The notes beneath the pieces are model-generated. The model saw nothing but the letters and a program-made list of their open reading frames with translations. It ran no database searches and was not told the DNA's origin. This document shows, piece by piece, positions 1 through 64,000 of a DNA stretch of 64,000 nt. A program made the position numbers and the translations under genes. The stretch lies in NCBI RefSeq assembly GCF_000230735.2, contig NC_019967.1, forward strand, positions 1 through 64,000. Reading direction: 5' to 3'. This DNA comes from Natrinema pellirubrum DSM 15624 (lineage in GTDB: Archaea > Halobacteriota > Halobacteria > Halobacteriales > Natrialbaceae). The first letter of the stretch is position 1. Every line of letters begins with the position of its first letter.

Positions 1-165
1 GATCCTCAGAAGAGTATAGCAAATCAGCATATTCGACGAAAATTGCTGAAACGGTGGTGGGTGTGACCGCTCGAACCAACCACGATGATCGAAGGAGGGG
101 TACGGGACATAGAAACCAGACCGGGCCGCGATTGAGATTACCACGGGATGTGGTAGGAAGACAGA

Positions 166-420
166 GACACACCACTCTTGCAAGTGAAGCCCAGAATTCG
201 AGACAGGGGACAAAGTAGTACAGAGAAGCAGTTGCGGGGATACAAACGTCGGTACCAGCACAAAGAGAGCCTCTAGGACGTGAATTCTTACAACACCACC
301 ACCCAGATATGTCAGCGCTTTAGTTGAAATTGTGGACTGTTGCTCTAGTCACTACTAGTCTAAGTGCTTCACTTGTAACAGTGGTGTGTCTGTGTCCTTC
401 ACTTGAAACAGATGTAGGGG
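166..420. repeat. Origin recognition repeats, upstream set
   Basis: Three copies of a repeat with core CTTCACTTGNAA and GTGGTGTG lie before the first orc1/cdc6 gene: 166-189 (inverted), 367-390 and 397-420. The last copy is degenerate in its right half. The same repeat recurs four times after the gene. Repeats in both orientations around an initiator gene are the usual layout of a haloarchaeal origin (ORB elements). The repeats are seen; the origin role is inferred. I see no gene in the first 454 bases. Confidence 0.75.
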
Positions 421-422
421 TG

Positions 423-432
423 GTTTTATATA
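423..432 (+). promoter_or_regulatory. TATA box of orc1/cdc6 gene 1
   Basis: TTTTATATAG lies about 25-30 bases before the ATG at 455, directly after the third origin repeat. An initiator bound to that repeat could therefore also repress its own gene. Confidence 0.55.
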
Positions 433-454
433 GGAGACGTGAGAAAGCGGTGAC

Positions 455-1681
455 ATGCGTCGATTCGAGCGGAAGCAGAACATCTTCCGCAACAAAGACG
501 CCCTTGGAGAATCCTACCAACCCGACCAAATCGAGGAGCGAGATGAGGAGATCGAGGAGTACATGGACGCCCTCCAACCCGTCGTTGACGGTTGGGAACC
601 GAACAACATTTTCCTCTACGGGAATACCGGCGTCGGGAAGACCGCCGTCACCGACTACCTTCTCGACAGACTCCAGGACGATGTCGCTGACTACGATGAC
701 GTTGACCTGTCGGTTATATCGGTGAATTGCAAGACACTGAATTCCTCTTATCAAGTCGCCGTAGAACTCGTGAACAAGCTTCGTCCTGCTGGCGGTGAAA
801 TCAGTTCTACTGGTTATCCCCAACAAACTGTCTTCAAGAAACTGTACGGGGAACTCGAGGCAATCGGTGGGACGATTCTGATCGTCTTGGACGAGGTCGA
901 CTCGATTGGTGATCGAGACGAATTGCTGTACGAACTTCCACGAGCTCGGGCGAACAACAACCTCGACTCGACGAAAGTCGGTGTAATCGGAATCAGTAAC
1001 GACTTCAAATTCCGCGATCAGCTGGATCCTCGCGTTCAAGACACACTCTGTGAACGGGAACTGCAGTTCCCACCATATGATGCGCCTGAGCTGGAGAACA
1101 TTCTCGAGTCCCGTGCCGAAATCGCAATCGCCGAGGGTGCCGTTGAGCAGGGTGTGTTGAACTTCTGTGCGGCTCTCGCTGCTCGCGACAGTGGAAGTGC
1201 CCGACAAGCGCTTGACCTCCTTCGATTAGCGGGCGAGATTGCGGAAAATCGCGAAGCGGATCTCATCGAGCGTGACCACGTTGAGGCAGCACGATCTCGT
1301 CTGGAACAGGAACGTGTGGAGGAAGGAATGCGAGAACTGACGACGCACGGGCGTCTCGCACTGTTAGCCGTTATCTCGAAAGCCGCCAAGGACGAGACGC
1401 CATCCCGAACGCGGGAGATCTACGAGGAATACACCGCACTCTGTGATTCCTCTGGGACCGACTCGCTCGCCCAACGATCCGTGCATAATCATCTGTCCGA
1501 TCTTCGGATGCTCGGGATTCTGTCGGCCTACGAGAACCGGAGCGGTTCTCGTGGGAACTACTACAGCTATGAACTGGACGTTCCGTTCACAAGTGCGATT
1601 GAAGCGATGTCCGACGTTCTGCGGTTAGAAAGCGAAATAGAGACGATCCGAGAAATCGCGTCGATGAACAACGTCGCATAG
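455..1681 (+). CDS. cdc6: Orc1/Cdc6 replication initiator, gene 1
   Basis: This 408-residue AAA+ ATPase is an archaeal Orc1/Cdc6 protein, which binds origin repeats and helps load the MCM helicase. Walker A GNTGVGKT is at residues 56-63 and Walker B LIVLDEVD at 142-149. The sensor region and a C-terminal winged helix (about 310-400) follow, and the length is normal for the family. The start is supported by the TATA box at 423-432. Origin-type repeats flank the gene on both sides, so it probably serves an origin at this site. A second initiator lies at 14226-15464. The family call is secure; that this origin is active is inference. Confidence 0.95.
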   Translation: MRRFERKQNIFRNKDALGESYQPDQIEERDEEIEEYMDALQPVVDGWEPNNIFLYGNTGVGKTAVTDYLLDRLQDDVADYDDVDLSVISVNCKTLNSSYQVAVELVNKLRPAGGEISSTGYPQQTVFKKLYGELEAIGGTILIVLDEVDSIGDRDELLYELPRARANNNLDSTKVGVIGISNDFKFRDQLDPRVQDTLCERELQFPPYDAPELENILESRAEIAIAEGAVEQGVLNFCAALAARDSGSARQALDLLRLAGEIAENREADLIERDHVEAARSRLEQERVEEGMRELTTHGRLALLAVISKAAKDETPSRTREIYEEYTALCDSSGTDSLAQRSVHNHLSDLRMLGILSAYENRSGSRGNYYSYELDVPFTSAIEAMSDVLRLESEIETIREIASMNNVA

Positions 1682-1814
1682 ACACACCACTCTTGCAAGT
1701 GAAGTCGCTGCTGTCGAGTGATTTTGCCTGTTCACTTGCAATAGTGGTGTGGTCAGTTCTGACTGTGTTCACTCGCAGCTGTGGTGTGCTTCACTTGTAA
1801 CCGTGGTGTGTGTC
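1681..1814. repeat. Origin recognition repeats, downstream set
   Basis: Four further copies of the CTTCACTTGNAA / GTGGTGTG repeat: 1681-1704 (inverted), 1730-1752, 1767-1788 and 1789-1814. The first overlaps the orc1/cdc6 stop codon. Together with the upstream set this gives seven copies and defines candidate origin 1. Confidence 0.75.
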
Positions 1815-1875
1815 TTTGGGATGATCAGTGCTGGTGATTTTGTTCCGTCAGAAGGTAATGTCACTTGATTCAGGC

Positions 1876-1920
1876 TCTTACCTAACACCGGTGGAATACC
1901 TATACATCTGTTTGGTAAGA
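1876..1920. repeat. Inverted repeat, TCTTACC class, copy 1
   Basis: TCTTACCTAA (1876-1885) and TTTGGTAAGA (1911-1920) form an inverted repeat with 25 bases between the arms. A second copy with the same right arm lies at 4470-4516. The rest of 1815-2010 holds no gene that I can see. Confidence 0.45.
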
Positions 1921-2009
1921 TACAAAGACATAGCGACAGAGGTGTTTATCCGCAACATCGTCGAAAAAAGGATGATCACGACATCAGCGCGTTACCGATC
2001 TGCCTGTAA

Positions 2010-3390
2010 ATTGCCTCGGGGTCAAGCCCCGAGGCTTTCGCGTGGACTCCCGTTCTATGCCTCAACCGAAGCAGGGGGCACGTACTCCCCACTCACGTTC
2101 AACGTCCCGCGATTCAAGCGCACATCTACGGGTGCGCCTCCGTCGCCTGCGTTTTGCCGACGTCGGAGATACTGTAAACCGATGTTTTTCGCAGCGTTGT
2201 AGTCGGCGTGGTTCTCATAACCGCACTGCTGACACTTGAACGACTCCTCGTTCCGGTTATCGTCGTGGGTAAACCCACACGTCGAACACCGATTCGACGT
2301 GTTACGCGGGTCTACCTGTACAGCTTCGACGCTGTGTTCTTTGGCCTTGTATTCAACGTACTCGTAGAGGCGTCGAAACGCCCAGATGTGTTGCCACGTC
2401 GCTTCAGGAATGTTCTCTCGGATGTGGGTCAAATCCTCGAACACAATATGCGAGCAGCTGTTCTCAACGGCCTCTTCGATAAGTTCGTTCGCCACCGTGT
2501 GCAAGTATATTTCGAAGCGTCCGTACTCTTTCTGTCCAACGCTCTCGATGTTCTCGTGGGCGTACCGAGAGTCACACTGCTGAAGCGACCCACGACGCTT
2601 CTCGTATTCTCTGCGCCAGTGGTTGAACTCGTCTGCCGACCAGAACCGCCCAGTCGAAGCGACGGCAAGGTTGTTGACGCCTAAATCCACACCAAGGACT
2701 GTTCTGTGCTTGGATTCGGATTTAGACGATTCCTCGTCTGCTTCGACTTTCCGCATCGAGGCGTGGAGGTACCAGTCACCATCGCGGTACTGCAAGTGTG
2801 CCATCCGAAACTCGAAGGCCTCGTCAGAAACGTACTTCGTGGGTGGTGTCTCCGAGCTGTCAGGGAGGATGTAGTCGCACTCAATGCGCCCGTCTACGGT
2901 TGAAAGGGAAACATGATCTCGGTGGAACGTCGCACTCCGCTTGTCGTAAACTGCGCTGTCTGCCGAAAAGTGTGGTTTCGACGTGTTCTCACCACGTTTG
3001 AGGCGTTCGACGCCACTTTTGACGGCTTCAACCGCTCTACGAATCCCTTTCTGAACGAGGTTGGCGGTAAGGTCGGTTTCGTCGCGGAGTTGGTCATAGA
3101 GGGCGTGTTCGGCTTTGGCTTTCGAGGTGACGTGGTATCCGTCGTCGCCGTGCCAGCACCACTCCGATGCGGTGTTGGCGCAGTGTTTGAACTGCTCGAC
3201 CGTCTCTCGAAGAGAGGCGTCCGCCCCTTCGGGAGTGTCGAGTTTGATGACGGCGGTACGGCGGTACTCCACTGTATTTTCACATATACGGGCGAAGTTA
3301 CTTATACGTCGGGGAGTCGTCCCGCCATCGTAGCGTGGTTTGTGTCATCGGGTGTCAGCTTCCTCCCCGACCTCAAGGGTCGGGGCATCC
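2010..3390 (-). mobile_element. IS1341-type element with tnpB only, copy 1
   Basis: This is a TnpB-only element of the IS200/IS605 superfamily, with no tnpA beside it. Both ends carry a hairpin with a TCAAG loop. At the 3' side GCCTCGGGG (2013-2021) pairs with CCCCGAGGC (2027-2035), and at the 5' side CCCCGACC (3365-3372) pairs with GGTCGGGG (3378-3385). In this family the 3' end usually doubles as the guide (omega) RNA scaffold, so the segment at about 2010-2060 is the candidate guide RNA end. The exact element ends are not certain to the base. Confidence 0.7.
2055..3272 (-). CDS. tnpB: TnpB-family RNA-guided nuclease
   Basis: This 405-residue TnpB protein belongs to the RNA-guided endonucleases ancestral to Cas12. 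The split RuvC residues are all present: D196 in GVDLGVNN, E279 in IVFEDLTHIRE and D357 in NHADYNAAKNI. A zinc ribbon is formed by C329, C332, C347 and C350. The length is normal, so the protein looks catalytically intact. A TATA-like GTATAAGTAAC (about 3298-3308, minus strand) lies some 30 bases before the ATG. The element cuts the 3' end of the neighbouring gene at 3373. A transposase partner in trans is presumed. Confidence 0.93.
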   Translation of the reverse strand: MEYRRTAVIKLDTPEGADASLRETVEQFKHCANTASEWCWHGDDGYHVTSKAKAEHALYDQLRDETDLTANLVQKGIRRAVEAVKSGVERLKRGENTSKPHFSADSAVYDKRSATFHRDHVSLSTVDGRIECDYILPDSSETPPTKYVSDEAFEFRMAHLQYRDGDWYLHASMRKVEADEESSKSESKHRTVLGVDLGVNNLAVASTGRFWSADEFNHWRREYEKRRGSLQQCDSRYAHENIESVGQKEYGRFEIYLHTVANELIEEAVENSCSHIVFEDLTHIRENIPEATWQHIWAFRRLYEYVEYKAKEHSVEAVQVDPRNTSNRCSTCGFTHDDNRNEESFKCQQCGYENHADYNAAKNIGLQYLRRRQNAGDGGAPVDVRLNRGTLNVSGEYVPPASVEA

Positions 3391-4383
3391 GCCTCGTCCC
3401 GCCTGTGAATCGGCATAGAATTCTTTTGCTGAATCGAAGCCGGTGAGATCCTCAATCCGCGCTTCGAGAGCTTCAATTTCGTCGCGCAGTTCCGCAGCTT
3501 CCTCACTCTCACTCGCTGCCAGCTGCTCTTTGAGCCCTTGCAGGCGCGTCTCTTTCACGTCTTCGTCAACCTCGGATTTCCGGACGTAGGCCCGCTCGTC
3601 AACGTCGTAGACGTCCTCCTCCCGAAGATTGGTCACGTCGAGAGCGTCATTGACCTTGTCCGGCTCAATACCGAGGACCCGCTCGCGATCGATGCCCGCG
3701 TCCTCGAGGACAGCGAGAACCTCCTCGTCGTCTTTCAGTGACTTCGAACGCCGGCTCGTGCGCTGGATCGAGCCGTACTGAGCGTGTACCGGCTGGCCGT
3801 GTTGTACCCGGTCGAGTAAGACGTCCGCGACGTCTTGTCGGAGATCATCCGCGCCACGCTGAACGTCCGACAGCAGCGTATAGAGGTCGATGAGTCCATC
3901 CGTCTCGAGATCCGCCATCGCGGTGGGATCGTGGCGTTCTAGGGCGTCGATCAGCAGGAGCGCATCCGCATAAACATCGATGTCGGGTTCGGCTCTGTCT
4001 GTCTGCTCCGATGGCTCGTCGTTGAGACCGTGTGTTGTGGTCGGAGCGTCGGTTTCGCGGAGCACGCCGGCGTCTACATCGATCTCGATGCGAGGATGGA
4101 GCGTGAGGACGGCCGCGTACGGCTCGGCGTCCGGTGGGAGCCGATCAAGGTCGAAGCCACCGGCTGTATCTTGGAGCCGTCGATAGAGCGTTTCGAACTG
4201 CTCACGCTGGAGTGGTTGGGAATCGCCCGACTCCAGGAATTCGATGATGATGCGGTGCTCTTGGGTATCGGTGATGTGAAATCGCGTGTCCGAGAGTGGC
4301 GTGACGAGGGTGGCAGTTGAGGCGAGTTCCTCGGCTTCTTCGAGAAGGGTATGCCACCTCGCACTGTACGTCATATCCCTCAT
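3373..4383 (-). CDS. Hypothetical protein, 3' end replaced by the TnpB element
   Basis: This acidic protein of about 336 residues belongs to no family that I recognise. The middle is rich in Asp/Glu, and residues of roughly 250-320 look like a coiled coil (KEQLAASESEEAAELRDEIEALEAR). The last residues, GGCPDP, are encoded by the hairpin end of the adjacent TnpB element, so the natural C-terminus has been overwritten. I chose the ATG at 4383; another lies at 4374 and a TTG at 4401. An inverted repeat (4470-4516) lies about 90 bases upstream and may control it. Function unknown. Confidence 0.7.
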   Translation of the reverse strand: MRDMTYSARWHTLLEEAEELASTATLVTPLSDTRFHITDTQEHRIIIEFLESGDSQPLQREQFETLYRRLQDTAGGFDLDRLPPDAEPYAAVLTLHPRIEIDVDAGVLRETDAPTTTHGLNDEPSEQTDRAEPDIDVYADALLLIDALERHDPTAMADLETDGLIDLYTLLSDVQRGADDLRQDVADVLLDRVQHGQPVHAQYGSIQRTSRRSKSLKDDEEVLAVLEDAGIDRERVLGIEPDKVNDALDVTNLREEDVYDVDERAYVRKSEVDEDVKETRLQGLKEQLAASESEEAAELRDEIEALEARIEDLTGFDSAKEFYADSQAGRGGCPDP

Positions 4384-4469
4384 ATGATTCTGAGGCCACA
4401 AAACTCCGTGTCTTCTTCGGAACCGTTGGTATGACTGACGAGTGGACTGCCGCTCTGTATGGATACTTA

Positions 4470-4516
4470 TCTTACCAAATTATACATTCGACATTCTAAG
4501 ACTCTGTTTGGTAAGA
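4470..4516. repeat. Inverted repeat, TCTTACC class, copy 2
   Basis: TCTTACCAAA (4470-4479) and TTTGGTAAGA (4507-4516) are perfect 10-base arms 27 bases apart, upstream of the minus-strand gene starting at 4383. The right arm equals that of the copy at 1876-1920. Confidence 0.5.
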
Positions 4517-4595
4517 AAGCGACACAACGGAACAAGCACGGTCATCTGTGGGTGTTCAGGAGTCTCTGGATCTCCAGTCTTGCTCTTGGAGCAGT

Positions 4596-5171
4596 CTACT
4601 CGAAGGCATCTCGGAAACCCTCTGGAAGCAACGAGCCCGGTTTCTGCGCGTGAAAGGCGACGTTCTCGCGAGCTTGATTGATGTGCTTCTGGACGCTCTC
4701 GTCGTTGTGGTTCTCGGCCAGCGTCTCTAGCTCAGCCAGCATCGTCTGTAGTTCGTCCTCAGCGCCGATCAGTTCAGCTGCGACTGCCAATTCCTTGAGG
4801 CCCTTGGCTGCGGCGCGTCGCACCCGTCCATCGTCGTCGACGAGCGCGTCGAGGTAGAACTCGCGAAGTCGGTGACGATGCGTCGCGATCTCATCGAGCG
4901 TCCAGTCGTCCGGTAATACTGCGTCGGTGCGATCAGCTCCGACCGTTCGAAACGCAAGCCCCGGATACAGGGCGGCCGCAAAGCGAACGACAGACTTACG
5001 CTGATAGCCATTGTCACTCGCGTAGAGGTCACGACACCGCTCGAAGCAGTCATCGAACAGGGCCGCTCGCTCTTCAAGTTCCATGTCGTCGACAGAGTCG
5101 ATTGCACGGTTCACGCGGTCGGTGTCACCCGAAGACAGCGCAGCGGCGAACGCGTCGGGTGTTTGATCCAT
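4596..5171 (-). CDS. Hypothetical helical-repeat-like protein
   Basis: The start at MDQTPDAFAAAL (5171) gives 191 residues; the longer frame to 5279 adds an uncharged, arginine-rich stretch unlike haloarchaeal coding sequence. The protein is almost all helical and contains a segment (GRVRRAAAKGLKELAVAAELIG) that resembles a HEAT-type repeat. No membrane segment or signal peptide is visible. Its neighbours are also hypothetical. I do not recognise a family. Confidence 0.72.
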   Translation of the reverse strand: MDQTPDAFAAALSSGDTDRVNRAIDSVDDMELEERAALFDDCFERCRDLYASDNGYQRKSVVRFAAALYPGLAFRTVGADRTDAVLPDDWTLDEIATHRHRLREFYLDALVDDDGRVRRAAAKGLKELAVAAELIGAEDELQTMLAELETLAENHNDESVQKHINQARENVAFHAQKPGSLLPEGFRDAFE

Positions 5172-5341
5172 GGTCGTCCGTTTGCTGGCGACCTGTGTAA
5201 CTCCTCGGACTACGAGGTGCAGCGGATACGGCAGTGCCTGTGGGCGTGAAATCCATCGTCGCTGATGAGAACTATACACGTCGGTTGTTTAGCCGTCACG
5301 GCGTCCGGATATACTTGTACAAACGAGTAGTAGCGGCTACT

Positions 5342-5638
5342 ATGACGGACGACGAAGCGCCGGTGTAGCAGTGTACGCTGGATACGGCGCTGGATCTCCC
5401 GAAGGCGCTTGAGGCAGCTGCGATCGAGTATCTCGATGTCGACGAGCATCGGACGATCGTGATCTACCAGAGTGCCATTCTTATGATCACGGCTACTGAA
5501 GGCCAGACAACGGCCGCACGGGCGTTCGATGCTGCACTCTGGGAGCCGCCAGTAGAGGATTTCGATCGTGACCCTGTCGACCTTCTCACGACGTTCATCG
5601 ACGAACTTGTAGCAACGACAGGCGCGTCTCGCCGGTGA
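5342..5638 (+). pseudogene. Small gene with an in-frame TAG at codon 9
   Basis: From the ATG at 5342 the frame reads MTDDEAPV, then TAG at 5366-5368, and then stays open for 89 more codons to TGA at 5636-5638. The part after the stop (TALDLPKALEAAAIEYLDVDEHRT and on) has the acidic composition of a real haloarchaeal protein, and a TATA-like GATATACTTG lies about 30 bases before the ATG. The simplest reading is a nonsense mutation. A restart at the ATG at 5483 would give only a fragment. The family was not recognised. Confidence 0.55.
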
Positions 5639-6244
5639 TCAGTCCTTCTTGAGCGGCGTGGGAATCCCGCCTGCAGTAAAGCGAGCGACCGCTCCACATC
5701 TTGTACACTCGTCGACGAACGCACAGACTCGAAGTGGGGTTTCTACCTCACGAATGCCACTGCACACGGAGCACTCGAACGTGGTACGATACCGGACTGA
5801 CGGACGGTGGTGTTGTCGCCGTGGGTGTGGGTTTGACGCTGCTGTCGACGTCGATGTGTCCTCTCGGGGTGTCTCGGACTGGTCGTGATCGAGCTGCCAG
5901 GCCGAATCGGGAAGCGTTTCGAAAATGCGATTTGGCTTACTGACGCCTCCATCGAGAACACCAGGCTCGGCTGGCTCGCGTGCGTCGTCTGATCGGGATC
6001 CATCAACTGAGCTACTGTTGACGTGTGACGCATCTCGGTGACCCAGAGGATCCGTCTGTGCCCACGCACCGAGTTCGACGGCCTCTGCCTCCTCGTAGAG
6101 CACGCCGTCGATGGCAGCCGCCAGTTCGGCGAGTGGCTCGGAAATCTCGGACTCCCCGTGTTTCTCGACAGCGTGCTCGAACAACCATTCTCGGAGCGTC
6201 GCTGCAGTCTCTCTATCGACTGTGTACGATGGAACAGCGTTCAT
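5639..6244 (-). CDS. Hypothetical protein with C-terminal zinc ribbon
   Basis: This protein has 201 residues from the ATG at 6244. It has a helical N-terminal part, a long acidic linker with low-complexity Ser/Thr, and a C-terminal Cys4 module (CSVCSG about 30 residues before CTRCGA) typical of a small zinc ribbon. Upstream in-frame starts exist at 6313 and 6367, the former adding a further CVVC pair, so the N-terminus is uncertain. It ends one base after the plus-strand pseudogene at 5342-5638, tail to tail. Function unknown. Confidence 0.65.
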   Translation of the reverse strand: MNAVPSYTVDRETAATLREWLFEHAVEKHGESEISEPLAELAAAIDGVLYEEAEAVELGAWAQTDPLGHRDASHVNSSSVDGSRSDDAREPAEPGVLDGGVSKPNRIFETLPDSAWQLDHDQSETPREDTSTSTAASNPHPRRQHHRPSVRYRTTFECSVCSGIREVETPLRVCAFVDECTRCGAVARFTAGGIPTPLKKD

Positions 6245-6404
6245 TCGTCTCTTACCCCGTCCTTCTTGGATACGACAAACCACACACCGCCATCCCCATT
6301 GCTGAGACTCCATACTGGTGTTAGCGAGGTCGTGGCTGCGCGCGCAGCGACCGGAGGGAGCGAGCACGGAGCGGTGGGTGGGGCGGTGGGGCGACCACGG
6401 GCGG

Positions 6405-6436
6405 TGGTCGCCACAAAAAACGGGGGAGTGCCCCGC
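6405..6436 (-). terminator. Poly-T terminator after TFB 1
   Basis: Read on the minus strand, the bases after the TFB stop carry a run of six T (6415-6420) after a GC-rich stretch, as expected for an archaeal terminator. The GC-rich bases to about 6330 hold no gene that I can support. Confidence 0.45.
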
Positions 6437-7513
6437 TCAGCGGAGGGTGTCCCGTTCTTCTTCGAGCCCGACACCCGGGTCGTCGGTGCCGTGTTCGGCT
6501 TCGTAGGCGTCGACGAGCTCCCGACTGTACCGCGCGATCCGGTTTCGGGACGTCGGCACGATCGTGCTCGCCGCCGCGGCGACCTGCTCTTGGGTGAGGT
6601 GCTTGCGCGAGAGCAGCCGATCCGCCGCGTACAGCGCCGACGCCGCGACGGTGCACCGTGGCGTTCCTGGCCCGACCGGCACCTGGTCACCGAGTTGCAT
6701 CAGGTGTTGAGCCAGCCGCCACGTCCGCACGGCTCGCGCCCCGGGGATGGCGTCGTCATCGAGCGCGTCGACGACCTTCATCACGGCGTTGGGTCTGATG
6801 AGTGGCGCGTCGAACCCGCATTCACACCGGATCTTCCGCGCCGCAGCGCACACCCGCTCGTGGGGCGCTTTGGTGTGCGTCGCGACCGCGACGTCGATCT
6901 CGTCCCGGTCGACCGATGAGGCTCGCGCGGCCAGGAGGACGGCGCCGCCGGCGAGTGCCTCCCAGGCCATCCGCCCACCCGGTAGCCGCGCTTCCGAGGC
7001 GCTCCGGAGGAACTGTGCCGCCATCTTGACGACGTGGTCCGGCAAGTTCAGGTTGCCGCCGATCATCTCGACGTCCCGCAGCCCCTCGTTGAGCCGCTTC
7101 GTCCGCTTGCGCTTCTCGCCGAACTGCATCCGCTTGTGCCACTTCCGGAGGCGCTGGACCTTCTCCCACTGCTCGTTGCTCAGGGGATTGCCGTGCCCAT
7201 CAGTGCTCCTTCCGATTTTCGTGTGGAGGCCCTTGTCCGTCCGGAGTGGGTCCACTGTCTCGATGCTCTGGTCGGCATCCCCGACCAGGCCCAGGTCGTT
7301 CAGCGTCGGGCTCAGGTCCACCCACTCGTCGGCGACGATCAGCCCGCAGTCCGTGCAGAACGACTGCTCGTCTTCGGTGATCACCTGGCCCTCACACTCG
7401 GGACAGGCCGACCGCCTCGACGGTTCGTGTTCGACCGTCGGCTCGTGACCGCGTTCTTCGGTGGTCGTACTCTGTACGTCCGAAACCGTCTTTTCGCTCG
7501 CGTTGTTACTCAA
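6437..7513 (-). CDS. tfb: Transcription initiation factor TFB, copy 1
   Basis: This 358-residue TFIIB homologue recruits RNA polymerase to TATA-bound TBP. An N-terminal zinc ribbon (C37, C40, C53, C56) is followed by the B-reader/linker region with THDKG-like LHTKIGRSTDGHGNPLS, then two cyclin-fold repeats (about 140-340). The only start before the ribbon is a TTG at 7513; no in-frame ATG exists. Two perfect hairpins lie just upstream. Haloarchaea carry several TFBs that select different promoters, and this plasmid has two (see 17965-18891). Confidence 0.92.
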   Translation of the reverse strand: MSNNASEKTVSDVQSTTTEERGHEPTVEHEPSRRSACPECEGQVITEDEQSFCTDCGLIVADEWVDLSPTLNDLGLVGDADQSIETVDPLRTDKGLHTKIGRSTDGHGNPLSNEQWEKVQRLRKWHKRMQFGEKRKRTKRLNEGLRDVEMIGGNLNLPDHVVKMAAQFLRSASEARLPGGRMAWEALAGGAVLLAARASSVDRDEIDVAVATHTKAPHERVCAAARKIRCECGFDAPLIRPNAVMKVVDALDDDAIPGARAVRTWRLAQHLMQLGDQVPVGPGTPRCTVAASALYAADRLLSRKHLTQEQVAAAASTIVPTSRNRIARYSRELVDAYEAEHGTDDPGVGLEEERDTLR

Positions 7514-7530
7514 TATTGCAGTCTCCTGAA

Positions 7531-7575
7531 GGCGCTCACCACAGCGCCCGACACCGCGATGCTACCACATCGCGG
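7531..7575. repeat. Two adjacent hairpins upstream of TFB 1
   Basis: GGCGCT-6-AGCGCC (7531-7548) and CCGCGATG-6-CATCGCGG (7554-7575) are perfect short inverted repeats 18-62 bases before the TTG start. They could fold in a 5' leader or bind a regulator. Between here and 7789 I see no gene. Confidence 0.4.
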
Positions 7576-7789
7576 ATCTCTGACATCCAAATGTACAGCA
7601 CTGACTACAGGATCTCGTGCGCTTTCGCGAGCGCCTTCACCCCTCGCGGGCGCGAGCAACAACTCTCGGCGGCGCTTCTACTGGGTATCCTTATGAGGCA
7701 CAGGGAGACTACCGCAGAAGTCAAATCAGGAGTCACTCTCGCTCATTCGCGGGCGGTAACCGATGATCAGGCGGGCATTTTCTCCGTGA

Positions 7790-7831
7790 TTAACCAATAT
7801 CCGCGCGATGGACGCCGCGAGTGTTGATTAG
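7790..7831. repeat. TTAACCAAC inverted repeat, site A (degenerate)
   Basis: TTAACCAAT (7790-7798) and GTTGATTAG (7823-7831) lie 24 bases apart. The match to the family consensus is imperfect but the spacing agrees with the six other sites. Confidence 0.45.
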
Positions 7832-7857
7832 CACTTTTCGTCGAGTCGACTCCTGTC

Positions 7858-7992
7858 TCAATCGAAGACGCCCGGGGCGATGTGGTGGCCGCACGGTGCG
7901 ACGACAGCCTCGCCCGGACCGATGACAGTGATGCTTGCCACCGATTCATCGCAGACCGGGCAGCGTCGCTCTTCAGACGCTTCGTCAGTCAT
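7858..7992 (-). CDS. Small CPxC zinc-finger protein
   Basis: A 44-residue reading frame begins with MTDEASEERRCPVCDESV and ends with VVAPCGHHIAPGVFD. The CPVC pair and the later CGHH could bind one zinc ion. Very small CPxC proteins of this kind are abundant in haloarchaea and a few are known regulators. Codon use is GC-rich at third positions as in real genes nearby. It stands alone; the frame upstream is a decayed gene. Function unknown. Confidence 0.6.
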   Translation of the reverse strand: MTDEASEERRCPVCDESVASITVIGPGEAVVAPCGHHIAPGVFD

Positions 7993-8027
7993 AGCAGGTC
8001 GACAGGAAGAAAGTTGAATCTGACTCG

Positions 8028-8195
8028 CTAGTTCATCGCCTGCTGGAGTCGCTCGCGAAGCGCACCCTCGCGCTCCTCGAACTGGTCAAATTTTTTGCAG
8101 GTCGTCGCTGCCGCGTTCGATGCTCGCAAGCGCCCGCTCGCCGACGCAGAACAAAATGAGTTGGACAGAGATGAGAGCCTGAAACAATTCCGCTT
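8028..8195 (-). pseudogene. Remnant of a small helical gene, frameshifted
   Basis: On the minus strand one frame reads LFQALISVQLILFCVGERALASIERGSDDLQK. After a run of six T (plus strand 8091-8096) a second frame continues FDQFEEREGALRERLQQAMN to a stop at 8028. Joining the two across the homopolymer gives one plausible acidic protein. No good ATG exists upstream, so this is a remnant (or, less likely, a sequencing error in the run). Confidence 0.4.
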
Positions 8196-8217
8196 CAGTA
8201 TATAAGTAAACTATATT

Positions 8218-8243
8218 ACCGGAATTCCGGTTACATATATAAG
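8218..8243 (+). promoter_or_regulatory. Palindromic operator and TATA box of the AbiE-like operon
   Basis: A perfect 14-base palindrome ACCGGAATTCCGGT (8218-8231) sits directly against the TATA box CATATATAAGTG (8232-8243), about 25 bases before the ATG at 8266. It covers the BRE position, so a dimeric repressor bound here would block TFB. The first gene product has an N-terminal winged helix and is the natural candidate. A second TATA-like element lies on the other side of the palindrome. Confidence 0.6.
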
Positions 8244-8265
8244 TGTAGCCGATAACCTAGACATA

Positions 8266-8877
8266 ATGCTACTCGAGAAACCAGCGCGTGAGCGCGGGTT
8301 CAAGAAGGAACGCCTCCATCGAGTGCTGCTGAATCACGCTGCTGGGGAAATGAGCTGCTATGCAGTCGCCAATGACGCGGACGTTTCCACCTCGTGGACG
8401 TACGACTATCTCGACCAACTCGAACATGACGGGCTCGTCGAGGACACCAGCGTCCTCGACCCAGCAGCGCTCTATGACCGCTGGGTGGAGACGCGGATCG
8501 AGCCGAACTCGGTTCGCGTCTCGCTCCAACAACCCCTGGAGACGGTTCGCGAGGCAGGCCTCGACTATGCGCTCACGACCGACGAAGCCGAACAGGTTCA
8601 CCAAGGATTCCTGTTCGCGTCGACGACGGCACTCTACGTGCGAGAGGAGGATATCAACGATTGGCTGAGCGTGATCGAACAGAAGGGGTTCGTCGGCGGC
8701 GGGAACACCGAACTTCGCGCGACCGACGAGCACGTCTTCTACAATACGCAGACGGTCGACGAGGTCACGACCGTCTCGATCCCACAACTGATCGTCGATC
8801 TGCTCGACGAGGACGGTCCGGCAGTCGAAGCCGCGAATCGCCTCCTGAAGCAATACCACGGGCTGACCGATGAGTAA
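8266..8877 (+). CDS. AbiEi-like antitoxin / wHTH regulator
   Basis: This 203-residue protein has a winged helix-turn-helix in its first 75 residues ([30 protein letters not shown]) and a C-terminal region ([25 protein letters not shown]) that resembles the end of AbiEi-type antitoxins of type IV toxin-antitoxin systems. It overlaps the following nucleotidyltransferase gene by eight bases, so the two are translationally coupled. The palindrome at the promoter suggests autorepression, as known for AbiEi. The family call rests on the fold, the partner and the C-terminal motif. Confidence 0.75.
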
Positions 8878-9697
8878 CGCGGATCGCAGCCAGTACGCCA
8901 AGCCGGTGACATCCCTCTCGGAAGGCGAACTGCAGGACGTCCTCTCGGCTGCCGAACCACCCGTCTGTCTACTCGGCGGGTGGGCGGTCCACCTCCAGGT
9001 CACGGACGGCTTCCAAGCCGCCCACGACCGTGCGTATATTGGCTCCCGGGACATCGACCTTGGGATCCACATCGACCCCTCGTGGTCGACTGACGAACTA
9101 CACACAGCGCCGGTCACAACCACGCTCGAGCGTATCGAGAACGACCTCGGGTACAGCCGCGGTCGATTCGGCTTCTACCAGCAGTTCCACAGGGACACAC
9201 ACGAGCGCCTCGACGACACAGCGGCGCGCGACCAGCCGGCACACAACGTTTTCCGGGTTGACATCGACATCATTCCGGATACGACAACACTCGACGTCTT
9301 CCAGAACACCTTTGGATTTCGCCCACCGGCTGAACCCCTGCTCGAACCAGTGTTCGAGGCAGACGCGGGAGAGCCGCTCGCCGACTATGTCGACTGGGAG
9401 AACCCGCCTGACGCCTTCATCGCCCCAGCCGAACTCCTCGCCGTGATGAAGGTCCGGGCGTTCCCGGACCGCGACAAGAGCCACAAGCAACTGAAGGATC
9501 TCGCCGACCTACACGCCCTCCTCTGGTACGTGACCGACTATACCGAGATTCGGTCGGCAGTTCGAGCACGCCTGACCGACGAGGACATTACAGCGTTCGA
9601 GTCGATGACGAGCGACGACCTCTACGACAGGACAGCTGGACTCATTGAGGTCGATTCGACCATCGTCCGACAATCAATAGAGCGGTTGTTAGTTTGA
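8870..9697 (+). CDS. AbiEii-like nucleotidyltransferase toxin
   Basis: This 275-residue protein belongs to the nucleotidyltransferase (MNT/AbiEii) superfamily. It carries the GG motif at 36-37 (LLGGWAVHL) and the metal-binding pair D61 and D63 in [10 protein letters not shown] third acidic residue lies in the VDIDIIP segment, and the late KVRAF...KDLADL pattern is typical of AbiEii toxins. In known systems the enzyme blocks growth by modifying a nucleic acid and the AbiEi partner represses the operon. Coupling to the upstream gene supports the pair. The actual target here is unknown. Confidence 0.8.
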
Positions 9698-9731
9698 CGG
9701 TACCAGTTGTTCAGGTTATAAGCCGCGACAT

Positions 9732-10034
9732 CTACACGTCGGCGACCTCGTCGATGAAGTCCTCGTCCAACTGCTGTTTCAATACTCGGAGGTTTGCCGC
9801 CTCCTCGGCGCCGACGAGCGCTTTGAGTTGATCGAAGGTGATCTCATCGTCGTAATAGGCGGCAGCGATCTCCTGGGTGAGTGCGTCGTCGTGAGCGGCG
9901 TCTTGGAGGTACTCCCGAAGCGCGGTCACGAGAACGTCGGTCCGGTCTTCCCCGAGGACTGTGGCCAGTGCGTCGGCCCGGTCGATGAGCCGATCAGGGG
10001 CCCGAAACTGCACGCGCTTCTTATCGGTGCTCAT
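9732..10034 (-). CDS. Ribbon-helix-helix protein
   Basis: The start at MSTDKKRVQFRAPDRL (10034) gives 100 residues. Residues 5-45 (KRVQFRAPDRLIDRADALATVLGEDRTDVLVTALREYL) have the strand-helix-helix pattern of RHH DNA-binding domains of the CopG/VapB type. A C-terminal acidic helical part follows, as in antitoxins that hold a toxin. No toxin gene adjoins it on the same strand, so it may be an orphan antitoxin or a free regulator. Confidence 0.72.
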   Translation of the reverse strand: MSTDKKRVQFRAPDRLIDRADALATVLGEDRTDVLVTALREYLQDAAHDDALTQEIAAAYYDDEITFDQLKALVGAEEAANLRVLKQQLDEDFIDEVADV

Positions 10035-10090
10035 AATGTGTACATTGTGGGCCAACGCAGTTATCCGTTTTTGTGTGTACGATCTGAGCC

Positions 10091-10330
10091 TCACTCGGCC
10101 AAATGGCACTCGATCACAAGATGTTCTTCGAGGTCACGCGTCCAGTGCGTGGCGGGCCCACCGGGGCTACAGCGAGCACACAGTTGGAGCGGGCCCTCGA
10201 GATGGCCGATTTCTACGCGGAACCGGGTAAGTGCCGTGAGCGCGTCGACGACGAGCCCACAGCCGTCGCAGGCGTGGCGATCGCCCTTCTCGGGATCCGA
10301 CCGCTCTTGGACGGCACAGTCGACATAGAG
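10091..10330 (-). pseudogene. 5'-truncated copy of the zinc-ribbon gene at 22027
   Basis: The readable part (DCAVQERSDP... to the stop at 10091) matches the protein at 22027-22350 almost residue for residue, including HACDGCGLVVDAL and LCARCSPGGPATHWTRD. The two sequences are also clearly alike as DNA. Similarity stops near 10330, where the copy runs into the end of the gene at 10335-10868. No in-frame ATG or GTG exists there. This is a decayed paralogue. Confidence 0.7.
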
Positions 10331-10334
10331 CGGG

Positions 10335-10868
10335 CTACCCGGATGCCTGTTCGCGTTCGCTACCCGTGCGTTGCTGGCGTGCGCGTTCGTAGCGGTCTCG
10401 CTCTTCGCGGGCGGTCGCCCAGTCGCCGAGGTCGCTGTATACGTCGTCGATGGTTCGCTCGTCGCTGCCTTCCGCGGCGGTAACGGCGTCGACGGCCGCC
10501 GGTGACGCGGCGTCGTACGCCTCCTCATACTCGGTGATGCGCGTCGTCAGCTCACGAACGCGATCCTGAAGCTCCTCAACGGAGTGGTCGGCTGCGAGCT
10601 GGTTGATGCGTCGCCACTCGAAGTACGCGTCGTTGCGCTCGTACGTGGCTGGATGGCCATCGTGTCGGGTGACGATGCCAAGGTCGTCGAACCACCCCAG
10701 ATACTTCCGGGCGGTCTTGGGGTCACAGTCGGCGCTGTCGGCGATCGCGCTCGCCGTCGTCGGCTCGCGGGTCTGCAGGATGGTTCCGTAGATGCGCTGT
10801 TCGACGTCGTCGCTGCTGAACGGCTCCCCGAAGGGGGGCGGGCCATCGGCGGCGTCTGTCTCGGACAT
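10335..10868 (-). CDS. wHTH regulator (resembles haloarchaeal DUF7342)
   Basis: This protein has 177 residues from MSETDAADGPPP (10868). A winged helix (about 20-75: VEQRIYGTILQTREPTTASAIADSADCDPKTARKYLGWFDDLGIV) is followed by a coiled-coil region. It resembles from memory a widespread haloarchaeal plasmid regulator family, DUF7342. A TATA-like AAATATATCC lies about 25-30 bases upstream, and TTAACCAAC site B lies another 65 bases back. It sits between two broken paralogues, so it survived a rearrangement. Target genes unknown. Confidence 0.75.
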   Translation of the reverse strand: MSETDAADGPPPFGEPFSSDDVEQRIYGTILQTREPTTASAIADSADCDPKTARKYLGWFDDLGIVTRHDGHPATYERNDAYFEWRRINQLAADHSVEELQDRVRELTTRITEYEEAYDAASPAAVDAVTAAEGSDERTIDDVYSDLGDWATAREERDRYERARQQRTGSEREQASG

Positions 10869-10962
10869 ATTCAGGATTGCAGCGCGAAGGATATATTTCT
10901 TACTTCGAGGAATAGTTTCCTGAAGTACAGTCTCCCCCGTTTTGCGGCGAGATTGAGCGTGG

Positions 10963-11003
10963 TTAACCAACAAATAGCGCGATATAGCGAGTCTGTTGGT
11001 TAA
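10963..11003. repeat. TTAACCAAC inverted repeat, site B
   Basis: Arms TTAACCAACA (10963-10972) and TGTTGGTTAA (10994-11003) are perfect over 10 bases. Measured between the 9-base core arms the spacer is 23 bases. It lies between the wHTH gene and the primase fragment, the same relative place as site G in the intact module. Confidence 0.75.
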
Positions 11004-11070
11004 TCTTCTCGGCTCGCAGAATCAGAACGCTCGAGAGAGGTTTTCGGATGGCGGTGAAGCGGCGCCGCTA

Positions 11071-11343
11071 CTAAGATTGGCCACCGAAGAATCGACTCAA
11101 CAGAGAGGATGGCTCTGAGTCATCACCGGTCTCGATCGCAGTACCGGAGTCTTCCTCGTGGGATTGCGCAGTCTCCTGATCACGGGCTGCGAGTTCGTCG
11201 GTGAGGCGCTCGATCTCTGTTTCGAGGGTTTCGATCCGCTCAGTCTTCTGTTCGAGTGTTGCCTCGAGTTCGTCGACGCGCTTACTCAACAAGCGGTTTT
11301 TCTCCGCCAGATACGCACGACTCCGGTCTGCCTCGTCAGCCAA
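11071..11343 (-). pseudogene. C-terminal fragment of a primase-polymerase gene
   Basis: The 90 readable residues (SRAYLAEKNRLLS... to LLSRFFGGQS) match the coiled-coil C-terminus of the protein at 23321-24574 throughout, ending in the same FFGG/LFGG tail. The catalytic and helicase-binding parts are absent. The only possible start is a TTG at 11343, where similarity also ends and an unrelated plus-strand PIN fragment begins. This is a recombination scar. Confidence 0.75.
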
Positions 11344-11344
11344 C

Positions 11345-11793
11345 AGCGGAACAAGTATACAGCGCTGGAACGGTTCGCCCAGCGGAACGAGATTACGTTT
11401 GTGATTCCACAGCGGGTGTATGAGGAACTTGGCGGTGCGCCAGACCGCAGTACGCCCGGTCAGACACCGATTAATAGCGCGATTGATACTGGATGGGTGA
11501 CCGTCGCTGATGAATTAGATTACACGAATCCAACGGTATCTAGCGTTATGGACGGTGTGCGTGGCTTCATTGCACGTGAGTCGAATCGCTCCGAGGACAA
11601 CATCGAGAAAGCGGATACCGCACTTGGTGGCGTCGCAGCCCACCTCTTAGAGAGCGGGAAAGCCGCGTCTATCTGTGTCCTCACGACAGATGACGATGCA
11701 GGGAACGGCGTCGTCACTGCAATCGAAGCTCATGGGTTCGACGGGCAAATCACGTTCAAAGACGGCTTTGAGCTGATTGCAGAGATCACGTAA
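11345..11793 (+). pseudogene. PIN-domain toxin fragment lacking its N-terminus
   Basis: From about 11350 the frame (NKYTALERF...) aligns along its length with the PIN protein at 20674-21204: IPQRVYEELGG matches LPRRVIGELGG, and EKADTALGG and LTTDDDAG carry the later acidic residues. The first strand with the DxN motif is missing, because the sequence joins the inverted primase fragment at about 11343. An open frame to 11158 exists but reads backwards through that fragment, so it is not the real start. Confidence 0.65.
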
Positions 11794-11916
11794 TATCGAG
11801 TCTCTTGACCGTTAGTGGCGCCGTCTATTGAGTGAGAATGTATAGACAGCCCCTCCAAGCCTCTAATCCGCTCTCGATGATGTTTCCGATGAAACATCAC
11901 AATCGAGCACGTCAGA

Positions 11917-11958
11917 TTAACCAACACATCCAGCACGATCGGCGTTGAAGTTGGTTAA
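11917..11958. repeat. TTAACCAAC inverted repeat, site C
   Basis: TTAACCAAC (11917-11925) and GTTGGTTAA (11950-11958), perfect arms, 24-base spacer. It lies just before the palindrome array of the partition locus. Confidence 0.75.
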
Positions 11959-12000
11959 TATTGAAGGCGATCCGCCCCCATATCAGCAACGGTGCCACCA

Positions 12001-12284
12001 TTTCTAATATTGGGAACGTAGATTATGCTCCTACTGTTGGTAACATCCCCAACATAGGAAATATTTCTAATGGAAGGGATGCAAGTGATAGACGAAATTG
12101 AGTAAGCGGGTACTGTATTTCTAATATTAGAAATGTTATTTCTATAAGTACCATTAGAAACACAAGAATGAATTTGCTTGTCAGTGCTAGAATTGTAGTG
12201 TATGGGCAGTATCACGCGGCTGAACGCCATTTCTAACGTTAGAAACGCTGCCAATCGTCTGACGTAGATTTTTAACGTTAGAAA
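12001..12284. promoter_or_regulatory. Candidate centromere: TTTCTAAYRTTAGAAA palindromes
   Basis: Upstream of parA lie perfect palindromes TTTCTAATATTAGAAA (12118-12133) and TTTCTAACGTTAGAAA (12230-12245), plus close variants at 12001-12017, 12048-12076 (two half-sites), 12139-12160 and 12269-12284. The last covers the likely TATA position of parA (TTTTTAA about 36 bases before the ATG). An array of this kind next to a ParA operon is the expected form of a centromere that also autoregulates the operon. No gene is seen in 11794-12310. Confidence 0.65.
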
Positions 12285-12310
12285 CAGCAGTACTGTTCGA
12301 GGCGTTAGTA

Positions 12311-13180
12311 ATGGCGGATTCAATCCCAGAGGTGATCGCGGTGTCGTTTCAGAAAGGAGGGACCGGAAAGACGTTTACAGCGATGAATCTCGCAGGCGGT
12401 CTCGCTGCCAGAGGTTTTGAGGTTCTCCTAGTCGATATGGACCCTCAGGGAACGCTTACTGCAAACCTCGGTCATCGTGAACTGTTCGATGATCTCGACA
12501 GGCTCTCACTTGACGAAGTGCTGCTTGACGTCAACAAGTGGGACCAGATCACCGATCTCGTAATCGAACACGACGAGTTCGATGTGATCCCCGCGAACTC
12601 GACATACACAGGTAACAAGACCCCACTGGATTCTGCTGACGCCGGAGAGAAGCGACTCGGGAAGATACTCACGCGACTGGAAACTGACTATCACTACGTA
12701 GTCTGTGACTGTCCGCCCGATTTCTCCGCCTTTGCAAAGAATGCCGTCACTGCCGGTGAAAACGTGGTCGTCCCGATGGTGCCACGGTCGGAGATGGTTC
12801 ACTCGACGAACCTCCTGTTCGACATGTACGACACCCTCGGGATGATGCACGATCTCGACATCGAGTATCTCGCCTTCACGATGACGTACACCTCGACAAA
12901 GGAAACGAAGCAAATGCGCGAGGTACTGGACTGGTTCGACGATACCTTCGGTGAGAAAGGAGTGAAAATCGACGACCGCGCCGCGTTCGATCGCGCAAAA
13001 TGGGAAGCTGGCTCCATCTATGTCCACGACGAATCACTCCAAAACGACCAGTTCCCACAGTTCGATACGGTGGTCAAGCGCGTGTTAGATCAAACGTCAC
13101 CGCCTGATTTCAACGGCGACGTCGAGGCGATGCGTCAGAAATCCACCGATGAAATCCGATCACGAGAGATCGAAGCATGA
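12311..13180 (+). CDS. parA: ParA-type partition ATPase
   Basis: This 289-residue protein is a deviant-Walker ATPase of the ParA/Soj family. KGGTGKT is at 15-21, with the signature lysine, and VDMDPQG at 41-47, with a later CDCPPDF switch region. Such proteins move plasmid copies apart on the nucleoid. The ATG lies 27 bases after the last palindrome. The stop overlaps the next start as ATGA, so the partner gene is translationally coupled. No N-terminal DNA-binding domain is present, so operon control probably falls to the partner. Confidence 0.93.
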   Translation: MADSIPEVIAVSFQKGGTGKTFTAMNLAGGLAARGFEVLLVDMDPQGTLTANLGHRELFDDLDRLSLDEVLLDVNKWDQITDLVIEHDEFDVIPANSTYTGNKTPLDSADAGEKRLGKILTRLETDYHYVVCDCPPDFSAFAKNAVTAGENVVVPMVPRSEMVHSTNLLFDMYDTLGMMHDLDIEYLAFTMTYTSTKETKQMREVLDWFDDTFGEKGVKIDDRAAFDRAKWEAGSIYVHDESLQNDQFPQFDTVVKRVLDQTSPPDFNGDVEAMRQKSTDEIRSREIEA

Positions 13181-13743
13181 GCGACCTCGAAGACGAAATG
13201 GAGCGAACAAAAGAGCGAGCAGCTGCGTTCGGCGTGAGTGGCGAGACGGACGACCAGGACGAGGAAGACGTTGATACCGAGGAAGACGCGAGCGAAAGCG
13301 TCGCCGAGCAATCCACTACCGAAGAAGGGGATGAGAGATCAGAAGCAGATGAAGCATTAGAAACGTCAGAAACATCCCCAACAGTAGAAGGAGACCGTAC
13401 GCCAGAAATAGAAGAGAGAGACGGGTCAGCGGAACAAGAGCAGACTGGCGAAGATGTACCGGCAGATACTGAAGGGGAGTACGAGTCAACTGAGGACAAC
13501 GCTACCACGAGTAGCGAGGATTCGTCTCGTGGTCGTCTCGTCGACGAATACGACAATGTGAATATCTACATCCCGCCTGAGCTGAAGCGGGATCTCAACG
13601 ATCTCTTCAAACTCATGGACCTCGAATACTCCCGATCGAAAAGCGATGATTTAGAGAAGCACTGGGATTTCTATCCGGCGGTCGTTCGAACAGTGCTTGA
13701 GAATGAAGAGGACCTCCGGGCTGAACTCGGAATTGACGAGTGA
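13177..13743 (+). CDS. Putative centromere-binding partner of ParA
   Basis: This is a protein of 188 residues. The first 115 residues are a very acidic, Ser/Thr/Glu-rich disordered stretch. The last 70 (NVNIYIPPELKRDLNDLFKLMDLEYSRSKSDD and on) are folded, with a strand followed by helices as in ribbon-helix-helix or small ParB-like proteins. Position, coupling and size suggest it binds the palindromes at 12001-12284. No ParB nuclease or HTH signature is visible. The disordered tail is unusual and may contact ParA. The role is inferred from context. Confidence 0.7.
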   Translation: MSDLEDEMERTKERAAAFGVSGETDDQDEEDVDTEEDASESVAEQSTTEEGDERSEADEALETSETSPTVEGDRTPEIEERDGSAEQEQTGEDVPADTEGEYESTEDNATTSSEDSSRGRLVDEYDNVNIYIPPELKRDLNDLFKLMDLEYSRSKSDDLEKHWDFYPAVVRTVLENEEDLRAELGIDE

Positions 13744-13782
13744 GTTATATTCCGACGCCTGGCCTACTTCAACATCGAAGTC

Positions 13783-14109
13783 CTATTCGCTCGATTGGAC
13801 TGGTCCTTTATACTCCGATTTGATCGAATCTCCTTCACGCCACTGCCAGTAATAGTAGCGGTTGTCGTTGATCTCCTTCACTGTGATCGTGGCTTTAGAG
13901 GGGACATCGTCTGGGAGGTCCTCAGGTCGCTCCTCGACCGGGTCTTCCTCGTCCTCTTGTTCAGCAAGACGTGCTTCGCGCTCCCGATACTCGGCAAGTT
14001 CCTCGGCGTAACGTCCGATGTGCCGGAGTAGGTCGGGTGAACACTCATCTAGCGTCTCGACGACGTCGTCAGGGAGTTCCTCCGGCGGGGTCGGTGGAGA
14101 GTAGGACAT
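13783..14109 (-). CDS. Conserved plasmid hypothetical protein
   Basis: This 108-residue acidic protein has a helical first half and a C-terminal segment (KATITVKEINDNRYYYWQWREGDSIKSEYKGPV) that I recall as common in small haloarchaeal plasmid proteins encoded beside initiator genes. It has no known function. TTAACCAAC site D lies 15-56 bases upstream of the ATG and brackets the probable promoter, so it is the clearest candidate for direct control by that repeat. Confidence 0.75.
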   Translation of the reverse strand: MSYSPPTPPEELPDDVVETLDECSPDLLRHIGRYAEELAEYREREARLAEQEDEEDPVEERPEDLPDDVPSKATITVKEINDNRYYYWQWREGDSIKSEYKGPVQSSE

Positions 14110-14123
14110 GGGACACTGCCGTA

Positions 14124-14165
14124 TTAACCAACATCGACGGCAAATTCCATAGTATTGTTGGTTAA
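14124..14165. repeat. TTAACCAAC inverted repeat, site D
   Basis: TTAACCAAC (14124-14132) and GTTGGTTAA (14157-14165), perfect arms, 24-base spacer. It overlaps the promoter region of the minus-strand gene starting at 14109. Confidence 0.75.
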
Positions 14166-14225
14166 GACGAATAGGGCGGAGTCACTCACATAGGAAACTT
14201 GATGGAAAACGGAGAATGCCTCGCC

Positions 14226-15464
14226 CTACATCGTGGCGAACTCTTCACCGGAATCGGGAAGATAGTCGACAATACTCCGGTGAGCACCGAATTCACTAAT
14301 TGTAGTCTGGAGAGCGTCGACAACGGTCGCGATGTCGCGGTTGATCTCGTGTTCGCGGTACGTACCGCCGTCTTGGCCACGATGTTCCTTGTGGGAAAGT
14401 GTGAGATTGAGGATCTCGAAGTCAGAAAGGAAGCTCCGCATCCGACGGGCTGTACGGGGATCCCGAGCCTGGAACTCGCAGAGTTCCTTGTATCGCTGGT
14501 AGACGATACGTGACCGCGCCGGGGTTTCGTCCTCGGCGGCGAGCGTTGTGAGCGCGTACAGTGTGAGTTGTTCGTGTTCGGTGAGATCACGCATGATATC
14601 CATGCTCTGCTGAGCCTCAAGTTTCTCTTGGGCGCGTTCGACGAGATCAGTCGTGACTGTGGATGCGTTCTCTGTTCGGGCGAGATCGCCGGCTTTCCGG
14701 AGAAGCGTGATTGCCCGTCGAGCATCACCGCCATCCTGTCGGCCGAGTGCAGCACAGAGTGGAATTACATCTTCCTCAAGTGCGTTTTGGTGAAACGCGA
14801 TTTCGGCCCGCTGTTCAAGCACCTTCTGGAGTTCTTCTGTTCCATATGGCGGGAACGAAATCTCGGTTTCACAGAGCGATGACTGAACCTTTGCATCGAG
14901 CTGTTCTCGAAATGTCGAATCGTTGCTAATGCCGATGAGACCGAGCTGGATGTTGTCGATGTATCCGTTGTTGTCGGCACGCGTGATCTGATAGAGGAAC
15001 GTATCGTCAGAGATATGATCGATCTCGTCGAGGACGATGATAACTGTCCCGGAGAGTTTGTTGAGTTCGTCCCAGAGAAGACGATAGACTTTGGACTGGG
15101 GGTGCCCGGTCTCGGCGATGTGGTTTTCGGGGTCACGGAGATTGTTGACGAGATTGATTGCGGCCTGGTAACTCGTGCTAAGGCCGTCACAGTTGACGGT
15201 AACGAAGGCAGTGTCGACAGCGAAGTGTTCCGCGGAGTCCCGAAGTTCATTGAGAAGGAAGTTCGTGACGGCAGTTTTCCCGACACCAGTCTTCCCGTAG
15301 ATGAAAATATTGTCGGGGTACTCCCCATTGATGATTGGCTGAAGGGCGGCTTCGTACTCTTCGATCTCGTTATCCCGGCCAACGATGTCATCCGGGACGT
15401 ACTCTACCTTGAGCGTGTTGCGTCGTTTATAGAGCGTATCGTCGGGTTGGAACCGAGGACCCAT
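14226..15464 (-). CDS. cdc6: Orc1/Cdc6 replication initiator, gene 2
   Basis: This 412-residue AAA+ initiator has Walker A GKTGVGKT at 57-64 and Walker B VIIVLDEID near 142-150. Sensor motifs and a C-terminal winged helix (about 320-400) are present. It is clearly related to gene 1 at 455-1681 but not a recent copy. Its start faces an array of a different repeat (15521-16172), so each initiator seems to have its own recognition sequence. Full-length and intact. Confidence 0.95.
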   Translation of the reverse strand: MGPRFQPDDTLYKRRNTLKVEYVPDDIVGRDNEIEEYEAALQPIINGEYPDNIFIYGKTGVGKTAVTNFLLNELRDSAEHFAVDTAFVTVNCDGLSTSYQAAINLVNNLRDPENHIAETGHPQSKVYRLLWDELNKLSGTVIIVLDEIDHISDDTFLYQITRADNNGYIDNIQLGLIGISNDSTFREQLDAKVQSSLCETEISFPPYGTEELQKVLEQRAEIAFHQNALEEDVIPLCAALGRQDGGDARRAITLLRKAGDLARTENASTVTTDLVERAQEKLEAQQSMDIMRDLTEHEQLTLYALTTLAAEDETPARSRIVYQRYKELCEFQARDPRTARRMRSFLSDFEILNLTLSHKEHRGQDGGTYREHEINRDIATVVDALQTTISEFGAHRSIVDYLPDSGEEFATM

Positions 15465-15520
15465 GATGTCCTCAATGATTCATTGTGGCATGATAATGGT
15501 TACGACCATCGTTTCCGCTA

Positions 15521-16172
15521 TTTCCAGTATAACCACCATGGGGGACGCGTCCCGATATCGGATCAAGACCCCGCTGTTTCCAATAAAGGAGGGCTATCAC
15601 TGGGTTTGGCATTGAAGGAGAGGAACGAAATGATTCAGATTCTGTTCTCGTGAAGAGACACACCCCACCGTTTCCAGTAAAGGACGAGGTCGTACTGTTG
15701 GCCGCCACACCCCACGATTTCCAGTAAATCACAATTCTCTTGGACCACGGAAAGAATGAGAATAAAGACCACCGGGTTCCAGTATTTCCAGTAAACGATT
15801 CTTTATAAAGGGACAACACACCACCGTTTCCACTAATCGGCTTATAGAATGTAATCGGGGGAAGGCGGATAGCAGTAATGAAGAACGGTATCGTAACACC
15901 CCCTCCCCACTATTTCCAGTAATAGGACGTAGAGGTATCCGACCAATTCAGAAAGAATACTGAACTAGTGGAAAGATTTATCACTCTTATCTTCTAATTG
16001 GTCCGTAGCCTCGAAAACACAACAGTTTACTAGAGAAGGAATCTAGTGAAATCAGCTTTAGCGAGTGCCGCTTCCGCTCCGATTCTAGGTTTACTGGAAA
16101 CGATGGGGGGAGAGTGTCGGGCCGTAACTCTTCATCCGAATCCTGTCAGTGTATTAGTGGAAATGCTGGGGT
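15521..16172. promoter_or_regulatory. Candidate replication origin 2 (ORB array)
   Basis: Repeats with core TTTCCAGTAAA preceded by a C-rich box (CACCCCACC) lie in one orientation at 15521-15530, 15569-15588, 15661-15683, 15706-15728, 15785-15795, 15816-15840 and 15896-15926. The reverse orientation occurs at 15966-15974, 16090-16110 (TTTACTGGAAACGATGGGG) and 16153-16172. The stretch between about 15927 and 16080 is A+T-rich and is the likely unwinding element. Opposed repeats around an A+T-rich core beside orc1/cdc6 are the classic haloarchaeal origin. No gene is seen in 15465-16271. Confidence 0.8.
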
Positions 16173-16213
16173 CTGACGAGCGTCTGACTTAGCTCCGTAC
16201 TTTCGGTGAGGGA

Positions 16214-16254
16214 TTAACCAACGTTCCACGGATGTAATCACTTTCGTTGGTTAA
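16214..16254. repeat. TTAACCAAC inverted repeat, site E
   Basis: TTAACCAAC (16214-16222) and GTTGGTTAA (16246-16254), perfect arms, 23-base spacer. It lies between the origin array and the 3' end of the SWIM gene, so it is not in an obvious promoter. Confidence 0.75.
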
Positions 16255-16271
16255 CCGCATTTCTCCGTTCC

Positions 16272-16604
16272 TTAGTTCGAATACTCTTCGAGAACCTCCA
16301 GTGCTATCTGGAGCTCTCGACGTTTCGCTTCCCGCTCTTCTATCTCTCGGTCAAGATCGTGAACTGCTTCTGCGAGCTGTTCCGCCACGCCTACTGTCGC
16401 CGGAAGCCGACCATCGGGTCGTGGGACGTGTCCACTCCGAATTTCGATGTCGACCCGCCGCAGATGCTTACAGCCACCGCTCGGCTGGTGCTTCGTGAAA
16501 TCCGGACACGTACACGTCTTGCTCGCGACGTCGACCTCGTAGGTGTTCCCCGACGCCGACTGCACCTCGTACACACCACCTTTCCTGAGCAATGAGACGT
16601 CCAT
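16272..16604 (-). CDS. SWIM zinc-finger protein
   Basis: This 110-residue protein has a SWIM-type zinc finger at about 30-50 (CTCPDF...GGCKHL, the CxCxnCxH pattern) after a short beta region, and a C-terminal coiled coil (AEAVHDLDREIEEREAKRRELQIALEVLEEY). SWIM domains bind DNA or proteins. Stand-alone SWIM proteins are common on haloarchaeal plasmids and their role is unknown. The ATG at 16604 is the only sensible start. Confidence 0.8.
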   Translation of the reverse strand: MDVSLLRKGGVYEVQSASGNTYEVDVASKTCTCPDFTKHQPSGGCKHLRRVDIEIRSGHVPRPDGRLPATVGVAEQLAEAVHDLDREIEEREAKRRELQIALEVLEEYSN

Positions 16605-16640
16605 CTCCTCCGTTCGAGCGCCGCTCGACGGTTTGTGCAG

Positions 16641-16829
16641 TCAGGACTCTATCTGAATGTTGGCCTCTTCCGTGGCAGCTGGTCGGGTGAGGAGACTCAC
16701 CTGCTCCAGGAGCGTCATCGCTGCGTCGATCCGCCTTTGATCGTCGGAATCCAATTGATCGACGTCGATACTGCTGAGATTGCTGAGAGCGCGGTGCATC
16801 CGGTAGCCGGGGGTGTCTCGTGGGTCCAT
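16641..16829 (-). CDS. Small hypothetical protein
   Basis: This 62-residue acidic helical protein (MDPRDTPGYRMHRALSNLSS and on) belongs to no family that I recognise. Composition fits a real gene. It lies 36 bases before the SWIM gene on the same strand and may be co-transcribed with it. TTAACCAAC site F lies about 90-130 bases upstream of the start. Confidence 0.5.
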   Translation of the reverse strand: MDPRDTPGYRMHRALSNLSSIDVDQLDSDDQRRIDAAMTLLEQVSLLTRPAATEEANIQIES

Positions 16830-16917
16830 GTGTACGCCTCCGCCGATTTACGGCGCAGAAAAACGCAGACGAGCGAACAGCAGGACATCTCCGAAATGGT
16901 CCTGGACTGGTCTTTAG

Positions 16918-16959
16918 TTAACCAACGATTCCAGAACTCCACTCTTTTACGGTGGTTAA
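16918..16959. repeat. TTAACCAAC inverted repeat, site F
   Basis: TTAACCAAC (16918-16926) and GGTGGTTAA (16951-16959), one mismatch in the right arm, 24-base spacer. It sits between the 3' end of the gene at 16974 and the start of the gene at 16829. Confidence 0.65.
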
Positions 16960-16973
16960 GCTTGACTTCCCGC

Positions 16974-17867
16974 CTACCGAGCTCCTTCGGGCTCCGGCCC
17001 GTATCGAGGAGTTCCACATACCTGACACTCCCACATCGGCTGCCCAGTCCACTCATCGTCAGGGACGGTTTCGTATTCGTTGAATCGATGCTCAGTCTCC
17101 TGGTTGCACTCCCGACACTCGAGGTGCTCCCTGTTCGGACTCTCGCGTCGCATGCTCCCGGTACTGGCGTCGGTGACGAATCGCTGAAGCGCAATCGCCG
17201 GCACCAGCCAGACGTCATCGTCTGCGTCCTCTAGGAGGGCCGCAAGACGATTCTCGTCGCGAACGCCGCTCCCGGTTTCGTCGTAGAGGAACGTTGCGCG
17301 CTCGCCGTCGTGACGCGATTGCGTCGTGTCTGTCCACGTCGTCCGCTCACGAGCGGCCGCGAGCAGCTGTTCGCCGCACTCCGATGAGACCCGTGTCGCC
17401 GAAGGAAGCGAGGGCCACTGGTCGGCAAGCTGCGCTGCAGGTTCCTCGTCGAGATCGTAGATGAGCTGGCAGTCGTCGACCGCAGGGTCGGAAGCCGATT
17501 TCGCGAGGAGAGAGGCCGCAGCGGATCCCTTTGCCACGGCGCCGTAGAACGTCCGCGACTCGACGAGCGCGTGGATGACATGGAGGATATCACACTCCGA
17601 ATCAGGGGTGTCCTGGTCATCGGTGGGTGCATCGAGATGGTTCGATAGACAGAACCGGCACTTCGTCTGGCTGGCGGGGATTGACGCCCCACAAGAGGCA
17701 CACTCGGTCGTCGTTGCCATCGTATCGTCTGGATAGCCTTCATCGACTCTATCCGCTCGTTGACGTCGGGACTCTCCGTCGCCACTGCTGGAGAGTGTTT
17801 CGTCGGGGATATGCGTCGCTTCGCCAAGCGGCCGGAGCTCTTCGTAGTCAGAGTAACGTTCGGTCAT
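16974..17867 (-). CDS. Hypothetical protein with two zinc ribbons
   Basis: This protein has 297 residues from MTERYSDYEELRPLG (17867); a start at 17888 is possible. One Cys4 ribbon near residue 60 (CASC...CRFC) and a second at the C-terminus (CREC...CQVC) enclose a central domain of mixed helices and strands without recognised motifs. Terminal ribbons suggest a nucleic-acid or transcription role. It lies directly downstream of TFB 2 on the same strand, with about 97 bases between them. I cannot name the family. Confidence 0.72.
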   Translation of the reverse strand: MTERYSDYEELRPLGEATHIPDETLSSSGDGESRRQRADRVDEGYPDDTMATTTECASCGASIPASQTKCRFCLSNHLDAPTDDQDTPDSECDILHVIHALVESRTFYGAVAKGSAAASLLAKSASDPAVDDCQLIYDLDEEPAAQLADQWPSLPSATRVSSECGEQLLAAARERTTWTDTTQSRHDGERATFLYDETGSGVRDENRLAALLEDADDDVWLVPAIALQRFVTDASTGSMRRESPNREHLECRECNQETEHRFNEYETVPDDEWTGQPMWECQVCGTPRYGPEPEGAR

Positions 17868-17964
17868 AGAGTAGTCTGATAGCAGCATGCTTCGTCTTCG
17901 GTTTTAAAGGGTAGCTCTCACGTCAATTCATCTACAGACACGCAAACCAATAGGAGGAGCGTCG

Positions 17965-18891
17965 TTAGACAGCCAGTTCGTCCAGCGCTTCTCGGTGAGT
18001 TCGGACGGTGACCGGAGAGACGTTCGCGACCTCTGCGACGTCCGTCTGTGTAAGCAACTGGCCCTGTTCGTGCCCCGCTTTGTACAGGCAAGCTGCGGCG
18101 AACCCTGACGGGCAGACGCCCGTCGTAACTCCCGTTGATTCCGAGCCCTCCGCTAACCTCCGTGCTCGTTGCCGAATTCGATCGGAGACATCGAGTTCCG
18201 ACGCGAGCCGCGGAACGAACGCACTGGGCGTCACGGGCTGGGCCGGGAGGCCGAGTTCCGTGTTCAGCGTCTTGTACGCGTTCGTCACGCGCGACTGCTC
18301 AACGCGTGCCGGGTCGGTGACGTCGTCGAGGGTTCGCGAGAGGCCATTACACCGACAGGCGCCGTAGACGCTCGCTGTGGCCATCGCTTCGATCGACCGA
18401 CCCGGCAGGAGATTGTCGTTCTGGGCGCTCCGGAAGAGCTGGCACGCCTGGTCACGAATCGCCTCGGACAGCTCGAGCGCGCTCACGATCCGGCGGACCT
18501 CCCCCAGACCGTGTGCGAGGTTGCGCTCGGCTTTCGACTGAAACCTGCCACGAGACTGTTCACGCCGCATCCGGGCCACCTGCCGCCGCTTCCGTTCAGA
18601 GAGCGTATTTCCGTTTGCGTCCGTTCCATGTCCGATCTCGGTCGACAGGCCCCGGTCGTGTCGCGCCGCCGTCAGCGGCGCACCCGTCCGTTCACGCTCA
18701 TCGTCATCGTACGCTCGCCATTCTGGCCCGTGGTCGATGCGCTGCTCGTCGACGACGAGGCCACAGTCCTCGCAGACGGTTTCGACCGCATTGGTGGTGA
18801 CCCGGCCGCCGCACTCGGGACACTGGTTCGCGCTGGAGTCAGTCTGTACGTTCTCGTCAAATGCCGTCTCGTAGATGTCTCTGATTGCCAT
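17965..18891 (-). CDS. tfb: Transcription initiation factor TFB, copy 2
   Basis: The start at MAIRDIYETAFDENV (18891) gives 308 residues. The N-terminal zinc ribbon is C24, C27, C40, C43. The B-finger/linker (LSTEIGHGTDANGNTLS) and two cyclin repeats follow. It differs strongly from TFB 1 at 6437-7513, so the two probably have distinct promoter preferences. TFB multiplicity is a known route to global regulation in haloarchaea. The longer frame to 18963 adds a Cys-rich stretch unlikely to be translated. Confidence 0.92.
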   Translation of the reverse strand: MAIRDIYETAFDENVQTDSSANQCPECGGRVTTNAVETVCEDCGLVVDEQRIDHGPEWRAYDDDERERTGAPLTAARHDRGLSTEIGHGTDANGNTLSERKRRQVARMRREQSRGRFQSKAERNLAHGLGEVRRIVSALELSEAIRDQACQLFRSAQNDNLLPGRSIEAMATASVYGACRCNGLSRTLDDVTDPARVEQSRVTNAYKTLNTELGLPAQPVTPSAFVPRLASELDVSDRIRQRARRLAEGSESTGVTTGVCPSGFAAACLYKAGHEQGQLLTQTDVAEVANVSPVTVRTHREALDELAV

Positions 18892-19077
18892 GGTTCTCAC
18901 GAGGGGAATCACGCAGATCGTGCATCTCGGAACGCCCCTCACCCGCCAGGGGCAGATAAACACCCAGCGGTACGGAGCCGGCGCAGTGCGATACTGTGGC
19001 GAAAGCCCGGCGGCTCTGTGAGCCGCCCGGAACGTGGAGGTTGGGTGGGGCGGCGGGAAGCGGGTGAACGGGCATAA

Positions 19078-19103
19078 GCAAAAAAGAAGGCCGCGTTAGC
19101 CGA
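19078..19103 (-). terminator. Poly-T terminator after the OB-fold gene
   Basis: On the minus strand the stop of the OB-fold gene is followed by CGGCCTTC and a run of six T, a typical archaeal terminator. Confidence 0.45.
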
Positions 19104-20000
19104 CTACTCCCACCACTGACCGCGCTCTGGGAACAGCACGGTGCTCCACCCGGTCAGAGCCACTGAGACGCGCCCCTGATACCAGTTCCGCGCCGCCCCG
19201 TGAATCCGCACGCGTTCGCCTTCTTCCATCCACGGTTGGTCGCTCGCAACCCAGGACGTGAACTTCGTTCGTCCACTTTCGTCCTCGATGAGCCCGACTT
19301 GCCGAATCGCCGATGAATCCGCATCCCACAACTGGGTCACGGTTCCCTCGATGCTCACCTCCTTTCGGTTCACGTCCTCGACCTTCCCTATCGGGATCAC
19401 CTGTCCCGGCGCCGTCTGTAGCTCCTCGAACACGCTGACGACCGCACTCATCATGTCTTTCCCGTTGATGACCGCCTCGGCCAGCCGCCGACTGATCGCC
19501 GCCCGCGACCACCCATCCAGCTTTTCGGCCAGCCGCATCGATTGTTCGTTCACAGCCGCCAACTGCTCCTGTTCGAGTTCCACACGCGGGTCGTCCCGTT
19601 CTGGGTCCGCCATCGGGTCCACGCTCGCTCGCCGCTTCTGGAACTCCGTCCGTCGCATCGCACTTCGTTTTACCGCGATATCTCGCGTCCGCATCTCCCG
19701 ACCCTCCTGCGTTCCGAGTTCAGCCTGGGCACTGATGCGCTCCAGCTCAGCCTCCCGCGCCTTGATGCGCTCTTCCTGTTCGAGGGTCTTCCCGAACATG
19801 TGATCCGGTCCTTCCTCGACTCGCGCGTCCGGATGATTTGAATCTACTTTCGCCTGCACTTCCATGTCGACCGTCGCCTGGAACTCCGGGGTCTCATCGA
19901 CGACCTCGAAGCCATCCTCATCGACCGCCGCTTCATCGTGTTTCTCGAATGCCTGTTCATCGACCGAAACTACTTCACTGGAGACGTTCTTACTTGACAT
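19104..20000 (-). CDS. OB-fold single-strand DNA-binding protein (RPA-like)
   Basis: This protein has 298 residues. The C-terminal 90 residues form one OB fold (VSIEGTVTQLWDADSSAIRQVGLIEDESGRTKFTSW, then EGERVRIHGAARNWYQGRVSVALT) like archaeal RPA proteins. The N-terminal half is acidic and then highly charged and helical. One OB fold and no zinc finger set it apart from chromosomal RPA1. It probably coats single-stranded DNA during plasmid replication or transfer. It is followed by a terminator and preceded by an unusual GC-rich segment. Confidence 0.82.
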   Translation of the reverse strand: MSSKNVSSEVVSVDEQAFEKHDEAAVDEDGFEVVDETPEFQATVDMEVQAKVDSNHPDARVEEGPDHMFGKTLEQEERIKAREAELERISAQAELGTQEGREMRTRDIAVKRSAMRRTEFQKRRASVDPMADPERDDPRVELEQEQLAAVNEQSMRLAEKLDGWSRAAISRRLAEAVINGKDMMSAVVSVFEELQTAPGQVIPIGKVEDVNRKEVSIEGTVTQLWDADSSAIRQVGLIEDESGRTKFTSWVASDQPWMEEGERVRIHGAARNWYQGRVSVALTGWSTVLFPERGQWWE

Positions 20001-20027
20001 TGGAATCGGACCTGATTCCGAAGGCGC

Positions 20028-20096
20028 TCACTCGGCGTCTTCTTCCGACACCACGACTCTCCAGCCGTGGCTGTCCACAACGACCAACTCACCCAT
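20028..20096 (-). other. Possible 22-residue leader frame before the OB-fold gene
   Basis: A short frame MGELVVVDSHGWRVVVSEEDAE ends 27 bases before the start of the OB-fold gene. It could be a leader peptide or the end of a longer, GC-rich open frame; no evidence decides this. Confidence 0.25.
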
Positions 20097-20097
20097 C

Positions 20098-20151
20098 GCG
20101 CGCTCTCGCTCGCGCCTTCGCGAGCGCCCCTGGGCGCGAGCGAGAGCGCGC
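20098..20151. repeat. 19-base perfect inverted repeat
   Basis: GCGCGCTCTCGCTCGCGCC (20098-20116) and its exact complement (20133-20151) are separated by 16 bases. The stem would be extremely stable as RNA or cruciform DNA. Confidence 0.8.
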
Positions 20152-20673
20152 CTCAGGGAGGCCACCCAACCAGCACCGCGCGCCGACCCGCCCGGAGCGA
20201 GCGGCCAGCGGGATATGCCCGCTCGTGTCCGGCCCGATACGCGGGTCCGTGTCCAGGGCGACTGTCGCCGAGAACGCGCGCCGCGGTGTGGCGCGCGCCA
20301 GCGCAGGCGGCACAAAGCGCTGGAACGCGAAAGCCCGCAAGGGGCGCAACCGACGGGGATACCCGCTGGCGCCGAGGGCACATCCATTTTAGCCCGGAAC
20401 GGGCGCTCACGGTGCGGAGAGCGCCCGCACGCCCGGAATGGTCGGTCGCGAGCGACGCGGAGGGCGGCAGCGGCGAGCGGGGCGAGCCGTTACGAATCAC
20501 CTGTTCATCCACTCTCGACGCTCTGTGCTCCAGCCACTACCTGGTGGACTCAGAAAGGGCGAGGCCGCTTCGGTCGTCCCCCGACTCCGCAAGCACCGAG
20601 GGACGAGGCGCGCAGCGTGGGGCGTGGGATGCCGAGCGGCTGAGGGCTTTCGGAATGAGGGTCACTACTCGGT
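20152..20673. other. GC-rich segment without a supported gene
   Basis: About 520 bases of very high G+C with long overlapping open frames in several phases. Their products are Arg/Ala/Gly/Ser-rich and lack the acidity of haloarchaeal proteins, so I do not call a gene. Several short self-complementary stretches suggest structure. It lies between the OB-fold and PIN genes, both on the minus strand. A structured RNA or a replication-related region is possible. Confidence 0.4.
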
Positions 20674-21204
20674 CTAGATCAGCCGCATCGAGTCGCCCGG
20701 GTCGTCGCCGATGATGTCCGCCAAGCCGTAGACCGTGATCGCGTCCGTGTACCCTTGCGCTCGAACGGCATTTTTGATGCCTTTCCTGGCGGGCTGATCG
20801 TCTGTGAGCACGACGACACCCGTTGTCGAGCGGTCTCTCACATACTGAATGACTAGGCCCGCAAGAATTGCGTCCGTCTTCTCGACCTCGTGCTCGGCTT
20901 TAGTCGTTTCACTCGCGATGGTCCGTCTGGCGATATCGCTTGCCGCGACAGCGTCCCCGTCCGTTGGTGATGGCGCATCGATGATCTCGGCCCATCCTTC
21001 GTCGAGCGCCGTCCGGACACGATCCGTCTCTGAGCCACCGAGTTCGCCGATCACGCGCCGGGGGAGTTTGCAGACGACGCCGGCGTGCTGGATGGCTCGG
21101 CGAAATCGTTGGTACTGCGGATTCGAGGGCTGGCCGATCGCGTAGAAGATGTTCGCGTCGACGAGGACGTCCTGGTCAGCGGATAATGGCGTGTCTCGAC
21201 CCAT
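20674..21204 (-). CDS. PIN-domain ribonuclease, probable VapC-like toxin
   Basis: This 176-residue PIN domain keeps all acidic residues: D16 and N18 in VLVDANIF, E54 in VIGELGG, D111 in EKTDAILAG and D135/D136 in VLTDDQPA. PIN proteins cut RNA, and small ones usually act as toxins. It starts nine bases after the wHTH gene at 21214-21921, which may be its antitoxin/repressor. A beheaded relative lies at 11345-11793. Confidence 0.82.
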   Translation of the reverse strand: MGRDTPLSADQDVLVDANIFYAIGQPSNPQYQRFRRAIQHAGVVCKLPRRVIGELGGSETDRVRTALDEGWAEIIDAPSPTDGDAVAASDIARRTIASETTKAEHEVEKTDAILAGLVIQYVRDRSTTGVVVLTDDQPARKGIKNAVRAQGYTDAITVYGLADIIGDDPGDSMRLI

Positions 21205-21213
21205 CCGATGAAC

Positions 21214-21921
21214 TCACCTATCGGGGTCCGACGAATCCGTCGGGGCACCAGCTATCTCGTCAAGATCGGGAAGATCCATCTCGTCATGCACATCCGGGAA
21301 GAGGTACTCGAAGAACGGATCGTGCTCCCGGCCGACGGCAAGCGCGGGTTTGAGCGCGTAGATGATCATCATCGCTTCCGTCTCGCGCACGTCGATGTCG
21401 CTGGCGACCATCCGCTGAGTCGTCTTCCCCGCGAAGTGGAGCCCGGCGCCGCGCAATGCAGCGATGAGCTTCCCGAGGCCGTACCGGTCCACGAAGTACT
21501 TGATGTCCTCATCGACCTCCTGGAGCCCGAGGGCGTGGAGGGCGGTCGGCGTGATGACGATCGGGACGTACTGCTCGACGATGATGATCGGGTCGGCGGT
21601 CAGCTGCTGGGGGCGTGTCGAGTCGTCGCGGTCGACGAGGCCGAGATCGACCAGTCGGTCGACGTACTCGTAGGCCGTCGATTTCGAGAGATCGAGCGCC
21701 TCCATAGCTTCCGGTGGGGTGACCGGGCCCCAGTAGCAGATGTAGATGTAGACGCGGGCGAGTGCTGGGCGGTTGAGCAGTTCCACGACTGTTTCGAGCC
21801 GGGGCGCGTTCTCGGCCAGCGTCTCCGGCTCGAGCGTGTCTTCGGTGAGGATGTCGATCGGTGGCGGGTCCAGCGTGTCGATTCCACCATCTGGGCGAAT
21901 GTGCTCGTGATCAGGAGCCAT
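21214..21921 (-). CDS. wHTH protein paired with the PIN gene
   Basis: This 235-residue protein has an N-terminal acidic tail, a winged helix at about 45-100 (RPALARVYIYICYWGPVTPPEAMEALDLSKSTAYEYVDRLVDLGLV) and a C-terminal domain with a YGLGKLIAALRGAGLHFAGK stretch. The gap to the PIN gene is nine bases, so this looks like a two-gene toxin-antitoxin unit with a wHTH antitoxin rather than the common RHH or AbrB types. The pairing is seen; the toxin-antitoxin role is inferred. Confidence 0.75.
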   Translation of the reverse strand: MAPDHEHIRPDGGIDTLDPPPIDILTEDTLEPETLAENAPRLETVVELLNRPALARVYIYICYWGPVTPPEAMEALDLSKSTAYEYVDRLVDLGLVDRDDSTRPQQLTADPIIIVEQYVPIVITPTALHALGLQEVDEDIKYFVDRYGLGKLIAALRGAGLHFAGKTTQRMVASDIDVRETEAMMIIYALKPALAVGREHDPFFEYLFPDVHDEMDLPDLDEIAGAPTDSSDPDR

Positions 21922-22026
21922 AGGAGTTAGTCCGAAGTCCGTGTACTTCAGACTATCGGTGCGGCAAGTGACGTGCTACTGGCTTATGTGAACGGACGCT
22001 GAGGGACGCTCCACCGAGTTAACCGG

Positions 22027-22350
22027 CTACTCGACAACGTGTAACTCGAAATCTCGCGTCCAGTACGTCGCGGGCCCGCCGGGACTACATCGCCCACACA
22101 GCTGCAACGGCCCCTCGAGATGGCCGAGTTCCACCCGGAACCGCGTGAGCGCCGCGAGGGCGTCGACGACGAGGCCACACCCGTCGCAGGCGTGATGATC
22201 GCGCTCCTCGGGATCAGGCCGCTCTTGGAGCGCACAGTCGACGCAGATCGGGTGCGTCATCCGTTCGTCTTTCCCCCAGGTATGTGCCTCGCCCATCTCT
22301 GTATCGGGACGTGCATCGCAGAAGGCACACCCAGCAAGCGTCTGTTGCAT
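22027..22350 (-). CDS. Small multi-zinc-ribbon protein
   Basis: This 107-residue protein has Cys pairs in CAFC, CVDC, CDGC and CGRC and could hold two zinc ions. Starts exist at 22350 and at the internal MTHPICVDC. The 22350 start overlaps the stop of the preceding gene (TGATG), which supports coupling. A truncated copy lies at 10091-10330. Function unknown; small zinc proteins of this type are frequent on haloarchaeal plasmids. Confidence 0.75.
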   Translation of the reverse strand: MQQTLAGCAFCDARPDTEMGEAHTWGKDERMTHPICVDCALQERPDPEERDHHACDGCGLVVDALAALTRFRVELGHLEGPLQLCGRCSPGGPATYWTRDFELHVVE

Positions 22351-22634
22351 CAGTCGTCCTCCGCGTCTCTGGCGGCCCGCCAGCCGCGATGGAACACGGC
22401 GAGCTGGGTGATCGAGTCGAAGGCCTCGCCGCTGGGGTCGTGAACCAGGACATGCTGGTCAGGGATCGGCCTCACCATATCGTCCTCGATGAGATCATTC
22501 ACGAGACGGCGGGCACTCCGCTCGTCGATGTCTGCCGTCGCGACCCGGGCCGCATCCCGGTCCTGTGCAACAAGTTCGGTTTCAAGCCGCTCGTGATCGG
22601 CTGTCGTGTCGTCGAGGATATCGGATCCAGTCAT
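22350..22634 (-). CDS. Small wHTH-like hypothetical protein
   Basis: This 94-residue acidic protein has a central helix-turn-helix-like part (ATADIDERSARRLVNDLIEDDMVRPIPDQHVLVHDPSGEAF) that looks like a small winged helix. It is translationally coupled to the zinc-ribbon gene downstream. TTAACCAAC site G lies about 110-150 bases upstream. It takes the place that the wHTH gene 10335-10868 has in the decayed module, without evident sequence similarity to it. Confidence 0.65.
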   Translation of the reverse strand: MTGSDILDDTTADHERLETELVAQDRDAARVATADIDERSARRLVNDLIEDDMVRPIPDQHVLVHDPSGEAFDSITQLAVFHRGWRAARDAEDD

Positions 22635-22745
22635 GGGAACTCAACTATGGCACGCACTTCGAGCGCGCCTCACGCCTTCCGGCGCGGATAAACTCGCAGG
22701 CTGGAGAGAGCGGACAGGCAGGTGGCTGACTTGGACTCTCTATGA

Positions 22746-22786
22746 TTAACCAACAATCGCTGAAGTCTCTCGCATTTGTTGGTTAA
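22746..22786. repeat. TTAACCAAC inverted repeat, site G
   Basis: TTAACCAAC (22746-22754) and GTTGGTTAA (22778-22786), perfect arms, 23-base spacer. The right arm contains the stop codon of the gene at 22783-23247. Confidence 0.75.
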
Positions 22787-23247
22787 CACTCCTCGCATCC
22801 TGAATCCGTTCGCAGTTGCTGCGTGGGCTTCACAACGAACGTATCGGGGTTGGTGGCCGGCTTGGCGTGGCTTCGATTCGTTGCCAGCGACTCGGAGCGT
22901 GAGAGCTGCCAGACCAGCTTGTCGCGGACCGCTTCACGCGTGATCTGCGTCTCGTCCCACCCGAGGCGCTCGTCGTACCGACGCTTGATGAACTGCTGGC
23001 CAGTCGCCTCGGCGGCGACGTACTGATCGATTTTAGCACCCCACGCGTTCGAGGACCGGTACTCGGCACCGACGTCCTCGTGGGTGAGCTCAACGAGGAC
23101 ACACTCGACGAACGCCACGATCGACTCGTCACGCCGGTCGTTGGGGACGTCGAGTCGAAGGTCGGCCCATGGCGCTGTCGCTGCGTCAGATTCGTCCGGG
23201 TGGGGGTCGATACGACGGATTGGGTCTCGCTGTCGCTCAGAATACAT
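22783..23247 (-). CDS. Hypothetical protein of the primase module
   Basis: This protein has 154 residues (MYSERQRDPIRRIDPHPDESD and on) and is mixed alpha/beta. A helical region with WGAKIDQYVAAEATGQQFIKRRYDERLGWDETQITREAVRDKLVW is the best conserved-looking part, and the tail ends in CEEC. No motif that I can name. It is 73 bases downstream of the primase-polymerase and on the same strand, and its stop lies inside site G. It is absent from the decayed copy of the module. Confidence 0.65.
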   Translation of the reverse strand: MYSERQRDPIRRIDPHPDESDAATAPWADLRLDVPNDRRDESIVAFVECVLVELTHEDVGAEYRSSNAWGAKIDQYVAAEATGQQFIKRRYDERLGWDETQITREAVRDKLVWQLSRSESLATNRSHAKPATNPDTFVVKPTQQLRTDSGCEEC

Positions 23248-23320
23248 GTGTTGTTCCGGGGCAGTTCGACAACCCCGTCACCCATAACGGGGTGAAAAAC
23301 GCTCTATCGCGGTTACATCG

Positions 23321-24574
23321 TTATTCTGAACTGCCGCCGAATAATCGCCCCCATACGGAGCGAGTCGCTGACTCATCCTCACTCTCGTTCGCAGTAACGG
23401 CTTGCTCGTCTTGGGGTTGCTTGGGCTCTCGGTCGCGGGCAGCGAGTTCGTCGGTGAGCCGTTCAACCTCTGCTTCGAGGGTGTCGATCCGCTCGACTTT
23501 CTGTTCGAGCGTCGCTTCAAGTTCGTCGACGCGCTCGCTCAACAGTCGATTCTTTTCGGTCAGGTACGCGCGACTCCGCTCTGAATTGTCACGGGTGTCG
23601 ACAGATGATTCGGCAGAGGTGGTGTCGCGGTCTTCGGTATCATCGCCGGTGTCCGGATCGTAGAACTCCGAGGTGTTCGCAATCGCTCGCTCGACGGTCT
23701 TCTCGCCGTACGTCGACCCATCGGCGTAGTGGACCTCGTCCCACTTCTCGCGGTGAAGCCCTGACTGACGGAACAGCTGGTCCATCTGCGTCCGGTCGCC
23801 GCCGGTCCAGAACGCCAGCAGACAGCACAGCGCCATATCAGCCTCAGACTGGCTGTCGTAGCCACCCATATTCCCGTTCCAGAGCCGCTCGAACTTCTCA
23901 CCGTTCGACGCGTTTCGCGCTTTCTCGAGGAGTTCCTCGTCCTCAAGGTCGACGTCGTCTGCATCATTCGTCGCTGATTGGCCGTCAGCGTCACCACGCT
24001 GCCTGGATTCGGGAGTCGTGTCACGCTCGATGTTCTGGACGTACTCGCGGTGAATCGCGTCGAGCGCGTCCTGTCGGCGTGCAACACGTGTGGGCGTTCG
24101 CCCGACGTGGTCGCCAGTGACGGTGAAAAAGCGTGCCGTGTCGTACAGTTCGACGCTCCCGCGACGGTTCCGGCCGTCAGGGAGGTCACCCTTGATGAGG
24201 ACGTGGTAGCCGGTTCCAGAGGGCGACACCTCCGTGTACGAGTCGAGTCGTGCGATGATGTCCTGTGCGTCATCGTCGACGTCGCCGGTTTCGGGATCGC
24301 GGCAGTCGTCCAGATCGACGCCGACGATGGGGTCGTTGTCGGTAAACACGAACCCGACGCCATCTGCGTGCTCCGTCTCGGTGTATTCGAGCGCTGCTTC
24401 GAGGCTGCCCCACGTCTCAGGGTCCGTCGACGACGCGAATCCGCCTGTCGCTGGCGTCACCGGGATCTTCGTCAGTTTGTCGTCCCGTTCCTCTTCCCGC
24501 CAGCACACCCACTGCTCGCGCTCGCGTAGCTTCTTGGGACACTCCGAGACTACAAGTGGCGGCTCAGATTCCAT
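23321..24574 (-). CDS. NrS-1-type primase-polymerase
   Basis: This 417-residue protein resembles the phage NrS-1 polymerase family of archaeo-eukaryotic primases, which can start and extend DNA chains. The N-terminal catalytic domain shows GVDLDD at 85-90 (metal-binding acids) and SPSGTGYHVLIKG at 117-129. A middle helical domain at about 217-305 (GGYDSQSEADMALCCLLAFW...SGLHREKW...YGEKTVERAI) matches the helicase-binding-like domain of that family. A heptad coiled coil (about 330-390) and a LFGG tail close it. No helicase domain is fused. Its C-terminal part is repeated at 11071-11343. Confidence 0.85.
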   Translation of the reverse strand: MESEPPLVVSECPKKLREREQWVCWREEERDDKLTKIPVTPATGGFASSTDPETWGSLEAALEYTETEHADGVGFVFTDNDPIVGVDLDDCRDPETGDVDDDAQDIIARLDSYTEVSPSGTGYHVLIKGDLPDGRNRRGSVELYDTARFFTVTGDHVGRTPTRVARRQDALDAIHREYVQNIERDTTPESRQRGDADGQSATNDADDVDLEDEELLEKARNASNGEKFERLWNGNMGGYDSQSEADMALCCLLAFWTGGDRTQMDQLFRQSGLHREKWDEVHYADGSTYGEKTVERAIANTSEFYDPDTGDDTEDRDTTSAESSVDTRDNSERSRAYLTEKNRLLSERVDELEATLEQKVERIDTLEAEVERLTDELAARDREPKQPQDEQAVTANESEDESATRSVWGRLFGGSSE

Positions 24575-24673
24575 CGGTATCCCTCTCGATGAGTCTCCAG
24601 TGAGTCATCTCACTCTCTTTCTCACTATCCTGATAGAAGTCCTCGCGACCGGTGGCTTGTCCAGTCCCCTGTC

Positions 24674-24820
24674 CAACGGGTGCTACCCGTTGTATACTAG
24701 TTGGTTTTGACCCGCGTTTTGCCCTGAACACTGCTCCCGTAATGCGGTTTTCCCATGAACATTCATCAATCCCTTGGCCTGAACAGTAATTTTGCCCTGA
24801 ACAATCTATGGTATGAACTC
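24674..24820. repeat. Iteron-like TTTTGCCCTGAACA repeats and a palindrome
   Basis: Upstream of the primase-polymerase lie two exact TTTTGCCCTGAACA copies (24717-24730 and 24790-24803) with variants at 24748-24761, 24772-24785 and about 24808-24820, all in one orientation. Next to them is the perfect inverted repeat CAACGGGT-GCT-ACCCGTTG (24674-24692). Tandem direct repeats before a replication gene resemble plasmid iterons. The rest of 24575-24931 holds no supported gene. Confidence 0.55.
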
Positions 24821-24931
24821 GATATACGGGGAAGAAACGGATATATCGCGACAATTGTGATTTCGGTGATTGGGTATGATTGACCTGAATACCATCCACC
24901 TGGATTTCATCCATATATCTGATAACTCTCA

Positions 24932-27900
24932 TTATTCAAGGAACTTCGAGCCGTCTGGCGTGAGGTCGACACCGCTGTAGACCGTCACCAGATCGTCGCC
25001 GTCTCTGACCCGATCATTTTCATACTCGACGACGTTTGCGAGCTTTCGACCGAACCAACTCGCGTTTGTCCCATCAATACCGTGCTGATCAGTCCAGGCC
25101 GAGTACGCCTGAAACAGCGTTTCCTTTGGCACTTGTGCTCCCTCAGCTTCTCTGATGTACATCGCTGCGAACGCCTCGATGCCGTCACCACTCGGGTCGA
25201 TCTCCACCGACTCATCTGACGGTGCGGTAGACTCCGTCGATGGCGTCTCTTCACCGGCATCCATCGATATCGTGGCCTGTGAGTGCTCATTGGCGGGGAC
25301 GCCCAGCCATAAGTCCTCCTCGTCTGGGCTCTCGGAGAGTGTATACAGTTCCCCCTGCTGGAATATTTTGAGAGCACCGTCCTCCGGAAGCAGCAACACG
25401 ATGTAGCTGTCGCGCGAATAGTCCGGATCTGGGAGTTCGACATCGGGAATGAATGGTCGCTTGATCGGCGTCCATTCTGCATCGAACCCGTCTTTCGAGC
25501 CATACGTCTGCGTCTCGCCGGGTTTATGCACTGTGTACTGTCCGGTTTCGTGATCGTAGCTGTAGTAGGCCGGGACGCCGTCTTTCGAGAGTGTTCCCTC
25601 GTCTGGAACGCGAGTGAATTCCCTCTCACCATCTGACAGCACACGTTCACCGTCGTCACGCGTCCAGACTGTCCGATTCGTCTCGGATGTGCGGGGTCGA
25701 ACGGCAGTTACCCCGCCGTGGGCCGTAGCGCCACCCCCGAAGGTCACGACCTCGTCACAGTTGTAGAACTGCTCGGTACCGTCCGCCCGCTCTTGCAGCG
25801 GCACCGAGAGAATATTCTCGAGTCGCGTTGCCCACTCCGTCTCGGGGTCGCCAGAGCGAACCACGAAGAGCGGGATGCGATCTGCGTCCTGTGCTCGTTT
25901 GAGGTTCTGCAAGACTTTCGCGGGGCGATCCGGTGTCGTCGTCTCGGCCTCGATGTTGAACACAACGTCGTGATCTGGGTGCGTGGCTGTCGCGTCGGGT
26001 TGCTCGCTACCGTCCTGTTCGAGGATGTCGACGCTAAACCCGCGCTCGGTGAGCGCCTGCTCGGTATCAACGAGCACTGCATCGTGGTCCGATCCGCCTG
26101 CCGACTCCACTCCGCCCGTTTCTGGCTCTACCTCGATTTCGCCCTCCTCGGACAGTCGAGCCACGATATCGCCGTCCTGTAACTCGACATCGATCAACGG
26201 TGACGCGTCCCGCACCTCTGGCAGATCGTCGTCCGCATACTCAATATCGGGATGGCTGTTCTCGAGGCGAATCGAGAGTTCCTTGTCGACATCGACGACG
26301 TCTACCCAGCCGTTCTCGTCTCGGATGCCCTCCCGCAACTGCACTGCTCGAACCGCCTCGGCCATCGTCTCGCCCAGTATCTGCGTTGGGTTCGCTGCTT
26401 TATTGGCGTCGCTGTAGATGAGGTTCTGCATTATCTCCGCGTCAGTCAGCGGGTCAGTCCCGTAGCGATCCAAACTCGCCTCGATGATGTCGTCGACCGC
26501 ATCCGATGACCGTAGCGGAGGATACGGCGGGAACGTCCGGAGGAGGACTGGCTCGGAGTACCGACCGCCCTCCAGTGGGAGTTTCGTCCAGGCTTGGTAC
26601 TGGTCGGTCGAGATGAGGTCCTCTGCTGTGTAGTCGCGGAATCGCTTCATCAGGAGCTGGGCGTCGTCGACGTCGTTCACGGAGAAGGTGATGAGGTTGT
26701 CGCAGTTGTTCTGCATCGCCTTGCGCGTGTCTTCACCGAACTGCGAGGGGTACTGAGAGGACAGGGTTACGGAGAGGCGCATCGACCGGGCGCGGGCGAG
26801 CATCGACTCGATATCGAGGTTGTCGCTCGCGATGTCGTCGAACTCGTCACAGAGCACGAAGTACGGCTCTGGGTCAGTATCGCGTTCGTACGATCGCTGC
26901 TGAATCGCACTCCAGAGGTTCCGCATTACACCGAGCGTGACCATCTTCTTAATGTCCGTGTTCTCGACGGGCGTCCGGACGATGACGATTCGGTCGTTGT
27001 CGATGATGTCGCGGAAGTCGATCGTGCTCTCGCGGTGGGAGATGATTCGCCGGATGACCGAGTTTTCGACCCACGATTTGATCCGCTTGAGCAGCGGCCG
27101 GACTGTCTCATCGTCCATCCGTGCAATTTCGAGACAGAATTCACGCACGTACGGGTCGTCGACGTCGAGGGCAAACTCTTCGCGCCGCTCGGCGTGCAAC
27201 AGCGTGAAGTACATATCGATCACCGAGAACGGCTGATCGGACTGCATCATCGCCCGGCCCATCGACTCGGTGATCGACTCCATGTTGATCCCCCAGTACT
27301 CGTCCGTATCGAAGATCGCCTTGAGATTCTCGATGCGGTTCTCGATCTCGTTCTCACGCTCTTCTTCAGTCTCGCAGTCGGGGACTTCGAGGAAGTTCAG
27401 CCCGACCGTCTTGTCGTGCTCGGATGAGCCGGGTTCGATCCAGACGACGTCGTCGAGCCGGTCCTCGGGAAGCATCCGCAGGAGTTCGCGCGAGTCGCGG
27501 CCCTTCGGATCGAAGTATACGAATCCATACCCTGAATACGCCCACTGGACCATCATATTCAGTAACTCTGTGGTCTTCCCGTAGCCAGTGGTGCCGGTGA
27601 TCCAGATGTGGCGGAAGAGCGACTCGAAGCGGAGCGGGGCTTCGCGGAACCCTCGTTGGGCGTCCTCGTCGTACCCAATCCACAGCGGCGATGGAGCTGT
27701 ATCGACGCCTGATTCGAGCATCTCGCGGACGTGTGATCCGGCGACGGTGCCCTCGTTCAGCGTCTCGGTGACGACGGGCTTGCTCCCGACGTAGTCCGTG
27801 TCCTGTTCGGCGATATCGTACGTTTCGCCAAGCAGTGACTGTGGACCCGAACGAGTCTCGAACGGTGCATCCCCACTGGTCGCACCGTTCCCGTTAGTCT

Positions 27901-28018
27901 TCGTCTCGGGCGGGGAATCCTCGTTGCGTGAGGGGTCGGATGCGGACGCGTCTGCATCCGACGCAGCGTCCTGGTCGGCGTCGTCGCGACCGAAGAAGCG
28001 ATCAAACACTACCCTCAC
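24932..28018 (-). CDS. VirD4/HerA-like conjugation ATPase with D5-type C-terminal domain
   Basis: This 1028-residue RecA-fold ATPase of the FtsK-HerA/TraG-VirD4 class pumps DNA or proteins through membranes. Walker A GTTGYGKT is at 142-149 and Walker B FVLCDEFDD at 387-395, with the TLSSQYPSQ motif of coupling ATPases after it. No membrane segment is visible, so it may act in the cytoplasm or with a partner. The last 80 residues (AMYIREAEGAQVPKETLFQAYSAW...SWFGRKL...RVRDGDDLVTVYSGVDL) look like the winged helix found at the end of D5/P4-type primase-helicases, which is unusual for this class. The start is a GTG at 28018 overlapping the gene before it. Confidence 0.85.
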   Translation of the reverse strand: MRVVFDRFFGRDDADQDAASDADASASDPSRNEDSPPETKTNGNGATSGDAPFETRSGPQSLLGETYDIAEQDTDYVGSKPVVTETLNEGTVAGSHVREMLESGVDTAPSPLWIGYDEDAQRGFREAPLRFESLFRHIWITGTTGYGKTTELLNMMVQWAYSGYGFVYFDPKGRDSRELLRMLPEDRLDDVVWIEPGSSEHDKTVGLNFLEVPDCETEEERENEIENRIENLKAIFDTDEYWGINMESITESMGRAMMQSDQPFSVIDMYFTLLHAERREEFALDVDDPYVREFCLEIARMDDETVRPLLKRIKSWVENSVIRRIISHRESTIDFRDIIDNDRIVIVRTPVENTDIKKMVTLGVMRNLWSAIQQRSYERDTDPEPYFVLCDEFDDIASDNLDIESMLARARSMRLSVTLSSQYPSQFGEDTRKAMQNNCDNLITFSVNDVDDAQLLMKRFRDYTAEDLISTDQYQAWTKLPLEGGRYSEPVLLRTFPPYPPLRSSDAVDDIIEASLDRYGTDPLTDAEIMQNLIYSDANKAANPTQILGETMAEAVRAVQLREGIRDENGWVDVVDVDKELSIRLENSHPDIEYADDDLPEVRDASPLIDVELQDGDIVARLSEEGEIEVEPETGGVESAGGSDHDAVLVDTEQALTERGFSVDILEQDGSEQPDATATHPDHDVVFNIEAETTTPDRPAKVLQNLKRAQDADRIPLFVVRSGDPETEWATRLENILSVPLQERADGTEQFYNCDEVVTFGGGATAHGGVTAVRPRTSETNRTVWTRDDGERVLSDGEREFTRVPDEGTLSKDGVPAYYSYDHETGQYTVHKPGETQTYGSKDGFDAEWTPIKRPFIPDVELPDPDYSRDSYIVLLLPEDGALKIFQQGELYTLSESPDEEDLWLGVPANEHSQATISMDAGEETPSTESTAPSDESVEIDPSGDGIEAFAAMYIREAEGAQVPKETLFQAYSAWTDQHGIDGTNASWFGRKLANVVEYENDRVRDGDDLVTVYSGVDLTPDGSKFLE

Positions 28019-28190
28019 CTCCCTGTCTGGCCGGTCGCTCGTCAGACCGCCCTCTGGTCGCAGTGCGTTCGTACTGGTCCGTATCGGCCGGGACGCGGTC
28101 GCCGCGCTGGGTGTAGCGCCAGTCGATATTCGGCGTCTCGATCTCGTTGTTCGGGATGTGTGCGACGCCGGCGAGTTCGTCGACAGTCAT
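28002..28190 (-). CDS. Small hypothetical protein upstream of the ATPase
   Basis: This protein has 62 residues from the ATG at 28190 (MTVDELAGVAHIPNNEIETP), followed by a basic tail. It overlaps the transfer ATPase start by 17 bases and the preceding lipoprotein frame by a few bases at 28193. It reads like the C-terminal tail of a larger transfer protein rather than a free domain, so it may be a leftover fragment still read as part of the operon. Confidence 0.45.
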   Translation of the reverse strand: MTVDELAGVAHIPNNEIETPNIDWRYTQRGDRVPADTDQYERTATRGRSDERPARQGGEGSV

Positions 28191-28192
28191 GA

Positions 28193-29059
28193 TCATACGC
28201 CGGTCGGTCCACTCGCGGTCCGCTCGAGAATCGAAGACAGGAGAATACAGGTATCCTCACAGTCGCCGCCCTGGTCAACGAGCGTTTCAGTCGGAAACTT
28301 CGGATACTCGTTGTATCCCGTCGCTGGCTCATCTCTGGTGTACTGGAGTTGCTGGACGAACCCAGTGACGTGGTCGATCATCTCGCGGTCGGAGAGATTG
28401 TTCCGGTCGCGGAAGGTTTTGAACTGCTCGGCGAGTCGAGTGATGTACTCATCGTCGTTCGTATCGGAGACATACGCGCCGTAGTCACCGACTCGCATCC
28501 GGCGCTGGTAATACTGGTAGAGCGCCTTCGGCACGGTAAGCGAGAGACGCGTTGTCTGGTTGCCAACGGTCTGGGTGTATGTCCGGGAGTGGGCACCCTG
28601 GACGTCCTGTGGCGGGTGTGTGCCGCCGGTCAGGCCGTTGAGATGGAGAGGAATTGTCGGCTGGATCTGCGACCCGACCGAGTACGTCCCAATCATTCGA
28701 TCGACCGGAGTATCAGGAAGGATGGCGTTCACGCTCGTACCCAGCGTAAGCGGCCCGTGATTGGTTTCTGATCCGGCGACGATATGCTCGCCGTTCGTCG
28801 TGAGCGTCGTGATTGTCCCGCCGCCGACTGTTTCCACGACGACTTCGTCCGCCTGGTCGAGCTGGACTGTTATCGTGAGGCGGTACTGGTCGTCTGTGAT
28901 GAGTTCCTCGCGCCATTCTATCTCGGGTTGAGGGGTATCAGGTGGTGGATTGGAGGTCGTCGAGGCTGTCTGTGGTGAGTCACGTGACAAAGAACTACAT
29001 CCGGAGAGGGCGGCGACACTCCCGACAAGCGCTGACCGAAGCAGGGAACGACGATTCAC
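28193..29059 (-). CDS. Lipoprotein with truncated transglutaminase-like domain
   Basis: This protein has 288 residues. It begins with a Tat-type signal ending in a lipobox (MNRRSLLRSALVGSVAALSGC), so it is exported and lipid-anchored. A beta-rich domain follows. From about 215 the sequence resembles the transglutaminase-like fold with the catalytic Cys in QGGDCEDTCILLSSIL. The protein stops 20 residues later, before the His and Asp of the triad, so it should be inactive. The break coincides with the start of the next small frame, which suggests a recombination junction. A TATA-like TATTATAACA lies about 40 bases upstream. Confidence 0.75.
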   Translation of the reverse strand: MNRRSLLRSALVGSVAALSGCSSLSRDSPQTASTTSNPPPDTPQPEIEWREELITDDQYRLTITVQLDQADEVVVETVGGGTITTLTTNGEHIVAGSETNHGPLTLGTSVNAILPDTPVDRMIGTYSVGSQIQPTIPLHLNGLTGGTHPPQDVQGAHSRTYTQTVGNQTTRLSLTVPKALYQYYQRRMRVGDYGAYVSDTNDDEYITRLAEQFKTFRDRNNLSDREMIDHVTGFVQQLQYTRDEPATGYNEYPKFPTETLVDQGGDCEDTCILLSSILERTASGPTGV

Positions 29060-29489
29060 AGTTAATTCTATGTCTTTGATAATGTTATAATATTATCGTT
29101 TTTTGAATGGATAATGAATGACGTGCTGGCAGGAAGCAGTTTCCCGTTTCACAGCCACACAGAGGCGACTAACGAGAATCGTTATGACGATTAAATCGTC
29201 CTTCCAACGCAAGCAGCTTTTTTTACCGACTTGCAACGATAAGGCGTGGATGTCACCCTACCCGGATTACCGTTGATATAGGATATACCGGCGTGCTTCT
29301 GGGCCACGTCGGAATTTGTGGCTGGACGCCTTCGTCGACACGAGCAGGTGGGTTGTAGAGGACGTCCTCGACTTCAAGGCTACTACTGCTCATTCGTGGT
29401 GAAGGGGGTGATGCCGCCTTGAGCCTACCAGCCGGTTATCATCTTGTTTGGTTGGCAACTTTGAAGTTCACTCACAGGATTCGTTGCGT
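29060..29489. other. Intergenic, no gene seen
   Basis: About 430 bases between a minus-strand and a plus-strand lipoprotein gene. It holds the promoters of both and some A+T-rich stretches. I find no coding frame, repeat family or RNA gene. Confidence 0.5.
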
Positions 29490-30099
29490 ATGAATCGACG
29501 GCGGTTCCTCACGGCATTTGGGGTTAGTGGGGCAATTTCACTCGCAGGCTGCACTGAGTCGCTTCCCGTTAGTGGAAGCGACGAACCGGGTAGTACCAGT
29601 GAGACGGCATCGGAGCCTGGGAGTCCAGGGTCTCCATGGCAGGGCGTCCGTATTAGCGTGCGCGGTGCCAGTGCGAGTGAGTTGGTCGATCTCCACAGCG
29701 CGTCGGTTCCCGCCATCCTTACTGGAGAGAATCGCCAAACCGCGTTCGTCGAAACAACGGATCCGGACGGGGTTGTGCAGGCAACACGAGACGCTGGGTA
29801 CCAGGTCACGTCAGTGATGTCGGTGGAGTGGACTGGAGAACCTATTTGTGAGATTCAGAGTAACATCCAGTTGCCGGCCACCCCCTCGGAATCAGCGGTT
29901 CGCGACACCTTCTCAGATGCGGTCTCAATCTCGAAAATCGCCCGTGCCGGAGGCGACCAATACTGGAGCGTCGATTCCCGCCTCCAGTCCCAAGAGACGA
30001 TCACAATTCGCCTCGACAACCTCGATGTCGACACAGCCACCGTTTCAATAGCTATAGTAACCGTTAGAACTTTTTACCCGTAGACTGTTGCAATAGGTA

Positions 30100-30624
30100 G
30101 TGGATCACCTTGACGAAACCTCCGTCGAAGAGCTGCAAGATGCTCTCGACAAGGTGGAGAGAAAGAAGCCGACACAGCGGCTACTGGCGGCGATTGCGTA
30201 CAAAAATGGTGTGACGCAGACCGAATTAGCCGAGTGGTACGACGTTCAGCGGCGGACGATCTATAGTTGGCTCAAGCGACTCGACACCGACGAGTCGCTT
30301 GAGCAGGCTGTTTCTGATGATAAGCGAACTGGGAGAAAGCGAAAGCTCTCAGAAACACAGCAAGAGGAATTTGAAGAAACTGTACACAAGTCTCCTGAAG
30401 AAGTTGGGATCGACGCGCCTGCGTGGACGCCGGCGCTCGCCCAAGAATATCTCGAAGAAACCTACGGAGTCGAGTACTCAATCCCGAGTTGTCGGCGGTT
30501 GCTGAAAGAGGCGGGATTGAGTTACCAGAAACCGCGCCGTTCAGCCGCCGAAGCCGATGAAGACGAGCAAGAAGAGTTCCGCAACGAGCTCAAAAAAAGC
30601 GGCGGGAGATGGACGCCACCGTAG
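30100..30624 (+). CDS. IS630 transposase, first frame (HTH part)
   Basis: This frame of 174 codons starts at a GTG. It carries the two helix-turn-helix parts (GVTQTELAEWYDVQRRTIYSWLKRL and a second before residue 140) that bind the element ends. Seven A at 30592-30598 (CTC AAA AAA A) allow a -1 slip, after which translation goes on as KKRREMDATVV into the catalytic frame. This arrangement of two overlapping frames is common in IS630 elements. Without the slip the protein ends in SGGRWTPP. Confidence 0.8.
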   Translation: MDHLDETSVEELQDALDKVERKKPTQRLLAAIAYKNGVTQTELAEWYDVQRRTIYSWLKRLDTDESLEQAVSDDKRTGRKRKLSETQQEEFEETVHKSPEEVGIDAPAWTPALAQEYLEETYGVEYSIPSCRRLLKEAGLSYQKPRRSAAEADEDEQEEFRNELKKSGGRWTPP

Positions 30625-31100
30625 TCTGTATCGATCAAACCAAGAAATCCGTGCAAGTCGAGCCGCGTGCCGCGTGGTTTCCGCGTGGCACGCGGCCCTC
30701 TGTCGAACTCTCTGGCCAACGCGACTGGACGTGTCTGTTGGGCGCGATCACCGAGGACGGTGATCGCTTCTTCTCCCGATTTGAGGAGTACGTCACCGCC
30801 GACCACGCAAAACATTTCATTTTGGCATTATGCGAAGAGTTCGAAGATGATTTGATCGTGGTGCTTGATGGAGCGCCGTATTTCCAGGCGTCGGCCGTCA
30901 CGGACCTAGCGGCCCGTGACGACCTCGCCTTCGTGACGTTACCCTCGTATTCACCGGAGTTGAATCCGGTCGAAGAATGCTGGAGACAGCTGCAAAAGGC
31001 TCTTAGCAACCGTTTCTTTGACTCGCTCAACGAGCTAACAACAGCGATCGACACCGCTCTCGACAAACTCTCTGTTCCTAAAGTGAGCAATTACTTCTAG
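30609..31100 (+). CDS. IS630 transposase, second frame (DDE part)
   Basis: The 163-codon catalytic part has the DDE residues in VVCIDQT, VVLDGAPYFQ and SPELNPVEECW. It is probably made only as a fusion with the first frame by -1 frameshifting at the A7 run, although the ATG at 30609 could also start it. The frame is intact. Confidence 0.8.
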   Translation: MDATVVCIDQTKKSVQVEPRAAWFPRGTRPSVELSGQRDWTCLLGAITEDGDRFFSRFEEYVTADHAKHFILALCEEFEDDLIVVLDGAPYFQASAVTDLAARDDLAFVTLPSYSPELNPVEECWRQLQKALSNRFFDSLNELTTAIDTALDKLSVPKVSNYF

Positions 31101-31270
31101 TGTCTACTATATCTACGACGACTGCACCCGGAACTAGCGCGTTGCTGACTCCTCGCCGTTCTGCGTACAGACTACTAGCAAACTACGAGCCTGTGATACA
31201 GTCCGATAGTGTATGCCTCTGTCTTCAGCCAGAAGCCAAGTGATTCTGGGCGGTCGCGCGGCCCCGGGTT

Positions 31271-32239
31271 CTACATGTACCCGAGGTCGCGCAGGCGCTC
31301 CATGAGGTCTTCTTTGTCCTGGGCGCGGCCAGCGCGCTCGGTCGTGTCTTCAAGATCCTGGAGCCAGGCGGGCTCTTCAGCGGCTTTGTCCGTGGAAACT
31401 TCACTCCCCAGGGAGCGAAAGCCCTTGAAGTACTTGGGGGAGACGGGGATGTCCTCGTGGGTGAGGTCTCCCGGAAGATCGTCGTAGCTCTGGGGGACAT
31501 ACCCATCGTCGGGGAACTCCGCGACGGTTTCGGGGACGACGTAGTACCAGAAGGCGTCCCAGACGGCGGCCTCATCGAACTGCAGGATGGACTGAATGCG
31601 GTCGTGGGGCGGATAGATTTCGGAGTCGTGGCGCGGACTGAAGAACGTCTCGTCGGCGCGCGCGTCCTGTTCGTCCCACCGAATGCCGGAGAGAATGCCG
31701 TCAACGTCGTGAGTTTCGAGCGCATCATTCAACGCCACCGTCTTCAACAGGTGGTTGCCGACGTACGTGTCCAGCAGGAACGGGAACGTGTCCTCCTCGT
31801 ACTCCAGCAGGTCGCGAACGTGGTGCTGGTTGTGCTCTGAGAGCTCGTCGATGGGGATGTCGTCGCCTGGCGTGAGGCCGTTGGCATCGACGTAGTCGCC
31901 GACGTCGGTGTTCCGGGCATAGATGACCTCCAGATCCCACTCGTCGGCCCACCTCTCGACGAAGTCGTGGAGTTCGTCGAAGTGCTGGAAGTGGTCGATG
32001 AAAATTGCGGGGGGAACGTCGAGGTCGAACTGTTCGGCGACCTCTTTAACGAAGTACAGCGTGAGCGTCGAGTCCTTCCCGCCGGTCCACATAATCGCCG
32101 GATTCTCGTACTCCTCGAGGCCCGTGCGAGTGATCTCGATTGCTTGCTCGATCTTGTCCTGGAGCGTCGGATAATCCTCTGGGGATTCGCCGGTGCCTGC
32201 GTCGTAATCCACATCGAGGTATGCTGGGAAGTCAGCCAT
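31271..32239 (-). CDS. PAPS reductase / ATP-sulfurylase-like protein
   Basis: This protein has 322 residues from MADFPAYLDVDYDAG (32239). It is an adenine-nucleotide alpha-hydrolase fold with the PP-loop WTGGKDSTLTL at 51-60, close to CysD/CysH-type proteins. The start is chosen because sequence further upstream to 32443 is basic and overlaps aglM. In haloarchaeal glycan loci such a gene often sits beside aglM, which suggests a role in sulfated sugars rather than cysteine synthesis. A sulfatase lies in the same region at 49460. Substrate unknown. Confidence 0.8.
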   Translation of the reverse strand: MADFPAYLDVDYDAGTGESPEDYPTLQDKIEQAIEITRTGLEEYENPAIMWTGGKDSTLTLYFVKEVAEQFDLDVPPAIFIDHFQHFDELHDFVERWADEWDLEVIYARNTDVGDYVDANGLTPGDDIPIDELSEHNQHHVRDLLEYEEDTFPFLLDTYVGNHLLKTVALNDALETHDVDGILSGIRWDEQDARADETFFSPRHDSEIYPPHDRIQSILQFDEAAVWDAFWYYVVPETVAEFPDDGYVPQSYDDLPGDLTHEDIPVSPKYFKGFRSLGSEVSTDKAAEEPAWLQDLEDTTERAGRAQDKEDLMERLRDLGYM

Positions 32240-32345
32240 CAGTGGGTAGGTCGTGACGAAACGGCGTAATGAACCTATTGAAATACTACGATGTCGAGCG
32301 GCGGCTACAGGGGGACGTGATGGGGAGCGGTTGAGACTCCCTGGG

Positions 32346-33638
32346 TCACCAGGTAAGGCCCTCGTAGGTGATGTCCGGGGTGGGGGTGATGCTGCGGCGG
32401 CCATCAACCACGACCGGCTCTCGCATCGTGGTGAACTCTTCATCGAGGGTCGCGAATTCGTCCCAGTCCGTGACGATTACGGCACCGACAGCGTCCTTGA
32501 GCGCAGCGGCGGCTGAACTGGTGTACTTGATGTCGGGGAATCGCTCGCGCATGTTCTCCGTGGCGACGGGGTCGTAGCCGACGATGGTGGCGTCGCGATT
32601 CTGGAGGCCCTCGATGACCTCAATAGCGCGGGAGTTGCGGACATCGTCGGTGCCGGGCTTGAATGCGAGGCCGAGCACGGCGACGCGCTCGCCGGCGACG
32701 TCAACGTAATCATTGAGGAGGTCGAGGAGTCGCTGGGGCTGGGTGTCGTTGACCGCGACGGCGGCCTCGAGAAGTGCAGGAGTGTAGCCCTTGTTCTTGG
32801 CGGCGGCGATGATGGCGTTGACGTCCTTCGGGAAGCAACTTCCACCCCAGCCAACCCCCGACCGGAGGAAGCGCTCACCGATGCGGTCATCAAGCCCAAT
32901 CGCGTCCGCCACCTCGTAGGCATCAACGCCGAACTCCTTACAGATATTCCCGAGGTCATTGATCAAGGAGACTTTCGACGCGAGGAACGCGTTGTTCGCG
33001 TACTTGATCATCTCCGCTTCTGCGATGTCTGTCTCGACAACGGGAGCGTCGGTTTGTTCGATGAGCGGCGCGAAGACGTCATAGAGGGTGTCGAGTGCCG
33101 TGTCGTCCTGGGTGCCGAAGACGAGTTTGTCGGGGTGCTGGAAGTCCTCGACAGCCGTTCCTTCACGGAGGAACTCGGGATTCATCGCCACATGGAGGTC
33201 CTCACCGAGCGTTTTTCTGGACGCGTCCTCGAGAATGGGAGCGAGCGTGTCCGTCGTGGTTGTGGGGATGACCGTGCTCTTCGTGACCACGACGTGCTCA
33301 TCGTCTTTGTCAGCGAGCGTGGCACCGAGGGTCTCGGTTGCAGCCTCAATGATCGACGTGTCAATGCTACCGTCGTCGCGAGACGGAGTGGGTAGCGCAA
33401 GGAACGTAACGTCCGTCTCACGAACATCGGCGTAGTCCGTGGTTGCTGTGAGGGCATCGCTGCCGTGTTCATCGAGGAGGTCGTCGAGGCCAGGTTCGTG
33501 GATTGGCGACTGGCCGGCGTTGATGGCGTCGACGATGTCTTGGTCGATGTCAACGTTCACGATGTCGTGGCCGAGATCTGCAAAACACGCCGCAGTTGTC
33601 GTGCCGACGTAGCCGCTGCCGACAATACTGACTCGCAT
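32346..33638 (-). CDS. aglM: UDP-glucose 6-dehydrogenase
   Basis: This 430-residue NAD-dependent dehydrogenase oxidises UDP-glucose to UDP-glucuronate, a building block of haloarchaeal N-glycans. It has the Rossmann motif GSGYVG at 7-12, the catalytic Cys in [12 protein letters not shown] and a C-terminal UDP-binding domain. The length is normal. It matches AglM in type. It is followed after about 106 bases by the PAPS-reductase-like gene on the same strand. Confidence 0.93.
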
Positions 33639-33787
33639 TACTGATGGATTCGCGGGGTGACTATTCAGGGTTTGGTAAAACGAGTGATCTCTAACCCGTA
33701 ATCCGAAGCGCGAAGCTTCGAGACCACTTTCACTCCGGATGGATGATATTCATGCCAGTTGGTGACAAAGTGAGGGGCACACTCATC

Positions 33788-34081
33788 ATGAGCAATATCA
33801 TCTGCAAAGCGATTCAGGAGCAAAAGGCGGTCGAATTCACCTACGATGGGCATCATCGAAAGGTCGAACCCTACTGCCACGGCCGAAGTAAGAAGGGCAA
33901 GGAGTCGCTTCGAGGCTACCAAATTGCGGGAGGGAGCAATTCACGGCGAGTTCCGTTTTGGCGACTCTTTACCGTAGCGAAGATGGGGAACCTGACGCTG
34001 ACAAACGAGACGTTCAACGGGAACCGTCCTCATTACAACCCGAACGATAAGGATTTATCCCCGATTCACTGCAACGTCTGA
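33788..34081 (+). CDS. Small WYL-like protein
   Basis: This protein has 97 residues from MSNIICKAIQEQKAVEF (33788). The pattern EPYCHGRSKKGKESLRGYQ...PFWRLFTVAKMGNLTLTNETF...YNPNDKDLSPIHC resembles stand-alone WYL-type domains that bind ligands or nucleic acids in regulators. A longer start at 33743 seems less likely. It is followed by a frameshifted gene on the same strand. Function unknown. Confidence 0.7.
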   Translation: MSNIICKAIQEQKAVEFTYDGHHRKVEPYCHGRSKKGKESLRGYQIAGGSNSRRVPFWRLFTVAKMGNLTLTNETFNGNRPHYNPNDKDLSPIHCNV

Positions 34082-34110
34082 CAACAGACAAGGAACGAGC
34101 GGAAGAACTG

Positions 34111-34511
34111 ATGCTCAATGAACGAGAGGACGACGAGGGATTCAGAGCCTCAATTGTCGTCCTCAAAATAGAACTCATTGAGGAAGACGCAGGCATCATT
34201 CGAGGTGAGCTACTAATCGAAGGCGAAGTTAATACTACCGAGAGTCGCCTCGCACCGCCTCAACGAGCCAAAGCCGGCAAGTTGGCAAGACCTCGAAGTC
34301 GGAGAGGCGAAAGCGTACGGCCTTCAAGTTGATTCCCAGAAGGAAACCCTGCGGGAGAAGATGAGTGCCCTCTTCAGTCGTAGCTTGGAAGAAGGACACG
34401 TGCAAGACTTCGTTCCAGGAACCCCTCATAGTACGTGGATATCTTCTCGGGGTGATCAATCTTGGATTGAGCATATTCATATGCGATACCCTGCCGAGGT
34501 TGTGTGGAGAT
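34111..34511 (+). pseudogene. Frameshifted hypothetical gene
   Basis: The frame from 34111 (MLNEREDDEGFRASIVVLK) loses coding character near 34260. A second frame then reads WQDLEVGEAKAYGLQVD... to a TAA at 34509-34511. Both parts have good acidic composition and join end to end, so one gene of about 135 codons with a shift near 34245-34270 is the simplest view. The family was not recognised. It follows the WYL-like gene by 30 bases. Confidence 0.55.
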
Positions 34512-34649
34512 AATTTAGCAATCCAAACTCCGGACGTTTGCAAGGTAGCCGTCGATATTTACTTCACTCCCTCCTTCGAGGAAGAGGTCTCTACCCTCAA
34601 GGTTAGGTGAAAAGACCTATCATTGTTGACCGACACTCTCGCAGTAGTT

Positions 34650-35378
34650 ATGAAAGCAGTCGTCCTAGCAGCCGGTGAAGGAACGCGGCTCCGCCCGCTC
34701 ACCGAAGACAAACCGAAGGGAATGGTCGAGGTCAACGGCAAACCAATCCTCACGCACTGTTTCGAACAGCTCGCCGAGTTGGGCGCCGACGAGCTCGTCG
34801 TCGTCGTCGGCTACCGCAAGCAGGACATCATCGACCACTACGGCGACGAATTCGAGGGCATCCCAATCACGTACGCCCACCAGCGCGAACAGCAGGGCCT
34901 GGCACACGCGCTGTTGACCGTCGAAGAGCACATCGACGACGACTTCATGCTCATCCTCGGGGACAACATCTTCGACGCGAACCTCGAGGACGTGGTGCGG
35001 CGTCAACAGGAAGATCGTGCTGATGCGGCGTTCCTCGTCGAGGAAGTCGACTGGGACGAAGCGAGTCGCTATGGGGTGTGTGATACGAACAAGTACGGCG
35101 AGGTGACCGACGTCGTGGAGAAGCCCGAGGACCCGCCGTCGAACCTCGTGATGACCGGCTTCTACACGTTCAGTCCCGCCATCTTCCACGCGTGTCACCT
35201 CGTGCAGCCGTCGAACCGCGGCGAGTACGAGATTAGCGAGGCTATCGACCTGCTGATTCAGAGCGGGCGGACGATTGATGCGATTGGCATCGAAGGGTGG
35301 CGTGTGGACGTCGGGTATCCCGAAGACAGGGACCGGGCGGAGAAGTTGGTCCAAGGGAAGGATCCTGTAGAACAGTAG
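34650..35378 (+). CDS. aglF: Glucose-1-phosphate nucleotidyltransferase
   Basis: This protein has 242 residues from MKAVVLAAGEGTRLRPLTEDKP (34650). The signature LAAGxGTRLRPLT near the N-terminus, LGDN at about 108-111 and VEKP near 158 mark the sugar-phosphate nucleotidylyltransferase family. It matches AglF in type, which makes UDP-glucose for AglM. It is on the opposite strand to aglM, two genes away. The short form without the C-terminal beta-helix agrees with AglF. Confidence 0.88.
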   Translation: MKAVVLAAGEGTRLRPLTEDKPKGMVEVNGKPILTHCFEQLAELGADELVVVVGYRKQDIIDHYGDEFEGIPITYAHQREQQGLAHALLTVEEHIDDDFMLILGDNIFDANLEDVVRRQQEDRADAAFLVEEVDWDEASRYGVCDTNKYGEVTDVVEKPEDPPSNLVMTGFYTFSPAIFHACHLVQPSNRGEYEISEAIDLLIQSGRTIDAIGIEGWRVDVGYPEDRDRAEKLVQGKDPVEQ

Positions 35379-35432
35379 AGACGGACCCTCGGTCTTCTTG
35401 AACGGTCATTTTCGACGCCATAAGGGGCCCAA

Positions 35433-36944
35433 CTAACTAATGTATCGAATCCCGTTGATAAGCCACCGTGAGATGGGTGACGGGGCATTATCGAGAATAG
35501 AGGTGATTTCCTCTGATTCGATTGCGTTGGTCCGCAATGCGAGCGTCGAATAGACGAGAAAACCAACTGGTGGGACGACGACTAGTGAAAACACGGAAGA
35601 ATCGATAGCGTAGGCTAGTCCGAAAATGACTGGTGCGGATATCGCTGCGGTGAAACCAACGCGGGTAACTCGAAGATCACTGATTGGATTGTACCCAATA
35701 CGGCGCGCAACGATGTAATGAAATGCGAGCATCGAACCATAGCCGATGCTCGTAGCGGTAGCTGCACCGGCCATCCCATACCGGGGGATAAGGAAGAGGT
35801 TCAGAACGAGATTGATTACCGCTGCGGTTCCAGTCGCGACAATTAGCGACCGAAGATCTCCTTTTCCCTGTCCGATTGCGTATATCGGCCTAGCGAGGGC
35901 GAATCCGAGTGCGCCTGGAAGAAGGAGGAGAAGCGGTGTAACTGCAGCATCAAACTCGGGACCGAAATACAACTGCATAAACTCGGATGCAAGGGCGGCG
36001 ATTCCGAGTGCTATCAGTACCGTAAACAGGAGCGTATATCTCGTTGCCTGACTCGCCATACGGGAAATTTCGTCTAAATTCCCTCGAGACCAGAGCTCGG
36101 AGGAGGAATGAATGAAGACAATTTGGGCGGCCTGCGGTGCAATCCAAAGGAATTCTGCTACGACGAGTGCAGCCTTGTATAGTCCCGTTTGCTGGCTACC
36201 GGCTAGGGGCTGGAGCAATAGGATATCGACATTGTACAGAGATATTGTTAGCAGAATGAACACCGTATTGAATATGTTAAAGCTCAGCAGGTCTCTTTGA
36301 GGAAATTCAGAAGGAAGCGAGCGAAACACTGCGGTAATGTCGATGTGTTCTCTGAGCATCCACGTTGCCACGAAGGCACAGACCAGAGACGCAATGGCTG
36401 TTCCCGCAAGCGCACCAGCAACGTCAAAGCCGATGTACGCGAGGGACAAGCCAAAAATCCCGAATAGGAGCTGCTTGAGAACAGAGAGCGGCTCGGAGTA
36501 TTTTTCCAGATGAAGTCCCATTAACGTGTACCGTGTGACGTAGAAAAGCTGGTCCGTGACTAGCATGGCTGCAAGAAGTAGAATATACGTCGAAAACCCT
36601 GGCCCGACTAGTCGATCAGCTGGTCCGTACCACCCGAAGAGAATCAATATCGTTGCAACGAGTAGTACGAGGCCCGTAGCCAGACGTGCGTAGAACACGA
36701 AGACATGTTCTTTCCACGCCCGTTCAGACCGATCTTCAGCGATATACTTTCGAATACCCGCTGAGATTCCCGCGCGAGCAAACGTTCCGATAATAGCAAA
36801 GGCGGAAATTACGAAGGCGTACTCACCATAGCTTTCGCTGCCGAGGATTCGCACTAGCAATGGTGTAATCGCAACACCAAGAAGCATTCCACCAACCTTT
36901 CCGCTAAGAACCGAGACAAATCCAGAAATGGTCTTGCTACTCAT
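35433..36944 (-). CDS. Polysaccharide flippase (Wzx/AglR type)
   Basis: This 503-residue protein has about 12-14 hydrophobic segments along its length and is a member of the MOP/polysaccharide transporter superfamily. It probably flips a lipid-linked glycan across the membrane, as AglR is thought to do. It starts close to the MurB-like gene, at 17 bases from that gene's stop on the same strand. A second flippase gene nearby (42977-44417) is broken, so this one may be the only working copy here. Confidence 0.9.
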   Translation of the reverse strand: MSSKTISGFVSVLSGKVGGMLLGVAITPLLVRILGSESYGEYAFVISAFAIIGTFARAGISAGIRKYIAEDRSERAWKEHVFVFYARLATGLVLLVATILILFGWYGPADRLVGPGFSTYILLLAAMLVTDQLFYVTRYTLMGLHLEKYSEPLSVLKQLLFGIFGLSLAYIGFDVAGALAGTAIASLVCAFVATWMLREHIDITAVFRSLPSEFPQRDLLSFNIFNTVFILLTISLYNVDILLLQPLAGSQQTGLYKAALVVAEFLWIAPQAAQIVFIHSSSELWSRGNLDEISRMASQATRYTLLFTVLIALGIAALASEFMQLYFGPEFDAAVTPLLLLLPGALGFALARPIYAIGQGKGDLRSLIVATGTAAVINLVLNLFLIPRYGMAGAATATSIGYGSMLAFHYIVARRIGYNPISDLRVTRVGFTAAISAPVIFGLAYAIDSSVFSLVVVPPVGFLVYSTLALRTNAIESEEITSILDNAPSPISRWLINGIRYIS

Positions 36945-36960
36945 TAGTTAGTAAACTCGG

Positions 36961-37806
36961 CTACGACCAGATCTTCCATTCCACTTCAGGAGTTTGAAAG
37001 GGGGGGACGAGCTTATTGAGCAATTTTGCTAGGGAGACTAGTCGCTTTACATCACTAAACGTTGCATCGCCATCGTTACCGATTCGGTTCGGTCCGATGA
37101 ATCGTGCGTTCCCAACAGATAGTCCACCAGGTGGAATCTTATGAAGGGGAAGTCGAGCACCCGACTTGAACACCGATCCAGCATTAGGCGTTGACCGGTC
37201 CCGTTCATTGACCTTCTCCATCCGCTGTTGCGCTTTTTCACGCCCTTCCTCCTGAGATTGGGAGGGGAGTTCAAATGTTGCACTGAGAATCACCCAATCG
37301 TCGTGTTCTTGGAAGGACGAGTAACGATGGTCGAAGTTGAGATCATCAACAGGTATTTCGGTCGTATCGCCGTCGGAAAAGACCTCTACAGAAACCAAAT
37401 AATCGCTGATTGTCTTGTCGTGGGCCGCACCACGTCCAGCGTTCATATAGATTGCGCCACCAATAGTTCCTGGGACCGAGTATAGATACTCGTAGCCGCC
37501 GAGTTCGTGTTGAATACACTCGTTGATGAACTGGGGAACCATTACCGACGCTCCAGCGGAAACAACGTTTCCGTCAAATTGGCGGTCAGTACATGCTACG
37601 GTGTTTTTGATTATGAGCTCGTTGATTCTGTCATCTGAAACGAGAAGATTCGAGCCGTTCCCCAGAAGTCGATATGCTCGGTTCTCTGTATGACACTCTC
37701 GCAGCAGTTGCACGAGCTCTTCTTTGCTTTCTGGGACTGCAATCTCTGCCGGGCCACCTATTTTAAGCCACGTGTATTCGGCCAGTGGTTCAGTCGTTCG
37801 TTTCAT
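36961..37806 (-). CDS. murB: MurB-like FAD-dependent reductase
   Basis: This 281-residue protein has the MurB (UDP-N-acetylenolpyruvoylglucosamine reductase) pattern: FAD-binding GNGSNLLVSD at 49-58, SVPGTIGGAIYMNAG at 110-124, FDHRYSSF at 158-165, the catalytic-type Ser in TPNAGSVFK (S211) and a Glu in PEVEWKIW at the end. MurB reduces an enolpyruvyl ether to a lactyl ether in muramic acid synthesis. Archaea of this class have no murein, so the substrate must be another sugar. It overlaps the upstream pyruvyltransferase gene by 17 bases. No MurA is seen in the window. Confidence 0.87.
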   Translation of the reverse strand: MKRTTEPLAEYTWLKIGGPAEIAVPESKEELVQLLRECHTENRAYRLLGNGSNLLVSDDRINELIIKNTVACTDRQFDGNVVSAGASVMVPQFINECIQHELGGYEYLYSVPGTIGGAIYMNAGRGAAHDKTISDYLVSVEVFSDGDTTEIPVDDLNFDHRYSSFQEHDDWVILSATFELPSQSQEEGREKAQQRMEKVNERDRSTPNAGSVFKSGARLPLHKIPPGGLSVGNARFIGPNRIGNDGDATFSDVKRLVSLAKLLNKLVPPFQTPEVEWKIWS

Positions 37807-38968
37807 AGTCCTCTTTTACCATATTCAGAAAGTCGAAGCCTTGCTCTCGTAACCCGGATACTCGACGGTTAATATGGGTTTCGTCAGGCTTACGCTCTAA
37901 ATCATCTACTCGGGCATAGAACTCAGATAAATCCCCATTCACAGCATTAATATGTCTATTTAGGAGCGAAAATTCCTCTAAAAGTGAGTGCGTCTTACTC
38001 TCCATATTATCGTAAATACTACTGACATCGACCGTAGTGAACGGAGTTCCATGTTTAAGGCTAAATATTGTTGAATGAAGGCTACTTGTTATAACCATAT
38101 CGTAATGTTCGTAGGTACTATAGTACTCAAACGGGTCTACTTTACCTATTAGCTCAAGATCCACGAATTTTGAAGAAGTGGGGGTGACAATTTGAAACCC
38201 TTTATCTCGATAATATGAGCAAATTTCCTTGAATGTGGGATTATCGTTATGGCTGTGGACACCCAAGATTGGGTCATCAAGATTGATCCCGTTCTCTTCA
38301 AATATATCTCGAACATTACTGGTAGGGAGTTCTGTCATTAGTGTTGGGTCTGGCACACGATAAACAGAACTGATTCCGAGTTTCGTCACCAGTTCTTCGG
38401 TATGGTTGTCTCTTACACTGACATGGTCATAACTATATAAGTGGGTCTTGACTTGGCTCAATTTTGACTCAGATAAGTCACTTGGATTCGTTTGATTCGC
38501 CGAGGCAGCGTATGCTACTTTAATTGATGAAAGGTCGGGGTCAAGAAAGTAGAGGTTCGGGAATGGACGTGTTGGAGATAAACGTGGCAAAAAATCCCCA
38601 CCCAGGTCTGTATTGATTTTCCAAATTTCATCGCTTCCAGTTATAACCATATCATATCCTTGGTTTTCTAACCAATCTACTGCGCGACCATGGTTATCAG
38701 TAATAATGGATTCACTGCTTGTAGGTAATTTTGTGTCGATGAACTCCTCAACAATTCGTCGATCCTTGAAACGGACAACACTTCGCCAAGGTCTCTTTGT
38801 GAGAAATATAGGATTCCGACGGCTATGTTCCTTAGCTTTTGTACGGTATTCAATTACTTCAACATCCGCCGAAAATACCTCATCAAGAACCTCACAAAGG
38901 GAGTAGGCCTGTAAGATCGCCCCCCGGTTTTCGTTATTATGGAACGTGAGAACCCCAATTTTAGACAT
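37790..38968 (-). CDS. Polysaccharide pyruvyl transferase family protein
   Basis: This 392-residue protein has the two-Rossmann GT-B-like architecture of the CsaB/WcaK pyruvyl transferase family. N-terminal GVLTFHNNENRGAILQAYSL, middle VITGSDEIWKIN, and later VRDNHTEELV and HYDMVITSSLHSTIFSLKHGTPF are the family landmarks (the last carries the conserved SxxHS/H-rich site). These enzymes use phosphoenolpyruvate to put a pyruvate ketal on a sugar. It is coupled to the MurB-like gene by overlap. This part of the window is rich in A+T. Confidence 0.85.
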   Translation of the reverse strand: MSKIGVLTFHNNENRGAILQAYSLCEVLDEVFSADVEVIEYRTKAKEHSRRNPIFLTKRPWRSVVRFKDRRIVEEFIDTKLPTSSESIITDNHGRAVDWLENQGYDMVITGSDEIWKINTDLGGDFLPRLSPTRPFPNLYFLDPDLSSIKVAYAASANQTNPSDLSESKLSQVKTHLYSYDHVSVRDNHTEELVTKLGISSVYRVPDPTLMTELPTSNVRDIFEENGINLDDPILGVHSHNDNPTFKEICSYYRDKGFQIVTPTSSKFVDLELIGKVDPFEYYSTYEHYDMVITSSLHSTIFSLKHGTPFTTVDVSSIYDNMESKTHSLLEEFSLLNRHINAVNGDLSEFYARVDDLERKPDETHINRRVSGLREQGFDFLNMVKEDYETND

Positions 38969-39006
38969 ACGAAGTCATGCTGACGCATCCGATAAAGTAC
39001 TTCTGT

Positions 39007-39924
39007 TTAGGATTCCGGTCTGTTGTTGCCCTTTACTCTTTCATAGATATGTCTTGACAGTTGAACCCCCGGCCTACCGAATAATGCAGCAAAAATACTC
39101 AGAATAAGTACGGGATTATGTAATCCCTTATACCTAGCTGCGAGTGCGTAAAAATAAATCGCGGATGGAGACCAAATTCTATTTTCAATCAAAAAGTGGG
39201 CTTTACTATGGTACACCCCTCCAAGCGCGTTACGCTCTACTCTTGGCGGGAATTTTTTATACAGCCCTTGATATTCATTGTAAATATCTTCAAGTTCATA
39301 TGCGAACTCAATCTTTGACGAGCGGCTATCAACAGAATCACCGATTCTTGTGAGTATAGAGTCTACAAAACCAAAGTCCGTCTCCTTTGCTAACTCAATT
39401 TTCATACCAATATCATCCGCTGCAGGCCGGTTCTTAAGAGGGGTGATATTTGCAAGGACTTCGTCTGAGATTAGCAATGAGGAGGTAATTGTTGTGGGCC
39501 AGAAAAACTGAAGTGCTAATTCTAGTGAGTTCTCTCGCTCGTCTTCATCCGGAGATATTTGACAGCCATTGCGGTCAATAATACCACCATAGGCCACACC
39601 AACTGATTTTGTCCGTTCTAACAAATCTACTTGCTGTTCAATTTTTCGATCAAGGATCACGTCATCGTCATCTAGGAACTGAATGTATTCGCCCTGAGCG
39701 GATTCATATCCCGTGTTTCGTGCTGGATTGCCGCCCATATTTTTACTATGGGGGATATATCGGACGTCATAACCAGCTACGATGGGCTTCGCATACTCCT
39801 CGCCGGAGTCATCCACGACGATGACCTCGATATCGTCATAAGTTTGTGCAAGGGCGCTTTCAACAGCTTCTCGTAAGCTCCTGTCCCGATAGTATGTGGG
39901 AATTATAACGGATACCAGGCTCAT
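39007..39924 (-). CDS. Family 2 glycosyltransferase
   Basis: This 305-residue protein has a GT-A fold. It begins SVIIPTYYRDRSLREAVESALAQTY with VIVVDDSG, and has the metal-binding QFLDDDDV at about 86-93. There is no transmembrane segment except weak hydrophobic stretches near the C-terminus. It probably adds one sugar to the lipid-linked glycan. It precedes the pyruvyltransferase gene on the same strand and probably shares its transcript. Confidence 0.9.
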   Translation of the reverse strand: MSLVSVIIPTYYRDRSLREAVESALAQTYDDIEVIVVDDSGEEYAKPIVAGYDVRYIPHSKNMGGNPARNTGYESAQGEYIQFLDDDDVILDRKIEQQVDLLERTKSVGVAYGGIIDRNGCQISPDEDERENSLELALQFFWPTTITSSLLISDEVLANITPLKNRPAADDIGMKIELAKETDFGFVDSILTRIGDSVDSRSSKIEFAYELEDIYNEYQGLYKKFPPRVERNALGGVYHSKAHFLIENRIWSPSAIYFYALAARYKGLHNPVLILSIFAALFGRPGVQLSRHIYERVKGNNRPES

Positions 39925-40003
39925 GCTCTGCGCTTGTATGCCGACTCATAAATAGTTACATCTTAACACTAGGAACCCAGATTTGGCAAGTGAGGAGTAC
40001 CGG

Positions 40004-41690
40004 TGTTCTAAAAACTATTCGTACGTGTTTACCCCGAGGTCTCAACAACCGGCACAGTCTGCTCTCGTGAGATCATTTCGTTGTCGTGGACAACCCGCGT
40101 AAGTTCCTCGTATGGGTTGCGTCCCTGCTGGCGCCACGTCGCCAGCAGGGACAAGATCGTCTCGTGAACGAACATGCCACGGTCGTTCCGGAGTGTTCCG
40201 ATGATTTTCCGGAGAACAACAGGTTCACGAAGGGCGTTTTCTGCGGCATTGTTCGTCGGGGAGACCGCTGGCTCACCGACGAAGGTGAGCCAGTGGTCGA
40301 GTCCACCTTCGATCTTCCCGAGGAGTGTTGCCACTGGTTCGTCGGTCACTGACCGCTCAACGAGCGATCTGAGGCCGTCCTGACACGCTCGATGCATCTG
40401 TGCTCTCGCACGAGGATCTGGGTCGGTCTCCAGCCACGACTGGAGACCGACGAACATCTGCTTGAGATACCGGTACACCGGTTCTGCCTCCTCGTGGTCA
40501 CTAGCAACGTCTTCAGCCTCCCGGAGAAGATGTGCCCAGCACCGCTGAAGCGTACTGCTGAACGCTGGATACGCCGTCCACCCATCACAGATGACCGTTC
40601 CCGCGAAGTCCTCGCCAAGGACTTCCGCGGGAACATCACTCCCACGACTCTCTCTGACCGCGTACAGCGTATGCTCGTCCGTCCGAAACGTCCAGATCCA
40701 CGCTTGGTCACCGTCACGCTTGATGCCGGTTTCGTCAACGTGGACGATTTCAGCCTCCTGAATCTCTCGACGGATCTGCTCGTACTCACAGCGACCGGCG
40801 CGCGCAGCGCGCTCGGTCGCGTGCCACGCGGATGCACCTGAGAGTTCGAGTCCGTGAAGTTGCTCGAAGCGGTCCGTGATTTTCCGGTAGGGAAGGCGGT
40901 GATCGTACCGTGACAGGGCAGATTGCGCGATGACGTTCACCCCGAACTGCCCCTCATCGGGGCAGTCGGGGTGAGTCGCAACCGTCTCAGTTCCACAGGA
41001 GTCGCATTGGTAGCGGTGTCGGTTGTACTGGGTGACTTCTGGTGGCTGTGGATCCGGGACTTCCTCGACGAGTCGGGGGCTGACGCCCACCGACTCGTCG
41101 AAGTGGTCGCCACACTCGGGACAACAGTCAGAGGTGACCTCGATTTCTTCATCAGGATCGGGCGGAGAGCGCCACTCCGGGTTGTGACCGTCCTTTCGAC
41201 CGGGAGTACCACCATCAGTTCGGACATCGTCGTCTTCGTCGTCCTGCGAGGTCGGGGACTCGTCGGTCCCCGACCGTCGCTTACTGGGTGGAGTGTGTGG
41301 ATTCTCGTACTTCCGGAGACGTGTTTCGAGTTCTTCGATCCGCTCTTGCTGCTCTTCGATCCGCTCTTGCTGCTCTTCGATCCGTTCGTTCTGTTCCTCG
41401 ATCCGCTTGTCCTTCTGGGCAATCTTCTCTTCCAGCTCGTCGATTCGCTCCTCCATCTGGAGAAACCGCGAGAGGAGTTCGTCCTTGGAGAGATCGTCCC
41501 AGCTCATCGATTCCACCTCGAAACGACGACAGCAGGGCCGACGGGATGGTCTCCGGGCAGCGGAGACCATCCCTGAGAATGTAGACTGACTCCCTGCTGA
41601 CAGACCATGTATCTGTCACAGGCCACCACCTACGAGACAGTGACGAAATCAGACGGGGCTAAACACGTACAACTATTCAAAATCAGCCCC
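40004..41690 (-). mobile_element. IS66-family element
   Basis: Imperfect terminal inverted repeats share GTACGTGTTTA and CCCCG at the left (about 40004-40036) and the complementary bases at the right (41654-41684). The transposase gene fills the space between. The exact ends and the target duplication could not be fixed. It separates the family-2 glycosyltransferase from the next glycosyltransferase gene. Confidence 0.7.
40029..41507 (-). CDS. IS66-family transposase
   Basis: This protein has 492 residues from MSWDDLSKDELLSRFLQ (41507). A long N-terminal coiled coil with the heptad-like repeat RIEEQQE leads to a zinc ribbon (CCPEC...CDSC) and the DDE domain (VHVDETGIKRDG, VICDGWTAYPAF, NNAAENALRE). 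It is the TnpC-type transposase; no tnpA or tnpB helper genes accompany it. The frame is intact. Confidence 0.9.
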   Translation of the reverse strand: MSWDDLSKDELLSRFLQMEERIDELEEKIAQKDKRIEEQNERIEEQQERIEEQQERIEELETRLRKYENPHTPPSKRRSGTDESPTSQDDEDDDVRTDGGTPGRKDGHNPEWRSPPDPDEEIEVTSDCCPECGDHFDESVGVSPRLVEEVPDPQPPEVTQYNRHRYQCDSCGTETVATHPDCPDEGQFGVNVIAQSALSRYDHRLPYRKITDRFEQLHGLELSGASAWHATERAARAGRCEYEQIRREIQEAEIVHVDETGIKRDGDQAWIWTFRTDEHTLYAVRESRGSDVPAEVLGEDFAGTVICDGWTAYPAFSSTLQRCWAHLLREAEDVASDHEEAEPVYRYLKQMFVGLQSWLETDPDPRARAQMHRACQDGLRSLVERSVTDEPVATLLGKIEGGLDHWLTFVGEPAVSPTNNAAENALREPVVLRKIIGTLRNDRGMFVHETILSLLATWRQQGRNPYEELTRVVHDNEMISREQTVPVVETSG

Positions 41691-41761
41691 TTTGTCAAAT
41701 ATAAAACAGGCTGAGTTCAGAAAGGGGATACAATCTCTAATTACCCGAAAGTGCTCAGTTT

Positions 41762-42829
41762 TCACTTTATCACTCTTTGGAGCGCGTGTCTGAATTCACT
41801 CTTGCGCGCTGATTCGGTAAACCTTGAGGCCACTTGCTTTGAACGCTTCCGCATCCGTTTTCGTTGTTCCAACTCTTGGTTAAAATACCAATTAACGACC
41901 GACGCGATCTCTTCAGCATCGGTTCGATCCACGACTAAGTTTTGGCTGACTTGAGAAACGGCCCCACGAGATCCCGTCTTTCTAGTCACGGTTGCAGGGA
42001 CACCCCCATACATGGCTTCGATTGGCGTAACGGGATGCGCATCTAGACGTGCGGGATGAACGAAGAGACTAGCTCCCGAAAAAGCATCTGAAAGAGAGTC
42101 CGCATATCCCAGAACTGTGACTCCGTTAAACGAGTTATACCAATCCGCATGATCTTCGCCATACAGATGCAGTTCTGCCTCGGGGTGTGTGCGTCTTACT
42201 GCTGGCCAAGCCTCAACCAGGATATCCAACCCCTTGTGACCGCGATCATGGCCGACATAGACAGCTTGCTTACCATCCAGTTGTGGACTAGTCTGGGAGA
42301 GTTTTTGCTCTTTTTCTGCTTCGATAAAGGGAGTAGCAACAGAGATCGGCCCGTCAAACCAATCAGAGCAGTCATCAGCGAACAAATTTGATACAGTAAT
42401 AATTCCGTCAACATGCTTTCTCGCTAAGTACTTCAAAACGAGTGCATCTATGGTTTGGTTTGCTTTCCCGACCAACCGAACTAGTAAGCTATGTTCCATT
42501 AATGGATACATCTTCTGACCGGCGAATCGGACATTAGTATGTAGATAGACGACTTCAGCAGTCTCTAAATTATCGGATAATTTTGGAAGGAGGTACAGGG
42601 TGCTCGGAGACTCAAAAACGAAAATGTCGTAGTTAGTATCAAAATCTTCAACTGAGAATAACGCATCTGAGACGACCGATCCATTCAGAAGACCGGGAAG
42701 TGGTCGACGATGGACAGTCTGAATGTCGGCCCCGACACTATTTGCCATCTTCTGATGGATGGAGTGCATATGTCCACCCTCTCCGGGCGCCGCTGTCTGG
42801 ACGAAGCAGATATCTTGATTGGAAACCAT
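41762..42829 (-). CDS. Glycosyltransferase, GT4-like
   Basis: This 355-residue GT-B fold has a C-terminal nucleotide-sugar part reading AVYVGHDRGHKGLDILVEAW, ELHLYGEDHAD and ASLFVHPARLDAHPVTPIEAMYGGVPATVT, with the conserved E of the EX7E motif. The N-terminal domain accepts the growing glycan. It probably belonged to the same group as the genes on the far side of the IS66 element. It is divergent from the broken flippase at 42977. Confidence 0.87.
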   Translation of the reverse strand: MVSNQDICFVQTAAPGEGGHMHSIHQKMANSVGADIQTVHRRPLPGLLNGSVVSDALFSVEDFDTNYDIFVFESPSTLYLLPKLSDNLETAEVVYLHTNVRFAGQKMYPLMEHSLLVRLVGKANQTIDALVLKYLARKHVDGIITVSNLFADDCSDWFDGPISVATPFIEAEKEQKLSQTSPQLDGKQAVYVGHDRGHKGLDILVEAWPAVRRTHPEAELHLYGEDHADWYNSFNGVTVLGYADSLSDAFSGASLFVHPARLDAHPVTPIEAMYGGVPATVTRKTGSRGAVSQVSQNLVVDRTDAEEIASVVNWYFNQELEQRKRMRKRSKQVASRFTESARKSEFRHALQRVIK

Positions 42830-42976
42830 TGTAGGGAGTGTGCTATGCCGTCGTAATAAGTCCTCTTCTGTTAGGAAACGAGTGATAAATACGATGGCGG
42901 GGACTGATAGTAGGGTTTATGTATAAAGATGCCAGCTTCTGACATAGGGTTGCTGCACAATCTCCACTAGATTAGC

Positions 42977-44417
42977 ATGAATATCGCCAAGTCCAGTCTG
43001 AAAATTATGGGTGCGCGAATCTGTAAATCCGTGGCTAGCTTTTCCGCGGTCGTGATCTTTTCTCGTGAGCTGGGAGCGTCACCACTTGGAGTTTACTACC
43101 CGTTTATTGCGGTACTAGGGGTTTTGGGCATCCCCGCGAATTTCGGGCTATCAAATGCTACACAGAAGAGAATCAGTGAAGGAGAGGACTCCGGTTCGTA
43201 TCTTGGATCCTCAATTGCGCTACGCGTTCCTCTCATAGCGGTTGTCGCCGCATCAATTGTTGTCTTTGAAGGATATTAATGAATTCCTCGGTGCTGACCT
43301 TGCTATACTGTTAGTTCTTACTTTATTTGCTCACGAAGCAGGTCAGTTCTCGTTAAGTGTCCTTCGTGGAGAGCTAAGAGTAGGGGAGACAGCCATCATA
43401 GAGGTCCTCCAACCACTCAGCTGGCTTATAATCGGATATATTCTATACACCCATGGGTACGGGGTATATTCTCTCGTCTATGGCTACTTGTGCGGCTCAG
43501 TCCTTATGCTGATTGCTGGCTGGTGGAAAGTTTCAACGCCGATTAAACGGCCGACGCTTAAGCATTCCTGATCACTTTTGGACTATGGAAGGTTTAGTGT
43601 TGTAACTGCGGTTGGCGGGTATTTGTATAGCTGGATGGACGTCATCATTCTCACATTCTTTGTCTCTTTTGGAATTGGTATATCGCGTGCTGAAATTGGA
43701 GCGTATGAAAACGCGTGGCGTGTGTCTCTTGTTGTTATATTGTTCAGTCAGGCGGTTTCTACTGTCTTATTCCCGCAATTCAGTAAATGGGACTCCGAAG
43801 GCGCTTTGCATAAAATTGAGTCAGCTATACCACGTGCATTGTTGCCTTCATTATTGCTTGTGATTCCAGCATTCGTTGGCACTACAGTTCTTTCAAAAGA
43901 TATCTTGTCAATTCTATTTGGAGAGGAGTTCGTCGTAGCGTGGGTTGCACTGATCATTCTGACTGGCGAAAGATATTCCAGTCTATACATGTTTTCGCTA
44001 GTAGCGCTCTTACAGCTATTGATCGGCCTGATTTGGCCGCCTATGCCACAATCGCTTCAATATCGTTGAATTTATTGCTAAATATAGTTTTGATATGGGA
44101 GTTCGGGATTGTCGGAGCTGCAATCGCCACAACAATATCATTTGCCGCGAATACTACTCTTCACATCTATTACTTAAACCGATTCATAGATATTAATCTC
44201 CCGCTAAAAGAGGTAGGGGGGTATAATCTCATCTATAATTATGGGGATTCTAGTCCATTACATACGTTCTGTGTCTAAGATTAATACTCTGTTCGACCTG
44301 GCAGGCATTATCGCCTTTGGGGCAATCGTTTACACAGGGGTTGCGCTCATTTATCCACCAATTAGAATGACATCCCGACAACTTCTCAGACCAGTTTATT
44401 TCTCCCTGGCTGGCTAG
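42977..44417 (+). pseudogene. Decayed polysaccharide flippase gene
   Basis: Consecutive hydrophobic frames together span 480 codons, the normal length of a Wzx-type flippase. They are 42977-43279, about 43260-43571, 43578 to about 44000, about 43985-44278 and a last part ending in a TAG at 44415-44417. At least four frame changes separate them. The N-terminal SLKIMGARICKSVASFSAVVIFSREL and the later GAAIATTISFAANTTLHIYYLNRFID are typical of the family. The A+T-rich sequence and many shifts show loss of selection. Confidence 0.82.
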
Positions 44418-44918
44418 AGTATGGTTTCATAGAAGAGTTCTCACACCGTAGTCACGGCACTTCCCGGATTGCCTCCTCGTTCATAGTTGGTGATTGCGAC
44501 GACGAGGCGTGGCACAGCGTGAGGAATACCTGCTCCCGGCGGCGATCGCACGTCTCATCTAGCGTCGATTGCTTCAGCTGAACATTTCGCTATATTCAGC
44601 GACGCGACTTTATACTCAATATTTTCGGGTCGTCGGTGTTTCGCGTGTCGCTCATACCGATGAGTCGTAACTTAGGATCGCGTCGAACCAATTGCACGCT
44701 TCATTTGTGGAAGTTACGACTCATCTGATTGAGTGTTCCAGTAGAAACTCGAACTCAAGGTGCTCGAACAGCGGTACTACTGTCTCGGTTGCCGCCGCAT
44801 TCAAGAAGTCGTCTCCCGAAGCTGCATCTTGCAGGGTTGCGGTTGTGCTGGACACACTTTCCGCACCCTGCTGCTTCGTACGTAACGCGTTCTATGACAG
44901 GCTCTCTTATTTTGGAAG
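44418..44918. other. Non-coding stretch with a 15-base inverted repeat
   Basis: About 500 bases without a supported gene. GATGAGTCGTAACTT (44659-44673) and its exact complement (44711-44725) are 37 bases apart and may be an IS or MITE remnant. Weak coding-like patches without a consistent frame suggest old mobile-element debris. Confidence 0.45.
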
Positions 44919-47126
44919 CTATCTATATACTTTCGATAGACCGTTCGTATATACTTTGTTTTTAGTTGTGAGCTTTGGCAGATCGAAGTATTCGTAGTAT
45001 ACAAACCCGTTGAAACCCGTTGTTATTGTTCCACTCGTCGTATCTGCCTGAGTGATGTACGTATACTCCTCATCAAGATCCTCTGGATCCTTTATACTCT
45101 GAATATTGGGATCAGTTTCATCAGGTGCTTTAAGCTCTGTTGAATACGCCCCCAACTTACTCTTATACACCGTACCCTCGTCGGGAATGTATTCCGCAAT
45201 AAACGAAGACGCGAATAGACCACTTTCAGGAGTGTACACTCGATATAGAGCGAATTGTTCTATTGGATCGCCGGACTGTATAATTCGATCTCTATCGAAG
45301 TTTGGTACCCGCGACGCGTCGTGAGTCACCGTCGCAGCGACGAACCCGGACGACAACAACATAAGAATCATAAGTAAGACACCTGCCGGAACAAATCGGC
45401 CTCGACTTAACTTGGGGAGGCACACAGCGAAAATCGCAAATGGTCCTAAGAATACCATCAGAAGCCCGAACGTACGTGCCGAGCTCAAAACGTTTGGTCC
45501 GAATGAGAGCGGAAATAGCACTGCTAGACCGAGCACTATACTTAAATACGCTCCATTTTGGACTACACCAGAAGCATCGTCCGCGATAATATCTTCTATC
45601 CGAGTGATGACTTGGTGCTCTATTGAGAGTACCCGTAGCAGGTAGACAAGCGAGAGGACACCGATTGTGAGACACGTGAGGGCAGCGATAATCAAGTGAG
45701 AGTAGAAAAACACCTTGAACGAAAGTGAGGGCATATCAAATGAAATCGCGTTCGTTGCGGCAGTGTTTGTTGTTGGTGTGAGAAAGCTCAGTGCACGGCC
45801 GATAAGGACGCTACCGACGAAGCTGAAGGTGTCTCTAGTTATGTAGGCGTACCACCCGAACGTCAACACGACGTAGAGTGTGAGCCCCGTGAATTCAGCC
45901 ATCGGTTGCGGTTCACCCCCGAAATATCTGAGGATTCGATAGCAGACGTATGCTGGAATAATCAACAGCAACACAAGGGGGCCGATCCCGTAGTGAGAGG
46001 TAATCAACGCCCAAAAGAACGCGAGCGCGAGGAAATTCCGATACCGCTTCTGAATACCGCTATCGAGAACGATGGCGACGAGAATAGCAGTAAAGAAAAT
46101 CGCGGCACCAGTTCGCGTATTTCGCGGGAGCAGCCGATACGTCTCCGGTAGAAAGACGTACAGTACCCCTCCGAGAAATGCCACTTCCTTTGAGAAGTAC
46201 CGCACTGAAAGTAGGTAACCGATTACAGGTGTGAATGCGAACACAACTGGATGGGCGATTTTGAACACCCTCAGAAGCGGAATGTCCATTACTAGCTTGT
46301 AGGCGGCCTGCATCGGCCCGATCCGAACCATCGCCCCTATCGTTCCCGTCGGGACCCAGTAGCCAGTACTGAGAATATTCTGAGCGATACTATATTCAGC
46401 CATTCCGTCGCCGAAGGCGAGATGCGTCGCAAGGAGGGCACGCTGTAACACGAGAGCAAAGGAGATCACCAGTATCGATAGTCCTAGATATCGTCGCTTT
46501 CCGTCGAATTGGAGGACAAGTAGAGGGAGAACGGCACACGCAGCAAGGACTGAGAGCGCTATGCTGTTCTCGCCGACGCGATTGATGAATAACGCACCAG
46601 AGATACCGAAAACCGGGAGTGTAAACAATAATAAAACGACTTTGATGTTATATTCGTAGACATAACTAAAGACGCGACATATCTCATCAACGGGGGACTG
46701 ATTCCGGGTCAGATACCACGCTGAGACAGTAAGTGCGCCGATTACACTGACGTAAATCCAGACGAGAGTGGTCCCGTTGAACGGCTTCGAAATGATCTGA
46801 AACTGCATATACACTGCGTTCGCCAGCCAGGCGACGAACATCGAAAAGGCGACGCTCAGCGCCACCGCATACAACATATCAATCGGCCGGAATCGATCTC
46901 GTATGACGCGCAAGATCAGCAATCCCGGCACGAACGTCAGTAGGACAAATCCAAGAGCCGCCTGGATAGCTGTCGTCCCCGGCAGCGGTTCTGGAAGGAA
47001 AACGCTCACCGCGTAGAGTATCGTTAGAAACCCAGAGAAACGAATTGACTGATGAGTGTTCGGAGCAATGGCCGATATTACGGCAGTCCGGAACAGCTCT
47101 GTTCGAGTTACTTGGGTGGTTGCCAT
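44919..47126 (-). CDS. Large polytopic membrane protein of the glycan cluster
   Basis: This 735-residue protein has about 14-16 hydrophobic segments in the first 600 residues and an extracellular-looking C-terminal domain (about 620-735). The layout, with the conserved-looking LAFGDGMAEYSIAQNIL loop, resembles DUF2206-type archaeal membrane proteins and GT-C glycosyltransferases, which use lipid-linked sugars. It is last in a minus-strand run with two glycosyltransferases and a sulfatase. A role in transferring or polymerising sugars outside the cell is inferred. Confidence 0.75.
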   Translation of the reverse strand: MATTQVTRTELFRTAVISAIAPNTHQSIRFSGFLTILYAVSVFLPEPLPGTTAIQAALGFVLLTFVPGLLILRVIRDRFRPIDMLYAVALSVAFSMFVAWLANAVYMQFQIISKPFNGTTLVWIYVSVIGALTVSAWYLTRNQSPVDEICRVFSYVYEYNIKVVLLLFTLPVFGISGALFINRVGENSIALSVLAACAVLPLLVLQFDGKRRYLGLSILVISFALVLQRALLATHLAFGDGMAEYSIAQNILSTGYWVPTGTIGAMVRIGPMQAAYKLVMDIPLLRVFKIAHPVVFAFTPVIGYLLSVRYFSKEVAFLGGVLYVFLPETYRLLPRNTRTGAAIFFTAILVAIVLDSGIQKRYRNFLALAFFWALITSHYGIGPLVLLLIIPAYVCYRILRYFGGEPQPMAEFTGLTLYVVLTFGWYAYITRDTFSFVGSVLIGRALSFLTPTTNTAATNAISFDMPSLSFKVFFYSHLIIAALTCLTIGVLSLVYLLRVLSIEHQVITRIEDIIADDASGVVQNGAYLSIVLGLAVLFPLSFGPNVLSSARTFGLLMVFLGPFAIFAVCLPKLSRGRFVPAGVLLMILMLLSSGFVAATVTHDASRVPNFDRDRIIQSGDPIEQFALYRVYTPESGLFASSFIAEYIPDEGTVYKSKLGAYSTELKAPDETDPNIQSIKDPEDLDEEYTYITQADTTSGTITTGFNGFVYYEYFDLPKLTTKNKVYTNGLSKVYR

Positions 47127-47165
47127 TACTGTGATCCCCTGTCAGAGAGCAGGCACGCCCGCTGT

Positions 47166-48269
47166 TCAATCATCTTCTTCGGTAGTCATAGTTCCTGCGT
47201 CAAGTACGGCATTTAGCTTTTCGCTGAACTCGCCATAGTTCTCTTCGGCGACTTGATGAGTGTTACTCAGTGATTTTACGGCAGGGATCGACTCGAAGGC
47301 AACGATCTCTAAATCGAAGTAGCTCGCCTCAGAGAGCGGAAGCCCCCAGCCCTCCGAGAGTGAACACGTTGCGTAGACGTCGCTCCTTTTATAAACCCCC
47401 GCGAGTGTCTCATCGTCAACGAATCCCGTTAAGACGACATCATCGCCCGCTAGTTCCCGGACACGCTCGGAGTACTCAGGCATACTCTCTTCACCGACGA
47501 GGAGGAGTTTACACTCGGTCTCTTCTTCCCTGGCCGCTTGGAATGCTTCTATCAGTCTATGGATGTTCTTGCGGGGGGAAATCCGGCCAACATGAAGTAC
47601 GACGGTATCTTCGGGTGTGAGGTCGAATCGTTCGTTAATCGTCTCCTCATCCGCAACATCCTCAAATCTCGATTCAGTAATCGTGTTCGGAACGACGATT
47701 GACTCACGTCCAGTTTTCGCTTCAATATACTCCCCGGACTCCTCGCTCACCGCACAGAGGTAATCGGCCTTTCGGACGGCATAGTTCTTGGTTTCGAGGT
47801 GATGTTGGACTCGTGCCCAGATATGGGCCAGCCCTTCGAAGAGTTCGTCCGACGATCCTGACGGATGCGACCAGTACACGTAAGGAACGTTGTGAATCAC
47901 CTTGGCCGCATGCCCGAGCGTCGAGAACGGAAATCGGTGTGCAATAATCAAATCGAAACGATTTGCTGACCGAACGAAGTTGAGAGCACTGAGACTGGCG
48001 AGCGTAAGTAACTTATCGACCTCTTTGTACGGACTTGTCTCGAAATGACCGAGGGCGTGGAGGGAAACATCTTCTGGCGGTTTTCTCGTCCCCTCTAGCG
48101 TGAATATCTCGATGTCGTACCCCTCATCACGTAACTCGACAGCTTGTTGTTCAATCACCCGTGCGACGCCACCGATATCGCTATACGACGTCCCGCAGAT
48201 GGCGATTCGAGATATATCATCCTCAAGGGATCCAACGAAGTCAGTAACGGAATCACGGGTAGTAGTCAT
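47166..48269 (-). CDS. Glycosyltransferase family 4
   Basis: This 367-residue GT-B enzyme has an N-terminal YSDIGGVARVIEQQAVEL and a C-terminal VVLHVGRISPRKNIHRLIEAF, CKLLLVGEES and SLSEGWGLPLSEASYFDLEIVAFE (EX7E region). It is five bases from the next glycosyltransferase gene and clearly in one operon. Donor and acceptor sugars cannot be told. Confidence 0.9.
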   Translation of the reverse strand: MTTTRDSVTDFVGSLEDDISRIAICGTSYSDIGGVARVIEQQAVELRDEGYDIEIFTLEGTRKPPEDVSLHALGHFETSPYKEVDKLLTLASLSALNFVRSANRFDLIIAHRFPFSTLGHAAKVIHNVPYVYWSHPSGSSDELFEGLAHIWARVQHHLETKNYAVRKADYLCAVSEESGEYIEAKTGRESIVVPNTITESRFEDVADEETINERFDLTPEDTVVLHVGRISPRKNIHRLIEAFQAAREEETECKLLLVGEESMPEYSERVRELAGDDVVLTGFVDDETLAGVYKRSDVYATCSLSEGWGLPLSEASYFDLEIVAFESIPAVKSLSNTHQVAEENYGEFSEKLNAVLDAGTMTTEEDD

Positions 48270-48273
48270 TCTA

Positions 48274-49458
48274 TCATGCCTCCTTCTGCGTCCCCTTCCG
48301 TGTGAACGCAGAGTACACGTTCTCAGTCTGCTGAATCGCTCGATCCCACGAACGTGACTTCCTGTCCTGAATTGATGCTTTTTCCATTTCCTCTCGCATC
48401 TGATCGTCCTGTATCATCTCTTTGATTGCCCCTGCTAACGAACCTTCGTTTCGCTCCACCACGCACCCATCTACGCCGTCATCAACCGCCGTAGGAATTC
48501 CACCAGCATCCGCGCCGATCACCGGCGTCCCACAGGCTATCGCTTCAAGCAACACAAGTCCGAACCCCTCATATTTGGACGGGAGGATGAATACATCGGC
48601 AGAAGAGTACAACTCTGGGAGATCACCATCGTCAACGTACCCGAGGAAACGTACCTGCTCTTGAATTCCTAACTCCTGTGCCAACTTACGGAGTCGCTCT
48701 TCATGCCGCCCGGTACCGGCGATGAGAAACTCCACGTCGTCGGATTCCACTCGCGCGAGCGCCCGCAACGCCAGGCCAAGTCCTTTCCGAGCGCCGAGCC
48801 GTCCAACGTAGAGTAACGACATCTTCTCTGAATCAACAGCTGGATGCCGCTCTTCACGCGGATGGAACCAGTCCGTGTCCACGCCGTGGGGAACCATCTC
48901 AACATCGCCCTCACTAAGTCGGTAGCTCGTCGTCAACTGGTCGTAAGCGTGATCGCTGATTGCAATCACCTTGTCAGCGTCACGACTCGCCACGTAGTCC
49001 ATCACGACGTTCATCGGATGGAAGAAGTACTTCAGCAAGTAGTCCGCGGGCGTCTCTAGCGCGACCGCCTTTGCTTCCCCGATTGACGTCCCGTGACTCG
49101 TCAATACTACGGGCGTCTCAATGTCATTGAATGCTGTCACTGCGACCGTTGAGGCAGGCATCATCGTACCGTGAACGATATCGTATGCCTCGAAATCGAT
49201 TTCTCGCCGTGCTGTGAAGCTGAACCACAGCGTCTCGAACGTGACGAGCTTCCGTCTTGCCTTACAGATCCGATGAACGGAGACATTCTCATGAACGTCT
49301 GCCTTCTCGTCCGGACTGTCAATCCACTGCGTAAACACGTCCACATTATGACCCCGCTCGGCAAGCCCGTTGGCGAGTTCGTGCGCGTACGTCTCCGCAC
49401 CCCCGACACCTGGAGGAAACTGTTTTGAGATGAGGCAGACGCGTAGAGTGTCATACAT
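48274..49458 (-). CDS. Glycosyltransferase family 4
   Basis: This 394-residue GT-B fold begins FPPGVGGAETYAHELANGLAERGHNVDVFT. The C-terminal donor domain shows LLYVGRLGARKGLGLALRAL, FLIAGTGRHEERLRKLA and LPSKYEGFGLVLLEAIACGTPVIGADAGGIP. All family landmarks are present. It starts one base after the sulfatase stop, so it is in the same transcript. Confidence 0.92.
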   Translation of the reverse strand: MYDTLRVCLISKQFPPGVGGAETYAHELANGLAERGHNVDVFTQWIDSPDEKADVHENVSVHRICKARRKLVTFETLWFSFTARREIDFEAYDIVHGTMMPASTVAVTAFNDIETPVVLTSHGTSIGEAKAVALETPADYLLKYFFHPMNVVMDYVASRDADKVIAISDHAYDQLTTSYRLSEGDVEMVPHGVDTDWFHPREERHPAVDSEKMSLLYVGRLGARKGLGLALRALARVESDDVEFLIAGTGRHEERLRKLAQELGIQEQVRFLGYVDDGDLPELYSSADVFILPSKYEGFGLVLLEAIACGTPVIGADAGGIPTAVDDGVDGCVVERNEGSLAGAIKEMIQDDQMREEMEKASIQDRKSRSWDRAIQQTENVYSAFTRKGTQKEA

Positions 49459-49459
49459 A

Positions 49460-50719
49460 CTACTCTTTGTACCCCAGAGCGCTCAACCGTTGCTCAATCT
49501 CTTCGTCAACGTCCTCATCCTCGCCGATCTCGTCGCCGTTCTCGATGCGAACGCGCTGTTCAACATACGCTTCAAGCTCGGAGTGAAGCGACCGGTCAGA
49601 GCTCTCCGTGAACTCTATTGCGCCACTATCCCGATCTCGTTCGCAGAAACATTTGTCCTCACGAGTGCGAACAGCGTATCGCCGGAGATGACTGTGTTCG
49701 TCCTCTCCACGAGCTTGGGAGAAAACCCGCCTGTCGCTTGAAGCGTCGAACAACGATACACCATCGGTACTGTCGCGTCCGACTGTTTCTTCGATAGTTG
49801 CCACGACATCTAGAGTGCTCACAGGTGCCTCTACTGATTCGCTATCGCCGTTTGGAGGTCGCATAAACAGTGGCACGTGGGTAATTTCGTCGTGTAAATA
49901 CCGTGGGTGTTCGTAGTAGCCGTGTTCTCCAAACGCGTCACCGTGGTCAGCCGTGACGACAAGTAGCGACCGCTCCAGTAATCCCCGGTCACGAAGTTCG
50001 TCTAGAAACGCACCGATATACTCGTCGTTGTACCGAATCTCGGCGTCGTACAGATCAATCAACAGCTGCTGTTCCTCCTCAGTAATAGACTCAGGATTGT
50101 CAATAGCACGCTGGTACAGCGACTGTGCGTCCCGGCCTGACAAGCCTTGGTCCGAGTACAGCGTCGCGTATTCCCCAGGAGGTTCGTACGGACCGTGCGT
50201 GTCCATATAGTGGTTCCAGAGGAAGAATGACTCTCCGTCGTCGAGTGAATCGATCCAGTTTAACGAACGCTCGTTGATCTCCTCAGCTCGCGCGTAGTGG
50301 CGGTTCCGAAACTTGTCAAGCGCGCGTTGTGCAAGCGCGATTAGCTTGTGTTGGCCGAGATGGAGATCGTCGTCGAAAACATCGAAGCCCCGGTCGAAAC
50401 CGTACGCCCGTGAGACAAACGGGTTCGAGTGAAACCCTGCTGTCGCAAACCCCTCTTCGGAGAGCGTTGACGCAATAGTGTCAGAAGCGAGGTGGTACTT
50501 CGAGTCAATAGCGACGTCAGGGTATTTCCCGGTCAAAAGCGCTGGAACTGCCTCTCGCGTGTGCGAACTCGCGCTATACGCGTTCGTGAACCGGATACTC
50601 TCCTCCGCGAGTTCATCTAGTACGGGCGACGTATCGCGGTGGTACCCGTAGCAGGAGAGGTGGTCTGCGCGGAGCGCGTCCGCAGAAAGCAAGATAACAT
50701 TCTCCCAGTCCTCACTCAT
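49460..50719 (-). CDS. Sulfatase / alkaline-phosphatase-superfamily hydrolase
   Basis: This protein has 419 residues from MSEDWENVILLSADALRADHL (50719); a start at 50737 is possible. D13 and the LTGKYP region with SSHTR at 51-55 correspond to the sulfatase active-site motif C/S-x-P-x-R, here with Ser and His instead of the usual Cys and Pro. The VTADHGDAFGEHGYYEHPRYLHDEITHVPLF block carries the later metal ligands. No signal peptide, so it is probably cytoplasmic or acts as a sulfo/phospho-transferase. It leads the operon of two glycosyltransferases and a membrane protein. Confidence 0.83.
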   Translation of the reverse strand: MSEDWENVILLSADALRADHLSCYGYHRDTSPVLDELAEESIRFTNAYSASSHTREAVPALLTGKYPDVAIDSKYHLASDTIASTLSEEGFATAGFHSNPFVSRAYGFDRGFDVFDDDLHLGQHKLIALAQRALDKFRNRHYARAEEINERSLNWIDSLDDGESFFLWNHYMDTHGPYEPPGEYATLYSDQGLSGRDAQSLYQRAIDNPESITEEEQQLLIDLYDAEIRYNDEYIGAFLDELRDRGLLERSLLVVTADHGDAFGEHGYYEHPRYLHDEITHVPLFMRPPNGDSESVEAPVSTLDVVATIEETVGRDSTDGVSLFDASSDRRVFSQARGEDEHSHLRRYAVRTREDKCFCERDRDSGAIEFTESSDRSLHSELEAYVEQRVRIENGDEIGEDEDVDEEIEQRLSALGYKE

Positions 50720-50869
50720 TGTATCGATGGAAAACATGATGGGACATAGGTGTTACGCGAACAATATCCACCAAGAATCATCAAGCCGCGTTACTCTTCG
50801 CTACGATCCATTCGTTGGCCTGTCGGCACATCGAAAAGACATTATCCCATACTCCCAGCATATCGGATA

Positions 50870-52009
50870 ATGCGCGTGGCTTTCGTGTCGAACGTCGTCT
50901 ACCCCTTCGTCACCGGCGGGGCCGAGAAGCGAATCCACGAAATCGGCACTCGACTCGCCGACGAGGGCCACGACGTCACCATCTATGGCCGCCACTTCTG
51001 GGACGGCCCCGAACAGATCACCCACGAGGGAATGACGCTGCGCGCAGTCGCCCCCGAAGCCGACCTCTACGACGGAGATCGACGTTCCATCACGGAAGCC
51101 ATAGACTTCGCAGCTCGCGCACTTCCCCAACTCCGCAGACACCTCCGCCGCGACGAACACGACGTCGTCGTCGCCAGCGTCTTCCCGTACTTCCCGGTGC
51201 TCGCCACGAAACTCGCCAGTCTTCGCACGGATACACCACTCGTAACCACGTGGCACGAGGTCTGGGGCGATTACTGGGAGGAGTATCTCGGTCACCTCGC
51301 CCCGTTCGGTAAGCTCACCGAGCACGTCACCGCACGCACACCACAACATCCGATAGCGATCTCGTCCATCACGGCTGACCGTCTCGCCGCTATTGGCCCC
51401 GCCCGTGAGACCATCGAAATCGTTCCGAACGGCATCGACGTCGATCAGGTCAGAAGCGCCCCGCTCCCCGAACAGGGTTACGACGTGCTCTTCGCTGGCA
51501 GACTCATCGAACACAAGAACGTGGACGTGCTTCTGGATGCCTTCGACCAAGTCGCCGACGATCACGACGCCACGCTGGGTATCGTCGGTGACGGTCCCGA
51601 ACGCGAACGCCTCGAAAGAGCGCAGGAGACATTGACTCACGCCGACCGGGTCGAATTCCTCGGCTTCCTCGACGACTACGATGACGTGCTTGGCCATATG
51701 CGCGCCGCCGACGTCTTCGCGTCTCCGAGCACCCGCGAGGGATTCGGCATCACGTTCGTCGAAGCGATGGCCGCCGACTGTACCGTCATCGCCGCCGACC
51801 ATCCTGATTCGGCTGCGGACGAAGTCATCGACGACGCAGGCTTCCTCGTCGATCCTACGGTTGAGTCCCTGACGAAGACACTCGACGCCGCATTAGGTGG
51901 TGAACGTCCACCGACGAACCCCGTCGAACGCGCGCAGCGATACGACTGGGACGCAGTAGCTGCCCAGGCAGAAACTGCCTATCAGCGTGCTATCGACGGC
52001 ACCTGGTAA
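50870..52009 (+). CDS. Glycosyltransferase family 4
   Basis: This protein has 379 residues from MRVAFVSNVVYPFVTGGAEKR (50870). The donor domain shows VLFAGRLIEHKNVDVLLDAF, LGIVGDGPERERLE and ASPSTREGFGITFVEAMAADCTVIAADHPDSAADEVI. It is divergent from the sulfatase operon and shares its upstream region. The G+C content is higher than in the genes around 38-45 kb. Confidence 0.92.
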   Translation: MRVAFVSNVVYPFVTGGAEKRIHEIGTRLADEGHDVTIYGRHFWDGPEQITHEGMTLRAVAPEADLYDGDRRSITEAIDFAARALPQLRRHLRRDEHDVVVASVFPYFPVLATKLASLRTDTPLVTTWHEVWGDYWEEYLGHLAPFGKLTEHVTARTPQHPIAISSITADRLAAIGPARETIEIVPNGIDVDQVRSAPLPEQGYDVLFAGRLIEHKNVDVLLDAFDQVADDHDATLGIVGDGPERERLERAQETLTHADRVEFLGFLDDYDDVLGHMRAADVFASPSTREGFGITFVEAMAADCTVIAADHPDSAADEVIDDAGFLVDPTVESLTKTLDAALGGERPPTNPVERAQRYDWDAVAAQAETAYQRAIDGTW

Positions 52010-52138
52010 TCAATAGCTCATCGCATCGTACAGCCCCCGAGCAATCTCGTATGTCCCGCTATCGAGCGGCCCCTCCTCTGAATAATCCAGGTTCTGAACC
52101 TCACAAACACCTGTCAACGCTACCGTAGGCGGATCTTC
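52010..52138 (-). pseudogene. C-terminal gene fragment beside a TnpB element
   Basis: On the minus strand an open frame leaves the TnpB element end at about 52139 and reads EDPPTVALTGVCEVQNLDYS... to a TGA at 52010-52012. It has coding composition but no start, so it is the tail of a gene cut by the element. The frame overlaps the glycosyltransferase stop by no bases. I do not recognise the family. Confidence 0.5.
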
Positions 52139-52189
52139 TTGACATCCTCCCACCCCTAAAGGGGAGGGATTCCTCCGGTGGGATGTTGG

Positions 52190-53500
52190 CTATGCCGTAC
52201 CCACGGAGGCAAGTTTCCCGTCGTCGGTACTCTGGTTTGTGCGCTCCTCGTTGGGACTTGCCCTCTCGGGAGAGCGTGACGACTCCGACCACGTATGGTC
52301 GTCCCACTTGAGGCGCACGGGCCGTGCCATCGACCCGACTTCTTTGCCAGCCTGTCGTTCGAGGAACGTCCGCGAGGCACCGAGGTCGGCGTGTCCCTCG
52401 TAGCCACACGAACACCGGAACACGTCGCCGGCCCGCTCTGTCTCGTCTCGCTCGCCACACACGGGGCACTCCGCCGTCGTGTATGCTTCTGACTCGATTT
52501 CGACCGTGATGCCATACTCCTCGGCGGTCGTGGCGAGACGGTCGATGAACGAGCGATACGCCCAGAATTGGTGCGTTTTCTCGTTCACTCGCGCCGACCA
52601 ATGTTCCGACAGCACATCGTTGAGGTGGCCCACGTATACGGTGGCAACGCCCTCGTCGTACAGTCGTTCCATCAAGTCCCGCACGAGCGTGTCCTGTGCG
52701 TGGTCGCGTCGGCGTGTCCGCTTGCGGTAGAGGCGTCGAATCCGGCGACTGCTGTACCGGCCCTCGCGGAGTTTCGATTGCAAGCGGGCGATCTCCTCGG
52801 TGGTTTCGCGGAAGCGGACGAACAGGTCGCGGCCCTCGTAGAGGTACTGCTGGCCGGTTGTGGTAGTACAGGCGACGAGGTTGTTCGCGCCAACGTCCAA
52901 GGCAGCCGATTCCTCGGCTAGTGGTGAATCCCGTCGAGAATCAGGTACGGTAACGGGTTGAATGGCCCTGAACGTGTCTTCGACCTCGTCGTAGTACAGT
53001 TCCAACCGACCCTGTTCGCCCTCCCATTTCGGGTTGCCAGCGACTTCGAGGCGTAGGCGCTCCTGGTAGCCAAGTCCGTACTCGTCTTTTAAGTCTTGGC
53101 CGACAGGGATTTCGAGGCGGCTCCGTTCGCCGATTTCGAGGGTGTACTGGTCGTTGCGGATGAACGTGCGGAGTTCCCGACCCTCATCTTCGTTGCCCCA
53201 GTATCCGGGCGGGGCGGCGTCCTCGCCATCCTCTCGGGCAGCGAAGAACGACCGCCACGCCTCGCTGTTCTTGCGGATGACCTGTTGAGCGGTGGCAGAG
53301 CCAAGGACACCGACGTACTGCTTGCGGTAGTCGGCGGTATCCCACACCGACTCGCCGTCAAAGAAGTTCTGGCGACGTTCGTAGGTGAGTTCGTTCCACA
53401 GGCTGGCGGAGGCGTCCAACAGCTCGTGGAGCAGTTGCTCGTCCTGCGTGGAGAGCGGGCGCACCGCGAATGTGTTGGTTCGCCTCACGACAACAGACAT
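52190..53500 (-). CDS. tnpB: TnpB-family protein, possibly nuclease-altered
   Basis: The start at [16 protein letters not shown] (53500) gives 436 residues. It has a RuvC Asp D202 in [12 protein letters not shown] and D372 in [12 protein letters not shown], and a zinc ribbon C345, C348, C363, C365. Where TnpB proteins have an acidic residue in the middle RuvC motif (ED or GD before L), this protein reads [10 protein letters not shown] with H292. If the alignment holds, the nuclease is weakened or dead, as in TnpB-like repressors. It differs strongly from copy 1 at 2055-3272. Confidence 0.85.
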
Positions 53501-53533
53501 TTGTAGTTCTATGTCTAAATGTCTTTTGGACAT
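53496..53533. promoter_or_regulatory. Shared promoter with ATGTC/GACAT repeats
   Basis: In the 38 bases between tnpB and the RHH gene, GACAT (53496-53500), ATGTC (53511-53515), ATGTC (53519-53523) and GACAT (53529-53533) form overlapping inverted repeats. The first includes the tnpB start codon. This looks like an operator for an RHH protein. Confidence 0.55.
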
Positions 53534-53538
53534 AGGCG

Positions 53539-53679
53539 ATGCGACCGAACATCGACATTTCGCACACGTTGAACGGGCGCGTGAAAGACTACGCCGAACA
53601 GCAGGACGTGAGCCTCGAAGAAGCCTATCAGGAGATTATCGAAGCGGGGTTGGAAGCGGTGGAACCTCCAGACGAGTAA
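53539..53679 (+). CDS. Small RHH protein divergent from tnpB
   Basis: This is a 46-residue frame, [19 protein letters not shown], then a second helix ([18 protein letters not shown]). One strand and two helices fit a minimal ribbon-helix-helix (CopG-type) DNA-binding protein. It is inside the TnpB element and transcribed away from tnpB from a shared 38-base promoter with inverted repeats, so it may repress both genes. Confidence 0.65.
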
Positions 53680-53739
53680 TAGCGCGTGGATTGCCAAGCC
53701 ATGCTGTCGCTTACACCTACCCCTAAAGGGATGGGCTTC

Positions 53740-54333
53740 CGCTCGCTACGTGTCATCGACGGTGACACCTCCGCGTATCCGCCGAGGGACTGGATGATGT
53801 CCCACGCCTCCCGGGTCATCATACCCGTGCCGTCGTCCCGAACGTCGATCACGTCGTCCAGATCGACGAGCATAAGCGGCCCGTCGTCAGGCTGGAAGTC
53901 TGCGTGGGGCACGATCACCATCGGGTACAACGGACGTGGCTCCACGGCCTCGCCGTGGTCTGTCGTCCCCCAGGTACCACGCCGGATCGACGTGGCCGTT
54001 CACGGTTCCGTTCAGCGCCTCCATCACGTCGCCGAACCGTCCGCCGACTCGGTTGTCCCACGAAACCGAATCCCGGCCCCACTTCACCGTCCCTGCATAG
54101 CCGTCGTTGAATGGGGCACGCGGTTGCTTTTGTTCCAGATCCCAGCAGAACCAGTTCCGGGTCGTCTGCCCGAACCCGATCAGATCCTGTGGAATCACAC
54201 GGTCGGCGTCGTGCACCGAGTCAGGTAGCTCCAACACGACGTGCTCGTCAGTCACCTCGTCAACGCGTACCGGACTCCCCGTGACCGCCGACGCGTCTGG
54301 AGGGCGTGTCGACGCACTCCTCTCTGTTGTCAT
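53740..54333 (-). pseudogene. Broken primase-polymerase gene, N-terminal part
   Basis: The frame from 54333 (MTTERSASTRPPDASAVTG and on) matches the start of primase-polymerases (WFCWDLEQKQPRAPFN). At five C on the plus strand (53967-53971) the frame shifts; with four, WYLG would continue as TTDHGEAVEPRPLYP and then reach the catalytic VDLDDV and YAEVSPS. At about 53740 the TnpB element cuts the rest. So the gene is broken twice. It is a distant relative of the intact protein at 23321-24574. It overlaps the UvrD fragment by ATGA. Confidence 0.7.
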
Positions 54334-54671
54334 CGGTCGTCAGCACCCCCGTCCGTCATCGCTTCGCTCGCCTGCCGTCGAGCGGACGCCGCCGCCTGCG
54401 GCGCGAGATTCCCCGGCAGATGATCGATGGCACCGGGGAAGGCGTCGTACATTAGGTGCAGCCGCTCTGACGCTCTACTTAGGCCGACGTACCACGTCCG
54501 GGCTTCGTTCTGGCGCGTCTCGTCCGACCGATCCATCTCGCGGGCAATCTCCCCTGTGATTCCATCGAAGCAGCAGTCGTCCGTGGCCTCGGCTCCCTTG
54601 CTCGCGTGGATCGTGAGGACGCGAACGTGATACGTGTCTTCGACAACGTCGTCGCACCGGGTGGTTATCAC
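54330..54671 (-). pseudogene. C-terminal fragment of a UvrD/Rep-family helicase
   Basis: The 113 readable residues hold the last helicase motifs: VLTIHASKGAEA (motif V) and TWYVGLSRASERLHLMY (motif VI). The frame is stopped upstream near 54700, so the ATPase core and motifs I-IV are missing. It is coupled to the primase fragment by ATGA. Helicase plus primase-polymerase is a usual plasmid or virus replication pair; here both have been lost by deletion next to mcm. Confidence 0.72.
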
Positions 54672-54733
54672 CGCCTCAGAAAGAACATCGTGGGACGTCT
54701 ACCCGGGGAAAAGCAGAACCCAGCCGCTCTAGA

Positions 54734-56773
54734 CTACGACTTCCTCAGTTCGCCGTCTATCTCGTAGACCTGACCGCGCTGCTTCAGCGAGTCGATGTCG
54801 CGCTCGACCTTCGTCTCGTCCATGTCGATGATGTCTGTGACCGCTTCGACGGTTGCCCCGTTCTGATCCTCGATGACGGCAAGAACCTGCTTTCGCCGGT
54901 CGCGTTGGCTCTTGCTCTGCCCCGTCTCGACGACGTCCGCATCGAACTGCCCACTCTCGGGGTCGATACCGACCTGCTCCATCGACTTCCGAACCAGTGA
55001 GAGGGCGCGATCCACGTCTTCCCGCCGGACTTCGTCGGAGAGACGCACTCGTGCAGACGCTTCAGCGAGGCGCTCGATGGCTTCCTCCTGTCGGTAGGTC
55101 ACCGGCACTGGGTTGTCCTCCTCGTCGGCGTTGGCGAGACGGAGCTTCAGGAACTCCTCACGGAGGTACTCGCGCGCCTCCGTTTCCGTCTCCCGCAGGT
55201 ACGGCGTCACCTCTTCCTTCGCATAGGCGATGTACGCACGCAGCGTCTCGCGGGAGATCTCCGGCTCGATGCTCTTCTGCTCTTCCTCGGTGAGATTCTC
55301 ACCGAGCTCCTTCTTCGCCGCCGCCCGCCGGGACCGCATCATGTGGTCGATGACCTCTCGGTCGGCCTCCTCGTCGGGCGAGTCGGAGACCATGAACATC
55401 AGATCGAATCGAGACATCAGCGTCGGACCGAGATCGAGTTGCTGAGCAATTGGCTGGTAGGGGTTGAACCGTCCGTGTTCCGGATTTCCCCCCGCCAGCA
55501 GCGCCGTCCGGGCGTTCAGCGTCGCGTTGATGCCCGCTTTGTTTATCCGGACCAGCTGACTCTCCAGGGCGTCGTGGAGTGACGAGACAACACTGTCGTT
55601 GACCTTGTCTATCTCGTCGATGCATGCGACGCCGCCGTCAGCGAGGACGAGAGCGCCGGCTTCGAGGCCCCATTCGGCGTCGCCGAAGTCGTCGGCTACC
55701 GCCGCCGCGGTTAACCCCGCCGCCGTGGCCCCTTTTCCGGAGGCGTACGTCGAGCGCGGTGCGAGTTCATCGACCGCCTGAAGGAAGGTCGATTTTCCGC
55801 AACCAGGGTCACCCATCAGGAGGATGTGGGAGTCACCGCGCTTCTGCCCACCGCGGGACCACCCGCCGAACATCTGGAGAGCGATGGCGAGCTTCACGTC
55901 CTCGTCTCCCTCGTGCTCCGGGTTGATCGACTGAACCAGCAGGTTGTACGGGTCACCATGCTCGCCGGCGGCAATGGCCTCGATCTCGTCCAGGTGCTCG
56001 GAGACGTCGATGTCTTCGTACGAACTCTCCTCTCGGACGACTGCCTGCCCGTCTACGGTGGTGTCGAAGTCGCGCGTCTGATCACCCTTCGGCTCCTCGA
56101 TGTCGAGAACACCGGTGAGGGTGACGCGATCACCGGCGTCGAACTCCTGAATGATGTCGTCTTCGAGATGGACATCGATGGTCTCGCCCTCACCACCTTT
56201 CGTGCGCTCGGGCGGCTGCTGAACGCGGGCGAACTGGTGGTCGGTCCACGTGCTGGCCGACGAGTTGAGCCGGAACGGGCCCTGTCGTTCGCACCCCTGA
56301 CACTCGTGCGGTTCCTGAAGCTGGTCGCCGGCCTGCGGGATACTCGTCTGGGTCCCGCAACGCTGGCACTCGAAGGTGGCTTCGACGATGCGCGGCTTCA
56401 CAGCGCTGACCTTCTGGACCTGGCCGCGAATCCCCAGCAGCCTCCCGATGTTCTCGTGACGCGGAACCTCTGCGACGTCTAGAACGTCATTGTCTGGGAG
56501 GTCGTGAATGCGGACGTGGGCGTCGGAGAGGCTGACGTCCACGGGCAGGTCGTACAGTCGGAGCGCCTCTTCGAAGTACTCCAGCATCTCTCGCGGATGC
56601 TCGTGGATGTCGTCCGCGAGGTCGGGGTCGAATCGGAAAACATCATCGTAGCTCACGTGGAGTGAGCGTTGCTCTCGCGGGTAGTGCTGAGCGAGCTGTG
56701 CAACTTCCTCCCGGTAGTAGTCCCGGAGGAATCCTATCAGACGTTCGGTGATTTCTTGGTGTTCTGCTCTCAT
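54734..56773 (-). CDS. mcm: MCM replicative helicase
   Basis: This protein has 679 residues from MRAEHQEITERLIGF (56773). The N-terminal domain has a zinc site (C136, C139, C158, C161) and an OB fold. The AAA+ domain has Walker A GDPGCGKS at 321-328, Walker B CIDEID at 384-389 and an arginine finger in SRFD at 454-457. A C-terminal winged helix (about 615-675) closes it. Every catalytic element is present. Extra MCMs occur on archaeal plasmids and viruses. No inteins are seen. Confidence 0.95.
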   Translation of the reverse strand: MRAEHQEITERLIGFLRDYYREEVAQLAQHYPREQRSLHVSYDDVFRFDPDLADDIHEHPREMLEYFEEALRLYDLPVDVSLSDAHVRIHDLPDNDVLDVAEVPRHENIGRLLGIRGQVQKVSAVKPRIVEATFECQRCGTQTSIPQAGDQLQEPHECQGCERQGPFRLNSSASTWTDHQFARVQQPPERTKGGEGETIDVHLEDDIIQEFDAGDRVTLTGVLDIEEPKGDQTRDFDTTVDGQAVVREESSYEDIDVSEHLDEIEAIAAGEHGDPYNLLVQSINPEHEGDEDVKLAIALQMFGGWSRGGQKRGDSHILLMGDPGCGKSTFLQAVDELAPRSTYASGKGATAAGLTAAAVADDFGDAEWGLEAGALVLADGGVACIDEIDKVNDSVVSSLHDALESQLVRINKAGINATLNARTALLAGGNPEHGRFNPYQPIAQQLDLGPTLMSRFDLMFMVSDSPDEEADREVIDHMMRSRRAAAKKELGENLTEEEQKSIEPEISRETLRAYIAYAKEEVTPYLRETETEAREYLREEFLKLRLANADEEDNPVPVTYRQEEAIERLAEASARVRLSDEVRREDVDRALSLVRKSMEQVGIDPESGQFDADVVETGQSKSQRDRRKQVLAVIEDQNGATVEAVTDIIDMDETKVERDIDSLKQRGQVYEIDGELRKS

Positions 56774-56784
56774 ATCGATTTGTT

Positions 56785-56982
56785 GGAGCCCCACAACACC
56801 CTTGCCGGGGTGCGGTTCCTCGACCGGAGCGAGCGGAGCGAGCGGTCAGCGAGCATACCGTCAGCTAACCGACATTTATTTACAACCGACTCTACCGTAC
56901 AAATTCTAAGGCCTCAGAGGATACCGTCTGAGACCATCCCCGTCGGCGGGGGCTTCCCACCTCCGAGGTGTTGTGGGGCTCC
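56785..56982. repeat. 198-base segment with 16-base terminal inverted repeats
   Basis: GGAGCCCCACAACACC (56785-56800) recurs as its exact complement at 56967-56982, enclosing 166 bases. Inside are a doubled GGAGCGAGC motif and a CCCCGTCGGCGGGG-type hairpin near 56930-56952. It fills nearly the whole gap between the coiled-coil gene and mcm. It could be a MITE or a replication-related structure. Confidence 0.65.
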
Positions 56983-56987
56983 CACAG

Positions 56988-57569
56988 TTACTCGCCTCCG
57001 TTCCTCCTAGGGTGACCGACGACGTCGCCAGGAAGATCACCATTCTCCAGATTCAACTTCAGCCGACTCTCCCCGCCAGAGTTGCTCTCGTACCAGAGGA
57101 CGTCGTTCATCCCGATGAGACGTGGTGCCTTCCGAAGGTCGTCATAGAACGTCGTGCGGTCGATGTCGGGGTACTTTAGCGCCGCCTCAGCCTCTTCCTT
57201 ATTCATCGACGCCTTCGCATCCCGGCCGCGCTCACGCTCCTTCTCAGCCGCCTTCTTCAGATGTTGGATGAGCGCGATACGACGCTGCTTCGCGGTCATC
57301 TCGTCGCTGTTCTCGACGAAAGACAGCAGGTCAGTTCGCGCGTCCAAGCGCTCGATCTCCGCTCGAAGGTCCTCGTTCTCCTGTCGGAGCTCTTCGACCT
57401 CGCCACGGAGCGCGTCGTGTTCCTTGCCCACGTCCTCACGTTCGTCTTCGAGAGATTCGATCCGCTTCGAGTGAGCCTCCAGCCGCGCCGCGATGGTTCG
57501 GAGTTCTGGAGTTCCGTCTCTGTCTAGTGAGTTCTCTTGGGACTCTTCGTTCTGCTGCTGGCTGCTCAC
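56988..57569 (-). CDS. Coiled-coil protein upstream of mcm
   Basis: The GTG at 57569 gives 193 residues (another GTG lies at 57578). A long coiled coil covers about 25-85 (LEAHSKRIESLEDEREDVGKEHDALRGEVEELRQ and on). The C-terminal part (KEEAEAALKYPDIDRTTFYDDLRKAPRLIGMNDVLW) looks like a small winged helix. Similar architecture occurs in haloarchaeal plasmid and virus proteins of unknown function. It lies before mcm on the same strand with the inverted-repeat segment between them. Confidence 0.7.
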   Translation of the reverse strand: MSSQQQNEESQENSLDRDGTPELRTIAARLEAHSKRIESLEDEREDVGKEHDALRGEVEELRQENEDLRAEIERLDARTDLLSFVENSDEMTAKQRRIALIQHLKKAAEKERERGRDAKASMNKEEAEAALKYPDIDRTTFYDDLRKAPRLIGMNDVLWYESNSGGESRLKLNLENGDLPGDVVGHPRRNGGE

Positions 57570-57805
57570 ACCAACCACCCCCTACAATTTGACTCCTGAC
57601 CGACAATATCAGAGGTGTTACCGCTTCTTCCATTCATCGCTCCTCCCAAGGTTGAGTGACTTCTCCGTTCTTCTAGCAGACTCAGCGCGTACGTTGAGTT
57701 CTGTTGCAGACAGTTTTCACCTCGTGCTGGACGACGAGAGGGGCAATGGTGCGAGAAAACCCCTCCCTTCCGCCGTCGTTTCCGTCTTCGGTCTCGTTGA
57801 ATCAT
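57566..57805 (-). CDS. Possible small basic protein
   Basis: This 79-codon frame (MIQRDRRRKRRRKGGVFSH and on) has a good TATA box 30 bases before its ATG and a GTGA overlap with the coiled-coil gene. It is basic and low in acidic residues, unlike most haloarchaeal proteins, so it may instead be an untranslated leader. The remaining bases to 57931 hold two back-to-back promoters. Confidence 0.35.
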   Translation of the reverse strand: MIQRDRRRKRRRKGGVFSHHCPSRRPARGENCLQQNSTYALSLLEERRSHSTLGGAMNGRSGNTSDIVGQESNCRGWLV

Positions 57806-57830
57806 GACTACGTCCCGCTATGGCTGTGCT

Positions 57831-57842
57831 ACTTATAAAGTT
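57831..57842 (-). promoter_or_regulatory. TATA box of the mcm-side transcript
   Basis: On the minus strand CTTTATAAGT lies about 30 bases before the ATG at 57805, the spacing of a leaderless haloarchaeal promoter. Confidence 0.55.
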
Positions 57843-57931
57843 TTCCAGAGAACCTATTCTGTTGTACCATAGATATAGATGGGTGGAGAAGAACACAATA
57901 ACTATTACAATAGGCGTGCAGCAAACTGCTA

Positions 57932-58567
57932 ATGGAGCTTTCAGAGACCGACTGGGGAATTCTCGACCTCTGTAGCGACAACCGCGAAACGCGCAAAAAC
58001 ATCGCCGCAGCGCTGGACAAGTCACCGAACTACATCTCGAAAGAACTCTCGAAACTCAGCGAGATGGGGTTGCTCGAACAACCCGGCCCAGCCGAGAACT
58101 CCGGGATGCACGTCACGACGGAGAAAGGAGAGTTCGTCCTCTCGAAACAGGAGAAGTACGAACGTCGGCAATCCGAACTGTTTGGCGAGCTCGTCGAGTC
58201 AGCTGTCGAACTGTCCCGTGAGCTATCAGCGGAAGCCGACGAGGAAGTTACTCCGAGCGATATCGTGGTCGTGACCGAACAGGCGCATGACTTACTCCAG
58301 AAACTGGAGAACCACAGCGGAATATCCCCACGAGAAGCGGCAGATCGGATCGGGATGAATCTCTACGCGACACAGGGGATTCTATACGAGCTGTATTTCT
58401 TCGACCTTCTGGATCGAGCAGTCACGTCTGAGGGAGAAATCTATGATCTCACTGCCCGCGGTCGGCGACTCCTCGATCAGCCTGCTCAGACGACTGTGAA
58501 GGACGCGAATCGAACATGGAATATGATCACGTCGAAAGATAGATCGGAGCCATCCTTCGAGGAGTGA
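57932..58567 (+). CDS. Two-domain wHTH regulator
   Basis: This protein has 211 residues. The N-terminal winged helix is at about 1-60 (ILDLCSDNRETRKNIAAALDKSPNYISKELSKLSEMGLLE) and a second one lies near 125-185 (SGISPREAADRIGMNLYATQGILYELYFFDLL). A helical linker rich in charged residues joins them. It resembles MarR/ArsR-like regulators of haloviruses. It is divergent from the mcm transcript and may control it. No ligand site is evident. Confidence 0.75.
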   Translation: MELSETDWGILDLCSDNRETRKNIAAALDKSPNYISKELSKLSEMGLLEQPGPAENSGMHVTTEKGEFVLSKQEKYERRQSELFGELVESAVELSRELSAEADEEVTPSDIVVVTEQAHDLLQKLENHSGISPREAADRIGMNLYATQGILYELYFFDLLDRAVTSEGEIYDLTARGRRLLDQPAQTTVKDANRTWNMITSKDRSEPSFEE

Positions 58568-58743
58568 GTGCGAATGTCCCCTGTCCCTAACTAAGGGTCA
58601 CTCCCCAAGAAGAGTCACAGTAGAGTGTGATCAGATAATCACTAACAGGTATCAATATTTTGCAGTCCTCTGTGATCAGTTCGAGATTCCGGTGTCACTG
58701 CACTTGGGGAAGGGTTTTGTGTCTCATCCTCTGTCGACAGAGT

Positions 58744-59091
58744 ATGTTACGCCGGGCTTTCCTCAACACGGTCGCAACACTCCCTGGGGTATCACTCGCT
58801 GAGCGACTTTTTGCACCCCCTGAGGCGTCGAGTCCATCGGCGGAATCAATCGAGCAAGAAGGCGACATGTGGTTCTGGTACTACGTCTACACGGCGATAC
58901 GGGAAGATCGTGTGATGAGCACAGAACAGTCCCGGAAACACGCGGTCAACGAAATGAACCTCACGACCCTCAGTAACACGGAAGCTCGCCAAGTCCTAAA
59001 GCGAGCGAACGACGGCGAGTATACGAGTAGCGACATGCCCGACCAGTGGCGGGAAGTGTTCGACAGTATTGACCGAGTCGAGTTCAGGTGA
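58744..59091 (+). CDS. Hypothetical protein with possible N-terminal signal
   Basis: This protein has 115 residues from MLRRAFLNTVATLPGVSLAERLF (58744). The N-terminal RR followed by a short hydrophobic stretch could be a weak Tat-like signal or an anchor. The rest is soluble and acidic (DMWFWYYVYTAIREDRVMSTEQSRKHAVNEMNLTTLS). I know no family. It stands between a regulator gene and the ISH8-type element. Confidence 0.6.
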   Translation: MLRRAFLNTVATLPGVSLAERLFAPPEASSPSAESIEQEGDMWFWYYVYTAIREDRVMSTEQSRKHAVNEMNLTTLSNTEARQVLKRANDGEYTSSDMPDQWREVFDSIDRVEFR

Positions 59092-59422
59092 ACACCCCTG
59101 TAACGAGGCACATGTCTGCTTGCAGCCTGCAACCAACATCCGAACTTTAAGAGTGAAACAGGCGGTAAGTTAGATATGGTGAATGCGGGCTGCTGCGCCA
59201 CGGATTTATTATATAGCGATATACGATTTACCACCTACATCTGAGATCGTCATCCGTCTTTAGTTAAGCGAGAAACCGCGTGATAGCGGCGGCTTATCGA
59301 GGCATCTTTCGGAAGGAATGAGGAAGTCCAGTCTGTGCACGACAAGGACTCCTCACCTCGGATTATGCGTCGGCTCACTACACTGTTTCCCTCTGAGTTC
59401 CTCGAAGACCACGCCGAGGATA

Positions 59423-60582
59423 GTGATTAGCAAATCTTATTGAGAAATCCACTGAGGTGATTGTCAATCCACGATGCAGCGAAACTCAGTTTCTCGGTCA
59501 GTTGGTCGAACAGTTCGTCAAGGAGTCTCCGGTACTCGTCTTCGCCGTTAACAATCAACGGCGAAGACTCCCACTTGAGACTCTTCCAGACAGGTTCGAT
59601 TGGGTTGAGGTCCGGGGAACCAACCGGAAGGAACACCAGATCAATCCCGAGTTCATGAGCACGCTTGCGCGTGTGCTTGCAGACGTGTGACGAAAAGTTA
59701 TCCAACACGAGCAGAATCCGCTTGCCGGGATTCTGCTCGCGGATCTCCTCGAAACACCCACAGATTTGTTCTTTCTCCTGGTTCGGTGGGAACGACAGCA
59801 CGCTCTCTCCGTTGAGCGCATAGAACCCGGCCGCTGGTGTATCGATTTTCACCAGCGGCCGAGTGATATGTGGTTCATCGACCGTATACAGTCGCTGAGA
59901 GTTGTCCCATGGTTGTGGATGCGAGACATCGAAAAATCCCACCACAGTCCCGCCATCAGTGCAGATATCCTCATCGGTACGCCACTTCTCTTCGTCGTCA
60001 TCGTCGTCACTCTCGCGCTTATTATGTGGCTGGTCGTGAGCATCCTCGTCGAACGCGTACTCAACGCGTTCGTCGAGGATCTCTTCGGCGTTGTCGGGTC
60101 GATCAGGCCGTTTTGTCCGAGGAATGGCGTAGGAAAGGCCGAGATTGTGTAGGAACGTTGGGAGGTAGTGTGGATGATATTCGACGTCGAACTCCTCGTC
60201 GAGAAGGTGCTGAATCTCCTGTTTTTTCCACGGTTGTCCCTCACGTAGTCGATCGATGAGTTCGTCTTGTTGGTCTTCGTCGAGCTTCGGGGGCCGACCG
60301 CCCCCGAAGTTCGGAGTGAGTTTGCCGAGACCTCCTTCGTTCCAGCGGTTAACCCAGTTCGTGGCGGTGCCCTCAGATTTCCCGACGTCGTCGGCGGCTT
60401 CCTTCAGCGTGGCACCCTTGTACAGCCGTTTGATGAACACGAGGCGTTCGAATTCCTTCTGATCGTCTGCCTCGCCGAGAAGACGATCCAGATCTTCTTC
60501 ACTCAGGTGTCGCACGATTTTCTTCTCTCGACCAGTCACTACACTAAAGAGATACTTCTACTCAATAACTTTCCCGAATCAC
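59423..60582 (-). mobile_element. IS630-family element 2, nested
   Basis: The ends GTGATTAGCAAATC... and, on the complement, GTGATTCGGGAAAG... share GTGATT and a later TTATTGAG. TA at 59421-59422 and 60583-60584 is the target duplication. Length 1160 bases. The boundaries are confirmed by the restored transposase frame of the host element. Confidence 0.9.
59427..60539 (-). CDS. IS630-family transposase
   Basis: This protein has 370 residues in a single frame, unlike IS630 element 1. N-terminal helix-turn-helix (GATLKEAADDVGKSEGTATNWVNRW), second DNA-binding part (about 95-150), then the DDE core with GFFDVS, LVLDNFSSH and SPDLNPIEPVWKSLK. An acidic insertion (ESDDDDDEEKWRTDED) lies before the core. 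It looks intact and could be active. Confidence 0.92.
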   Translation of the reverse strand: MTGREKKIVRHLSEEDLDRLLGEADDQKEFERLVFIKRLYKGATLKEAADDVGKSEGTATNWVNRWNEGGLGKLTPNFGGGRPPKLDEDQQDELIDRLREGQPWKKQEIQHLLDEEFDVEYHPHYLPTFLHNLGLSYAIPRTKRPDRPDNAEEILDERVEYAFDEDAHDQPHNKRESDDDDDEEKWRTDEDICTDGGTVVGFFDVSHPQPWDNSQRLYTVDEPHITRPLVKIDTPAAGFYALNGESVLSFPPNQEKEQICGCFEEIREQNPGKRILLVLDNFSSHVCKHTRKRAHELGIDLVFLPVGSPDLNPIEPVWKSLKWESSPLIVNGEDEYRRLLDELFDQLTEKLSFAASWIDNHLSGFLNKIC

Positions 60583-61955
60583 TAAACTCGGCGTGGTCGA
60601 ACGTGACCGCAAGCTCCAGATCCCTGCCTTCGTTTGGGCGTTCGTGTTCGGCTTCGCCGCAGGCGAAAGCCGAACACTCGCCGGTTTTAGACGCTGTTAC
60701 AACTCTACTGCCGATGAGACGATTTCTCCGGGTGGATTCTATCAGCGGTTGACACCGACGCTTGCGGAGTATCTCCGCGACCTCGTCGAGCATGGTCTCG
60801 ACGAGGTCGCCGTTCCTAACGCTGTTGACGCTGATATCGACCGATTTAGAGACGTGATGATCGCTGATGGAACGGTGTTGCGGTTACACGAATTTCTCTC
60901 AGATCAGTTCGAAGCCCGCCACGAGGAGCAGGCTGGAGCGAAGCTCCACCTGCTCCACAATGCCACAGAGCAGACGATTGAACAGCTCGATACTGCTAAC
61001 GAGAAAACGCACGACAGCACCTTGTTCAAAACAGGGCCGTGGCTTGAGAATCGCCTCATGCTGTTCGATCTCGCCTACTTCAAGTACCGCCGGTTTGCGC
61101 TGATCGACGAAAATGACGGCTACTTCGTGAGTCGGCTGAAGCAGAACGCGAATCCGCTGATTACCGGAGAGCTACGGGAATGGCGCGGCCGCGCCCTTCC
61201 CTTAGAGGGCAAGCAGCTCCGAGCTGTTCTCGATGATCTTGACCGGAAATACATCGATGTGGAGGTCGAAGTCGAATTCAAACGGGGGCCGTACAATGGG
61301 ACACAGTCGCTGGATACGAAGCGGTTTCGCGTCGTCGGCGTCCGCGACGAGGACGCCGACGACTACCACCTGTACATGACGAATTTAGCGAGGAAAGAGT
61401 TCTTTCCGGCGGATTTAGCGGAGATCTACCGCTGTCGGTGGGAAGTTGAGTTGCTGTTCCGGGAGCTGAAGACGCAGTACGAATTGGACGAGTTCGACAC
61501 GAGTGACGAACACGTGGTGAGGATCTTATTGTACGCAGCGCTGCTGTCGCTGCTTGTAAGCCGCGATCTGTTGGATCTAGTCACTGAGCAGGCGGATGAT
61601 GAGCTTGTGTTTCCGACAGAGCGCTGGGCGGCGACCTTTCGGTCGCACGCCCAGCTTATTCTCCACGAACTCGGTGAGTTCCTTGGCTACTCACCACCGC
61701 CGCTTCTCGACCGGCTGATCGAAGACGCTCAAAAGATCCACAAGCAACGACCAATCTTACAAGAGACGCTCGCTACCGCTACACAACCGAGGTGTGAGGC
61801 TTAACTAAAGACGGATGCTGAGATCGTATTTTAGGCTTAGCAATTCTGTACACCGCAATATCGCGGTTTTAGTGTCTCTCCATAGTCCACTTGTGCTTAA
61901 TCGAATAAGCGACGGTAGAATTATGGAGGTCGCCGCCGTCGGGTCAGTCAACGGA

Positions 61956-63122
61956 ATGGACGACACTCAGGACGGCGTTACCCCCAGGGAAGACGCCGAC
62001 AGAACCACCTTCGAGGCGGCAATACAGCAGTTCGTCCAGTCGAAGGGGAAGGTCGGCGACTCTGGACGGTACGCCACCGACTCGAAACGCCTGCTGGAGC
62101 GTTTCGAAGAATTCGCCGCCGACCGTGGCGTCGAGGACGTCGAGTCGATTTCGACGCGCCTCCTCGAAGGCTACGCCCAGCACCTCGACCGCCGCGTCCA
62201 GACGCGCGAGCAACAGGGAAAACCCCACGGCATCAGCGGAGCCACCGCCCACCAGTACTTCGCTCGGGTGCGTGCGTGGCTGGAGTACCTCGTCAAACGC
62301 GACCTCCTCTCGGAAAACCCTGCAAAGAGCCATCACGTCGAGGACGAACTCCCTGATGAGTCACTCGGCACGACCGACGACGGCCAGCAGTTCTGGAGTC
62401 CGGCGACGCGCAAGCAGATCGTCCGCTGGACGGACTGGTACTTCGACGCCGCCCTCGACGACGAGCAGGGATGGGTCACGCCGGCGGATGCTGCCCGCGA
62501 GCGGGCCCTTATCGCCACGGTCGCTTACTCTGGGGCCCGCGGCGCCGAACTCTTCCGTGACCTGGACAACGACCGACGCAACGGTCTTCGGTGGCGCGAT
62601 GTCGACCTCGACGCGGGGACGCTGTCTGTCCTCGGGAAGTCCCAAGAAATCGAGGAAGCCCCGCTCCTTGACGCCGGAAGGACGCGGCTGGCGGACCACT
62701 ATCGGCGTCAGAACCCCAGGGATGAGGACTGGCCTGTCTGGGTGACGCGACACCCTCCGTCACTCTACGCCGGCGCTCGCATACTCGACGGCGTCGACGA
62801 AGACGACGACCGCCTCGCCCCTGACACGGTGTTGGATGTCTACCGCGAGCACGGCGGTACGCCGCCGGCGCTCTCCATCGGCGGGGCACGGCGCATCCTC
62901 CGCGAACACTCCGACGCGTCAGGGCTGGTCGGCTCCGATGGCGAGCATCTGAAACTACACGGCGCCCGACGTGGCCTCGGGGACGAACTCTATACCCACG
63001 ACGCGGAGGCCGCTCAGGAGGCGCTCCGTCATCAGAGCATCGAGACAACACACAAGTCCTACCGTGACCGCGACGGTGAGCGCGTTCGCGAGCGCGCCCA
63101 AGAAATCCTAGATGGTGAGTGA
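61956..63122 (+). CDS. Tyrosine recombinase / integrase
   Basis: The start at MDDTQDGVTPREDADR gives 388 residues; starts further upstream reach into the ISH8 flank. An N-terminal SAM-like domain (about 17-115) is followed by a catalytic domain with R195 (GARGAELFRDL), H335 and R338 (LHGARRG), H359 (LRHQS) and the nucleophile Y369 (HKSYRDRD). All catalytic residues are present. It may resolve plasmid dimers or integrate the element. No att repeats or tRNA gene were found beside it. Confidence 0.9.
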   Translation: MDDTQDGVTPREDADRTTFEAAIQQFVQSKGKVGDSGRYATDSKRLLERFEEFAADRGVEDVESISTRLLEGYAQHLDRRVQTREQQGKPHGISGATAHQYFARVRAWLEYLVKRDLLSENPAKSHHVEDELPDESLGTTDDGQQFWSPATRKQIVRWTDWYFDAALDDEQGWVTPADAARERALIATVAYSGARGAELFRDLDNDRRNGLRWRDVDLDAGTLSVLGKSQEIEEAPLLDAGRTRLADHYRRQNPRDEDWPVWVTRHPPSLYAGARILDGVDEDDDRLAPDTVLDVYREHGGTPPALSIGGARRILREHSDASGLVGSDGEHLKLHGARRGLGDELYTHDAEAAQEALRHQSIETTHKSYRDRDGERVRERAQEILDGE

Positions 63123-63478
63123 CGAGTACGTCTCCTCAGAAACACCCCTCACAGCACGGTATAGCTGGATACACCACCGCTGAGGTGACTGATTTCATAG
63201 CTAATTCGGCAGCTACTCCCCGATACAGGAAGTTGAGAAGACTTCGATAACTCCGTGTATCGTTGTCACCGAGGGTTGTTGCTTTGAACCATTAGAACAT
63301 TCATGAACAGCGAGACGGTTCGGTGAGAAGGGCCAACAGAGGGTTCGTACGTTCGGCTCCCCGTCCCACTCGGTGATACCAGTTGTTGGTAATACGATTT
63401 CTTTATTCAGCCGCACCGCTGTATTTTTCTCGCCCGATTCATCCTGATTCTGGTGTTGCATTGGTGGCCAGTTAGTCG
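63123..63478. other. Intergenic with one doubtful small frame
   Basis: An 82-codon minus-strand frame at 63213-63461 begins just after the stop of the next gene (MQHQNQDESGEKNTAVRLNKEI). Its first half looks coding and could be an AbrB-like or regulatory fragment, but I cannot support it further. Nothing else is seen here. Confidence 0.35.
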
Positions 63479-64000
63479 TTACTTCTCTGATTCCTGATAC
63501 TGTTCGCCGAGGGGCTTCAGCCGCAGTTCTCCGAAGCCGTATCGGGAGTGTGAGCCGACCCGCGTGAGGCCGTTCTTCGCGGTCTCCACCGGGCGGTCGC
63601 CGAGGTACTTCACGACCTGGCCGTGATCGACCGTCTCCAGCCGGAAGACCTCACGCTGTTCGAGGATCTTCTCCTCACGGAGCCGCAGGTCGTCGCGGTC
63701 CTCGGCCCACCACCACGGCACGGGCCGGTCGTCCGCGTCGGGATACTCCGAAGCCACTACGAACGGCGTCACGAGTTCGATGAGGTACGTCTCCGCGCCT
63801 TCGAGCCGCGAGTAGTCCAGTTCATCGAGATCCACCATCTGCGTATCCTTCAGCTGGACCTCGCCGTAGCCGTAGTTGCGCTTGCCGCCGAACTGGAGGC
63901 CCTCCAGCACATCCTCGCCGAGCGGGAGCACCGTCGGGTCATCGGCGTGGAGGTAGGCGTGAACGTACCATTTCGTCGTCTGCTGTTGCTTCCGCTGGTC
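63479..64000 (-). CDS. Partial RAMP-like protein, runs off the right edge
   Basis: The open frame enters from the right edge (no start in the window) and stops at 63479, giving at least 173 residues. It contains two glycine-rich loops, FGGKRNYGYGEVQL and, near the end, VGSHSRYGFGELRLKPL. Paired RRM-like modules ending in such loops are the hallmark of RAMP proteins of CRISPR type III and related effector complexes. No CRISPR repeats or other cas genes are in the window, so the system cannot be named. Confidence 0.5.
   Translation of the reverse strand, partial: DQRKQQQTTKWYVHAYLHADDPTVLPLGEDVLEGLQFGGKRNYGYGEVQLKDTQMVDLDELDYSRLEGAETYLIELVTPFVVASEYPDADDRPVPWWWAEDRDDLRLREEKILEQREVFRLETVDHGQVVKYLGDRPVETAKNGLTRVGSHSRYGFGELRLKPLGEQYQESEK

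Follow-up and report, generated by a model that had tools for sequence, protein, structure and literature searches.

The window, a 64,000-nt stretch of Natrinema pellirubrum DSM 15624 (contig NC_019967.1, positions 1 to 64,000), contains a glycan locus in which a MurB-like gene overlaps a gene for a polysaccharide pyruvyl transferase-like protein (PyrT). The contig is probably a secondary replicon, because it measures 287,800 bases and Cdc6, ParA, and TraG/TrwB-like genes lie in the window. The minus-strand genes are read in the order GT2, PyrT, MurB-like, and flippase:

32346-33638, minus strand: AglM-type UDP-glucose 6-dehydrogenase, context gene for UDP-glucuronate supply
34623-35378, plus strand: AglF-type UTP--glucose-1-phosphate uridylyltransferase, context gene
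35433-36944, minus strand: Wzx-type polysaccharide flippase, 503 aa, downstream of the MurB-like gene
36961-37806, minus strand: MurB-like FAD reductase, 281 aa, proposed enolpyruvyl ether reductase
37790-37806, minus strand: 17 bases shared by the 3′ end of PyrT and the 5′ start of the MurB-like gene
37790-38968, minus strand: PyrT, PF04230 polysaccharide pyruvyl transferase-like protein, 392 aa, predicted GT-B-like fold, proposed PEP-dependent (enol)pyruvyl transferase
39007-39924, minus strand: GT2 glycosyltransferase, upstream of PyrT, not conserved with the cassette

Both overlapping ORFs start with ATG, and a GAGG-like motif lies inside PyrT immediately upstream of the MurB-like ATG. The 17-base overlap with a pyruvyl transferase gene, reported in a first-pass annotation of this DNA, was recovered, and PyrT matched PF04230 over almost the entire profile (E = 2e-30). 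Transposases of the IS66, IS605 OrfB, and DDE types flank the glycan locus (40029-41570, 52190-53533, and 59427-61804). A second flippase gene, apparently broken, is present as pieces at 42977-44069, and a 735-aa membrane protein is encoded at 44919-47126 (weak DUF2206 match, under the cut-off).

Sequence and model comparisons make the homology of the MurB-like protein to MurB certain. It matched NCBIfam PRK13905 (E = 2e-49, 168 bits; cut-off 259 not reached), TIGR00179 (120 bits; cut-off 144.5 not reached), and Pfam FAD_binding_4 (PF01565, E = 2e-14), as well as the MurB structure 4pyt, both by sequence (E = 3e-27) and by Foldseek (E = 1e-16). The AlphaFold model was moderate (pLDDT 67, poorest in the C-terminal domain) and also matched, at lower scores, DprE1 and other sugar oxidases that share this fold. 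The catalytic-type Ser and the FAD motif named in the first-pass annotation were both found in the alignment, the latter as GxGSNLL, together with the following positions:

37324-37326, minus strand: Arg161, counterpart of the MurB catalytic Arg
37174-37176, minus strand: Ser211, counterpart of the catalytic Ser (E. coli Ser229)
36979-36981, minus strand: Glu276, counterpart of the catalytic Glu (E. coli Glu325)
37429-37434, minus strand: Arg125-Gly126, insertion (NAGRG)
37093-37095, minus strand: Gly238, at the C-terminal His column

Two PyrT-partnered homologs have Thr in place of Ser211. The NAGRG insertion was common to a clade of eight PyrT-partnered proteins (described below) and absent in the housekeeping MurBs compared. 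A Pfam search for the MurB_C substrate domain (PF02873) gave no match in the MurB-like protein. The C-terminal column held His in all 14 of the housekeeping, MurA-paired, or other MurBs and a different residue in 11 of 11 PyrT-partnered proteins (P = 2e-7, uncorrected for relatedness, the 11 not forming one clade in the best tree). Judged by its sequence, the protein is not an ordinary MurB, and its C-terminal substrate domain has diverged.

UDP-GlcNAc and muramic acid are unlikely as substrate and product because of this divergence. The muramic-acid-like residue put forward in the first-pass annotation is not supported. Synthesis of genuine muramic acid (UDP-MurNAc) for a glycan of haloarchaea draws on the MurB homology and on a MurA-MurB pair in a related haloarchaeon, and we consider it very improbable, given the lost His, the unmatched MurB_C domain, the scores under the family cut-offs, and a genome without MurA. 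In the genome of the window, no gene matched the MurA of that relative at E ≤ 1e-40, no MurB_C gene was found, and the one EPSP-synthase-family gene is presumably aroA. The relative (G034, same genus as the window) carries its MurA-MurB pair in a glycan locus (L013, 3849-6006); its MurB exceeded the cut-offs (PRK13905, 296 bits; TIGR00179, 217 bits), as did its MurA that of PRK09369. A MurA of this type occurred in 1 of 194 haloarchaeal genomes. MurA-MurB pairs were also present on Agrobacterium, Qingshengfaniella, and Haematobacter plasmids (L069, L072, and L075), by glycosyltransferases and away from peptidoglycan genes. Together, these four pairs indicate that MurA is an alternative first enzyme.

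Among 391 haloarchaeal genomes, the MurB-like gene (>50% identity) was found in six and PyrT in eight, and all six of the former were among the latter (hypergeometric P about 6e-12); the association is not due to chance. The pair was thus present again in five other genomes, holders including Natronorubrum texcoconense and Halostagnicola sp. All six MurB-like genes were beside or near a common flippase (that of the window 62-70% identical to the others), and the flanking glycosyltransferases varied among the six loci. The first-pass annotation had recognized the pair, which stands, and had missed both the flippase as a third conserved gene and the bacterial counterparts described below. Decay was seen in three genomes. 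In G194, an intact PyrT is followed by a 48-aa relic of murB and then by the flippase; in G060, the gene order is rearranged, and the 28 aa left of murB still adjoin the flippase; G271 carries a frameshift. These relics and the frameshift, the adjoining IS66, and the low G+C of PyrT (0.415 vs. 0.565 for the window) are what would be expected of laterally acquired passenger genes having no present function. Such a reading has very little probability in our view, since frames and catalytic residues are intact in copies 52-67% identical, with third codon positions the most variable. The recurrence in five other genomes and this variability of third positions argue that the pair consists of real, selected genes.

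Scanning genome contigs with the single MurB-like sequence gave no match, whereas a scan with a PyrT alignment led to bacterial loci. Two of nine of these, one from a Ruminococcus MAG and the other from an alphaproteobacterial MAG, had a MurB-like gene by PyrT, and each of the two genomes has a housekeeping MurB besides. A plasmid search added MurB-PyrT pairs in Cetobacterium, Novosphingobium, and Levilactobacillus (flippase in between), and on plasmid pAES7 of Paracoccus aestuarii PyrT and MurB are fused in one polypeptide. On the Ruminococcus albus plasmid of L081, PyrT and a flippase are followed by a thiamine-pyrophosphate-binding protein. Five haloarchaeal MurB-like proteins grouped with those of Ruminococcus, Cetobacterium, and the alphaproteobacterial MAG in a clade of eight (100/100), all PyrT-partnered and set apart from housekeeping MurB. 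The MurBs of the P. aestuarii fusion, Novosphingobium, and Levilactobacillus were long branches outside this clade, and a single origin of the 11 PyrT-partnered MurBs was neither shown nor rejected (AU test, P = 0.178). Bacterial MurBs matching the alignment at 1e-49 to 1e-56 were rejected as further MurB-like proteins; the 20 other Clostridia matches look like housekeeping murB, judged by their context, a best score to the G034 MurB, and the lack of a PyrT nearby. Among 289 genomes from the class to which the alphaproteobacterial MAG belongs, no further MurB-like copy was found. Because the association is conserved across genera, haloarchaeal families, and domains, includes a fusion protein, and occurs where MurA is missing, functional coupling of the MurB-like protein with PyrT in the glycan locus is strongly supported, and we regard it as nearly certain.

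Two other kinds of flavin reductase were found beside PyrT. A nitroreductase gene overlaps PyrT in roseobacters, is paired with it in L. plantarum and Allorhizobium, and is fused to it in P. alcaliphilus; FrhB-type proteins overlap or abut PyrT in Phocaeicola (L083), Klebsiella aerogenes p35_D (L084), and Sinorhizobium meliloti (L085). A search of E. coli DNA found no FrhB-PyrT pair. Both FrhB-type enzymes and nitroreductases are capable of C=C bond reduction. The PyrT of Novosphingobium, partnered by MurB, is 53% identical to that of Allorhizobium, partnered by a nitroreductase, so a single type of PyrT can be paired with either reductase. Control loci were the best-scoring ones and not a random draw: in 30 clostridial PF04230 loci, most of which are CsaB-like and carry RLH, no MurB, nitroreductase, or FrhB lay within 1.5 kb, and in 30 haloarchaeal PF04230 loci MurB accompanied only the four PyrTs of the SLH type, whereas nitroreductase accompanied three of the SRYH type. 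The SRYH-type PF04230 proteins beside a nitroreductase measure approximately 465 aa (L102, L107, and L112).

The AlphaFold model of PyrT (pLDDT 83, pTM 0.87) had GT-B-fold enzymes as its top PDB structure matches and predicts a GT-B-like fold; PDB sequence searches returned no real relative. The score to the CsaB equivalog was 27 bits vs. the 213 needed. One motif sets PyrT apart:

38075-38083, minus strand: Ser-Leu-His of PyrT, aligned with Arg-Leu-His of WcaK

SLH was present in all seven haloarchaeal PyrT homologs, and the WcaK Arg was replaced by Ser, Phe, Tyr, or Thr in every MurB-partnered PyrT. A second Arg, in the motif S-V-R-[DE], was conserved. In Pvg1p, which has a GT-B-like fold, an Arg has been proposed as a PEP contact (PMC4872226); this residue, Arg337, was placed at the Ser-Leu-His from the motif alone, the Pvg1p sequence not being in the alignment. 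The rule that loss of the RLH Arg always means reductase pairing was rejected, since the motif is SRYH in three haloarchaeal PyrTs that adjoin a nitroreductase.

These data bear on what PyrT makes. It could form an ordinary 4,6- or 3,4-pyruvate ketal while the MurB-like protein carries out a separate redox reaction on a different sugar of that glycan; PF04230 enzymes of known product do form ketals (PMC6801904; PMC4872226), and the match to oxidases such as DprE1 suits such a role. The fusion or overlap of PyrT with MurB and with two other flavin reductase kinds, the universal replacement of the RLH Arg in MurB-partnered PyrTs, and the complete lack of such reductases in the 30 clostridial, mostly RLH loci argue against this reading, and we regard it as unlikely. 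For the pyruvyl-modified sugar of the first-pass annotation, taken as a plain ketal, the need for a reductase is left unexplained. Somewhat less likely again is that the PyrT subgroup does not use PEP and adds another group, for example an unsaturated acyl or alkyl unit, which the flavin enzyme then reduces. The position of the proposed PEP-contact Arg of Pvg1p is occupied by Ser, Phe, Tyr, or Thr in this subgroup, and no assayed member of it was found in the open-access literature; against this stand the conserved Arg in S-V-R-[DE] and the known action of MurB-type enzymes on enolpyruvyl ethers.

MurB reduces enolpyruvyl ethers, and a ketal-forming transferase requires no reductant. Since MurA is missing and MurB has this chemistry, the most economical reading has PyrT as the source of the enolpyruvyl ether. 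An ether of this type is quite probably what the MurB-like enzyme reduces. PyrT, the MurB-like protein, and the flippase would then constitute a glycan-decorating cassette. With PEP as donor and in the place of MurA, PyrT would transfer an enolpyruvyl ether onto a sugar hydroxyl of a lipid-linked or nucleotide-linked glycan unit and presumably stop at the enol ether, with no ketal closure. The MurB-like flavoenzyme would reduce the C=C bond to give a lactyl (1-carboxyethyl) ether, and the acidic unit would be exported by the partner flippase, which may be specific for it. The joint sugar modification proposed in the first-pass annotation is borne out as to coupling (by conservation, fusion, and the missing MurA); as to its product, we infer a lactyl ether as the best-fitting chemistry, with one literature correlation (Klebsiella K22/K37) in its favor. 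We judge this cassette with a lactyl ether product to be, on balance, the probable explanation. Counted against it are the intact PyrT of G194 despite its murB relic, PyrTs with no nearby reductase (L028 and L029), the Thr for Ser211 in two partnered homologs, and the moderate MurB-like model. The flavin partner could also have a different sugar of the glycan unit as its substrate.

The proposed cassette resembles MurA-MurB in its two steps, transfer of enolpyruvyl from PEP and FAD-dependent reduction to a lactyl ether, and in a second enzyme homologous to MurB with the catalytic Arg, Ser, and Glu kept. It differs in its first enzyme, a PF04230 protein with a predicted GT-B-like fold that bears no relation to the EPSP-synthase fold of MurA, in the diverged C-terminal domain of its MurB, and in its location in glycan loci rather than in peptidoglycan synthesis. 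CsaB, WcaK, and Pvg1p share with PyrT the PF04230 family, glycan loci, and, presumably, PEP as donor. However, they make ketals with no reductase, whereas the PyrT subfamilies are paired or fused with flavin reductases, and at the position of the SLH in the PyrT of the window, WcaK and the clostridial CsaB-like loci carry RLH.

Klebsiella capsule types K8, K22, K37, and K66 lack pyruvate although each has a pyruvyltransferase gene (PMC4616057). The K22 capsule bears 4-O-[(S)-1-carboxyethyl]-GlcA, from which K37 differs by acetylation only (PMC3857182). The K22 and K37 loci resemble the cassette in that a pyruvyltransferase gene accompanies a capsule with a 1-carboxyethyl (lactyl) ether but without pyruvate (PMC4616057; PMC3857182). 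The Klebsiella cps survey counts a nitroreductase gene twice and an F420-hydrogenase gene once (PMC4616057). In the K22 and K37 loci, the reductase would be one of these nitroreductases and not MurB; our guess is that these two genes are those of K22 and K37, whose loci are near-identical. Lactic acid ethers are well documented in bacterial O-antigens and capsules (PMC10609480; PMC12786566). In the open-access literature, we found no description of a PyrT-reductase pair or of the biosynthesis of lactic acid ethers other than muramic acid.

These results suggest an unrecognized way of attaching lactic acid to surface sugars. More tentatively, the reductase-paired PF04230 proteins may be a second class of enolpyruvyl transferase, with a fold unrelated to MurA/AroA, and may form with interchangeable MurB-like, nitroreductase, or FrhB-like reductases a general pathway to the lactyl-ether sugars of surface glycans of Archaea and Bacteria. 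If true, an enzyme pair found in both domains, sometimes fused, would supply the missing route to lactyl ethers, many glycan-locus genes called pyruvyl transferase, nitroreductase, F420 hydrogenase, or murB would be reannotated, and haloarchaea would gain an acidic sugar decoration that has so far not been sought.
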